From contig CADAGC010000012.1 in the NCBI GenBank assembly GCA_902787365.1, positions 1-41,282 on the forward strand: a stretch of 41,282 nucleotides of DNA. The letters are read 5' to 3'. Under the pieces are notes generated by a model that had not been told where the DNA came from, ran no database searches, and saw only the letters and a program-made list of their open reading frames with translations. Within the stretch, counting starts at the first letter, position 1. Every line of letters starts with the position of its first letter. The stretch is from an uncultured Ruminococcus sp. GTDB lineage: Bacteria > Bacillota > Clostridia > Oscillospirales > Ruminococcaceae. Shown here piece after piece: positions 1 through 41,282 of the stretch. The translations under genes and the position numbers were made by a program.

Positions 1-388
1 TTATCATTCTCATCGAATTGATATTCTCTGAAAGCGCATCTGTTGATAACACCTCTGCCGAAAGCTTGCTTTTATATGCTTCAAGCTCGCTTACTGTCAT
101 CGTCATCGACTCAATTGAAACAGTCTTTGCGCCGTGCTTGTCAATTAGTGAGTTTATCTGCTCATAAAGCTTATTCTGCAAGATAACCTCAATAAACGAA
201 TTGCCTGCCAACAGCTTTTTTGCTTTCTCAATATAACGAAAGTCTATAATAAGATATGCCTTATCTTTAAAAACGAGCACAACGCCTGCGCTTGACTTCA
301 TACCTGTAAGATAACGTCTGTTTATATCAGACGTTATAAGTGCGCAGTCTGCATCTATCATACTGCCGAGTTTTTCAAGCCGTGTCAT
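1..388 (-). CDS. Xaa-Pro aminopeptidase/prolidase family protein, N-terminal part (cut by window edge)
   Basis: This is the first ~129 codons of a minus-strand gene that runs off the left edge. The translation begins MTRLEKLGSMIDADCALITS and continues with features of the creatinase/prolidase N-terminal domain, including N-R-R-Y-L-T-G near residue 23 and a D-F-R-Y-I-E-K-A segment near residue 49. The metal-binding pita-bread domain of M24 peptidases would lie outside the window, so catalytic residues cannot be checked. The start ATG overlaps the aroQ stop codon as ATGA, so translation is probably coupled. An aroQ-pepQ pair, often followed by efp, is a common Firmicute arrangement. It could instead be a non-peptidase creatinase-fold protein. 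Confidence 0.82.
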   Translation of the reverse strand, partial: MTRLEKLGSMIDADCALITSDINRRYLTGMKSSAGVVLVFKDKAYLIIDFRYIEKAKKLLAGNSFIEVILQNKLYEQINSLIDKHGAKTVSIESMTMTVSELEAYKSKLSAEVLSTDALSENINSMRMI

Positions 389-849
389 TTCTTTGCAAGC
401 CCCCAGCCCTCTTCACCGCCGAAAACTTCAAAAAGCGCTTCTATAGCAAGAAAATATGAAGCCTTGCCAAAGCCTGCGATAGAGCCTTTACAAACAGGTG
501 CGATGACTGATTTATTGCGAAACTCATCTCTTGCGGCAATATTGCTAAGATGAACCTCGATAACGGGGATATTGATAGCCTCGATAGCATCTCTGATAGC
601 ATAGCTGTAATGAGTATATGCGCCTGCGTTGAGAATAACACCGTCATATACCTTTCTTGCTTCGTGGAGCTTATCAATTATAGCTCCCTCAAAATTTGAC
701 TGGAAGATATCACAGGAGAAATCCTTTCTTTCGGCACGAGCAACTATCTGATTATTGATTGCTTCAAAAGTATCAGTTCCATAATGCTTAGGGTCACGCT
801 CGCCCAAAAGGTTAAGATTAGGTCCGTGAATAACAAGTATTCTTTTCAT
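385..849 (-). CDS. aroQ: Type II 3-dehydroquinate dehydratase
   Basis: Dehydrates 3-dehydroquinate to 3-dehydroshikimate in the shikimate pathway, as a cytosolic dodecamer. The protein is 154 aa from the chosen start, a normal length for the family. It opens with HGPNLNLLGERDPKHYG, which carries the catalytic Arg18 and Tyr23. The substrate-binding NAGAYTHYS segment sits near residue 76 and EVHLSN, with the catalytic His, near residue 100. A longer reading frame starts at 870, but the ATG at 849 has GGAGTG at good spacing and begins at the conserved KRILVIHGPN, so I use 849. The stop overlaps the next gene's ATG. Confidence 0.97.
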   Translation of the reverse strand: MKRILVIHGPNLNLLGERDPKHYGTDTFEAINNQIVARAERKDFSCDIFQSNFEGAIIDKLHEARKVYDGVILNAGAYTHYSYAIRDAIEAINIPVIEVHLSNIAARDEFRNKSVIAPVCKGSIAGFGKASYFLAIEALFEVFGGEEGWGLAKK

Positions 850-879
850 AAGTATCACTCCGTTTATCATAGTTTAAAT

Positions 880-898
880 CCCTGCCATTATGGCAGGG
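880..898. repeat. Short intergenic inverted repeat
   Basis: CCCTGCCA, a 3-base loop and TGGCAGGG form a perfect 8-bp hairpin between the 2H-like gene and aroQ. Only short, interrupted T/A runs follow it on either strand, so it is at best a weak terminator or a processing/pausing hairpin between the two genes. Confidence 0.5.
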
Positions 899-903
899 AC
901 ATT

Positions 904-1425
904 TTACATTGTATACATTGTAAGGTCATAACGAGCTATGACCTTATACGGCTCACATTTTACAAGTGCTGCCGAAGAAAACCTGCATAAAAAGGGTTTG
1001 AAAATACTCCTTAGATAATCACGCATATCAAGCGCATCATCATAGCAGGGAAAATAGCCAAGCGTTATATAAGGCTGCCAGACAGACGGCAGAAACTTAC
1101 CGTCAAATCCTGCATCAAAATGCTTTGACATTGTAGCATATGTTTTGGAAAAGTTAAGCTTAAGCTTTTCGGTCGCTTCGCATTTTATATAGACAGTACC
1201 GCTTTCAAAAGCATCTATCTGCGTAAAATACAGATTATGCGGAACAAGAAAATGACACAGCCCGCTGAAGCAATCCAAAACAGCCGACTCTCTGTCACTT
1301 ACAAAAGCGCCTAGATTAATGCTCGGACGTATACGGTTACTGATAATGAATTCCGAGCAGATATAATCAAACAATTGCTTGACACCTTTGTTATCAGGCT
1401 CTAAATAAATAGAATACAAAGCCAT
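904..1425 (-). CDS. 2H-phosphoesterase-fold-like protein lacking both catalytic histidines
   Basis: A 173-aa protein whose spacing and hydrophobic pattern resemble the 2H phosphoesterase / 2'-5' RNA ligase-like superfamily. Those proteins carry two H-x-[ST]-[LVI] motifs. The equivalent segments here read RPSINLGAF (residues 33-41) and QPYITLGYF (117-125), so the histidines appear replaced by Ser35 and Tyr119. If the assignment is right, the protein is probably not a phosphodiesterase of the usual mechanism and may only bind a nucleotide or RNA. The Shine-Dalgarno AAGGAG lies inside the last codons of the upstream endonuclease IV-like gene, indicating tight coupling. The fold call is a pattern match by eye. 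Confidence 0.5.
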   Translation of the reverse strand: MALYSIYLEPDNKGVKQLFDYICSEFIISNRIRPSINLGAFVSDRESAVLDCFSGLCHFLVPHNLYFTQIDAFESGTVYIKCEATEKLKLNFSKTYATMSKHFDAGFDGKFLPSVWQPYITLGYFPCYDDALDMRDYLRSIFKPFLCRFSSAALVKCEPYKVIARYDLTMYTM

Positions 1426-1428
1426 AAG

Positions 1429-2286
1429 TTACTCCTTAAAGGAAAGGTAACAGTTCTTCATTGTTAAAGCATCAACATCCTGAGTGCCTGCACTCTCACA
1501 TATAAAAGTGGGTGCAAGGCCTTTCTTGGCAACTATCTCCATAAGCGGCTCATAGTCAGGGCCAAAGCCTTGGTTATCATCAAAGGTCAGATGCATCTTC
1601 TCGCCGCCGGGAATGGTAAACATTATCTTTGAAAAATGGCTGTGGAAAACCTTAAGCCTGTCATACCCGATAGCATTCTCTACCTCATCAAGCATTTTCT
1701 CATACTCGGCCTTTCCCTTGATAAAGCCGAACTCTCTAGCGTTCAAATGCCCAAAGTCGATAGTAGGCAAAAAAGTATCATCAAGCTTGCAAAGCTCAAG
1801 CACTTCTGTTAAGTTACCGAGCTGATTGACCTTACCCATTGTTTCGGGGCAGAATATTATATCTTCAAAGCCTTGCTCAATGGCGGCTTTTCTTGCACGG
1901 GAAAGAGTATCCTTGGCAAGTTCCAAGGCCTCTTCTCTTGAAATTTTAGCACAAGAGCCGCTATGAATAACTATCCTGTTTGCGCCAAGTCTTTTTGCGG
2001 CATCACAGGACTGTAGTATATAATTTATACTGTTATCCCGCTTTTCCTCTTCAACGCTCGAAAGAGATATAAAGTAGGGCGCATGAACAGAAAGAGTTAT
2101 TCCGTACTTCTCTGCCTCAGACATTAGAGATGCCGCAAGCTTATCAGAAACACGCACTCCCCTGCCGCATTGATATTCATAATGGTCAAGACCCATTTCA
2201 CTAAGGTATTTCGGAACGTCTATTGTAGACTTATGGGTTTTGGAATAAGCCTCACTATTCCCTGCGGGGCCGAATTTTGCAAGCAT
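1429..2286 (-). CDS. Endonuclease IV-like TIM-barrel protein (AP endonuclease family 2)
   Basis: Probable apurinic/apyrimidinic endonuclease of the Nfo/endonuclease IV fold, which cuts 5' of abasic sites using three zinc ions. The 285-aa length fits the family. Metal-ligand positions are visible in order: VHAPYF near residue 69, VIHSGS near 108, CPETMG near 147, IDFGHLNA near 178, FHSHFS near 213 and a C-E-S-A-G segment near 263. An AGAGG Shine-Dalgarno precedes the ATG. The same fold includes sugar isomerases (XylA-like), but the H-A-P-Y and I-D-F-G-H motifs favour endonuclease IV. It sits between a PH-like membrane protein and the 2H-like gene, with a 3-bp gap to the latter. Confidence 0.85.
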   Translation of the reverse strand: MLAKFGPAGNSEAYSKTHKSTIDVPKYLSEMGLDHYEYQCGRGVRVSDKLAASLMSEAEKYGITLSVHAPYFISLSSVEEEKRDNSINYILQSCDAAKRLGANRIVIHSGSCAKISREEALELAKDTLSRARKAAIEQGFEDIIFCPETMGKVNQLGNLTEVLELCKLDDTFLPTIDFGHLNAREFGFIKGKAEYEKMLDEVENAIGYDRLKVFHSHFSKIMFTIPGGEKMHLTFDDNQGFGPDYEPLMEIVAKKGLAPTFICESAGTQDVDALTMKNCYLSFKE

Positions 2287-2300
2287 ACTGATTATCCTCT

Positions 2301-2741
2301 CTATTGTTGCATAGGCATAGAAGAGGTCGCTCTGACCTTTTGCCTATATGCTGCTTCTATTACCTTAGCAAATTCCTTGGCTTTTTTATTGCCTGTTGAT
2401 AACGATATCGCCTCACCGTCCGAAAGCTCGATACGAAGGGTGTTTTTTCCTGTATACATAAGGCTGAATATTTCATCATAGCTAATTTCTCTGGTCTTGC
2501 CAAAAGCATTGGTATAAGAAAAGCCTTTATCATCATACTCATATTTTATCATGATATACATAACGATAACAACAATTCCCGAAACAGCAGCAATTACAGC
2601 AAAGAAAATGTCAGCGTGCCTTCTGTTAGGTTCGCTTTCAGTAAAACTATTGATAACCTCTGCGATAGAAAAAGCTATGAACAACACACCTAAAAGCACC
2701 GACGCAACAGGGTTTCTGACAATGATCCTGTCATTCATCAT
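2301..2741 (-). CDS. Membrane protein with two TM helices and a PH-like C-terminal domain
   Basis: A 146-aa protein with hydrophobic helices at about residues 12-30 and 45-65, separated by a short charged loop. A soluble region of ~70 residues follows, with alternating beta-strand character (KYEYDDKGFSYTNAFGKTRE and onward) ending in an amphipathic helix (KAKEFAKVIEAAYRQKV). This is the layout of bacterial PH-like (bPH) membrane proteins. No catalytic motif is seen and the function is unknown. It starts 2 bp after the stop of the upstream small gene; the ATGATG there leaves a one-residue uncertainty in the start. Confidence 0.7.
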   Translation of the reverse strand: MMNDRIIVRNPVASVLLGVLFIAFSIAEVINSFTESEPNRRHADIFFAVIAAVSGIVVIVMYIMIKYEYDDKGFSYTNAFGKTREISYDEIFSLMYTGKNTLRIELSDGEAISLSTGNKKAKEFAKVIEAAYRQKVRATSSMPMQQ

Positions 2742-2743
2742 TA

Positions 2744-2965
2744 TCAGTTCTTAGAGTCGATAGGGTTATTCTTGATATCCTCTTCCTCAACGAGCGAGGG
2801 AGAAACCTTGATGACATAGTCAAGGTTTACATACTGGATATAGCCCTCACAATTGAGCTTGACCCAGCCGTCATAAACATCGAGCACAAGTGCAGATGCG
2901 AAATAATCGTTTGTTGTCTCGATATCGTACTTACCGCCGATGAATTCTCTCATAAATCTGTTCAT
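2744..2965 (-). CDS. Small conserved-looking protein, function unknown
   Basis: A 73-aa protein without membrane segments. Residues 1-55 look like a small beta-barrel (YFASALVLDVYDGWVKLNCE), and the tail after residue 56 is acidic and polar. The Shine-Dalgarno AAGGAGAG is well spaced from the ATG. The centre resembles small SH3/Sm-like proteins that mediate contacts, but I do not recognise a named family. It is sandwiched between yqeG and the PH-like gene in a compact run, so it is likely co-transcribed with them. Confidence 0.7.
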   Translation of the reverse strand: MNRFMREFIGGKYDIETTNDYFASALVLDVYDGWVKLNCEGYIQYVNLDYVIKVSPSLVEEEDIKNNPIDSKN

Positions 2966-2986
2966 AAATTAACTCTCCTTTATAAT

Positions 2987-3472
2987 TTATTTTGGAAACT
3001 TAGGTAAAAATGGCCTCTCGCACCACCTTTTAAAGCGGAATGGGCGGCTCGTTTCGGGCTCTATGGGAAAGACAAAGAGCGAACGTATGCCTTTAAGATT
3101 ACAGCCCAAAACATCTGTAAAAATCTGATCACCCACAGATGCAACGTATTTTTTAGGTATTCCAAGTCTTTTGATAGCCCTTGTATAACCGAAAGTCAAA
3201 GGCTTTTTGCCTTCACACTCAAAATCGACGCCGAGCTTATCGGCAAAGGGCTTTACCCTTGTCGGGTGATTATTTGAAACTATGATAAGCGAGATTCCCG
3301 CAGCTTTCATGGCATTTATCCAATCAAGGCTCTTCTGCGGCACCTCGGGATTATTATGTGTAGTTAGTGTATTATCAAGGTCGAGGATCAGCGCTTTTAT
3401 CTTTTTCTTTTTCAAAAATTCAGGCGTGATATTCCCTACCTTATCAAAAACATATGTCGGCTTAAAAAGCAT
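2987..3472 (-). CDS. yqeG: YqeG family HAD-superfamily (subclass IIIA) phosphatase
   Basis: A 161-aa HAD hydrolase. Motif I is ALILDLDNTLTTHN near residue 28, with the nucleophile and acid aspartates DxD. Motif II is IVSNNH near 63 and motif III/IV is VGDQIFTDVLG near 112. Both length and the N-terminal PTYVFDKVGNITPEFLKKK are typical of YqeG proteins, which in Firmicutes usually neighbour the GTPase YqeH and the aroE/yhbY/nadD cluster. Its substrate is not established. Its ATG lies just after the rpsU terminator with AGGAG 5 bp upstream, so it is expressed by read-through or from an unseen promoter. Confidence 0.93.
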   Translation of the reverse strand: MLFKPTYVFDKVGNITPEFLKKKKIKALILDLDNTLTTHNNPEVPQKSLDWINAMKAAGISLIIVSNNHPTRVKPFADKLGVDFECEGKKPLTFGYTRAIKRLGIPKKYVASVGDQIFTDVLGCNLKGIRSLFVFPIEPETSRPFRFKRWCERPFLPKFPK

Positions 3473-3495
3473 TTATATCTCCTATTTCATAAGCA

Positions 3496-3525
3496 AAAAG
3501 CGGACAAGAAAACTTGCCCGCTTTT
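3496..3525 (-). terminator. Rho-independent terminator after rpsU
   Basis: On the minus strand AGCGGGCAAG, loop TTTT and CTTGTCCGCT form a 10-bp stem (one wobble pair) followed by TTTTTGC. It lies 10 bp after the rpsU stop and just before yqeG, so it probably sets the rpsU/yqeG expression ratio. Confidence 0.9.
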
Positions 3526-3534
3526 GATCACTTA

Positions 3535-3708
3535 TCAGTATTTACGCTTACGAGCAGCTTCGGATTTCTTCTTACGCTTTACCGAAGGCTTTTCGTAGTG
3601 TTCTCTTTTACGAACCTCGGCAATAACGCCGTCCTTAGCACAGGACCTCTTAAAACGCTTAAGAGCTGTATCTAATGTTTCGTTCTTTCCAACACGAACT
3701 TCTGCCAA
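3535..3708 (-). CDS. rpsU: 30S ribosomal protein bS21
   Basis: A 57-aa basic protein starting [20 protein letters not shown] and ending E-A-A-R-K-R-K-Y, diagnostic for bS21, which binds near the 16S 3' end and the platform of the small subunit. It begins at TTG, not ATG. GGGAGGGAATAATT places a near-perfect Shine-Dalgarno 8 bases upstream, and no ATG exists at the correct N-terminus. The gene has its own strong promoter and a ~165-nt leader, with a terminator right after the stop, so it is essentially a monocistronic unit between leuS and yqeG. The weak start codon suggests translational control. Confidence 0.96.
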
Positions 3709-3710
3709 AA

Positions 3711-3803
3711 TTATTCCCTCCCTTTGCCACCTTTAACAGAGGTAACAAGTATTGGTGTATCGGGGCTCTCGGTGTTTAGTGAAGGTGCTTGCTGTGCAAA
3801 CAT
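3711..3803 (-). other. Candidate leader ORF (30 codons) in the rpsU 5' leader
   Basis: An ATG-initiated frame encodes MFAQQAPSLNTESPDTPILV plus ten more residues ([10 protein letters not shown]). It ends with TAA between the rpsU Shine-Dalgarno and the TTG start, so its last codons contain the rpsU ribosome-binding site. No good Shine-Dalgarno precedes the ATG. It may be chance; if real, its translation would control access to the rpsU start. Confidence 0.3.
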
Positions 3804-3881
3804 TTTGAACGCTTTTGTTGCGCCCGCTATTCTCTGTTACTAAAAAGCCCAAACACATTACCCAATATGATTACATCTTAT

Positions 3882-3910
3882 ATTATACTATAATTTTGCC
3901 ATAAAGTCAA
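3882..3910 (-). promoter_or_regulatory. Promoter of rpsU
   Basis: Minus-strand TTGACT (3905-3910), a 17-bp spacer and TATAAT (3882-3887). It lies between the leuS stop and rpsU. The predicted start near 3875 leaves a ~165-nt leader before the TTG start of rpsU. No leuS terminator is visible, so read-through is also possible. Confidence 0.88.
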
Positions 3911-3934
3911 TAGCTTTAGAGGAAAAATTTAAAA

Positions 3935-6343
3935 TTATTTTATTACGATATTAACGAGCTTGCCGGGAACATATATCTCCTTGACTATGCTCTTGCCTTC
4001 CATAGCAGCAGCAACTGCACTGTCGGCTTTTGCCTGTGCTATAATGTTTTCCTTAGAGTCGTCAACAGCTATATTGATCCTCGACTTGATCTTGCCGTTA
4101 AGCTGAACAACTATCTCAACTGTAGCATCAACGCAAAGTGCCTCGTCAAATGTCACCCATTCCTGCTCGTCAAGCTTGCCGCCAAAACCGCAGAGCTCAT
4201 AAAGTTCTTCGGTGATATGAGGTGCGAAGGGATAAAGGATAACCAAAAGATCTCTGTATTCCTTTCTTGTGATACTACCAGCTTCATAGACCTCATTAAG
4301 AAGAGCCATCATAGCGGCTATGGCAGTATTGAACTTCATAGCCTCGATATCTTCTGTGACTTTCTTTATGGTCTTATGCATTGATGAGCGGAGCTTTTCG
4401 CTGTATTCATCGCTGTCAGTAAGCTTATCCTGAAGCGCCCATATTCTGTCAGCAAAACGCTTACAGCCCTTAACGCTCGACTCACTCCAGGGTGCAGCCT
4501 TTTCATAGTCGCCCATAAAGAGCACATAAAGTCTGAGCACATCTGCGCCGTATTCATTAACAACATCGAGCGGGTCGATAACATTGCCACGGGACTTACT
4601 CATCTTCTCACCGTCGGGTCCTAATATAAGACCCTGCGCAGTTCTCTTTGCATAAGGCTCTGCTGTAGGAACAAGGCCTAAATCGTAGAGGAACTTATGC
4701 CAGAAGCGGCTGTAGATCATATGGCGTGTTACGTGCTCCATACCGCCGTTATACCAGTCAACGGGCATCCAGTACTTAAGAGCGTCGGCAGATGCAAATT
4801 CATTATCATTATGCGGGTCGCAGTATCTTAAGAAATACCACGATGAACCTGCCCACTGAGGCATAGTATCTGTCTCACGGCGTGCATCTTTACCGCACTT
4901 GGGGCACTTGCAATGAACAAAGCTGTCTATCCTTGCAAGAGGGCTCTCACCGTCTGTGCCGGGGAGGAAATTCTCAACAGGCGGAAGCTTTAACGGAAGC
5001 TCATCATAAGGAACAGCCACCATACCGCAGGTATCACAATGAACTATCGGTATAGGCTCGCCCCAGTAACGCTGTCTGTTAAACGCCCAGTCCTTCATCT
5101 TATACTGAACGCCTGCCTCGCCGCAGCCGAGCTTTGCAAGCTCTTCGAGCATACGGGCAATAGCGTCCTTCTTATTGGTGATACCGTTAAGAACGCCAGA
5201 GTTTACCATTTCGCCGTCGCCTGTATAAGCTTCCTTAGAGATATCACCGCCCTTGATAACTTCGATAATATCAATGCCGAACTTCTTAGCAAACTCATAG
5301 TCTCTTGTATCATGTGCAGGAACAGCCATGATAGCGCCTGTGCCGTAGCCCATCATTACATAGTCGGAAATATATATCGGTATCTCCTTGCCTGTTATAG
5401 GGTTAACTGCTGTAAGGCCGTCTATGCATACACCTGTCTTATCCTTAACGAGCTGTGTTCTTTCAAATTCGCTCTTCTTGGCGCACTCTGTCTTATAAGC
5501 GTCAAGGTCTGCGATATTCTTTATAGAATCTCTGTACTTTTCGATAACGGGGTGCTCAGGAGCGATAACCATAAATGTAACGCCGTAGAGTGTATCAGGG
5601 CGTGTTGTATAAATCCTGAGGCTCTCGTCCTGCTCCTTTATCTTGAAGTTAACAAACGCACCCGTTGACTTGCCTATCCAGTTCTGCTGCTGAAGCTTAA
5701 CATTAGGCAGGTAATCAACCTCTTCAAGACCCTGCAAAAGCTTATCAGCATACTCGGTTATTCTTAAGTACCAAACTTCCTTGGTCTTCTGCACGATATC
5801 GCTGTGGCAGATATCGCACTTGCCGCCCTGCGAATCCTCATTAGAGAGAACGACTTTACAGCTCGGGCAGTAGTTAACAAGTGTCTTATCACGGAAAACA
5901 AGGCCGTTTTCAAACATTTTGAGGAATATCCACTGTGTCCACTTATAGTAATTCTCATCTGTTGTATCAACAACTCTTGACCAATCGAAAGAGAAGCCTA
6001 CCTTTTTGAGCTGGCCTGTGAACTTCTCGATATTTCTGTCTGTAACTATACGGGGGTGAATGTTATCCTTAACTGCCGTATTCTCTGTCGGCAGACCGTA
6101 TGCGTCAAAGCCTATAGGGAAAAGCACATTATAGCCCTGCATTCTTCTCTTGCGGCTGACTACCTCAAGACCCGAATAAGCCTTGATATGGCCTACGTGC
6201 ATACCGTGACCAGAGGGATAAGGGAACTCAACAAGGGCATAAAACTTCTTCTTCGAGTGGTCATCGCTCGCCTTGAAAGTATCATTCTCATCCCAGTATT
6301 TCTGCCATTTTTCCTCAATGGCTTTGAAATTATAATCCTTCAT
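3935..6343 (-). CDS. leuS: Leucyl-tRNA synthetase
   Basis: Class Ia synthetase that charges tRNA-Leu. At 802 aa it is the usual bacterial length. The HIGH-type motif is in PYPSGHGMHVGHIKAYS (residues ~41-57), followed by a Zn-type CPSC...CDIC insertion near 155-180. The CP1 editing domain has TTRPDT near 248 and GTGAIMAVPAHDTRDYEF near 340. The KMSKS loop is in GEKMSKSRGN near 575. Anticodon-binding and C-terminal domains complete the protein. Shine-Dalgarno GGATATG precedes the ATG. No T-box leader is visible; leuS appears to be the last gene of the rdgB-yhbY-nadD-yqeK-rsfS run. Confidence 0.98.
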   Translation of the reverse strand: MKDYNFKAIEEKWQKYWDENDTFKASDDHSKKKFYALVEFPYPSGHGMHVGHIKAYSGLEVVSRKRRMQGYNVLFPIGFDAYGLPTENTAVKDNIHPRIVTDRNIEKFTGQLKKVGFSFDWSRVVDTTDENYYKWTQWIFLKMFENGLVFRDKTLVNYCPSCKVVLSNEDSQGGKCDICHSDIVQKTKEVWYLRITEYADKLLQGLEEVDYLPNVKLQQQNWIGKSTGAFVNFKIKEQDESLRIYTTRPDTLYGVTFMVIAPEHPVIEKYRDSIKNIADLDAYKTECAKKSEFERTQLVKDKTGVCIDGLTAVNPITGKEIPIYISDYVMMGYGTGAIMAVPAHDTRDYEFAKKFGIDIIEVIKGGDISKEAYTGDGEMVNSGVLNGITNKKDAIARMLEELAKLGCGEAGVQYKMKDWAFNRQRYWGEPIPIVHCDTCGMVAVPYDELPLKLPPVENFLPGTDGESPLARIDSFVHCKCPKCGKDARRETDTMPQWAGSSWYFLRYCDPHNDNEFASADALKYWMPVDWYNGGMEHVTRHMIYSRFWHKFLYDLGLVPTAEPYAKRTAQGLILGPDGEKMSKSRGNVIDPLDVVNEYGADVLRLYVLFMGDYEKAAPWSESSVKGCKRFADRIWALQDKLTDSDEYSEKLRSSMHKTIKKVTEDIEAMKFNTAIAAMMALLNEVYEAGSITRKEYRDLLVILYPFAPHITEELYELCGFGGKLDEQEWVTFDEALCVDATVEIVVQLNGKIKSRINIAVDDSKENIIAQAKADSAVAAAMEGKSIVKEIYVPGKLVNIVIK

Positions 6344-6367
6344 TTATATCATATCCTTTACAATAAA

Positions 6368-6691
6368 TTACTTAAAGTATTCTTTTACATCATTATTGGC
6401 AACAAGGGTAAATGCGCACACGCAGTCGATAGCTGCCTCAGCAAGATATATCACCCTGAAATTCACGATATTATCCTTGATATGGATAAGCACGATGACT
6501 GCCAGAAGCGCTGCCGTGATGTAATTGGTCATGGGCTTCTTTTGAAGCATAAGATATGCAAGGGCTGCAAACACACAGAGTATCACGATATTCTGAAAGC
6601 TAAAGCCCAGCACGAGGTTAACTATGCCCTTAATGACAAAATAGCCGCCCATAAGACCTATGAGGTTTCTGCCGTTAACCGAATGACCCAT
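6368..6691 (-). CDS. Four-TM hypothetical membrane protein
   Basis: A 107-aa, strongly hydrophobic protein with four predicted helices at about residues 10-30, 35-49, 57-71 and 80-97. It ends in a short charged tail and shows no recognisable motif. Its Shine-Dalgarno (AAGGAGTG) lies inside the last codons of rsfS, so it is translated from the same mRNA as rsfS and leuS. Nothing points to a substrate. The shape resembles small DUF-type integral membrane proteins. Confidence 0.75.
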   Translation of the reverse strand: MGHSVNGRNLIGLMGGYFVIKGIVNLVLGFSFQNIVILCVFAALAYLMLQKKPMTNYITAALLAVIVLIHIKDNIVNFRVIYLAEAAIDCVCAFTLVANNDVKEYFK

Positions 6692-6694
6692 ATA

Positions 6695-7066
6695 TCACTC
6701 CTTAACGACATAAGGAGTAATATCTATCTCCTCGCCGTCTGCCCAAAGGCGCTCTAAGTTATAGTGCTCACGCTCCTGAGTATAGAATACATGAACAACT
6801 ATATCCTGATAATCAAGCACTATCCAGTTAGATGCGCTGTAGCCCTCGGTATGGTGGGGGTCAACACCGAACTTCTGCTTCATTTGATATTCCACTTCAT
6901 CGGCAAGCGCCTTTGTCTGTGTGGTAGAGTCACCGTTTGCTATAATAAAATAATCAGCGATTATAGTCAGGTCTTTTATACCTATCGCCTTGATATTCTC
7001 AGCCCTCTTTGAATCGAGTGCCTGTATTATACATTTGAGCTTTTCATTGGTCTGGTCGTTTTTCAT
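6695..7066 (-). CDS. rsfS: Ribosome silencing factor RsfS
   Basis: Binds uL14 on the 50S subunit and blocks subunit joining when nutrients are scarce. The 123-aa length is typical. Family signatures are visible: DLTIIADYFIIANGDSTTQT (residues ~31-50), the TEGYSASNWIVLDYQDIVVH stretch near 72-91 and REHYNLERLWADG near 99-111. The ATG follows the yqeK stop directly, with GGAGCAGG inside the end of yqeK as the ribosome-binding site. The order yhbY-nadD-yqeK-rsfS is conserved across Firmicutes and supports the call. Confidence 0.97.
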   Translation of the reverse strand: MKNDQTNEKLKCIIQALDSKRAENIKAIGIKDLTIIADYFIIANGDSTTQTKALADEVEYQMKQKFGVDPHHTEGYSASNWIVLDYQDIVVHVFYTQEREHYNLERLWADGEEIDITPYVVKE

Positions 7067-7684
7067 TTATCCTGCTCCTTTCCGCAGTTTATCGTTCTTT
7101 TCCTTTTTAAGCGTTTCATTTAAAAATCTGTTATATGCCGCAAGTGTTGACAGCGGGATAGTATTGCCCTTGCTAACAGAATCGGTGATAGAGAATTTGA
7201 GCGCTTCGAGCATAGCTCTTTCAAGACCGCTGACAGCAAGCTTGCGCATACGCTTAACGTCTTTATAATCTCTGTCTGCTGAGATAAGGTCAGCAAGGTA
7301 GATAATAGCCGCAAGGCTTGACATATCCCCTGCCGCAACAGTATGATAACGTATCGCTAAGATAATGTCCATATCATCAATGCCGAAAACAAGCTTTGCA
7401 AGCTCAGCACCCGCAACAGCATGAAACAGAGCGTGTGATTTTGTTTCCACCTCATCAACACCGAGGGTGGATTTAAGCACATACTCACGCTGCTTTTCTA
7501 TGGGCAGTTCCTTTGCAACATCATGCAAAAGGCCTGCAACAAGTGCCTTGTCAGAATCCTCACCATAAAGCTTGGCAAGCTCGACCGCCGCATCTGCCAC
7601 ATTAACAGAGTGGTTATATCTTTTCTTAGAAAGATTAGCCTTAAGGTATTCCTTATACCTTGTAATAAGTTTTTTATCAGTCAA
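7067..7684 (-). CDS. yqeK: YqeK-type HD-domain symmetrical diadenosine tetraphosphatase
   Basis: A 205-aa HD phosphohydrolase. The metal ligands are visible as YNHSVNVADAA (His near residue 25), GLLHDVAKELP (HD near 54), FHAVAGAELA and an IRYHTVA segment near 112, with a final Asp in YLADLISADRDY. YqeK family members hydrolyse Ap4A symmetrically to ADP. The start is TTG and overlaps the nadD stop as TTGA; no nearby ATG would keep the N-terminus. The Shine-Dalgarno (AGAAAGAAG) is weak, so translation probably depends on coupling to nadD. Confidence 0.95.
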   Translation of the reverse strand: MTDKKLITRYKEYLKANLSKKRYNHSVNVADAAVELAKLYGEDSDKALVAGLLHDVAKELPIEKQREYVLKSTLGVDEVETKSHALFHAVAGAELAKLVFGIDDMDIILAIRYHTVAAGDMSSLAAIIYLADLISADRDYKDVKRMRKLAVSGLERAMLEALKFSITDSVSKGNTIPLSTLAAYNRFLNETLKKEKNDKLRKGAG

Positions 7685-8295
7685 TTCAATGCTTCTTTCT
7701 GATATAGTGAATTCTCATATATATATTTTACTACATTTTCTTCCAAATAGCAAGAGGGGGTTTCGCCATTCATAAGCATTTTTCTTATTTCCGATGATGA
7801 AACCTCAAAAGCAGTAACATCACAGATAATGATACTGCCGCCCTTAGCTTCTAAAAAAGCCTTAGCTTCTTCAAGAGCCGCCCTGTCACCGTTTTGGCGT
7901 GAAACACACACGAGGGTACACATTTTAAGTATACGCTCATACTCATACCACTTGCTGAAATTAATCAGGCTGTCACTTCCGACAATGAAATATATATCAT
8001 AATCGGGATACTGCTCTTTAAAATGAGAGAGAGTATAAACAGAATAACTTTTTTCCTCACGGTTAAGCTCATAATCTGAATAGATAATATCATCATTCTC
8101 ACCGAATGTGAGCTTAAGCATATTCATTCTGTGCTCGCCCGAAACAAGGCCAAAACTTGCTTTATGCGGCGGAATAGCATTTGGTATTATAACACACAAA
8201 TCGGGCGATACTGCTGCCTTCGCAGCATCAAAGGCGTTCTTATGACCCATATGCACAGGGTCAAAAGTTCCGCCATATATGAGAAGCTTTTTCAT
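7681..8295 (-). CDS. nadD: Nicotinate-nucleotide adenylyltransferase
   Basis: Transfers AMP to nicotinate mononucleotide in NAD synthesis. The 204-aa protein begins MKKLLIYGGTFDPVHMGHKN, containing the (H/T)xGH nucleotidyltransferase motif. It carries FIVGSDSL near residue 103 and the C-terminal SSSEIRKML near 166, which matches the ISSTxIR motif. It lies between yhbY and yqeK, as in most Firmicutes, with one base separating it from yhbY. Confidence 0.98.
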   Translation of the reverse strand: MKKLLIYGGTFDPVHMGHKNAFDAAKAAVSPDLCVIIPNAIPPHKASFGLVSGEHRMNMLKLTFGENDDIIYSDYELNREEKSYSVYTLSHFKEQYPDYDIYFIVGSDSLINFSKWYEYERILKMCTLVCVSRQNGDRAALEEAKAFLEAKGGSIIICDVTAFEVSSSEIRKMLMNGETPSCYLEENVVKYIYENSLYQKEALN

Positions 8296-8296
8296 A

Positions 8297-8593
8297 TCAC
8301 TTATTCTTAAGCCTGATGACAGGCTCTTTTTCGTTTCTTTTGTAAAGAATAGCCTTTGAGCCGATACATTGTACTACCTCAGCGCTTATTCTCTCGGCTA
8401 TATCAATTGCCGCTTCCTTAGCGGTAAGAAGTGAGTTATCAAGAACTTTTATCTTAACAAGCTCGTGAACTCTTAAATAATCATCTATCTGAGCGACCTG
8501 TGCATCATTCACGCCGCCCTTGCCTATCTGAAAAACAGGCTCTATTGAATTGGCAAGAGCCTTAAGCTCTGCTCTTTGCTTTGGTGTTATCAT
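8297..8593 (-). CDS. yhbY: YhbY family CRM-domain RNA-binding protein
   Basis: A 98-aa single CRM domain associated with 50S ribosome assembly. It starts MITPKQRAELKALANSIEPV and contains the RNA-binding GxxG loop as QIGKGGVND near residue 22, followed by the expected LVKIKVLDN and KAILYKRNEK strands. The start overlaps the rdgB stop as ATGA, and GGGGAT provides the ribosome-binding site. Confidence 0.96.
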   Translation of the reverse strand: MITPKQRAELKALANSIEPVFQIGKGGVNDAQVAQIDDYLRVHELVKIKVLDNSLLTAKEAAIDIAERISAEVVQCIGSKAILYKRNEKEPVIRLKNK

Positions 8594-9177
8594 TTATTAT
8601 CCCCTTTGTTTAGTTGTTCTAAAAGTGCTTTAAGAGCATTTGCTCTGTGAGATACACTGTTTTTTACATTGCTGTCAACATCAGCAAAGCTGACGCCGTT
8701 ATAAAGGAAAACAGGGTCATAGCCGAAGCCGTTACTGCCTGAGGGTGTATGTGCTATCCTGCCGAATACCTTGCCCTCAACTGCTATCTCACGTCCGTCA
8801 GCATATATAAAGTGTATAGTACACATAAAATGTGCGCCACGATTTTCGTCGGGGGTGTCTTTAAGCTTTTCAAGCAGCAGGGCTGTGCGCTCGGCATCTG
8901 TTTTAAGGCCACCGAAACGTGCAGAATATATCCCCGGGGCGCCGTCAAGTGCATCTACGCAAAGGCCGCTGTCATCAGCAAGAACACACTCGTGGCAAAG
9001 GTCGTATATAGCCCTTGCCTTTAATGCAGAATTTTCTGCAAAGGTCGTGCCCGTTTCCTCAACATCAACGTCAAAGCCTGCCTCTTTGGCAGATACAACT
9101 TCATATCCCAAAGGCGACAAAAGCTGAGAATACTCTCTGAGCTTGCCCTTGTTAGAACTTGCTATGATAAGTCTCAT
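8590..9177 (-). CDS. rdgB: XTP/dITP diphosphatase (RdgB/HAM1 family)
   Basis: Hydrolyses non-canonical purine triphosphates (XTP, ITP, dITP) to monophosphates, cleaning the nucleotide pool. From the chosen start it is 195 aa. It begins MRLIIASSNKGKLREYSQLL, with the catalytic segment LADDSGLCVDALDGAPGIYS near residue 67 and NGFGYDPVF near 150. An upstream in-frame start at 9228 would add 17 residues unlike the family and overlap the preceding gene. The ATG at 9177 has GAGG nine bases upstream, four bases after the preceding stop. Confidence 0.97.
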   Translation of the reverse strand: MRLIIASSNKGKLREYSQLLSPLGYEVVSAKEAGFDVDVEETGTTFAENSALKARAIYDLCHECVLADDSGLCVDALDGAPGIYSARFGGLKTDAERTALLLEKLKDTPDENRGAHFMCTIHFIYADGREIAVEGKVFGRIAHTPSGSNGFGYDPVFLYNGVSFADVDSNVKNSVSHRANALKALLEQLNKGDNK

Positions 9178-9181
9178 AGTC

Positions 9182-9685
9182 TTATACCTCATCAACAAAC
9201 TCGCACTTACCCTGTGAGAGCTTGTCACGGAACTTCTTTTCCTTTTCTTTATCCATAGTGCCTATGCAGGCATCGTTATATACAACTTTAAGGTCATACT
9301 CAAATGCGCCCACAGCTGATGCGCCGACAGAGTTGCCACCGTCAACGCCGCATATCTCGACCTTCTTTACATTCCTTGCCCTCATAAACTCGCCGAGCGC
9401 ATCGTTATGAAAAGCATCGGGCTTATGCTTTAAATATATATTTTTAGAAACAACCTTAAGACCTGTAACTATATCAGATTCAGCCTCTTTGCCGTTTGGC
9501 ATTCCACCCTTGAAAAGCCCCTTAGCAACCGTCTTAACATAGAAGACCTCTTCGGGCTCATATTTATCTATACGCTTATTTATCCTGTCTATAAGTGTCT
9601 TGCGGTCATAATTATACAAGTCTTTATTTCTGAATTTGCCGACATAAAATTCCTGCATATTGATTATAAGCAAAACGTTATCCAT
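9182..9685 (-). CDS. Isochorismatase-fold protein with apparently lost catalytic triad
   Basis: A 167-aa protein with the layout of cysteine hydrolases of the isochorismatase/nicotinamidase superfamily. Active members use an Asp-Lys-Cys triad. The N-terminal D-M-Q is N9-M-Q in LLIINMQEF; the Lys is kept (K88 in LKHKPDAF); the nucleophile position (normally T-D-x-C-V-x-x-T-A) reads G-G-N-S119-V-G-A-S-A. Asp and Cys thus look replaced by Asn and Ser. It may be a pseudoenzyme or use different chemistry. A strong GGGAGG site precedes the ATG. It sits between ftsY and rdgB, suggesting nothing specific about substrate. Confidence 0.78.
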   Translation of the reverse strand: MDNVLLIINMQEFYVGKFRNKDLYNYDRKTLIDRINKRIDKYEPEEVFYVKTVAKGLFKGGMPNGKEAESDIVTGLKVVSKNIYLKHKPDAFHNDALGEFMRARNVKKVEICGVDGGNSVGASAVGAFEYDLKVVYNDACIGTMDKEKEKKFRDKLSQGKCEFVDEV

Positions 9686-9716
9686 AGTATTTCCTCCCTA
9701 TAAAGATACACAATGA

Positions 9717-10622
9717 TCATTCAAAAAGTGCATTTACAAAGTCTCTTGCAACAAAAGGCTGTATATCCTCTATCTTTTCGCCTACAGTAACAAGCTTTAC
9801 GGGTATCTTCAACTCTTCAGTAATCGAAATGATAATACCGCCCTTTGCCGTTCCGTCAAGCTTTGTAAGGATTATACCTGTTATATCAGCTACCTCATTG
9901 AACTGCCTTGCCTGGTTAACGGCATTCTGGCCTGTTGTGGCATCAAGAGCAAGCAATACCTCCAGCGAGCATCCCTCTGCCTGCTGATGAACTATCCTTG
10001 CTATCTTTCTAAGCTCGTCCATAAGGTTTTTCTTATTGTGAAGTCTGCCTGCGGTGTCGCATATGACAACATCGGCATTTCTTGCCTTTGCAGCATTAAG
10101 TGCATCATAAACTACAGCTGCAGGGTCAGAGCCTGCGTTATGCTTGACGATATCAACACCAGCACGCTGAGTCCAGACCTCAAGCTGGTCTATTGCAGCA
10201 GCTCTGAATGTATCAGCAGCGGCAACTATGACCTTCTTGCCCTCATTTGAAAGCTGATTGGAAAGCTTGCCTATAGTTGTGGTCTTACCTGCACCGTTTA
10301 CGCCGATAACAAGAATCACAGAAGGAGTTGTAGAAAGATCAAGCGGCTGATCCTCACCGAGCATATCGGTGATTACCTCTTTGAGCATATCCTTTATCAA
10401 GGAAGGATCTGTTATACCCTGGCGTTTAACTCTGTCTCTTAACTCCTCGCATATAGCAACTGATGTATTAACACCTATATCACACAGAATAAGAGTTTCT
10501 TCAAGCTCCTCAAACAACTCATCATCTATCTTGGTGAATGAGTGAAGAAGGCGCTCTATTTTGCCCATCATAGAGTCCTTGGTCTTTTTAAGTCCTGCTT
10601 TGAGTTTTTCAAATAATCCCAT
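9717..10622 (-). CDS. ftsY: Signal recognition particle receptor FtsY
   Basis: GTPase receptor that docks SRP-ribosome complexes at the membrane. The 301-aa protein has a short N-terminal region without the long acidic A domain, then the NG domain. G1 is GVNGAGKTTTIGKL near residue 108, DTFRAAAIDQL near 137, DTAGRLHNK near 190 and G4 TKLDGTAKGG near 248. The usual G-G-x-x-[IL] strand after G4 reads GGIIISI. Membrane binding is probably through the amphipathic N-terminus MGLFEKLKAGLKK. It is 18 bp downstream of smc, with GGAGG 11 bases before ATG, matching the conserved rnc-smc-ftsY order. Confidence 0.98.
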   Translation of the reverse strand: MGLFEKLKAGLKKTKDSMMGKIERLLHSFTKIDDELFEELEETLILCDIGVNTSVAICEELRDRVKRQGITDPSLIKDMLKEVITDMLGEDQPLDLSTTPSVILVIGVNGAGKTTTIGKLSNQLSNEGKKVIVAAADTFRAAAIDQLEVWTQRAGVDIVKHNAGSDPAAVVYDALNAAKARNADVVICDTAGRLHNKKNLMDELRKIARIVHQQAEGCSLEVLLALDATTGQNAVNQARQFNEVADITGIILTKLDGTAKGGIIISITEELKIPVKLVTVGEKIEDIQPFVARDFVNALFE

Positions 10623-10640
10623 TTATACAATGACCTCCGA

Positions 10641-13600
10641 TCATGTTTGTTTTTCCATATCATAAGCCTCATCGGGGCTCATACGCAAAAGCTTTGATAT
10701 ACCCTTTTGCATGGTTACGCCGTAAAGCATATCAGCTTCTTCCATAGTTCCTCGTCTATGGGTTATGGCTATAAACTGTGTTTTTTCCGTAAATCTGTGA
10801 AGATACTGCGCATACCTTGAAACGTTCACATCATCAAGCGCCGCCTCTATCTCATCAAGCAGACAGAAAGGTGACGGGCGAAGCTTAAGTATAGCAAAGT
10901 ATATAGCTATCGCCACAAATGCTTGTTCACCACCCGAGAGAGAAACAAGATTCTTGATGACCTTACCGGGCGGTGCAACACGGATATCTATGCCGCATTC
11001 AAGAACATTCTCAGGGTCAGCAAGAATAAGCTCTGCCCTGCCGCCGCCAAAAAGTTCAACGAATATAGCTTTGAAGTTTCTGTTTATCTCATCAAAGCTT
11101 TCGGTGAATATCTCTTTCATTTTCTCCGTAAGCTCGTCGATAAGGCCGACAAGCTGAAGCTTTGAATTATTGACATCATCAAGCTGAACTGTCATTTTCT
11201 CAAAGCGCTCGCTTACCTCTTGGTATTCTTCAATACTTGCAAGGTTAACGTTGCCGAGTGCCTTTATCTTGCTTCTAAGTTCGGAAAGGCGCTTGTTTGC
11301 CTGTGTGACGTCGATAGTCATATCAGCAAGAGCCTGCGCCTGCGAGCGTGTCAGCTCATAGTTATCATAGAGCTGTGCAACTATTCTGTCAAACTCGGCA
11401 GTCTCGTTCTTTACGCCCTCTTCAAGGCGTGAAAGCTGACCTTGCAGAGTTTCCTTTTCATTAAGCTTTGAGCGCTGAACACTTCTTAGCTTTTCGGCAC
11501 TATCGCTCAATGTGGTCTTTTTAACAGTCTGTGCAGTAATGCTGTCTTCTATCTCTTTGATGATAGCCACACTATCCTTAAGTTCCTGCCTGATGCGTTC
11601 AATCTCATTTTGCTTATCAGCTATCTGCTTATTCAGCTCATTTATCTTATCACGGCTGTCATTACTGTCAGCAGCCGAATTAGATATTATCTCCTTAGTC
11701 TGGTCAATGGCAGATCTTGTAAGCTCGATATCTTTCTGTATCTGCACACCTTCTATTCTAACCGATGACAGCTTATCTGTCAAGCCCTCACGCTGAACAC
11801 GAAGTTCTTCAAGCTTGCTCTTTGACACAGCAAGTGAGCCCTCACGCTCGGCTATAAGCTTATCAAGATCACCAAGCGATATTATCGCTTCATTGGTTTC
11901 ATTATCTATCTCTTTAAGGCGCTTTTTCGTAGAAACTATCTCTGAATCATAATCATCAAGTTTGTTTTCAAGCTCGCTTCTGATCTCGCAAACACGTTTA
12001 ATCTCCATATCAAGCTTCAGGCTGTCAGAAGACAAGGTGTTTATAACTTCCCTCTCGCCCTCTGCCTGTGCAGACAGATTTGCGCATTCTTGTCTTAGCT
12101 GTGCGGTAACAGATTTTAACTCGTCAAATTTCTTTTCAAGGTCAGAACGCTTTTTGGTTAGTTCATCTATTTCATTTTTTCTTGAAAGAATACCCGTAGT
12201 CTTTGAAGCCGAGCCGCCTGTGAATGAGCCGCCCGCATTTATTACCTGTCCGTCAAGAGTGCAAATCTTAAAGCGATAATTATACTTCTTAGCTATATTT
12301 GATGCAAGGTCGATATTCTCGGCTATGCATACTCTGCCGAGCAGGTTCTTGATAATAACATCATACTTACTGTCATAAGTGACTATATCTGCGGCAACTG
12401 CAACAAATCCTTCTTCATTCTCAATGCCGTTAGCATCAAGTCTGCTGCCCTTTATTGATGTTAAAGGCAGAAATGTCGCTCTGCCCGCTTTTGATTCTTT
12501 CAGATACTTTATACCACGCTTTGCAGCGTTTTCATCTTCGGTAACTATATACTGCAAAGTTCCGCCAAGAGCTGTTTCTATTGCAAGATTATACTCCTGC
12601 TTGGTAGTAACAAGCTGTGCTACAGAACCGCATATTCCCGAAAGTCTGCCCTGCTTCTTAGCCTTTAAAACGCTTTTTACGCTATAAGCAAAGCCCTCCA
12701 TATTGCTTTCAAGGTCTTTAAGTATATTAAGGCGCTGTGAGGTCTGGATAAGCTCATTCTCGGCAGTTCTTATCTCACCGTCCTGCTTTTCAAGCTTCTG
12801 TGCCTTATTCTTTAAAAGCAACTCAAAGCCCGAAAGCTTATTCTTATGCTCGGAGAGTTCATCATCAAGCTTTGAAAATGAAGCTCTCTTGGCTTTCAGT
12901 TCATCTGATAGTTGCTGCTCTTCTTTCTCACCCTCTTCGAGGTCATAGGTGAGCTTTACAAGCTTTTCTTCAAGTTCGTCGGCTATGTTCTTATTATTCT
13001 CTATTTTGAAGCCGAGAGAGGATTTATCAAGATAAAGCTTACTAAGCTCATCATTTGAAGCCTGGAGTTCTTTATCATAATCCTCTGCATTAGATGCAAG
13101 CTTTGAAAACTGCTCTTCCGTCTTGACTTCAAGCGATTTGTTTTCATCAAGCTTTTTCATAAGCTCTTCAAGCGTGCTCTTATGCTTTGCGAGCTGTTCA
13201 TCAAGATAGCCTGCATTCGCCTTGTAAGCTTCTATCTGCTCTTCAAGTGATGATACGCTATCCCTTATATGCTCGATATCATTTTCGCAAACGGCAATTT
13301 TTGAGGTGGCCTGCGTGTTTTCAAGCTCTGTTTGATGTATCTTGTCATGCAGAGCCTGTATCTCCTGCTCACAGGCCGCACTTTGTTCAAAAGCCTCCTG
13401 TATCTTGTCATCAAGCTCGTTTACTTCCTTTTCAAGGACTTCATACTGGCTCTTGACAAGAGTGAGTTTTTCGTTTGTTTCGTCAATGCTTTTAGTCGAA
13501 TTATCAAGCTTCTGCACCCAGACTGAAATCTCAAGGCCTCGCTTTTCCTCTTCGATAACTATAAATTTCTTAGCCTTTTCCGACTGTGTTTTCAAGGGGC

Positions 13601-14207
13601 CGAGCCGTGATTCAAGTTCTGATAGTATATCAGTTATCCTTGATATATTATCCTCTGCCGCAACGAGCTTGCGCTCTGCCTCTTCTTTTTTATAGCGGAA
13701 TTTTGATATACCTGCGGCTTCTTCAAAAATCTCTCTCCTGTCAGTTGATTTGCTTGAAACTATCTCTGCAATCCTGCCCTGCCCGATTATTGAATAACCG
13801 TCACGGCCAAGACCCGTATCCATAAATAGTTCGACTATATCCTTAAGACGAACATTCTCTCCGTTTATGATATACTCGCTGTCGCCATTTCGATAAAGCT
13901 TACGTGATACACGAACAATATCGCTGTCAACAGAGAGCGCTTTATCTGTATTATCTATCGTGAGTGTGACCTGTGCAAAGCCTACAGACTTTCTCTGCTC
14001 TGTTCCTGCAAAGATAACGTCTTCCATCTTTCCGCCACGAAGAGTTTTTGATGACTGCTCACCCATAACCCAGCGCATAGCGTCACCAATGTTGCTCTTG
14101 CCCGAGCCGTTAGGACCGACTACTGCTGTTATACCCTTGTCAAAATCAAGGGATATCTTATCGGGGAAAGACTTGAAGCCCTGCATTTCAAGACCTCTCA
14201 GGTACAT
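10641..14207 (-). CDS. smc: Chromosome segregation/condensation ATPase SMC
   Basis: Core ATPase of the bacterial condensin that compacts and separates replicated chromosomes with ScpA/ScpB. At 1188 aa it is full length. Walker A is GPNGSGKSNIGDA (residues ~32-44). Long Glu/Lys-rich coiled coils span about 170-500 and 680-1010, flanking a hinge near 510-660 that contains GRATFLPL and GGSFTGGS. The ABC signature LSGGEQAFVAIA lies near 1089 and Walker B FCLLDEIEAALDD near 1113. The ScpA/ScpB genes are not in the window. Confidence 0.98.
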   Translation of the reverse strand: MYLRGLEMQGFKSFPDKISLDFDKGITAVVGPNGSGKSNIGDAMRWVMGEQSSKTLRGGKMEDVIFAGTEQRKSVGFAQVTLTIDNTDKALSVDSDIVRVSRKLYRNGDSEYIINGENVRLKDIVELFMDTGLGRDGYSIIGQGRIAEIVSSKSTDRREIFEEAAGISKFRYKKEEAERKLVAAEDNISRITDILSELESRLGPLKTQSEKAKKFIVIEEEKRGLEISVWVQKLDNSTKSIDETNEKLTLVKSQYEVLEKEVNELDDKIQEAFEQSAACEQEIQALHDKIHQTELENTQATSKIAVCENDIEHIRDSVSSLEEQIEAYKANAGYLDEQLAKHKSTLEELMKKLDENKSLEVKTEEQFSKLASNAEDYDKELQASNDELSKLYLDKSSLGFKIENNKNIADELEEKLVKLTYDLEEGEKEEQQLSDELKAKRASFSKLDDELSEHKNKLSGFELLLKNKAQKLEKQDGEIRTAENELIQTSQRLNILKDLESNMEGFAYSVKSVLKAKKQGRLSGICGSVAQLVTTKQEYNLAIETALGGTLQYIVTEDENAAKRGIKYLKESKAGRATFLPLTSIKGSRLDANGIENEEGFVAVAADIVTYDSKYDVIIKNLLGRVCIAENIDLASNIAKKYNYRFKICTLDGQVINAGGSFTGGSASKTTGILSRKNEIDELTKKRSDLEKKFDELKSVTAQLRQECANLSAQAEGEREVINTLSSDSLKLDMEIKRVCEIRSELENKLDDYDSEIVSTKKRLKEIDNETNEAIISLGDLDKLIAEREGSLAVSKSKLEELRVQREGLTDKLSSVRIEGVQIQKDIELTRSAIDQTKEIISNSAADSNDSRDKINELNKQIADKQNEIERIRQELKDSVAIIKEIEDSITAQTVKKTTLSDSAEKLRSVQRSKLNEKETLQGQLSRLEEGVKNETAEFDRIVAQLYDNYELTRSQAQALADMTIDVTQANKRLSELRSKIKALGNVNLASIEEYQEVSERFEKMTVQLDDVNNSKLQLVGLIDELTEKMKEIFTESFDEINRNFKAIFVELFGGGRAELILADPENVLECGIDIRVAPPGKVIKNLVSLSGGEQAFVAIAIYFAILKLRPSPFCLLDEIEAALDDVNVSRYAQYLHRFTEKTQFIAITHRRGTMEEADMLYGVTMQKGISKLLRMSPDEAYDMEKQT

Positions 14208-14220
14208 TTTCTCACTTCCC

Positions 14221-15225
14221 TTACTGCCAAATGTTTATCACCTGATATTTTTCATCAAGTTCCTTAACAGGGGTTATTATAAGCTCTATGCCCCTGTTTT
14301 TAAAATATTCTTTATTGCTCTTTTTCTGCCCCAGCGCCTTGCTTAGAGCTTTCTGCGGCACGGCAAATTCTGCATGGCCGCTTGTAATGCCGCTATTGGC
14401 TATCTCACGCTCAAAAGCCTTTCGGTAACTGATAGCCTCGCACAATTCTCTGAAAGCGGGGTGATAAAAGCCGCCAACCATATCTCGCTCGACAAACTCG
14501 CTTGCGTGCAGGCCGCATTTTATGACCTTAATGCCAGCATTATCAAATTCATCAAGCATATCGGCACACAAGTCTACGACCTCATCAAAAGCCATAGTCT
14601 TATATTCGCCCGACTTGTAAAGGCCACCGAGTTTGGTATTACCAAGTATAACAACAGGATATATCCTTACAGTTGTCGGGTGGATATCAATTATCCTGCG
14701 CATAGTCGCAAGCTCTTTTTCATAGCTGCTCTTATAAAGCCCAACCATCATTTGCAGGCCAAGCTCTATATCATAGCTCTTTATAAGCTCACTTGCCGCC
14801 AAAACATCATGCACAGAATGCCCACGCTCATTTGCCAAAAGCACTTCATCATCAAGCGACTGAGCGCCAAGCTCAATAGCGGTGACATTATAGTGCTTCA
14901 GTATAGACAGCACCTCATCATCTATATAATCAGGGCGTGTCGAAAGCCTGATACCGCTGAATTTCCCTTCACCGACGAATTCATTAGCCACCTCTAAAAG
15001 TGCGACCATATAATCACGCCTGATAGCCGTAAAGCTGCCGCCAAAGAATGCTATCTCTGTGTTTTCGGGGTGCTTTATCTCATCAAGTGCAGCGGCGCAG
15101 ATACGCCTTACATCATCGGGCTTGGGCGCTTTGTCCTCGCCCGAAATAGTGCGCTGGTCACAAAATGCGCACAAATGCGGGCAGCCGATATGCGGCACGA
15201 ATATTGATATATTACTATGCTTCAT
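14221..15225 (-). CDS. Radical SAM protein of the Elp3/YhcC-like group
   Basis: Radical S-adenosylmethionine protein, ~334 aa. The 4Fe-4S-binding CxxxCxxC motif is in GCPHLCAFCDQRTISG near residue 14. SAM-domain elements follow: EIAFFGGSFTAI near 58, RLSTRPDYIDDEVL near 94 and ELGAQSLDDEVL near 121. The C-terminal part carries a GLHASEFV segment. The substrate is unknown. Radical SAM genes in this rnc-smc gap recur in Clostridia. The frame can be extended to a TTG at 15243, but the ATG at 15225, inside the end of rnc, begins directly at the conserved region; neither has a strong Shine-Dalgarno. Confidence 0.9.
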   Translation of the reverse strand: MKHSNISIFVPHIGCPHLCAFCDQRTISGEDKAPKPDDVRRICAAALDEIKHPENTEIAFFGGSFTAIRRDYMVALLEVANEFVGEGKFSGIRLSTRPDYIDDEVLSILKHYNVTAIELGAQSLDDEVLLANERGHSVHDVLAASELIKSYDIELGLQMMVGLYKSSYEKELATMRRIIDIHPTTVRIYPVVILGNTKLGGLYKSGEYKTMAFDEVVDLCADMLDEFDNAGIKVIKCGLHASEFVERDMVGGFYHPAFRELCEAISYRKAFEREIANSGITSGHAEFAVPQKALSKALGQKKSNKEYFKNRGIELIITPVKELDEKYQVINIWQ

Positions 15226-15916
15226 CGTAGCCCATAAGTGCAAGAGCCTCTTTAGCCGCAGCCTGCTCGGCAGACTTCTTTGAACGGCCTGTGCCCTCGC
15301 CTATAACATTATTATTTAAAAGCACCTGAATAGTGAATTTCTTATCATGGTCAGGGCCCGACTCACTCTTAAGGTGATACTCTATCTTCTCCTCGGGGTT
15401 ATGCTGAATGACCTCCTGCAACAGTGTCTTGTAATCGTGGAATGCATCTGTACCCTTAGGTGTTATATCTTCGGGAATGAAAGAGAGTATATACGGTGCG
15501 ACTGCCTCCATACCACCGTCAAGATAAATTGCTGCAATAACAGCCTCGAACGCATCAGAAACGATAGAGGGGCGTGTTCTGCCGCCTGTCTGTTCCTCGC
15601 CTTTTCCTAGGAAGATATACGAGCCGAGGTCTATCCTCTTTGAAAACTCAAAGAGTGCATTCTCACAGACCAAAGAAGCACGAAGCTTTGTAAGCTCGCC
15701 CTCAGGTATATGAGTAAAGTGCTTGAATATATGGTCGGAAACGACTATAGAAAGAACAGAGTCACCAAGGAATTCAAGGCGCTCATTTGAACAGCGTGCC
15801 TTTTTATTCTCATTTGCAAATGACGAATGAGAAAGTGCCTCATAGAGAAGCTGCTCGTTCTTAAAAGTATAACCTATTCTGTTCTGAAATTCTTTTAGCG
15901 CTGTATTCTCGTCCAT
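15215..15916 (-). CDS. rnc: Ribonuclease III
   Basis: Double-strand-specific endoribonuclease for rRNA and mRNA processing. The 233-aa protein has the catalytic signature ERLEFLGDSVLSIVVSD near residue 44 and the second acidic helix DAFEAVIAAIYLDGG near 122. A C-terminal double-stranded RNA-binding domain (DYKTLLQEVIQ to the end, with SKKSAEQAAAKEALALMG) is complete. It lies 3 bp after plsX. Many Firmicutes have acpP between plsX and rnc, but no acpP is present here. Confidence 0.98.
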   Translation of the reverse strand: MDENTALKEFQNRIGYTFKNEQLLYEALSHSSFANENKKARCSNERLEFLGDSVLSIVVSDHIFKHFTHIPEGELTKLRASLVCENALFEFSKRIDLGSYIFLGKGEEQTGGRTRPSIVSDAFEAVIAAIYLDGGMEAVAPYILSFIPEDITPKGTDAFHDYKTLLQEVIQHNPEEKIEYHLKSESGPDHDKKFTIQVLLNNNVIGEGTGRSKKSAEQAAAKEALALMGYDEA

Positions 15917-15919
15917 TGC

Positions 15920-16927
15920 TTATGCCTCTTTACTGTTCTTCATTGTAGCAAGCGCTTCGGTAATTGTGTCTATAACGCCTGTTTCGGTAAAGGTCTTTGC
16001 CTGCCTTACGGCGTTATAGAAAGCCTTAGCGTCAGAGCTGCCGTGAGCCTTGATGACAGGCTTTGCAGTACCTAAAAGCGGTGCGCCGCCGTATTCTGAA
16101 TAATCGACCTTTTTACGAAAAGCCTTGACGTTTTTCATAACGAGGAGAGCTGCAAGCTTGCTCTTGGCATTGGCTGTAAGAAGAGTTTTAAGCTCGCCCG
16201 CAAAAAACTTTGCCATGCCCTCATACAGCTTAAGCATTATGTTGCCTGTAAAACCGTCTGCAACAACTACATCAGCATCACCGAGCGGAACCTGCCTTGC
16301 TTCAATATTGCCCGTAAAGTTAACAGGTGCTGTCTTTAAAAGCTTATATGTTTCAAGCTCTAATTCTCTGCCCTTAGATTCTTCGGCGCCGATATTTGCA
16401 AGTGCAACTCTGGGCTTTTTAACACCGAGCACCTTTTCCATATACGCCGAGCCCATAATACCGAACTGAACGAGCATCTCAGGGCGGCACTCAGCATTTG
16501 CGCCGCTGTCAAGAAGCATTGTGGGAGCACCTGCTGTGGGAAGAACTGTCGCAAGAGCAGGGCGCTTGATGCCCTTAAGTCTCTTTGCAATAAAGGTAGC
16601 ACCTACCACAAGAGCACCTGTCGAGCCTGCCGAAACGAAAGCATCGCCCTCGCCGTCTGCGAGCATTTGCAGGCCTACTGCCATTGAGCAGTCTTTCTTG
16701 CCCTTGATGACCTCTGTAGGCTCATCGCATATTTCTATAACTACAGGTGTATGTTTTATCTTAAGCGAGGATATATCAATAGAATTATCCTTAGCGCATT
16801 TTTTGATCTTCTCTTCATCGCCCACAAGGGTGATATCAACGCCGAAATCGTGCTTTGCATCTACTGCGCCCTTAATGACTTCAAGAGGGGCATTATCGCC
16901 GCCGAATGCGTCCATTACTATATTCAT
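15920..16927 (-). CDS. plsX: Phosphate acyltransferase PlsX
   Basis: Converts acyl-ACP to acyl-phosphate, the donor for PlsY in phosphatidic acid synthesis; a peripheral membrane enzyme. At 335 aa it has standard length. It starts MNIVMDAFGGDNAPLEVIKG, with FVSAGSTGALVVGA near residue 99, PTAGAPTMLLDSGANAECRP near 130 and VADGFTGNIMLKLYEG near 223. A strong GAGGAGG site precedes the ATG. It lies 12 bp downstream of trmFO, with rnc immediately after. Confidence 0.97.
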   Translation of the reverse strand: MNIVMDAFGGDNAPLEVIKGAVDAKHDFGVDITLVGDEEKIKKCAKDNSIDISSLKIKHTPVVIEICDEPTEVIKGKKDCSMAVGLQMLADGEGDAFVSAGSTGALVVGATFIAKRLKGIKRPALATVLPTAGAPTMLLDSGANAECRPEMLVQFGIMGSAYMEKVLGVKKPRVALANIGAEESKGRELELETYKLLKTAPVNFTGNIEARQVPLGDADVVVADGFTGNIMLKLYEGMAKFFAGELKTLLTANAKSKLAALLVMKNVKAFRKKVDYSEYGGAPLLGTAKPVIKAHGSSDAKAFYNAVRQAKTFTETGVIDTITEALATMKNSKEA

Positions 16928-16939
16928 TATCTTACCTCC

Positions 16940-18256
16940 TCATATATTTTCCAGAGCCCTGTCAAGGTCTGCAAGACCCCTTGTGGCAAGGGCGAGGTAT
17001 TTTTCTTTTTTATCCCTTATTCTTTCGGGGAGTTCGGGCAGTATACCCATATTACAGCCCATAGGCTGGAAGTTTGTCACAGATTCATCTGATATATACT
17101 TAGTCAAAGCGCCGAGCATAGATGTTTCGGGAAGTGCTATCTGTTCCTTGCCCATTAATCTTCTTGCAAGTGAAAGCCCTGCGATGATGCCGCTTGAAGC
17201 TGACTCGATATAGCCCTCAACGCCTGTGATCTGCCCTGCAAAGTAGATATTCCTATACTCTCTCATACAAAAATGCTCATCTAAAAGCTTGGGAGAATTG
17301 ATAAATGTATTCCTATGCATTACGCCGTATCTTATAAACTCTGCATTTTCAAGCCCCGGAATAAGCGAGAACACACGCTTCTGCTCACCGAATTTAAGGT
17401 TTGTCTGAAAGCCGACGATATTGTAAAGCGTTCCCTGCGCATTTTCAGCACGAAGCTGAACGCAGGCATAAGGCCGCCTGCCCGTCCTCGGGTCGGTAAG
17501 ACCAACGGGTTTAAGAGGGCCATATCGCATGGTATCCTCGCCCCTTTTTGCAAGCACTTCAATAGGCATACAACCCTCATACACCTTAAAGCCGTCTTTT
17601 GAGAAATGCTCTTTATCAAAATCATGTAAAGGCGCACTCTCGGCATTTATCAGCTCGCTATAAAAGCGCAGATACTCGTCTTTATCAAAGGGGCAATTGA
17701 TATAATCTGCCTCGCCTCTGTCATATCGTGCTGCCATAAAGGCCTTTGTCATGTCAACGCTTTCTTTTGTTACTATCGGCGCTACCGCATCATTGAAATA
17801 GAGGTAATCACCCACAAGGCCGCCTATCTTCTGCGCAAGTGCATCACTTGTTAAAGGGCCTGTGGCAATAATAACATCACCATCGGGGATATCTGTGACT
17901 TCACCCTCAATGACTGTAATATTATCTCGTGAGCGTATGCGCTCGGTCACAAGGTCCGAAAACTTCTCCCTGTCAACCGCCAGCGCACCGCCTGCTGAAA
18001 CAGCAGTCTTAGCAGCACACTCCATTGTAAGCGATCCGAGCCGCCGCATTTCTTCCTTAAGCATACCCGCCGCAGACTCTATACGACTGGCCTTAAGGGA
18101 ATTAGAGCATATAAGCTCTGCAAAGCCGTGATATTTATGTGCGGGAGAATACTTCTGCGGCTTCATCTCATAAAGCTCTGTATCAATCCCCGCATTTGCA
18201 AGCTGCCACGCAGCCTCAACTCCCGCAAGGCCTGCGCCTATGACCTTAGCCTTCAT
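16940..18256 (-). CDS. trmFO: Methylenetetrahydrofolate-tRNA-(uracil-5-)-methyltransferase TrmFO
   Basis: FAD- and folate-dependent enzyme that forms m5U54 in the T-loop of tRNAs, as in Gram-positive bacteria. The 438-aa protein starts with the FAD-binding VIGAGLAGVEAAWQLANAG and an ELYEMKPQKYSPAH segment near residue 28. AELICSNSLKA near 47 carries the Cys typical of the family, with a second conserved region at IYFAGQITGVEGYIESASSG near 340. The start overlaps the topA end by 11 bp. The topA-trmFO pair is standard in Firmicutes. Confidence 0.97.
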   Translation of the reverse strand: MKAKVIGAGLAGVEAAWQLANAGIDTELYEMKPQKYSPAHKYHGFAELICSNSLKASRIESAAGMLKEEMRRLGSLTMECAAKTAVSAGGALAVDREKFSDLVTERIRSRDNITVIEGEVTDIPDGDVIIATGPLTSDALAQKIGGLVGDYLYFNDAVAPIVTKESVDMTKAFMAARYDRGEADYINCPFDKDEYLRFYSELINAESAPLHDFDKEHFSKDGFKVYEGCMPIEVLAKRGEDTMRYGPLKPVGLTDPRTGRRPYACVQLRAENAQGTLYNIVGFQTNLKFGEQKRVFSLIPGLENAEFIRYGVMHRNTFINSPKLLDEHFCMREYRNIYFAGQITGVEGYIESASSGIIAGLSLARRLMGKEQIALPETSMLGALTKYISDESVTNFQPMGCNMGILPELPERIRDKKEKYLALATRGLADLDRALENI

Positions 18257-20336
18257 CGCTTAAATCCTTTTCATAGCCGCAGCCGACTTTATGGCATACG
18301 AGTTTGCCATTCTTGCCGCCCTTCTGGAACAACGAGCTGCCGCAGGTCGGGCACTTCTTATCAGAGGGTATATCCCAAGTCATAAAGCCGCAGGTGGGGT
18401 TATCTTCACAGCCATAATACTTCTTGCCCTTCTTTGATTTTTTTAGCAGTACTTTCTTGCCGCAGTAGGGGCAGTCAGCTCCTGTCTCTGTGACTATACG
18501 CTTTGTGTTGGTACACTCAGGGAAACCCGAGCAGGCAAGGAACTTACCGAAGCGCCCTATCTTAATTACCATAGGCTTGCCGCATATCTCGCAGACCTGG
18601 TCTGTCTCTTCATCGGGAACTTTAACACGCTTGCCGTCCATAGCCTCCTCAGCCACAGAAAGCTCGCTGTCAAAATCCTTATAGAATTCATCAAGGGTCT
18701 TGACCCAGCCCTTTTTGCCGTTTTCTATCTTATCGAGGTTAGTTTCCATATTAGCTGTAAAGCCCACGTCTACAAGCTTTCCGAAATGGTCGCTCATAAG
18801 TGAGTTTACAGTTTCGCCAAGCGCAGTAGGCTTAAGCTGCTTGCCGTCACGCTCAATATAGCTTCTTGAAATAATCGTGGTTATTGTCGAAACATATGTG
18901 GACGGTCTGCCTATACCAGTTTCTTCAAACGCCTTAACAAGCGAAGCCTCGGTATAGCGTGCAGGGGGCTGTGTGAAGTGCTGATTGCCCTTAAGTTCCT
19001 TAAGTTTCAGCTTTTCGCCTTTTTCAAGAGGTGGAAGAACGTTTTTCTTCTCCTCGTCGTTATCCTTGGTTTCTTCATAGAGCACCGTAAAGCCGTCAAA
19101 CTTTACAGAATAGCCCGTAGTCTTGAACATACAGCCGTTTGCAAGAATATCTACCGATACGGTATCCATAATGCAATTTGACATCTGGCTTGCAATAAAG
19201 CGCTCCCATATAAGCTTATAAAGCTTATACTGGTCGTTAGTAACGCCGCTTTCCTTGACCATATCAGGTGTAAGCTCGGGGTGAGTGGGACGGATAGCTT
19301 CATGAGCATCCTGTGCGTTACCCTTTGATTTATACTTCTTGGGTGTATCGGGAATATACTTATCGCCGTATTTATCTCTGATGAAATTATAAGCTGCAGC
19401 TCTCGCCTCATCAGATATACGCAGCGAGTCCGTTCTCATATAGGTTATAAGACCTGTAGCACCCATATCCTTGATATCAAGACCTTCATAGAGTTCCTGT
19501 GCGGCCTTCATTGTACGCCTGCCCTGGAAGCCAAGTCTTCTTGATGCTTCCTGCTGAAGAGTAGAAGTAGTAAAAGGCGCTGCGGGAGATTTCTTATGAA
19601 CGCTCTTCTTTATCTTATCAACAACATACTCAGCCCCGTCAAGCCTATCAAGTATGGCATCGGTCTGCGCCTTATCAGCAAGCTCGACCTTTTCGCCGTC
19701 AACTGTAGAAAGCTTTGCCCCAAAGGTCTTTTTTGAGCCCTTTGTATGGAACTTAGCATCTATAGACCAATACTCGGTTGACTGGAATGCACGTATCTCT
19801 TCTTCTCTATCGCATATCATCTTAACAGCAACAGACTGCACTCTGCCCGCTGAAAGGCCTCTTCTTATCTTTCTCCAAAGAAAAGGTGAAAGCTTATAGC
19901 CCACAATACGGTCAAGAATTCTTCTTGCCTGCTGTGCATTTACAAGGTTAAGGTCGATAGTTCTGGGGTTGGCCATACCCGCCTTGATACCGCTTGCGGT
20001 TATCTCATTAAAGGCGACACGGTTCTTATCATTAAGATCAAGCCCGAGAAGCTGTGCAAGGTGCCAGGATATCGCCTCGCCCTCACGGTCAGGGTCCCCT
20101 GCGAGGTATACATGATCGGCAGCCTTTGCCTTTTTCTTTATTTCCTTGATAAGTGTTTCCTTATCCTTGATATTTATATACTTGGGTTCAAAGCCGTTTT
20201 CGATATCGACACCGAGCTTTGATTTCGGCAGGTCACGAAGATGCCCCATAGAGGCCACGACTTCATAATTACTGCCAAGGTATCTTTTAACTGTTTGAGC
20301 CTTGTGAGGAGACTCAACTATAACAAGATCAGACAA
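18246..20336 (-). CDS. topA: DNA topoisomerase I (type IA)
   Basis: Relaxes negative supercoils through a 5'-phosphotyrosine intermediate. The 696-aa protein has a TOPRIM domain (VESPHKAQTVKRYL near residue 6, AGDPDREGEAISWHL near 99) and the R-x-Q-S segment GLSAGRVQSVAVK near 160. The active-site Tyr is in LITYMRTDSLRIS near 300. Three C-terminal zinc-finger-like units follow (CEICGKPM, CPYCGKKV, CPTCGSSL, each with a second Cys pair). The start is TTG with GGAGAG eight bases upstream; no ATG fits the N-terminus. It is 38 bp downstream of dprA. Confidence 0.98.
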   Translation of the reverse strand: MSDLVIVESPHKAQTVKRYLGSNYEVVASMGHLRDLPKSKLGVDIENGFEPKYINIKDKETLIKEIKKKAKAADHVYLAGDPDREGEAISWHLAQLLGLDLNDKNRVAFNEITASGIKAGMANPRTIDLNLVNAQQARRILDRIVGYKLSPFLWRKIRRGLSAGRVQSVAVKMICDREEEIRAFQSTEYWSIDAKFHTKGSKKTFGAKLSTVDGEKVELADKAQTDAILDRLDGAEYVVDKIKKSVHKKSPAAPFTTSTLQQEASRRLGFQGRRTMKAAQELYEGLDIKDMGATGLITYMRTDSLRISDEARAAAYNFIRDKYGDKYIPDTPKKYKSKGNAQDAHEAIRPTHPELTPDMVKESGVTNDQYKLYKLIWERFIASQMSNCIMDTVSVDILANGCMFKTTGYSVKFDGFTVLYEETKDNDEEKKNVLPPLEKGEKLKLKELKGNQHFTQPPARYTEASLVKAFEETGIGRPSTYVSTITTIISRSYIERDGKQLKPTALGETVNSLMSDHFGKLVDVGFTANMETNLDKIENGKKGWVKTLDEFYKDFDSELSVAEEAMDGKRVKVPDEETDQVCEICGKPMVIKIGRFGKFLACSGFPECTNTKRIVTETGADCPYCGKKVLLKKSKKGKKYYGCEDNPTCGFMTWDIPSDKKCPTCGSSLFQKGGKNGKLVCHKVGCGYEKDLSDEG

Positions 20337-20374
20337 TATCTATTCTCTCCAATCAATATATTTGTTTTTGTACA

Positions 20375-21586
20375 TTATAGCAAATAATAATTCTTGCTGA
20401 CATCCTGTGAAAGTATATCATCAAGTTCAAGCTCTGTTATTTCATTTACAAGCTCCTGCGCAGGAAGCTTAAGCTTTAGCGAAAGCTCATCTATGCTTAG
20501 CGGCTTATTATCAAGTGCATAGACTATCTGCCGCTGAGTCTCTGAAATATCCTCCAGCATCTGAGGGGTGAGCAGCTTATGCTCATAGCGCTTGTTTTTC
20601 TCTACACGCTTTGGCTTTTTCTTCGGGTTTTTCTTCTCAGGCGGAAGAGTGGGGTTATACAAATAATTCTCACTTGAATCAAGTATACTCAGATCAACTG
20701 CAAGCCCATTCTCCTTGCTTTGGTTATATACGATATCAGCCGAGCTAAACACAGGAGTAAACCCCTTTCTCAGCAGATCTCTTTGCCCGAAATATCTTGC
20801 ATCGAAAAGATCTCCAGGCGGAATGACATATATACGCTTTCCCAATGTCGTAGCATAAGAGATATTATCAAGCCCTTTGCCGCACTCCCCCTCCTGACAT
20901 ATAACAAGTGCATCAGCAACGCAGGTCATAAGTCTGTTGCGAAGAGAGTAAGTACGTGGCGTATACAGCTTAAGCCCGGGAGCAAACTCCGATATTACCG
21001 CACCGCCCTTTGATATCTCCCTGTATCTGTCAAGGTTTGGGTTCTTATCGAGCGGCTCGGCAAGGAATACAGCATTATCAGCCATATTCTCACGTGCAAG
21101 GTCATTAGTCAGCCTGTCAACACCCTCGGCAAACCCGGAAACAAAAGTAAACCCCAGCTTTGCAAGAGGTGAAATGAAATTCGGCAGTATTTTCTTGGTA
21201 TACTCCGACGGGGAACGTGAGCCGACAAATTGAAGCTTGGTTTTTTCATCGTTTAAAAAGTCAAGGCTACCGAATGAATATAAAACTGCAGGCGGATTAG
21301 CAAGCGCCCTTAGTCTTTCGGGATAGCCCTCACTTTCATAACAATAAACTTTGATGCCAAGTTCTTTGCAGGTATCAAGTATCTTGTCTACCGTCTCGGG
21401 AGGAAGATTTCTTGCAGCGAACATCTCCTGCTCGGTGGCTGTTTTTTCTTCGTGATAATACAATTCGTAAAAGAAGTTTTCTGCACTTAGATGATGCCTA
21501 TACATTTTTAGCATTCTCTTGCTGCCGTAGCCAAAGACCAATGACAGCTTTATCCAGCTAAGATAATCACCATCGCCCAAACGCAT
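20375..21586 (-). CDS. dprA: DNA-processing protein DprA/Smf, divergent
   Basis: Loads RecA on incoming single-stranded DNA during transformation. The 403-aa protein keeps the Rossmann-like core: FVGSRSPSEYTKKIL near residue 114, FVSGFAEGVDRLTNDLA near 140, GGAVISEFAPG near 194 and LRNRLMTCVADALVI near 216. The normally conserved S-G-[ST]-x-x-T-A loop reads CGKGLDNISYA. The C-terminal ~60 residues (QRQIVYALDNKPLSIDEL) form a winged-helix domain as in longer DprA proteins. AAAGGAGGG precedes the ATG, and the gene follows the SpoU-type methyltransferase stop directly. Its position before topA is the conserved one. Confidence 0.92.
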   Translation of the reverse strand: MRLGDGDYLSWIKLSLVFGYGSKRMLKMYRHHLSAENFFYELYYHEEKTATEQEMFAARNLPPETVDKILDTCKELGIKVYCYESEGYPERLRALANPPAVLYSFGSLDFLNDEKTKLQFVGSRSPSEYTKKILPNFISPLAKLGFTFVSGFAEGVDRLTNDLARENMADNAVFLAEPLDKNPNLDRYREISKGGAVISEFAPGLKLYTPRTYSLRNRLMTCVADALVICQEGECGKGLDNISYATTLGKRIYVIPPGDLFDARYFGQRDLLRKGFTPVFSSADIVYNQSKENGLAVDLSILDSSENYLYNPTLPPEKKNPKKKPKRVEKNKRYEHKLLTPQMLEDISETQRQIVYALDNKPLSIDELSLKLKLPAQELVNEITELELDDILSQDVSKNYYLL

Positions 21587-22402
21587 TCAAACACCCTCCT
21601 TTGACATCTCCCACATAATGATAGCTGCCGCAACAGAAGCATTGAGCGAATCAAGCCTGCCGTGCATATCTATAGTGACTCTATCATCACATAGTGCCGT
21701 ATGCTCATCACTTAGCCCTCTGCCCTCGTTGCCGATAAATACAGCACACTTTCTGCCAAAATGATAGGAACTGAGCAGACTTCCGTTTCGCACAACTGCC
21801 GCAATACAGCTTATACCCGAATCCTTTAATACCGAGACAGTTCTTTCAAACGAATTCTCGATATATATATTGATTCGGCTAATGCTGCCCATAGTGCTCC
21901 TTATCACCTTTGGGTTATAAAGCTCGACACAATTATTTGTAAGGATAACACCGTCAGCACCCACAGCATCTGCTGTACGCAGGACAGTCCCGAGATTACC
22001 CGGGTCTTGTAAATTATCAAGCACAACATACCTATTACCGTCAAGAGTATCAGGCACCGGCTTATGAACAACTCTCGCAATAACAAAAGCGCCCTGTGTA
22101 TTCCCTTCGAGAGATACCTTAGCTGCAATCTCTTTGGTTATAACAAAGACCTTTTTATCATCAAGGCTGTCATAAACGCCTGTGTCAAGCCTGTTCTCAA
22201 AGCCTGCCTTTGCTTCCTCAGAATAGAAAAACGCCTCTATCTCAAGCAGGCCGTCAAGGCTCTCTCTGACCGCATCGACACATCCACGCACGCCTTCAAT
22301 GACAAACACGCCCTCGGCAGTACGCTGCTTTTTACTTGACAAAAGTGCTGCAAGTCTTTTGATTCTCGGGTTATCCTTACTGCTTATAAACAAGATATTC
22401 AC
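21587..22402 (-). CDS. SpoU/TrmH family rRNA methyltransferase
   Basis: A 271-aa SPOUT methyltransferase that 2'-O-methylates RNA, most likely 23S rRNA (RlmB/TsnR-like). An N-terminal substrate-binding domain is followed by the knotted SAM domain. SPOUT motif 1 is VLDNLQDPGNLGTVLRTADA near residue 127, motif 2 is FIGNEGRGLSDEH near 218 and motif 3 is DSLNASVAAAIIMWEM near 250. The ORF opens at GTG, but AGGA is only three bases away. The TTG three codons downstream (22393) has better spacing, so the start is uncertain by nine bases. It is downstream of rplT and its terminator. Confidence 0.93.
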   Translation of the reverse strand: MNILFISSKDNPRIKRLAALLSSKKQRTAEGVFVIEGVRGCVDAVRESLDGLLEIEAFFYSEEAKAGFENRLDTGVYDSLDDKKVFVITKEIAAKVSLEGNTQGAFVIARVVHKPVPDTLDGNRYVVLDNLQDPGNLGTVLRTADAVGADGVILTNNCVELYNPKVIRSTMGSISRINIYIENSFERTVSVLKDSGISCIAAVVRNGSLLSSYHFGRKCAVFIGNEGRGLSDEHTALCDDRVTIDMHGRLDSLNASVAAAIIMWEMSKEGV

Positions 22403-22411
22403 ATCCTAATA

Positions 22412-22450
22412 TAACACAAAACACGCAGGTCTGTTTCAAACTTGCGTGTT
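22412..22450 (-). terminator. Terminator after rplT
   Basis: Minus-strand AACACGCA, a 15-base loop region and TGCGTGTT, followed by TTGTGTT, lies 13 bp after the rplT stop. It would end or reduce transcription of infC-rpmI-rplT before the methyltransferase gene. The U-run is interrupted, so some read-through into the long downstream operon is expected. Confidence 0.75.
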
Positions 22451-22462
22451 GATGTGTTTAGA

Positions 22463-22816
22463 TCAAAGTGCAGCCTTAGCCTTTTCAACGATAGCTGTAA
22501 AGCCTGCGGGGTCGCTTATAGCGATCTCGGAAAGCATCTTTCTGTTAAGCGTGATGCCTGCCTTCTTAAGACCATTCATAAATGTAGAATAGTTTACACC
22601 GTTGATTTTGCAAGCAGCAGATATTCTTGTTATCCAAAGCTTTCTGAAGTCTCTCTTCTTCTGCTTTCTGCCGATATATGCATACTGTCCTGACTTCATA
22701 ACGGCCTGCTTAGCCATCTTGAAGTGCTTGCTCTTAGAACCGAAATAGCCCTTTGCAAGCTTAAGAGTTTTATTTCTTCTCTTACGAGTCATCATTGCTC
22801 CCTTAATACGAGCCAT
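22463..22816 (-). CDS. rplT: 50S ribosomal protein bL20
   Basis: The 117-aa basic protein starts [20 protein letters not shown] and carries the rRNA-binding N-terminal helix with [13 protein letters not shown] near residue 21, the standard bL20 features. bL20 is an early 50S assembly protein and, in low-GC Gram-positives, the repressor of its own operon through leader mRNA binding. It is third in infC-rpmI-rplT, with AAAGGTG upstream of the ATG. Confidence 0.98.
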
Positions 22817-22875
22817 AGTAATTCACCTTTCCTTATCTTTTTAGTTAGTTTTGGTCGTTTCCCTATACCTCGATA

Positions 22876-23073
22876 TTATTTGTAAGGGATGAGTAACTTT
22901 ACATTTGCTATGTTGGAAGAATCAGCATAAGCAGCGCCTCTTAATATTCTCTTGCGCTTGTGATCCTTCTGGGTAAGTCTGTGTCTCTTGTTGGTGTGCT
23001 GGAACTTAACCTTTCCTGTGCCTGTAACCTTAAAACGCTTTTTTGCACCGGAATGTGTCTTGATCTTGGGCAT
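22876..23073 (-). CDS. rpmI: 50S ribosomal protein bL35
   Basis: A 65-aa basic protein starting MPKIKTHSGAKKRFKVTGTG, diagnostic of bL35, with the usual HTNKRHRL and KRKRILRG stretches. AAGGAGG is well spaced before the ATG. It lies between infC and rplT in the conserved order. Confidence 0.98.
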   Translation of the reverse strand: MPKIKTHSGAKKRFKVTGTGKVKFQHTNKRHRLTQKDHKRKRILRGAAYADSSNIANVKLLIPYK

Positions 23074-23086
23074 ATTTATTTCCTCC

Positions 23087-23617
23087 TTAATTGTTTTTAC
23101 CCGGTTTTGGAACGACGAACATTACAAGGCTGCGTCCTTCCATTTTTGTAGGCTTGTCAACAGCTCCGTACTCGGATATCTCTGCCTTGAATTTTTCCAA
23201 AAGTTCTTCACCGAACTGAGGGTGAGCAACTGTTCTTTTCTTAAAGCGGACTGAGACCTTAAGCTTATCGCCGCCCTTCAAGAACTTAACAGCTTGATTT
23301 ACCTTTGTTTCAAAATCGTGAGTGTCGATAGTCGAGGACATTCTGACTTCCTTGATATCAATAACCTTCTGATTTTTCTTTGCTTCCTTTTCACGCTTGC
23401 CCTGCTCAAAAATGAACTTGCCGTAATCCATGATCCTGCACACAGGCGGTGTTGCCGTAGGTGCTATCTTGACTAAGTCGAGATCCTTTTCATAAGCGAG
23501 CTCAAGCGCTTCCTTGGCTGATATTATACCGAGCTGACCTCCGTCAACGTCGATAACACGAAGTTCCTTATCTGTTATCTCTTCGTTGATCTGATGTTCT
23601 TTCTTTGCTATTTTCAA
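23087..23617 (-). CDS. infC: Translation initiation factor IF-3
   Basis: IF-3 binds 30S subunits, blocks premature 50S joining and checks the start codon. The 172-176-aa protein contains QINEEITDKELRVIDVDGGQ at its N-terminus, a Lys-rich linker (GKREKEAKKNQKVIDIKEVR) and the C-terminal domain ending LVMFVVPKPG. The frame opens at TTG (23617), but this is only three bases from GGAGG. An in-frame ATA at 23611 has nine-base spacing to the same site. No ATG fits. Non-AUG infC starts are known and allow IF-3 to repress its own translation, so the ATA start is likely; either way the product differs by two residues. Confidence 0.97.
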   Translation of the reverse strand: MKIAKKEHQINEEITDKELRVIDVDGGQLGIISAKEALELAYEKDLDLVKIAPTATPPVCRIMDYGKFIFEQGKREKEAKKNQKVIDIKEVRMSSTIDTHDFETKVNQAVKFLKGGDKLKVSVRFKKRTVAHPQFGEELLEKFKAEISEYGAVDKPTKMEGRSLVMFVVPKPGKNN

Positions 23618-23620
23618 ACA

Positions 23621-23625
23621 CCTCC
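23621..23625 (-). promoter_or_regulatory. infC Shine-Dalgarno that argues for an ATA start
   Basis: GGAGG (within GGAGGTG) lies three bases before the TTG at 23617 and nine bases before the in-frame ATA at 23609-23611. Spacing favours ATA. Confidence 0.6.
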
Positions 23626-23638
23626 AAATAAAACTAAA

Positions 23639-23668
23639 ACGGGCACAGACTCAAAGACCCGTACCCGT
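23639..23668 (-). terminator. Attenuator-like hairpin in the infC leader
   Basis: Minus-strand ACGGGTAC pairs with GTGCCCGT (eight pairs, one wobble) around a 14-base loop and is followed by TTTAGTTTTATTT, then the infC Shine-Dalgarno. It looks like an intrinsic terminator placed inside the leader. In Bacillus relatives the equivalent operon is controlled by bL20-dependent leader attenuation; the same logic is inferred here. Confidence 0.65.
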
Positions 23669-23763
23669 AATATGCAGTATATATGTGATATATGCAATTT
23701 CGTTTGAAACCTTGTCGCATAACGCTCGAGGTGAGAACGGATCAATGTTCTGCTTTTGTTTAC
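23639..23763 (-). ncRNA. Structured 5' leader of infC-rpmI-rplT (candidate bL20-responsive leader)
   Basis: The transcript should start near 23763 and run ~150 nt before infC. It contains self-complementary AT-rich segments (GCATATAT and ATATATACTGC around 23670-23700) before the terminator hairpin, so alternative pairings could act as antiterminators. The assignment to the L20 leader type rests on operon identity and layout; the bL20-binding consensus was not verified. Confidence 0.5.
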
Positions 23764-23769
23764 CGATAT

Positions 23770-23798
23770 ATTATATCACATACTTTTTCATTTGTCAA
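23770..23798 (-). promoter_or_regulatory. Promoter of infC-rpmI-rplT
   Basis: Minus-strand TTGACA (23793-23798), 17-bp spacer and TATAAT (23770-23775), preceded by TG (extended -10). This is a consensus sigma-A promoter, placed 21 bp after the addA stop. Confidence 0.93.
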
Positions 23799-23818
23799 TA
23801 CCTTTTTCGATATTTTTT

Positions 23819-26800
23819 TCAAAAAATCATTTCTCTGCCCTTTCCGAGCCAGAATGAGTAGATATAACAGCTTTTTACAGGCTTATCAAGTATCAGATCA
23901 AATGCCGCTTTATATATTCTAAGCTGTGTTTTATACTTATCCATAGCCTGTTCATTCTCAAAGCGGTCAGTCTTATAGTCAACTATCACATACCCGTCAG
24001 CTTCTTCAAAGATGCAGTCGGCTATACCCTGAACGCAGGCATCTGTGCCCTCATACTCCTCAAAGTCCTCACCAAGTTCAAGCTCATCTATGGTAGTAAG
24101 GAAGCTTTTCTCACGCATTATTGTCGGTGAGGCAGCCATTCTTTTATAAAATGTTGATGCAAAGAACATCTCCAAAGCGTTGATATAAACGCCCTGCGCT
24201 TCCTTTTTCGAGAACATTCCGAGAGCAGTCAGCCTTTCAAGTTCATCTTTAACGCTCATCTGTGCTTTTGTGTAATCTGCAAGCTCCATAAACAGATGAG
24301 TATATGTTCCCCTCTCGGCATGGGTCAGTCTGCCTATCTCATCATCAAGCCGAGGCAGTCTTGGATAAAACTCGGGGTCATGCGAGCCGTAGAGTTTTTC
24401 CTGCTCCGCTCTTACTATTTCGGTAACCGAAAGCTTTGATATAACGCCGAGCTGCTCGGAATCCTTCTGAGCGTCAAAGCCCTTAATCAACTGTTCGACT
24501 AAAGCGGTATTTGCAGGCCTTGGTATATAATCGGGAATAGAATTGTCTCTTACTTCGATATCTGCCGGGCGGACATCAAGCACCGAGCAGTAATACACGG
24601 GCTTTATATTAAACTCATTTTCAAGATTCTGCTCTATAAAATGTATAAACGGAGCAAAGCCCTCATGGGTTGCCAGAGCCGTAACTATCCACTCGGCATA
24701 GCTGCCGCAGCTTGATACAAGCCCAGCATCAACACCGCCGAGAGTTTCAACAGCCGTAAGCAGCTTGCCAAACGTTTTAAAGTCGTTTTTCTTTGCGCCA
24801 ACCTTAACTGGCAGTATAACACAAAGGCGTTCCTGTGCTCTTGTCATAGCAACATAAAGAAGCCGCATTTCCTCGCTCAGTTCCTTTTTGCAGAGCATAA
24901 GCGACATAGCATCATAGGAAAGATTAGAGCCGTTAGAAAGATCATACACATTATGGTAACGAAGAGCCGCACCTATATCCCTGTCAATAAGAAAAGCAGG
25001 CAGATCGCCTTTGCCCTTGAATTTATACTCCATATCACAAAGTATAATAAACGGGTATTCAAGCCCCTTTGAGCCGTGCATTGTCTGAATGATAACGCCC
25101 TCGCCCGCAGTATTGGGCGCCGCCTGCTTGAAATCCTTGCCCGCTTCGGCTATCTTCTCATAATAGCGCAGAAATCCTGTAAGACCACCGCTGCTACCCG
25201 AGCTGTCATAAGCCGCCGCATACTCTATCAGCATACGAAGATTAGCACGCATCTGAGACGAATTCTCAAAAACAGCCGCCGAGGAATACAAATCGGTCAT
25301 TTCATATATCTTGCCAATGAGCGCTTCAAGCGGCATACTTGCAGCATAGTATCTAAGGCTCTTGATAAGAGCTATTGCCTTTTTGCATTTCTCTTCAAGA
25401 TCGGGATCATCTACTTTTATCTTGCCTGCTTCATGTTCGTTATCCTCGCTGTCGTCTTTTGATATGGCATTTATCGTCTGATACAGCTTCTTACGAACTC
25501 CGCTTTCGCTATCATCGCATAACAGTCTGATAGTTGTTACCTCATCAGCAGTAAAGCCCATTACCTGAGACAGCATTACCGACAGCATCGCTACATCATT
25601 AAAGGGCGAATCTATAACACGCATAAGATTGATAATAACGAATATCTCACGTGCTCTCATATAACCCTCGGCCGTTTCATAGTAAGAGTCAAGGCCAACT
25701 GTTTTTAAAGCACTTGCTATCTTTGACTGCACTTTATTAGTTCTTACAAGTATACAAAAATCAGACGGGCGGCAGGGGCGCAGCTTTTTCTCTTCGTGAT
25801 CGTATACAGTAGTTCCCTTGTCTATCATATCACGAATATAATTAGCCGCCGCTATATGTTCGGGAACAAGTTCACCGTATGATGAGCCGCCATCATTATC
25901 ATCATCGCCGCTTTCATCACTTTCATCATTGACGTTTCCGTAGGAGAAATAAAGAATATCAGTAGGTATATCAGCAGCGGGGTATTTTGCGCCAAGATAG
26001 AGCATTTCATCACTATCATAGGCAACATCGCCAACCTCATCAGACATTATTGCGCCAAAAACATCATTTACAAAGTCTATGACATTTATCCTGCTGCGGA
26101 AATTCGTCCTGAGTCTTATCTGCTCAAGCTTTGCGCTGTTTTCATCTACATTGGAAGCTGCAATTGCATTTAAAAACAGCTTTGGGTTAGCCTGCCTGAA
26201 GCCGTATATCGCCTGTTTGACATCGCCTACGATAAAAACATTTGTGCCCATTATATCAAGATCGTCAGTATCGGATAACGCCTTGAAAATCAGTTCCTGA
26301 AGATCGTTAACGTCCTGGAATTCATCAATAAGTATCATCTTATAAAGCTTTGATGATACTATATCATCACATAAAGCCGTACGCTTGTAGCCCGATTCGG
26401 TCTTCTCAACGAGCAGTCTTACAGTCATATCCTCAACATCAGCGAAAGAAACGGCGTTTTGTTCAAGCTTTTTCTCCCATAGCAATTCTCTTGTTCTTAG
26501 AGTTAAGCTGCAAATTCCCGCATAAAGCTCGCCCGCAAATGAAACACGCTTTTTCTCAACCGCCATATCAATATTGAGCATACCGCCGAGCCTGTCGATA
26601 AGCATTTTATAAGCATCTCTCTCGGTCTTGAAATGCTCATACGCCTTGTGATATATCTGGCTTTCATTCGTATCAAAAGTCTTGTCTATCGACTTGCCTG
26701 TATTGTTGTATAATCTAGCCCATGTATGACCGTCAAACAGCTTATGCAAAAGCGCCATATCTTTGCTTTCTATCACATCAATAAAGCGTGTCATAAAGTC

Positions 26801-27550
26801 TATATCATCATTAAGGTTATCACAAAGCTTCGGGATAAAGCTAAAGGTCTTAAGCAGAGCATTGTTTGAAACGATATCAGCCCTTACTCTTGACAGCTGA
26901 CTTTTGGCATATTCAAAAAGCATATCTGTATAATGCTTTATGCCTTTATCTGTAGTAAACATCTCTTTCTGCGCCTGCGCAAAGCTTTCGGGGAATGGCA
27001 CCGAACCTAACACATAGCACATCTTCTTTATGTGGTTGATAAGCTGTTCATCGGTTTCCTGACATAATGAATCGTTTAACTGCTTCATCATTTCAGGCTC
27101 ATTATTATATGCCTCTTCAAGAGCTTCCTCTATCGACTTATCAAGTAATATCCCCTCATCATCAGGCTCGATTATCTTTACATCATCACGAATATCAAGC
27201 TGATTGAAATTCTCCTTAACAAAATCAAGACAAAAAGCATTTATCGTCTTTATCTTCGCAGACGCAAGCATCGACTGCTGGCTTTGAAGCCATTGGTCGT
27301 CAGGGTTGTTTGCTATCCTCTTTTCAAACTCTGCCGAAAGCTTACGCTTCATATTTGATGCGGCATCTGTTGTAAAGGTTACTGCAAGCAGTCGGTCAGG
27401 GGTGATGTTATTTGCAGGGTCAGCAAGTATGTTTATTACCCTTTCCACAAGAACGGTGGTTTTGCCGCTGCCCGCAGCAGCAGGCACCGTGATGCCTTTG
27501 CCCCTTGCATCTATCGCAAGCCTTTGTTCATCAGTCCATTCTGTAGGCAT
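23819..27550 (-). CDS. addA: ATP-dependent helicase/nuclease subunit A
   Basis: UvrD-like 3'-5' helicase and nuclease of the AddAB complex that resects double-strand breaks for RecA. The 1243-aa protein has the Q-motif and Walker A (EQRLAID, AAAGSGKTTVLVERV near residue 24), LIDEFQDVNDL near 425, QTMHGSKGLEYPFIILCD near 845 and RLLYVAMTRAQERL near 910. The C-terminal RecB-type nuclease includes VIVDYKTDRFENE near 1192. Its ATG overlaps the addB stop by one base (TGATG), so translation is coupled. No terminator is visible before the infC promoter. Confidence 0.97.
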   Translation of the reverse strand: MPTEWTDEQRLAIDARGKGITVPAAAGSGKTTVLVERVINILADPANNITPDRLLAVTFTTDAASNMKRKLSAEFEKRIANNPDDQWLQSQQSMLASAKIKTINAFCLDFVKENFNQLDIRDDVKIIEPDDEGILLDKSIEEALEEAYNNEPEMMKQLNDSLCQETDEQLINHIKKMCYVLGSVPFPESFAQAQKEMFTTDKGIKHYTDMLFEYAKSQLSRVRADIVSNNALLKTFSFIPKLCDNLNDDIDFMTRFIDVIESKDMALLHKLFDGHTWARLYNNTGKSIDKTFDTNESQIYHKAYEHFKTERDAYKMLIDRLGGMLNIDMAVEKKRVSFAGELYAGICSLTLRTRELLWEKKLEQNAVSFADVEDMTVRLLVEKTESGYKRTALCDDIVSSKLYKMILIDEFQDVNDLQELIFKALSDTDDLDIMGTNVFIVGDVKQAIYGFRQANPKLFLNAIAASNVDENSAKLEQIRLRTNFRSRINVIDFVNDVFGAIMSDEVGDVAYDSDEMLYLGAKYPAADIPTDILYFSYGNVNDESDESGDDDNDGGSSYGELVPEHIAAANYIRDMIDKGTTVYDHEEKKLRPCRPSDFCILVRTNKVQSKIASALKTVGLDSYYETAEGYMRAREIFVIINLMRVIDSPFNDVAMLSVMLSQVMGFTADEVTTIRLLCDDSESGVRKKLYQTINAISKDDSEDNEHEAGKIKVDDPDLEEKCKKAIALIKSLRYYAASMPLEALIGKIYEMTDLYSSAAVFENSSQMRANLRMLIEYAAAYDSSGSSGGLTGFLRYYEKIAEAGKDFKQAAPNTAGEGVIIQTMHGSKGLEYPFIILCDMEYKFKGKGDLPAFLIDRDIGAALRYHNVYDLSNGSNLSYDAMSLMLCKKELSEEMRLLYVAMTRAQERLCVILPVKVGAKKNDFKTFGKLLTAVETLGGVDAGLVSSCGSYAEWIVTALATHEGFAPFIHFIEQNLENEFNIKPVYYCSVLDVRPADIEVRDNSIPDYIPRPANTALVEQLIKGFDAQKDSEQLGVISKLSVTEIVRAEQEKLYGSHDPEFYPRLPRLDDEIGRLTHAERGTYTHLFMELADYTKAQMSVKDELERLTALGMFSKKEAQGVYINALEMFFASTFYKRMAASPTIMREKSFLTTIDELELGEDFEEYEGTDACVQGIADCIFEEADGYVIVDYKTDRFENEQAMDKYKTQLRIYKAAFDLILDKPVKSCYIYSFWLGKGREMIF

Positions 27551-30500
27551 CAGTCTGCCCCCTTTCTTATCTTTTCTATATGCGCAAGCATTGCCTTTTT
27601 GTCGATTTCCTTATCCACAAGGCGGTGATTCTTCGCAAAGGCATTACGGCATACGCCCTTATAGTCGCACCAACTGCAAGGCGTTCCCCTGTCTTTGTTA
27701 GGGTTCTTAACAGTATAAAGCGGGTCTGCTTCGATACGCCCGTCACAAAGCTTATCAGCAGCTTCAATGAGCTTCTCTTTCGCAAACTCCTCAAATGCCT
27801 CTATCTCCTCTTTAGTAAGCATCAGCGATGAGCCGTATTTCTCAGGCTTTTTTGTATTTTTATCAACCGAGAATTTAAGGAATCTGTTCTTGGCTGTATC
27901 CATAGCCTTTTGATTTATCTCATTGTCAACTATAAGCCCAAAGCGTCTGAATTTTTTATCTCTGTATTCACCGAGAGTTTTTTCAAGGTCACCATTTAAT
28001 CCCTTATTATATACCTTGTCAGATTCAGAATCAGCATCAATATGCACCGCAGGCATATAAAGCACTCCCGCAGGCGAAACCTCACCGTCTTTAGTAAATT
28101 CATTTTCCGAGCTTGTAAGCGCAAGCAGATATATAAGCATCTGAAGATTTAATCCGTTATACAGTTCTTCAAGCTTAAGGTCTTTATTACCCGTCTTATA
28201 ATCGATTATTCTGATATATTTACAAGTGTTGCCCTCTTCATCGGTGTGCTCGTAAATATCCACCCTGTCGATACTGCCGTATACATTGATAGTATATTTT
28301 CCCGGAGAGGTTATAGATAAGATGCTCCCGCCCTCGTTTTTGCTGAGACTGTACTCAAAGCCTACGGGCTTGAAAAGAGTATTGATAAGCTCATCACGAA
28401 GATTTTTCACAACGTAGAAAGCCGATTCCTCCCAGCGCTTGGAAATAAAATCAAAACGCTTTGTCTTACCAAAATCTCCGCCAAGTTCTAAGGCAACATA
28501 TTGCTTGAAATAATCGTGTATCTTCTCCTTAAGCTTGTCATCTGATAAGCTCTTAAAATCCTCATCATAGACAACACTTCCGTCAGGAAGGGTTTTTGAC
28601 AGTATGCCTTCAAGGCAGCTATGCACAAAGCTCCCCCTGTTTCTCGGGTCTATCTTATTGACAGTCGGCGGTGATATTTTAAGGCCGTATTTGCAAAAAT
28701 ACATAAACGGACACTTATAGTAAGTCTCAAGTCTTGTAGCCGACAGATTGATGTTGTCACGGTTAAACAGCTGCTGTGCGTGATTTCTGTCAAGCGAGAA
28801 CGGCTTTCTGTTTGCCGCATCAAACAGCGTCTCTATGCGGGCTGCATATTCGGGGTCAGATGACAGCGCCTCTTTAAGAGAAGATGTGATATCACTTTTA
28901 TCATGGCAGCGTTCAAGATATTTGGTATAGGCACTTTTTGCGGTAGGGCAATAGAAATCTATCGGCATTTCATTAGCCCTTATCTCGGTCTTGCCGCCAA
29001 GCATAGAATCAACAGAGCTGAGTATTGATGAACGTCTCAGGCGGCTGCCCTTTGAATCAGTCTCATGCCACAGCAGATAAAGGCGCTCTCTTGAAGCGGT
29101 AAGAGCGTTATAGCAAACAAGCCTTTCGTGAGCGATTCGTGCCTTGATACCTCTCGGAAGCTCAACGCCTTCAAGCGCAAGGCGCTGTTTCTCTCTGTCA
29201 GAAAAAAGGCTGTCGCTCTTGACATCTGACGGGAACACTCCGTCATTACAATTCATCACAAACACCACACGCTTTGAAGTGAGCCTTGAATGTGATGAAT
29301 CTGCCACAATAACACAGCTTAGCCTTTGCGGCGGGGCGGAAACGGTGATGTTTGAAAACATCGTTCTTATAAGCTCATAGTACTGCCTGAGAGAAAGAAC
29401 TTCATCGGGTATATTGCGAAAAACTGCACTTATGCAGGATACAGCAAGCTCCCAAAGCTGGCGGAACTGTCTTGCGGCTATCTTCATATCATCATCGCCG
29501 TTCATAGAAGCGGCTATCATTGAGTATGATTTCTGTGAAAGCTCAACCTCATCAAGCAGCTTATACAAAGCCTCACTTATCTGCCCAGCTGTTGCTTCTT
29601 CACAGGCAGCCTTAAAGCGCTCGAACGGCTCGATTATCTTTTTTCTGATACCGTTTATCAGTTCAAGGTATTTGCTGTCATCGGGTATGTGCTTATCCTT
29701 AGCTGTAAAGTCGGAAAGCCACATATCGCCGTCTACGTTCCATTCGGTGCAGTATTCTTCAAGCATAGAAGCTTCATACTCATAGCAGTTTGAAAGGCGT
29801 GATTTGATAACTCGCATTATATTCTCGGTGCTGTATTTCTTGCCGAGCACGCACTTTATCAGACCCTCGAAATACATAACGAATGAATACTGCGTTATCA
29901 GTTCGGGGCAGTCAAAGAATACGGGTATCTCATATCTTTCAAATACGCTTGAAAGTGCGGCTTTGTTTTCGGCAGGGTCTCTTATCAAAACAGCACAGTC
30001 ATCAAATTCAAGTTCTTGCTCACGTGTCAGACGAATTATCTCGGAGCAGACATATTCAGCCTCTTCATAAATATCGCTGCTCTTGATTATCCTGACATTT
30101 TTGCTCTTATCAAGCACCTTTTGTGACGAAAGGAAGATACGCTCGTTAATCACACTGATCTCAGGAGTTATTTCAGGATAGCTTGAAGCCTGTGAGTATG
30201 TAACATTTATTGAAAGCTCTTTTGCGATTTCTTTTAGCTGTGAAAGCGTTTTTATAGGCTCTGCGAAAGGTGTAAGCGGAGAATTTGCATTAGCGCCGCT
30301 GCCTATCATAAGACCTACCGTAACGCTATCGGACTGTGAAAGCATTACACGGATAAGACGAAGCTCATCATATGAAAAGCTGTGGAATGAATCAATAAAA
30401 ATATCAGTATTCGCAAAATGACCGCTTTTCATAGATATATCGACCGCACGCAAGACGCCGTCGGAATTATCACTAAACCCTCTGCTTTCAAGCTCCTGCA

Positions 30501-30993
30501 TATAGTAACTGTAAAGCTTTGATATATCTGTAAGCTTTTTTGAAAGCATTGACCCAGTATCCTTAGCGGCCGCTGCTGAAAGCATTTCGGGTGAAACACC
30601 CGATGAACGCAGTTCACCTACAAGGGCTATCATCTTGCCGATAAACGAGCCCTTATCATAAGCTTTTTTATAGTATAGAGCACCGCACTCATGACGAAGG
30701 CGCTTGATCGCAAGAAACATTAGGATAACCGCAAGGTTCTCATCAGCATTCTCGCCAGCAAAGCCACCATGCTTACGGCCTATAAGCTCACATATACGGT
30801 TAAATCCTCCCGTTGTCAGCTTGTTGAAATCCTTAGCGCCGAGATGTTTATAGAGCATTTTGTCATATTCAAACGAAAACTGGTCGGGAACTATCACAAG
30901 ACAATTGCGCCCTTTTGACAGTGAATCCTTTATCTTTTGAGCCATAGCCGCAGTTTTATCGCTGCAAGCATCAGCACATAAAAGGTCAAGCAT
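27550..30993 (-). CDS. addB: ATP-dependent helicase/nuclease subunit B with degenerate Walker A
   Basis: Partner of AddA that recognises Chi and cuts the other strand. The 1147-aa protein has an inactivated-helicase-like body. The C-terminal nuclease carries IRIIDYKTGNK near residue 960 and the 4Fe-4S staple: one Cys in TYYKCPFMYF near 763 plus C1106, C1109 and C1115 in CSWCDYKGVC. The N-terminal ATP-binding loop, usually G-R-x-G-S-G-K-S/T in AddB, reads A-D-A-C-S-D-K-T (residues 7-14), so ATP binding may be lost. AAGGAG is nine bases before the ATG; an out-of-frame ATG between them stops at once. Confidence 0.95.
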   Translation of the reverse strand: MLDLLCADACSDKTAAMAQKIKDSLSKGRNCLVIVPDQFSFEYDKMLYKHLGAKDFNKLTTGGFNRICELIGRKHGGFAGENADENLAVILMFLAIKRLRHECGALYYKKAYDKGSFIGKMIALVGELRSSGVSPEMLSAAAAKDTGSMLSKKLTDISKLYSYYMQELESRGFSDNSDGVLRAVDISMKSGHFANTDIFIDSFHSFSYDELRLIRVMLSQSDSVTVGLMIGSGANANSPLTPFAEPIKTLSQLKEIAKELSINVTYSQASSYPEITPEISVINERIFLSSQKVLDKSKNVRIIKSSDIYEEAEYVCSEIIRLTREQELEFDDCAVLIRDPAENKAALSSVFERYEIPVFFDCPELITQYSFVMYFEGLIKCVLGKKYSTENIMRVIKSRLSNCYEYEASMLEEYCTEWNVDGDMWLSDFTAKDKHIPDDSKYLELINGIRKKIIEPFERFKAACEEATAGQISEALYKLLDEVELSQKSYSMIAASMNGDDDMKIAARQFRQLWELAVSCISAVFRNIPDEVLSLRQYYELIRTMFSNITVSAPPQRLSCVIVADSSHSRLTSKRVVFVMNCNDGVFPSDVKSDSLFSDREKQRLALEGVELPRGIKARIAHERLVCYNALTASRERLYLLWHETDSKGSRLRRSSILSSVDSMLGGKTEIRANEMPIDFYCPTAKSAYTKYLERCHDKSDITSSLKEALSSDPEYAARIETLFDAANRKPFSLDRNHAQQLFNRDNINLSATRLETYYKCPFMYFCKYGLKISPPTVNKIDPRNRGSFVHSCLEGILSKTLPDGSVVYDEDFKSLSDDKLKEKIHDYFKQYVALELGGDFGKTKRFDFISKRWEESAFYVVKNLRDELINTLFKPVGFEYSLSKNEGGSILSITSPGKYTINVYGSIDRVDIYEHTDEEGNTCKYIRIIDYKTGNKDLKLEELYNGLNLQMLIYLLALTSSENEFTKDGEVSPAGVLYMPAVHIDADSESDKVYNKGLNGDLEKTLGEYRDKKFRRFGLIVDNEINQKAMDTAKNRFLKFSVDKNTKKPEKYGSSLMLTKEEIEAFEEFAKEKLIEAADKLCDGRIEADPLYTVKNPNKDRGTPCSWCDYKGVCRNAFAKNHRLVDKEIDKKAMLAHIEKIRKGAD

Positions 30994-31027
30994 CGGTCAT
31001 CTCTCCTTATACTTATTCTATATTTCT

Positions 31028-31057
31028 ATTTTAACATATATTATACCATTACGTCAA
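31028..31057 (-). promoter_or_regulatory. Candidate promoter of addB-addA
   Basis: TTGACG (31052-31057), 18-bp spacer and TAAAAT (31028-31033). Within it lies an alternative extended -10, TGGTATAAT, with TATAAT at 31040-31045 but a poor -35. Either would give a short leader before addB. Confidence 0.5.
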
Positions 31058-31068
31058 TATACAAAAAC

Positions 31069-31096
31069 AATGCTGTACGAAATTACGTACAGCATT
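31069..31096 (-). terminator. Terminator of the small peptide operon
   Basis: AATGCTGTACG, six-base loop and CGTACAGCATT form a perfect 11-bp stem, followed on the minus strand by GTTTTTG. It lies eight bases after the stop of the 72-aa peptide gene and insulates it from addB. Confidence 0.92.
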
Positions 31097-31104
31097 TTAC
31101 ACAA

Positions 31105-31323
31105 TTATTCAAATAGCTCTTTGATGATCTCATACAATTTAAAGCTGTATTCGATATTTCTGTCATCTTCACTCGATCCATCGGTATTCTCCGCACACGA
31201 AGAAACAGTCAGAAACGAGCATATACAGCCGTTAGTGATCTTCACACCCCTCAAAGCAGCCCCTGAAAAATCAAAGGTGCAAAAGGCAAGTGCTATAGCT
31301 ATGGATATAATCATCTTATTCAT
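31105..31323 (-). CDS. Small secreted or membrane-anchored peptide (72 aa), unknown function
   Basis: The peptide begins MNKMIISIAIALAFC with a hydrophobic segment (residues 3-15), then a second hydrophobic stretch ending V-S-S-C43 that loosely resembles a lipobox. An acidic, polar tail follows (AENTDGSSEDDRN) and ends in an amphipathic helix (YSFKLYEIIKELFE). The longer frame from 31371 is rejected, because GGAG lies nine bases before the ATG at 31323. It is 48 bp downstream of a 56-aa single-TM peptide and shares its promoter. I recognise no family. It could be a small lipoprotein, a signalling peptide or a neutral orphan. Confidence 0.65.
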   Translation of the reverse strand: MNKMIISIAIALAFCTFDFSGAALRGVKITNGCICSFLTVSSCAENTDGSSEDDRNIEYSFKLYEIIKELFE

Positions 31324-31371
31324 ATGTGTCAACTCCTTTTTATGATAAGAGTATTGACACATCAAAAGCAT

Positions 31372-31542
31372 TTATTCACCGCTGTCATCACTATGAGTTA
31401 TGACCTGTACCCCACGCTCATCATATAATACTTCTTCAAGGGTAGTTGACATCATATATGCGCTGAAAGCTATGAGCATTGCTATAATACTGATGATAAC
31501 AAGCAGCCCGAGCCTGTATTTCATTCTTTTCTGTTTAGGCAT
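31372..31542 (-). CDS. Single-TM small protein (56 aa), unknown function
   Basis: Starts MPKQKRMKYRLGLLVIISII: a strongly basic N-terminus, one hydrophobic helix (residues 11-29) and a short polar, acidic C-terminal tail ending H-S-D-D-S-G-E. By the positive-inside rule the tail faces outside. GGAGTGAG gives a good ribosome-binding site eight bases before the ATG, and a strong promoter lies ~30 bp upstream, so this is likely a real gene despite its size. Basic N-terminus plus one TM helix is shared by small stress proteins, type I toxins and division-associated peptides; nothing here decides between them. Confidence 0.75.
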   Translation of the reverse strand: MPKQKRMKYRLGLLVIISIIAMLIAFSAYMMSTTLEEVLYDERGVQVITHSDDSGE

Positions 31543-31572
31543 TTTTCTCACTCCAAAGATTTTTACAAATTT

Positions 31573-31601
31573 ATTATATCATATTTTGACGGCAAGTTCA
31601 A
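31573..31601 (-). promoter_or_regulatory. Promoter of the small peptide operon
   Basis: Minus-strand TTGAAC (31596-31601), 17-bp spacer and TATAAT (31573-31578) with TG one base upstream (extended -10). The stretch AAAATATGATATAATAA is identical to that in the metA promoter. Confidence 0.85.
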
Positions 31602-31685
31602 GTGGGGGCTGTCATTTTCAGAATAATTATTGTAAATAAAACAGTATTTTAGGTTAAAAAAGCCTTAAAATTGTAGGCTTTGCTA

Positions 31686-31714
31686 TTGAAATGCCAATAA
31701 AAATATAGTATAAT
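31686..31714 (+). promoter_or_regulatory. Promoter of asnB
   Basis: Plus-strand TTGAAA (31686-31691), 17-bp spacer and TATAAT (31709-31714). Seven bases after the -10 is 31721, the first base of the leader RNA closing stem. It is divergent from the small-peptide promoter, ~85 bp away. Confidence 0.9.
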
Positions 31715-31720
31715 AGTATT

Positions 31721-31792
31721 AAGGCATACCGCACAAGGTCGTGCGGCTGTGGAGTCTGTTTTGGCAGACTCTTACGGGTTATGCCTTTTTTT
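31721..31792 (+). ncRNA. Three-way-junction leader RNA with terminal U-run upstream of asnB
   Basis: P1 is AAGGCATA (31721-31728) with TATGCCTT (31780-31787). P2 is CCGCAC/GTGCGG (31729-31746, loop AAGGTC). P3 is GAGTCTG/CAGACTC (31752-31771, loop TTTTGG). Junctions are 0, 5 (CTGTG) and 8 (TTACGGGT) bases. The 3' strand of P1 runs directly into seven Ts, so the whole fold acts as an intrinsic terminator, 20 bp before the asnB start. GCCTTT (31783-31788) can alternatively pair with AAAGGT (31798-31803), which would break P1. The layout suggests a riboswitch-like attenuator or a ~70-nt small RNA. It is too short for a T-box and I recognise no known class. Confidence 0.75.
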
Positions 31793-31812
31793 ATTTGAAA
31801 GGTGAGGTAATT

Positions 31813-33654
31813 ATGTGCGGTTTTGTAGGCTTTACAAATTACATTGGCGATAACGGTGACACCCTTGAAAAAATGATGAACAGGATCAGACATCGAGGCC
31901 CTGATTCTGACGGAAAATACATTGATGAAAACGTAGCTATGGGCTTTCGCAGACTTTCTATCATAGACCTGTCTGACAACGGCAGTCAGCCGCTTTTCAA
32001 TGAAGACAGAAGCCTTGTGCTGACTTTTAACGGCGAGATCTATAACTACCAGGATTTAAGAAAAGAGCTTTTGGCGGCAGGCCACAGCTTTTACACAAAT
32101 ACAGACTCCGAGGTACTTATTCACGGCTATGAGGAGTGGGGCGAGGAGCTTTTGCAAAAGCTCAGGGGAATGTTTGCTTTCGTAATATATGACAAGACAA
32201 AAGGCAAGCTCTTCGGCGCAAGAGATTTCTTTGGCATAAAGCCACTCTACTATGCAAAAATGGGCAATACCTTTATGTGGGGCAGCGAGATAAAGGCGTT
32301 CCTCGACCACCCCGATTTCAAAAAGGAAGTCAATGAGGACGTACTCGAAACATATTTGACATTCCAGTATTCCCCTACTGAGGACACATTCTTCAAGGGC
32401 GTAAAGAAGCTGCCTGCAGCTCATTGCTTCACCTATGAGAACGGCATTCTCGATGTCAGAAGATACTGGGAGATCAAGTTTGAAGCAGACGAAAAGCCCA
32501 CTCTTGAAGAATGGGTGAACAGGATTTCCGACACATTCAATGATTCGGTTAGAGCTCATAAGATAGCAGATGTTGAGGTAGGCTCATTCCTTTCAAGCGG
32601 TGTCGATTCAAGCTATGTTGCAGCGGCAGCTAATGTTGACAAGACCTTTACCGTAGGCTTTGGCGAGGACGAGAAATACAACGAGATTGGCTATGCCAAA
32701 GAATTCTCAAAATACATCAGCAAAGAAAACACCTCCGAGGTCATTGACCCGAACGAATACTGGGGCAATCTTCCCAAGATACAGTATCACATGGACGAGC
32801 CTCTTGCCGACCCTGCTGCAATAGCGCTGTTCTTTGTGTGCAGGCTCGCATCAAAGAGCGTCAAGGTCTGCCTTTCGGGCGAGGGCGCTGACGAGATATT
32901 CGGCGGCTACACGATTTATAAAGAGCCGACAGACGTAGCAATTTACAACCACGTTCCGAGACCTATCAGACGTGGTATTGGCGCTGTATGCGAAAAGCTT
33001 CCTCAGAAGAGAGGCCTGAACTTCCTTGTAAGGCGTTCAAGAAACCTTGACGAGCGTTTTATCGGCAACGCCTATATGTTCTCCGAAAAGGAAAGAAAGC
33101 AGCTTCTTAAAGTCAAGACCAACGCCCCCGATGCCATGGCGATAACCAAGCCGTTCTACGACAAGGTAAGGGACAAGGATGCACCCACACAGATGCAGTA
33201 TCTCGACCTGCATTTATGGATGACAGGCGATATTCTACTAAAGGCCGACAAGATGAGCATGGCTCACTCGCTGGAGGTCAGAGTGCCGTTCCTTGACCGC
33301 AAGGTAATGGACATGGCAGAGGGCATACCCGTGCGCTACAGGGTAAACAACGAAAACACAAAGTACGCAATGCGTATCGCCGCCCTTAAAGACTGCCCGC
33401 CGCAGACAGCAAACAAGCCCAAGCTTGGCTTCCCCGTGCCTATAAGAGTATGGCTCAAAGAGGATAAATACTACAACATCGTTAGAGAAAAGTTTGAGAG
33501 CGACATCTCAAAGCACTATTTTGACACGGATATGCTCATCAAGCTACTCGACGAGCACAGAGAGGGCAAGTTTGACAATTCGAGAAAGATATGGACTGTG
33601 TTCTCATTCCTTATCTGGTATGATGTTTATTTTAATGACAAGTGGGATTTATAA
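31813..33654 (+). CDS. asnB: Asparagine synthetase (glutamine-hydrolysing)
   Basis: Makes asparagine from aspartate, ATP and glutamine. The 613-aa protein has the N-terminal class II glutaminase domain (Cys2 in MCGFVGFTNY, RHRGPDSDGKY near residue 32, NGEIYNY near 76) and a C-terminal synthetase domain. The PP-loop is LSSGVDSSYVAAAA near 262, then CLSGEGADEIFGGY near 355 and KLGFPVPIRVW near 538. The frame extends to 31741, but that lies in the leader RNA; ATG 31813 leaves Cys2 as the mature N-terminus and has GGTGAGG five bases upstream. It is the only plus-strand gene, convergent with rarA. Confidence 0.98.
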   Translation: MCGFVGFTNYIGDNGDTLEKMMNRIRHRGPDSDGKYIDENVAMGFRRLSIIDLSDNGSQPLFNEDRSLVLTFNGEIYNYQDLRKELLAAGHSFYTNTDSEVLIHGYEEWGEELLQKLRGMFAFVIYDKTKGKLFGARDFFGIKPLYYAKMGNTFMWGSEIKAFLDHPDFKKEVNEDVLETYLTFQYSPTEDTFFKGVKKLPAAHCFTYENGILDVRRYWEIKFEADEKPTLEEWVNRISDTFNDSVRAHKIADVEVGSFLSSGVDSSYVAAAANVDKTFTVGFGEDEKYNEIGYAKEFSKYISKENTSEVIDPNEYWGNLPKIQYHMDEPLADPAAIALFFVCRLASKSVKVCLSGEGADEIFGGYTIYKEPTDVAIYNHVPRPIRRGIGAVCEKLPQKRGLNFLVRRSRNLDERFIGNAYMFSEKERKQLLKVKTNAPDAMAITKPFYDKVRDKDAPTQMQYLDLHLWMTGDILLKADKMSMAHSLEVRVPFLDRKVMDMAEGIPVRYRVNNENTKYAMRIAALKDCPPQTANKPKLGFPVPIRVWLKEDKYYNIVREKFESDISKHYFDTDMLIKLLDEHREGKFDNSRKIWTVFSFLIWYDVYFNDKWDL

Positions 33655-33661
33655 CAAAAAA

Positions 33662-33688
33662 ACTCCTCACCATTTTCGGTGAGGAGTG
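33662..33688. terminator. Bidirectional terminator between asnB and rarA
   Basis: ACTCCTCACC, seven-base loop and GGTGAGGAGT form a perfect 10-bp stem. It is followed by GATTTTTTAT on the plus strand and TTTTTTTG on the minus strand, so it can end both convergent transcripts. Confidence 0.93.
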
Positions 33689-33693
33689 ATTTT

Positions 33694-34959
33694 TTATCTT
33701 CCTTTTATCTTATCCCAATAAGCCTTTGAAGCCTGTTCGTTCTTGTTCTCACCATAGGTGTAATAGGTCTTATCCTTAAGGCTGTCGGGCAGATACTGCT
33801 GCTCGACCCAATGATTAGGGTAATTATGCGGATAAAGGTAATGCTGTCCCTTGACCGCCGCACCCTCGCCGTCAAAATGCTTATTCTGCAAATGGCGTGG
33901 GAAATCACCCGTGATGCCTTTTCTAATATCGGAAAGCGCTGCATCTACAGCAAGGTAGGCGCTGTTTGATTTGGGCGCTGTTGCAAGGAGTATCACCGCA
34001 TCAGCAAGAGGAATACGTGCTTCGGGAATACCAAGCTGCAAAGCGCTGTCAACACAGGCCTTGGCTATTGTAATAGCCTGCGGATAAGCAAGGCCTATAT
34101 CCTCACTCGCAATAACCAGCAAGCGGCGGCAGAGTGATATGATATCACCCGCCTCTAAAAGCTTTGCCGCATAGAATATCGCCGCATCAGGGTCAGAGCC
34201 TCTTATTGACTTCTGCAAAGCAGACAGCTCGTCATAATGCTCATCGCCTGCCCTGTCGTAACGCATATTGCTTCGCTGTGTAAGGGTCTTGACTATATCC
34301 ATACGAACAGTAAGGGTTTCGCCGTCATTATCGGCAGAAAGTGCGCACAGCTCAACTGTATTGATACTCTTTCTAACATCACCGCCGCAGCCTCTTGCTA
34401 TGTGCTCGACAACACCCGGTTCAAGCCGCAGCTTCATGCCTATATCATCAGCCGCAAGCTGAAATGCACGCTTGATAGCAGGAATTATATCCTCAGGCGT
34501 TATCGGCTTGAACTCAAAGACCGTAGAACGGCTAATTATAGCGTTATAAACGTAAAAGTAAGGATTCTCGGTGGTAGAACTGATGAGAGTTATCTTTCCG
34601 TTTTCGATGTATTCAAGGAGTGACTGCTGCTGTTTTTTGTTAAGATACTGAATCTCGTCAAGGTAGAGCAGTATGCCGTTATAGCCCATGAGCGTGTCAG
34701 TCTGCGAGATAATATCCTTGATATCATTAACAGAAGCCGAAGTGCCGTTGAGCTTGCAAAGCTGCATATTAGCATTCTCTGCGATTATTCGGGCAACAGT
34801 TGTCTTGCCCACACCCGACGAGCCATAGAATATCATATTCGGGATATGACCGCTTTCGATTATTCGGCGAAGCGGCCTGCCCTCGCCTAAAAGTTCACGC
34901 TGGCCTACGACCTCGTCAAGAGATGTGGGGCGTATCCTGTCTGCAAGAGGGGCGGGCAT
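33694..34959 (-). CDS. rarA: Replication-associated recombination protein A (MgsA/RarA AAA+ ATPase)
   Basis: AAA+ ATPase, related to clamp loaders, that acts at stalled replication forks. The 421-aa protein starts MPAPLADRIRPTSLDEVVGQ. Walker A is YGSSGVGKTTVARI near residue 46, Walker B LLYLDEIQYLNKKQQ near 98 and sensor 1 LISSTTENPYF near 128. An arginine-finger segment (AIISRSTVFEF) and the C-terminal RarA tetramerisation region (PLADAVILLATAPKSNSAYL, then LYPHNYPNHWVEQQYLPD) follow. The ATG overlaps the metA stop by one base (TGATG), with GGAGGG inside metA, so the two are translationally coupled. Confidence 0.97.
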   Translation of the reverse strand: MPAPLADRIRPTSLDEVVGQRELLGEGRPLRRIIESGHIPNMIFYGSSGVGKTTVARIIAENANMQLCKLNGTSASVNDIKDIISQTDTLMGYNGILLYLDEIQYLNKKQQQSLLEYIENGKITLISSTTENPYFYVYNAIISRSTVFEFKPITPEDIIPAIKRAFQLAADDIGMKLRLEPGVVEHIARGCGGDVRKSINTVELCALSADNDGETLTVRMDIVKTLTQRSNMRYDRAGDEHYDELSALQKSIRGSDPDAAIFYAAKLLEAGDIISLCRRLLVIASEDIGLAYPQAITIAKACVDSALQLGIPEARIPLADAVILLATAPKSNSAYLAVDAALSDIRKGITGDFPRHLQNKHFDGEGAAVKGQHYLYPHNYPNHWVEQQYLPDSLKDKTYYTYGENKNEQASKAYWDKIKGR

Positions 34960-35885
34960 CAGACACCCTCCTCCCCTATCTTGTTGATATCAAACGGTGT
35001 CTTCTGATATACGCAGTAATTGAGCCAGTTAGCATACATGAGGTTTGCCGAGCACGACCAGTTGAAAACAGGCCTGTTCTCAGTATCATTATCGGGAAAA
35101 TAATTATAAGGCAGATCTATCTTCAAGCCTTTTTTCTTATCTCTGAAATATTCCTTGGCAAGGGTGCGCCTGTCATACTCCCAATGGCCGAAGAGGTAGA
35201 AATTACGCTCTGCCTTATCGGAAACGACGTGAACACCCGCCTCATTCGATTCAGCAACTACAATAAGATCATCTATCTTCTCGATATCCTCACGCCTAAC
35301 CTCGGTATGCCTTGAATGAGGACAATGGAACACATCACCGAAGCCCTTTAAAAGCAGGCTCTGCGGATAGTCGATGTGGTGTTTGAAATTGCCGAACATC
35401 TTGGCTTCAAGAGTATACTTAGGGATACCGTAGCGGTAATAAAGCGCTGCCTGTGCACCCCAGCATATGTTGATAGTTGAATAAACATTAGTCTTAGCCC
35501 ACTCAAAGACCTCACAAAGCTCGTCCCAGTAATCAACGTCCTCAAATTCGAGAAGCTCAACAGGGGCACCTGTGATAATCAGGCCGTCGTACTTGTTATC
35601 CTTGACCTCATCAAAGGACTTATAGAATGCAAGCATATGCTCCTGCGGGGTATTCTTTGAAACGTGATTCATCTGCACAAGGTCTATATCAACGTGCAGA
35701 GGGGTGTTACTCAAAAGCCTGAGAAGCTGTGTCTCGGTGGTTATCTTATCAGGCATGAGGTTAACAATAGCTATCCTCAGCGCCCTTATATCCTGGTGGT
35801 CTGCACGGTCATTGGGGATAACGAATATATTTTCCTTTTCAAGCGCCGCAAATGCGGGCAGATCGTTTGGTATCTTAATAGGCAT
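34959..35885 (-). CDS. metA: Homoserine O-acyltransferase MetA, predicted acetyl-CoA type
   Basis: Acylates homoserine, the first committed step of methionine synthesis. The 308-aa protein begins MPIKIPNDLPAFAALEKENI. Nucleophile Cys141 is in NICWGAQAALYY, with His234 and Glu236 in YLFGHWEYD and Lys47 in MPDKITTETQ. The position that sets acyl specificity is Glu110 in GAPVELLEF (Gly in E. coli). In this family Glu there correlates with acetyl-CoA use, so the product is probably O-acetylhomoserine, despite the common annotation as a succinyltransferase. It has its own promoter with a ~30-nt leader and no SAM riboswitch. Confidence 0.96.
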   Translation of the reverse strand: MPIKIPNDLPAFAALEKENIFVIPNDRADHQDIRALRIAIVNLMPDKITTETQLLRLLSNTPLHVDIDLVQMNHVSKNTPQEHMLAFYKSFDEVKDNKYDGLIITGAPVELLEFEDVDYWDELCEVFEWAKTNVYSTINICWGAQAALYYRYGIPKYTLEAKMFGNFKHHIDYPQSLLLKGFGDVFHCPHSRHTEVRREDIEKIDDLIVVAESNEAGVHVVSDKAERNFYLFGHWEYDRRTLAKEYFRDKKKGLKIDLPYNYFPDNDTENRPVFNWSCSANLMYANWLNYCVYQKTPFDINKIGEEGV

Positions 35886-35920
35886 TTATATCAGTCCTTG
35901 TAATTATAATGTATTATCTT

Positions 35921-35949
35921 ATTATATCATATTTTTCGGCATTCTGCAA
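35921..35949 (-). promoter_or_regulatory. Promoter of metA-rarA
   Basis: Minus-strand TTGCAG (35944-35949), 17-bp spacer and TATAAT (35921-35926) with an upstream TG (extended -10). A run of nine Cs on the coding strand (35950-35958) abuts the -35 element. Confidence 0.85.
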
Positions 35950-35979
35950 GGGGGGGGGTAATCAAGTGTTTGAAAAACA

Positions 35980-36597
35980 TCATTTAATCAGGTGTTCATA
36001 AACAAAAATCATAGAATACCAATATACAAAAACACCTGCAATGATAAGAAACAGCAGCTTATTTAGAATACCACGTATTATTCTTTTCCAGTACCTTGTG
36101 TCAGTATAATCACGTTCAAGACAGATCGTTCTATGGTCTTTTCTGTCAACTACTATATCTATCGGCAAATCTTTTTTAAGAGTTTTTCTGAACGCTATAT
36201 CATCAGCGTTAGCGTCATCATCAAGGATATAGCTATGCTTTTCCTTATCCTTTGAGTTTGAAGCCTGTATCTTTCTGTCATAGTACAGAACAGGAAAAAG
36301 GTCAATACGGGCAAGGTGCCTGCTGTTGTCTTCAAGATAATACTCAATGCGAAGTGTCATATACTCTGTATAAAGGTAGTTTTTCTCTTCTTCCGGCTTT
36401 TCTCGGACAAGTGATTTAATACTAGGGTCAGCAAAATCAATAGAAATAAGCCTGCCTGATATTTTTTCACCTCTTACTTTAAGAAAAAGCGGTCTTATAT
36501 CCTTTCTGATAAATTCTATTGTATTCCCGAGATAGAAAATAAAGCCGACAAAATCTAATATAACATATAAAAGGTCAAAAAAAACATCATTATTCAA
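35980..36597 (-). CDS. Two-TM membrane protein with a soluble middle domain, unknown
   Basis: A ~205-aa protein from a TTG start. An N-terminal hydrophobic segment (LLYVILDFVGFIFYLG) is followed by ~130 residues with mixed beta character and charged stretches, and a C-terminal TM segment (LLFLIIAGVFVYWYSMIFVY). The open frame extends to 36732, but that part would overlap the glyA end and run through the glyA terminator. TTG at 36597, with GGAAG about ten bases upstream, begins right after the terminator. It resembles DUF3592-like membrane proteins in layout, without certainty. Expression probably depends on glyA read-through, as no separate promoter was found. Confidence 0.6.
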   Translation of the reverse strand: MNNDVFFDLLYVILDFVGFIFYLGNTIEFIRKDIRPLFLKVRGEKISGRLISIDFADPSIKSLVREKPEEEKNYLYTEYMTLRIEYYLEDNSRHLARIDLFPVLYYDRKIQASNSKDKEKHSYILDDDANADDIAFRKTLKKDLPIDIVVDRKDHRTICLERDYTDTRYWKRIIRGILNKLLFLIIAGVFVYWYSMIFVYEHLIK

Positions 36598-36612
36598 TAT
36601 CCTGGCACTTCC

Positions 36613-36647
36613 TTTTAAAAATGCTCCCCCAAGAATGGGAGAGCATT
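36613..36647 (-). terminator. Terminator after glyA
   Basis: Minus-strand AATGCTCTCCC, loop ATTCTT and GGGGGAGCATT form an 11-bp stem (one wobble) followed by TTTTTAAAA, 15 bp after the glyA stop. Confidence 0.9.
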
Positions 36648-36661
36648 CATAATACAAAGAA

Positions 36662-37827
36662 TTATTCGTAAAGCGGGTACTTCTTGCAGATCTCTGTAAC
36701 GCCTGCACGGATCTCGTCTGCCTTGTTATCAAAGTCAGAAGCTGTGAGATAGATGAAGTGTGCTATCTTCTCCATATCCTCCTCAACAAGACCTCTTGTT
36801 GTTACAGCAGGTGTGCCGATTCTTACGCCGCTTGTAACGAAAGGCTTCTCGGGGTCGTTGGGGATAGCGTTTTTGTTGACTGTGATATATACCTCATCGA
36901 GTTTCTTCTCAAGCTCCTTACCAGTGATGCTGAAAGGACGAAGGTCAACGAGCATGAGGTGGTTATCTGTACCGCCCGAAACAAGGTCAAAGCCCTTAGC
37001 AAGAAGACCCTTGGCAAGTGCCTGTGCGTTCTTGACTACCTGCTCACCGTAAGCCTTGAACTCAGGTTTAAGAGCCTCGCCTAAGCATACAGCCTTAGCA
37101 GCGATAACGTGCATAAGAGGGCCACCCTGTGTGCCGGGGAATATTGACTTGTTTATCTTCTTTGCGATCTCCTCATCATTTGTGAGTATCATACCGCCAC
37201 GGGGGCCACGAAGTGTCTTATGAGTTGTAGTAGTAACAACATCAGCATAAGGCACAGGCGACTGGTGCTGGCCTGCAGCAACAAGACCTGCGATATGAGC
37301 CATATCTACCATGAAGTATGCGCCGACTTCCTTAGCGACCTCTTTTCAAGCTGATCATAATCTATAAAGCCGTCATCTGTAAGGCCGTAGGAGATGAAGT
37401 TATAGTTCTTACCGCTCATATTTACGGGTGAGCCGTGTGTAAGGTGGCCGCCGTCAGCAAGCGACATACCCATTATTGTATCGCCCACCTCGCAGAGTGC
37501 GAAATATACTGCCATATTAGCCTGTGCGCCAGAGTGAGGCTGAACGTTTGCAAACTTAGAGCCGAAGAGCTTGCAAGCTCTCTCGATAGCTATATTCTCA
37601 ACAACGTCAACGCACTCACAGCCGCCGTAATATCTCTTTGCAGGATAACCCTCAGCGTACTTATTTGTAAGAGCAGAGCCCATAGCTGCCATAACAGCAG
37701 GTGAAACGATATTCTCGCTTGCGATAAGCTCTAAGTTTCTTCTCTGTCTTGCAAGCTCAGCGTTCATAGCCTTGCTTACGTCTTCATCAAACTGGCCAAC
37801 AAAGCCGATAGTATCAACGATTTTCAT
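36662..37827 (-). pseudogene. glyA: Serine hydroxymethyltransferase gene, interrupted by a frameshift plus short deletion
   Basis: GlyA converts serine and tetrahydrofolate to glycine and methylene-THF using PLP. The first frame (from ATG 37827) gives a normal N-terminus ([43 protein letters not shown]) up to D-Y-D-Q-L-E-K (residue 162), then shifts and stops after 11 foreign residues. The other frame resumes at [19 protein letters not shown] and runs to the end, with the PLP lysine in [14 protein letters not shown]. Together they give ~388 residues against ~410 expected, so ~25-30 residues are missing at 37340-37347, including the usual G-x-S-A-Y-x-R segment. Both halves are otherwise intact, pointing to a recent lesion or an assembly error. 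Own promoter and terminator are present. Confidence 0.9.
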
Positions 37828-37872
37828 ATTATTACCAATTCCTTTCAGTTTATTGTAAAAACCTACCCTATT

Positions 37873-37901
37873 ATTATAACTTATTTTTACAAAAAAGGCA
37901 A
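37873..37901 (-). promoter_or_regulatory. Promoter of glyA
   Basis: Minus-strand TTGCCT (37896-37901), 17-bp spacer and TATAAT (37873-37878). The predicted leader to the glyA ATG is ~40 nt. Confidence 0.82.
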
Positions 37902-37920
37902 TAGATAAAACAAAAAATTA

Positions 37921-37949
37921 ATAAAAAATATCCGCCACATGGGCGGATA
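37921..37949 (-). terminator. Terminator after clpX
   Basis: Minus-strand TATCCGCC, five-base loop and GGCGGATA followed by TTTTTTATT, six bases after the clpX stop. It ends the tig-clpP-clpX operon. Confidence 0.93.
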
Positions 37950-37955
37950 CCATAT

Positions 37956-39215
37956 TTATGCAGATTTTCTCTTACCTCTTACTATCTCAGGCTCTGCCTC
38001 ACCATTGACGCAGTCCTCTGTTATAGTTATCGAAACGATAGTCTTATCAGCAGGGGCTTCAAACATTATCTTGGTAAGTATGCCTTCAACTATAGCACGC
38101 AGACCTCTTGCGCCTGTCTTCTGCTCGATAGTCTTCTTGGCGATTGCCTTCATAGCTTCATCTGTAACGGTAAAGTCGATACCGTCCATCTTGAAGAGCT
38201 TTGCATACTGTTTGATAAGCGAGTTCTTAGGCTCAGAGAGTATACGGCAAAGTGCTGCTTCGTCAAGCTCATCAAGAACTGTGATAACTGGAAGTCTGCC
38301 CACAAGCTCGGGAACTATACCAAACTTAACAAGGTCGTGAGGAACGACTTTCTTGAATACATCGTTATCGTTCTTCTTATCCTTTATATTGCCGCCGAAA
38401 CCTAATGAAGAAGAATCTGTTCTCTTCTTGATAACAGCTTCAAGGCCGTCAAACGCACCGCCGCAGATAAAGAGTATATTCTTGGTATCTATCTGAATGA
38501 ACTGCTGCTGGGGGTGCTTTCTGCCGCCCTGCGGGGGAACATTTGATACCGTGCCCTCAACTATCTTAAGAAGTGCCTGCTGAACGCCCTCACCGCTTAC
38601 ATCACGGGTAATAGAGGTGTTCTCGCTTTTTCTTGATATCTTATCTATTTCGTCAATGTAAATGATACCTCTCTCAGCAGCCTCAACATCAAAATCAGCT
38701 GCCTGAATAAGCCTTGTAAGCACGTTCTCAACGTCATCACCTACATAGCCTGCCTCAGTAAGAGTTGTAGCATCAGCTATAGCAAAGGGAACATTGAGAA
38801 GCCTTGCCATTGTCTGTGCAAGCAGCGTTTTGCCTGTACCTGTAGGGCCTAAGAGAAGAACGTTTGACTTCTGGATCTCTACATCATCATCGGCGCTGTC
38901 TTCAAAAGAAAGAATTCTCTTATAGTGGTTATACACAGCAACAGAGAGAGCTATCTTAGCTTCGTCCTGCCCGATAACGTACTCATCAAGAACTTTCTTT
39001 ATCTCGGTAGGCTTTACAAGCTTTATGCCGCTTTCCTTAGCTTTTTTTATCTCCTTGACTTTTGCGGGTGCCTTTGCGCCCTTATTCTGCTTTGCAAGAA
39101 TATCATAGCAGAACATAACACATTCATCGCATATGTGATTATCCCCTGCTGTGAACAGATTCTCTACCCTTGTTTCGGGCTTTCCGCAGAATGAGCATCT
39201 TTTAATATCAGCCAT
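37956..39215 (-). CDS. clpX: ClpX, ATP-binding unfoldase subunit of ClpXP
   Basis: AAA+ hexamer that unfolds tagged proteins and feeds them to ClpP. The 419-aa protein has the N-terminal zinc domain ([12 protein letters not shown] and [10 protein letters not shown], four Cys). Walker A is [16 protein letters not shown] near residue 121, Walker B is [16 protein letters not shown] near 186, and the pore-proximal and sensor segments ([36 protein letters not shown]) are complete. It starts 16 bp after the clpP stop. Confidence 0.98.
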
Positions 39216-39231
39216 TTTACACCGTTCCTTT

Positions 39232-39822
39232 TTACTGTCTGTTGGTTATTATCTTGTCGATAAGGCCATATTCAAGCGACTGCTCGGCTGTCATATAATT
39301 ATCTCTTTCAGTATCGATATTTATCTGCTCAATGGGCTTGCCGGTATTGAGTGCAAGTATACGGTTCATCTTCTCTCTTGTTCTTACCAGGTGGTCGGAG
39401 TGTATCTTTATATCAGTACACTGACCGGAAAGACCGCCTGAGATAAGGGGCTGATGAATGAGTATCTCGCTGTTGGGGAGTGAGAATCTCTTGCCCTTTG
39501 CGCCGCTCGAAAGCAGGAACGAGCCCATAGAAGCCGCCATACCTATGCAGATAGTGGAAACATCGCACTTGATATAGTTCATAGTATCATAAATAGCCAT
39601 ACCTGCGGTGATAGAGCCGCCGGGGCTGTTGATGTAAAGGTCTATATCCTTATCGGGATCCTGACCTTCAAGATAGAGAAGCTGTGCAACTACAACGCTC
39701 GCAACATTATCATCAATAGCATCGCAAAGCATTATTATTCTGTCGTTGAGAAGCCTTGAATAGATATCATAGCTTCTCTCTCCTCTGCTCGTCTGTTCAA
39801 CTACATATGGTATAAGTGCCAT
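39232..39822 (-). CDS. clpP: ClpP, ATP-dependent Clp protease proteolytic subunit
   Basis: Serine peptidase tetradecamer that partners with ClpX. The 196-aa protein has the catalytic triad: Ser98 in [17 protein letters not shown], His123 in [11 protein letters not shown] and an Asp near 174 in [27 protein letters not shown] near residue 63 forms the substrate-strand and oxyanion region. GGAGG precedes the ATG at good spacing. It lies between tig and clpX, as in many Firmicutes. Confidence 0.98.
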
Positions 39823-39877
39823 TTTATTACCTCCATACTACATATAATGACATTTTTCTTTTTCTCTTTATAGACAA

Positions 39878-39901
39878 TTTCGCCCGCTAATGCGAGCGAA
39901 A
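39878..39901 (-). repeat. Hairpin between tig and clpP
   Basis: Minus-strand TTTCGCTCGC, loop ATTA and GCGGGCGAAA form a 10-bp stem with one wobble, 17 bp after the tig stop. No T-run follows (TTGTCTATAAAG), so it is more likely an mRNA-stabilising, processing or partial-attenuation hairpin than a full terminator. Confidence 0.7.
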
Positions 39902-39917
39902 ATTATCATCAAAATAA

Positions 39918-41204
39918 TCAGTTCTGCTTAATAACAGCAGCTTCCTTAATAAGATCAACTGTCTTTGAAACAGCAATATCCTTCTTAAGATCCTCAGCGC
40001 CTACGAAGTTCTTGACCTGCTCAAGCTCAAGCTGATAATTATCAGCCATCTTCTTGAACTCTTCCTCGATCTCGTCGTCAGATACCTGAACGTTCTCAAG
40101 CTGAGATATCTTTTCAAGAGCAAGACGAAGCTTGACCTGCTTCTCAGCCTGCTCGGAATAAGCCTTCTTTACTGTGTCAAGTGTCTGGCCTGTGTACTGG
40201 AGATACATATCAAGAGAGATGCCCTGGGGTCTGAGTCTCTGCTCAAGCTCGGAAACCATCTCGTTTGTTCTGCTGTCATACATCTCCTGCGGGATATCAG
40301 CCTTAAGAAGCTCTATAACCTTGTCGAAAACTGCGTTCTCAACATCAGCGTCAGCCTTCTTCTCAGCGTTCTCTTCAAGCTTCTTCTTAACGTCAGCCTT
40401 GAACTCGTCAACAGTCTCGAACTCTGTAGAATCCTTAACCATATCATCATCAAGCTCAGGAAGCTCCTTCTTGGAGATAGCCTTAAGATTGATCTTGAAT
40501 ACAGCAGGTGCGCCCTTAAGTTCCTCAACTTGATACTCCTCGGGGAATGTAACGTTTATCTCGAAGCTCTCGCCTGCGTTGTGACCAACTATCTGATCCT
40601 CAAAACCGGGAATGAACTGACCGCTGCCGAGGTTGAGTTCAAAGTCCTCAGCCTTGCCGCCGTCGAATGCAACGCCGTCCTTGAAGCCCTCAAAGTCGAT
40701 AACTACATCATCGCCGAGTTCTGCTGCTCTGTCGTCAACTGTGATTATTCTTACATTCTTCTCTCTGAGCTTGTCAACTTCCTTAGCTATATCGTCATCA
40801 GTAACAAGAGCAACTTCCTTAGTTACCTCGATGCCCTTATAGCCATCGATCTCAACCTCAGGCTTAGTAACAACTGTAGCCTTGAGCTTTACGCCGACTT
40901 CCTTGGAGATCTCCTCAACATCTATCTCAGGCTGAGCAACGATCTCAAGCTTAGACTCATCAAGTGCGCTGTTAACAACAGGACCGTAAACAAGGTTTAC
41001 AGCATCCTCAAAGAAAACATTCTCACCGTAGGTTTTCTCAATTATCTTTCTGGGAGCCTTACCCTTTCTGAAACCGGGGATAGCTATATTCTTTCTTGCC
41101 TTAAGATATGCCTTCTGAAGAGCGTCCTCAAACTGCTCGGGTGATATCTCTATTGCAAGCTCATACTTATTTGCCCCAACGTTATTTACTGACTTTAAAC
41201 TCAT
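39918..41204 (-). CDS. tig: Trigger factor
   Basis: Ribosome-bound chaperone and peptidyl-prolyl isomerase that receives nascent chains at uL23. The 428-aa protein has three expected parts. The N-terminal ribosome-binding domain carries the signature GFRKGKAPRKIIEKTYG near residue 44. The FKBP domain spans about 155-240 (DDVVIDFEGFKDGVAFDGGK, GSGQFIPGFEDQIVG). The helical chaperone C-terminus follows. AATGGAGGAATTC provides the ribosome-binding site. First gene of the tig-clpP-clpX set. Confidence 0.98.
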   Translation of the reverse strand: MSLKSVNNVGANKYELAIEISPEQFEDALQKAYLKARKNIAIPGFRKGKAPRKIIEKTYGENVFFEDAVNLVYGPVVNSALDESKLEIVAQPEIDVEEISKEVGVKLKATVVTKPEVEIDGYKGIEVTKEVALVTDDDIAKEVDKLREKNVRIITVDDRAAELGDDVVIDFEGFKDGVAFDGGKAEDFELNLGSGQFIPGFEDQIVGHNAGESFEINVTFPEEYQVEELKGAPAVFKINLKAISKKELPELDDDMVKDSTEFETVDEFKADVKKKLEENAEKKADADVENAVFDKVIELLKADIPQEMYDSRTNEMVSELEQRLRPQGISLDMYLQYTGQTLDTVKKAYSEQAEKQVKLRLALEKISQLENVQVSDDEIEEEFKKMADNYQLELEQVKNFVGAEDLKKDIAVSKTVDLIKEAAVIKQN

Positions 41205-41240
41205 TTTAGAATTCCTCCATTATTAAAATATATCCATAAC

Positions 41241-41269
41241 ATTATACCATATTTGGAATTATTTTTCCA
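41241..41269 (-). promoter_or_regulatory. Promoter of tig-clpP-clpX
   Basis: Minus-strand TATAAT (41241-41246) with TG one base upstream (extended -10) and a weaker -35, TGGAAA (41264-41269), at 17-bp spacing. The leader to tig is ~30 nt. No CtsR- or CIRCE-like operator was seen in the short stretch available. Confidence 0.72.
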
Positions 41270-41282
41270 GTACTTTTTTATA

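Follow-up and report, generated by a model that had tools for sequence, protein, structure and literature searches.

A probable MITE-derived three-way-junction terminator in the asnB leader of a group of Ruminococcus genomes

Introduction

A short and strongly folded RNA lies between the promoter and the start codon of asnB in an uncultured Ruminococcus sp. (contig CADAGC010000012.1, positions 1 to 41,282 of the forward strand; this whole stretch of 41,282 nucleotides is called here the window). The question that this locus raises is what such a leader does and where it came from. An earlier note, made from the letters of the window, read it as a riboswitch-like attenuator or a free small RNA. 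Based on our comparison of sequences, the element is probably an IS5-type MITE insertion behind the promoter that was kept as a transcription terminator or attenuator of asnB. This reading is drawn because the 5' half of the element is like the end of a repeat that is dispersed in the genus, the repeat has 4-nt duplications and IS5-family elements have the same ends.

Results

The asnB leader and its fold

The product of asnB is an asparagine synthase (TIGR01536 match of 515 bits against a cut-off of 267), and the downstream neighbour of the gene is a long ORF on the opposite strand (33694-34959). The earlier note had proposed a TTGAAA-17-TATAAT promoter with the first base of stem P1 seven bases after the -10 box, and this is what we find (31686-31714, with the P1 5' strand from 31721). 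The promoter has 11 of 12 consensus matches and ranks first among the 10 promoter-like sites that a 900-bp stretch contains, where shuffled sequences hold a mean of 2.9 sites. The layout of TTGN(A/C)A, 15-19 nt and TATAAT is present in 49 of the 78 asnB leaders scanned. The same leader element was found in three relatives, L003, L012 and L013, the last two being Ruminococcus assemblies RGIG7024 and RUG12579. The features of the locus are as follows.

31686-31714, plus strand: asnB promoter, TTGAAA-17-TATAAT (promoter scan).
31721-31728, plus strand: P1 5' strand, AAGGCAUA; predicted transcription start and probable left end of the MITE relic, from which one A is missing (fold, repeat comparison, alignment).
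31729-31746, plus strand: P2 hairpin, CCGCAC-AAGGUC-GUGCGG, with hexaloop AAGGUC (fold, repeat comparison, alignment).
31747-31777, plus strand: P3 hairpin, 12-13 bp, with a bulged U at 31772; its origin is untraceable (fold, repeat comparison, alignment).
31778-31779, plus strand: the sole unpaired junction bases, GU in the window and AGU in two relatives (fold).
31780-31787, plus strand: P1 3' strand, UAUGCCUU, presumably what is left of the right terminus (fold, alignment; L013 retains GGTATTGCCTT).
31786-31792, plus strand: U7 tract, where termination is predicted; found in 4/4 relatives (leader reading).
31813-33654, plus strand: asnB, asparagine synthase (glutamine-hydrolysing), 613 aa (ORF list, TIGR01536).

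When the leader RNA is folded as 31719-31812 it reaches -36.2 kcal/mol (z -5.0), which none of 200 shuffles matched. The fold is a three-way junction with P1 of 8 bp, P2 of 6 bp and P3 of 12-13 bp, and the U7 tract overlaps the end of P1. The two hairpins had been described as perfect and of 6 and 7 bp; this is right for P2, whereas P3 is in fact 12-13 bp long with one bulged U. The segments CUGUG and UUACGGGU had been taken to be unpaired, but CUGUG pairs with UACGG and forms the base of P3, so that in the window, L003 and L012 only 2-3 junction bases (GU or AGU) are free; L013 retains the outline too. The seven Us at the P1 3' strand do lie 20 nt ahead of asnB (U7 at 31786-31792, ATG at 31813), and the end of the element is at 31792 rather than at 31803 as first given.

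By folding prefixes counted from 31719 we see the first pairs of P1 at 66 nt and the whole stem at 70 nt. Terminator hairpins are usually compact, and a P1 that closes over a three-way junction departs from this form; a simple terminator scanner gave no site at the asnB leader, because it allows only loops of 3-8. A competing pairing of GCCUUU with AAAGGU had also been suggested. The letters do allow it, but its 3' half comes after the terminator in the transcript and has no counterpart in L013, the most diverged relative, and no conserved alternative pairing was found in the four leaders (window, L003, L012 and L013).

Occurrence in other genomes

The window has no Rfam match at the gathering score, and a relaxed search gave none with E below 0.7; the T-box model in particular gave no match at either threshold. 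This agrees with the view that the leader is neither a T-box nor a known riboswitch class. At the gathering score nothing was found for the repeat-bearing loci described below or for nitrogen-gene leaders either.

We compared 82 asnB leaders, namely the window, L003 and 80 loci that are the best 80 of 374 relatives by protein scan. Four of these loci (L054, L064, L065 and L072) have less than 97 nt upstream of asnB, which cannot fully tell, and they were omitted from the comparisons of 78 leaders. The element is present in 4 of the 82 (window, L003, L012 and L013), all within one genus. A covariance model built from three sequences finds all four at E <= 5e-10, including L013, which is outside the model (E 5e-10), while the next-best match (E 0.015) is a plain hairpin just behind another asnB. 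The window, L003 and 66 of the 80 loci were covered by this search, and the other 14 were read by eye and scored against the repeat. Of the seven genus genomes three do not show the element; these are incomplete (58-76%), and a close asnB was found in none of them.

Across 396 genomes of the family, a sample of a larger group, the model gave matches at E <= 0.1 in 21 genomes, the four asnB leaders included, and only those four asnB leaders are convincing. Sixteen further matching loci (of 17 other genomes) are mostly plain hairpin terminators, some of them without a U tract, and none has the P1-P2-P3 sequence. One of the further matches, L129, is a branched terminator of different sequence, and the two best (G146 and G285) lie between two convergent ORFs.

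Conservation and covariation

The element starts six bases behind TATAAT in 4/4 relatives, and GGCAUACCGCAC is strictly conserved at its 5' end in all of them. Between the window and L003 the element is changed at 5 of 75 positions (two gapped columns), against 108 of 221 fourfold sites of asnB (p 3e-12); the values for L012 are 10 of 76 against 103 of 225 (p 1e-7). In L013 the changes are 10 of 73 with 12 gapped columns, and there the fourfold sites are near saturation.

In the four-row alignment 96% of the cells are paired, compared with 37-57% when it is slid. Two-sided changes are seen in 4 of the 12 P3 pairs, a count that 2 of 500 shuffles reached; weaker measures of covariation, the number of cells with two-sided changes and the number of pair types, were reached by 23 and 19 of 500 shuffles, respectively. 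These counts come from four sequences in an alignment fitted to a model that was built from three of them. Covariation supports P3 only, because P1 and P2 hardly vary. The alignment of related leaders that had been proposed as a check yields covariation in P3 and no conserved unpaired motif.

All four elements are without one A in the left end, and the window, L003 and L012 are also without the matching T in the right end. We infer that this paired loss was compensatory and gave back a perfect P1.

A dispersed repeat and its candidate IS5-family partner

The repeat was first spotted post hoc, in gltB leaders during the reading for ANTAR hairpins described below; the scores were computed later and its terminus was taken from dispersed copies. 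In the gltB leader of genome G006 it reads AGGGCAATACCGCAC...GTGCGGTATTGCCTT. With at most one mismatch, AGGGCAATACCGCAC has 23 matches (9+14) in the window's own genome; the counts for the six other genomes of the genus run from 4 to 62, with 62 in G006, and the reversed control has 0-2 per genome. Among 30 repeat loci that were read, three matches look like chance (L174, L182 and L195). At least one match is present in 19 of 34 genomes examined from other Ruminococcus, and four of them have 17 or more.

In 60 stretches of G000 and G006 we found 54 two-ended copies (14 and 40, with at most 3 mismatches an end), of which 25 are 176 bp long and ten are 41-87 bp long, and 9 single ends, one apparently spurious. 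Exact 4-nt direct duplications flank 37 of the 54 copies, where re-paired flanks gave a mean of 13.4 and a maximum of 22 in 2000. As 17 of these duplications are not self-complementary and none is inverted-only, they are target duplications and not parts of longer inverted repeats. IS5 elements favour YTAR targets.

Two 1.1-kb elements in other Ruminococcus (L207, 408-1513; L208, 378-1513) have the termini of the repeat with CTAA on both sides, and they encode IS5-family transposases (NF033581, 320.8 and 287.2 bits). Such elements are candidates for the autonomous partner of the repeat. No autonomous copy was found in the seven genomes of the window's genus; PF01609 is present in one of the seven, at loci without the motif GGCAAYACCGC. 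IS630 was considered as a source of the repeat and rejected, with PF13358 in none of the seven. In the part of the open-licence literature that we searched, no title among those listed describes this repeat and nothing was found on a MITE in Ruminococcus.

The repeat was not found in plasmid records. Five unannotated faecal records labelled as phage contain copies or parts of it (including MT835572.1, 24962-25136), and these are perhaps misassigned bacterial fragments or perhaps carriers. In the window's own genome, five contigs (C5, C11, C38, C104 and C121) have their first ~97 bases inside an apparent copy (three were read), and therefore the repeat probably broke the assembly.

Probable descent of the asnB element from the repeat

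The 5' half of the asnB element, that is the P1 strand and P2, matches the terminus of this repeat, which is dispersed through all seven genus genomes. The window has TTAAGGCA-TACCGCACAA in the place of TTAAGGCAATACCGCACAA of the repeat, and a P2-like hairpin ends some of the repeat copies, e.g., L239 and L259. When the extended left end of the repeat is scored against the window, the asnB site reaches 39 and the next best site in the 41 kb, on both strands, 23. Among the 78 asnB leaders the top scores are 39 for the window, 32 for L003, 31 for L013, 29 for L030, 20 for L012 and 18 for L049. With the short end the window scores 16.5 against 11.5 for the best of 3000 shuffles; L012 and L013 are equalled in 5 and 2 of 3000, respectively. 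Against full copies of the repeat the window scores 35 (shuffle maximum 26 of 200) and L013 34 (maximum 30), while L003 (31, maximum 31 of 200) and L012 (26, maximum 30) are not significant alone and are counted as relics because they are orthologous with the window element. A control leader, L079, scored 44 against full copies, above every asnB element, through an AT-rich inner match without the termini.

The right terminus is recognisable in L013 only (GGTATTGCCTT). The flanks of the asnB element are TTAA on the left and TTTT on the right, and a target duplication is not preserved. P3 as a part of the repeat is not supported, with 28 to 181 of 200 shuffles as good.

In other genera, plain terminators at L123 (G268, three places in C34) and L127 have a stem, AAGGCAUA.../...UAUGCCUU, that is nearly identical to P1; these may be chance or further relics of the repeat. 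For this reason P1 alone is insufficient for descent, and the case is made by P1 together with P2.

Another asnB leader, L030, from a more distant Ruminococcus, carries a short copy of the repeat without a U tract, ten bases behind the -10 box. This copy aligns nearly end to end with repeat copy L238 (42, shuffle maximum 30), in a genome with 29 matches to the repeat and an AsnB 80% identical to that of the window. It is possibly a separate insertion near the same promoter rather than the result of common descent.

Hexaloop hairpins and the ANTAR question

Substrate RNAs of ANTAR proteins are described as two adjacent hexaloop hairpins with A at position 1 and G at position 4 of the loop, and they were proposed for nitrogen genes (Ramesh et al., 2012; PMC3369931). 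One option is that under nitrogen shortage an ANTAR response regulator binds hexaloop hairpins of the asnB leader and blocks termination, which we consider unlikely. The P2 hexaloop has A1 in 3 of 4 relatives and G4 in all four; ANTAR proteins are encoded in 7/7 genus genomes, with three in the window's own genome, one of them directly behind glnA; and the amtB leader of that genome has dual A1/G4 hexaloop hairpins before a terminator, with a spacing of 24 as in eutP. The L013 asnB leader also has a formal dual A1/G4 hairpin. Yet, the second hairpin is absent from the window, L003 and L012, the P2 loop of L012 has G at position 1 and leaves that leader with no complete A1/G4 hairpin, and 98 of 5000 shuffles give the second hairpin of L013 by chance once the first is there, a figure uncorrected for the four leaders. 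The repeat ends often read CCGCACAAAG, so that descent explains the A1/G4 letters of P2. Moreover, P1 and P2 are compatible, and therefore binding to P2 alone would leave the terminator shut. Since the second hairpin exists in L013 only and the repeat has the same loop letters, we do not claim that the asnB leader belongs to the ANTAR substrates, although it may resemble them in the way it works. A wider version, that the transposable element brings ANTAR-like hexaloop hairpins together with a terminator and so recruits genes such as asnB to a nitrogen antitermination regulon, seems to us more doubtful still.

The leaders of other nitrogen genes were also read. Six amtB leaders of the genus (L163, L164 and L166-L169, where L168 is the window's own genome, C117, minus strand) have attenuator-like hairpins behind a promoter and U-tract terminators, and hexaloops with A1 and G4 read by eye among them are AACGAG, AAGGGC, AACGGC and AAAGAC. 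No such hairpins were found in amtB leaders L162 and L165, and L163, L166 and L168 have no Rfam match. The gltB gene, divergent from amtB (L163, plus strand, 3050-3440; opposite strand in L164 and L168), has two terminator-like leader hairpins, and the hexaloop of the first is AAAGGC. Between these hairpins and gltB, genome G006 has a full copy of the repeat (176 bp).

Discussion

A mechanism that fits these data is that the shrunken MITE termini would make P1 and P2 of the transcript, and that these, with the added hairpin P3 and the U7 tract, would form an intrinsic terminator with a three-way junction, the first base of which is also the first of the transcript. Polymerase would start at ~31721, and P2, then P3, then P1 would fold during emergence of the RNA, with P1 completed as the U tract is made. 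Some or most of the transcripts would then end at U7, which gives an RNA of ~72 nt, and the fraction that reads through would be the asnB mRNA. The main role of the element may be that of a damper that holds read-through low, possibly modulated by a protein. Termination at U7 is predicted from the sequence; the element would lower the expression of asnB, and selection would act on this function. The terminator or attenuator part of the first reading, with its alternative of a free ~70-nt RNA, is in line with the structure, the U7 tract, the fixed distance to the -10 box in 4/4 relatives and the covariation of P3; its ligand pocket does not fit.

The conserved 5' half, the leader position, the terminator and the three-way junction could be taken as marks of a new class of small ligand-binding riboswitch, with a pocket in the unpaired junction as had been supposed. 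We find this very improbable: the junction is nearly fully paired with no conserved unpaired stretch or motif, the switch pairing is not conserved and is not in L013, the element is seen solely before asnB of one genus in the genomes searched, and descent from the repeat together with pairing explains the conserved 5' half. In the open-licence literature no paper was found on an asparagine synthetase riboswitch of Ruminococcus.

Its own promoter and terminator, with the 5' conservation noted above, are also what would be expected of a free small RNA of ~72 nt that acts in trans, in which case asnB would be expressed by read-through only. This is quite improbable, as all four copies lie before asnB, no conserved unpaired seed exists and the promoter resembles the asnB promoter of species free of the element. 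A passive relic with no function, or a stabiliser of the mRNA 5' end in which U7 is incidental, would find a parallel in the L030 leader with its apparent repeat copy and no U tract; but the low divergence of the element compared with fourfold sites and the presence of U7 in 4/4 relatives make this reading, too, an unlikely one. The MITE-derived terminator is the explanation that we prefer.

If it is true, the asnB leader is a four-species case of a bacterial MITE from which a nitrogen-assimilation gene has gained a cis-acting RNA, while the parent repeat is still abundant in some of those genomes. Compact structured leaders that are found by folding alone can be the termini of transposons, and they should be compared with the dispersed repeats of a genome before they are labelled as riboswitches.

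The element can be compared with several known systems. With T-box leaders and known amino-acid riboswitches it shares a (here predicted) terminator-based control before an amino-acid gene, and unlike them it is without an Rfam match at the gathering score and without a conserved ligand motif. With the ANTAR substrate RNAs (PMC3369931) it has in common the nitrogen gene, the terminator and a first hexaloop hairpin with A1/G4; it differs in that the second hairpin is missing in the window and that hairpin and terminator are not mutually exclusive. With IS5-family MITEs it shares the termini GGCAAYACCGCAC, and the dispersed copies have 4-nt target duplications, the family being assigned by the transposases of L207 and L208; the asnB copy differs in being cut to ~67 bp, with the duplication lost and an inner hairpin of untraced origin. 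The closest known kind is that of the mobile attenuators, where 5' and 3' terminators of IS elements and BIMEs are described as exapted leader attenuators in Enterobacteria and bacilli (Naville and Gautheret, 2010; PMC2965389). In both cases a leader terminator is traced to a dispersed element, and its retention as a regulator is proposed; the difference is that here, in Ruminococcus, the termini would be those of an IS5-type MITE that is non-autonomous, remodelled into a three-way junction and with signs of constraint in four species. The asnB element would thus be a mobile attenuator of an unusual three-way-junction form, with signs of constraint and with predicted termination.
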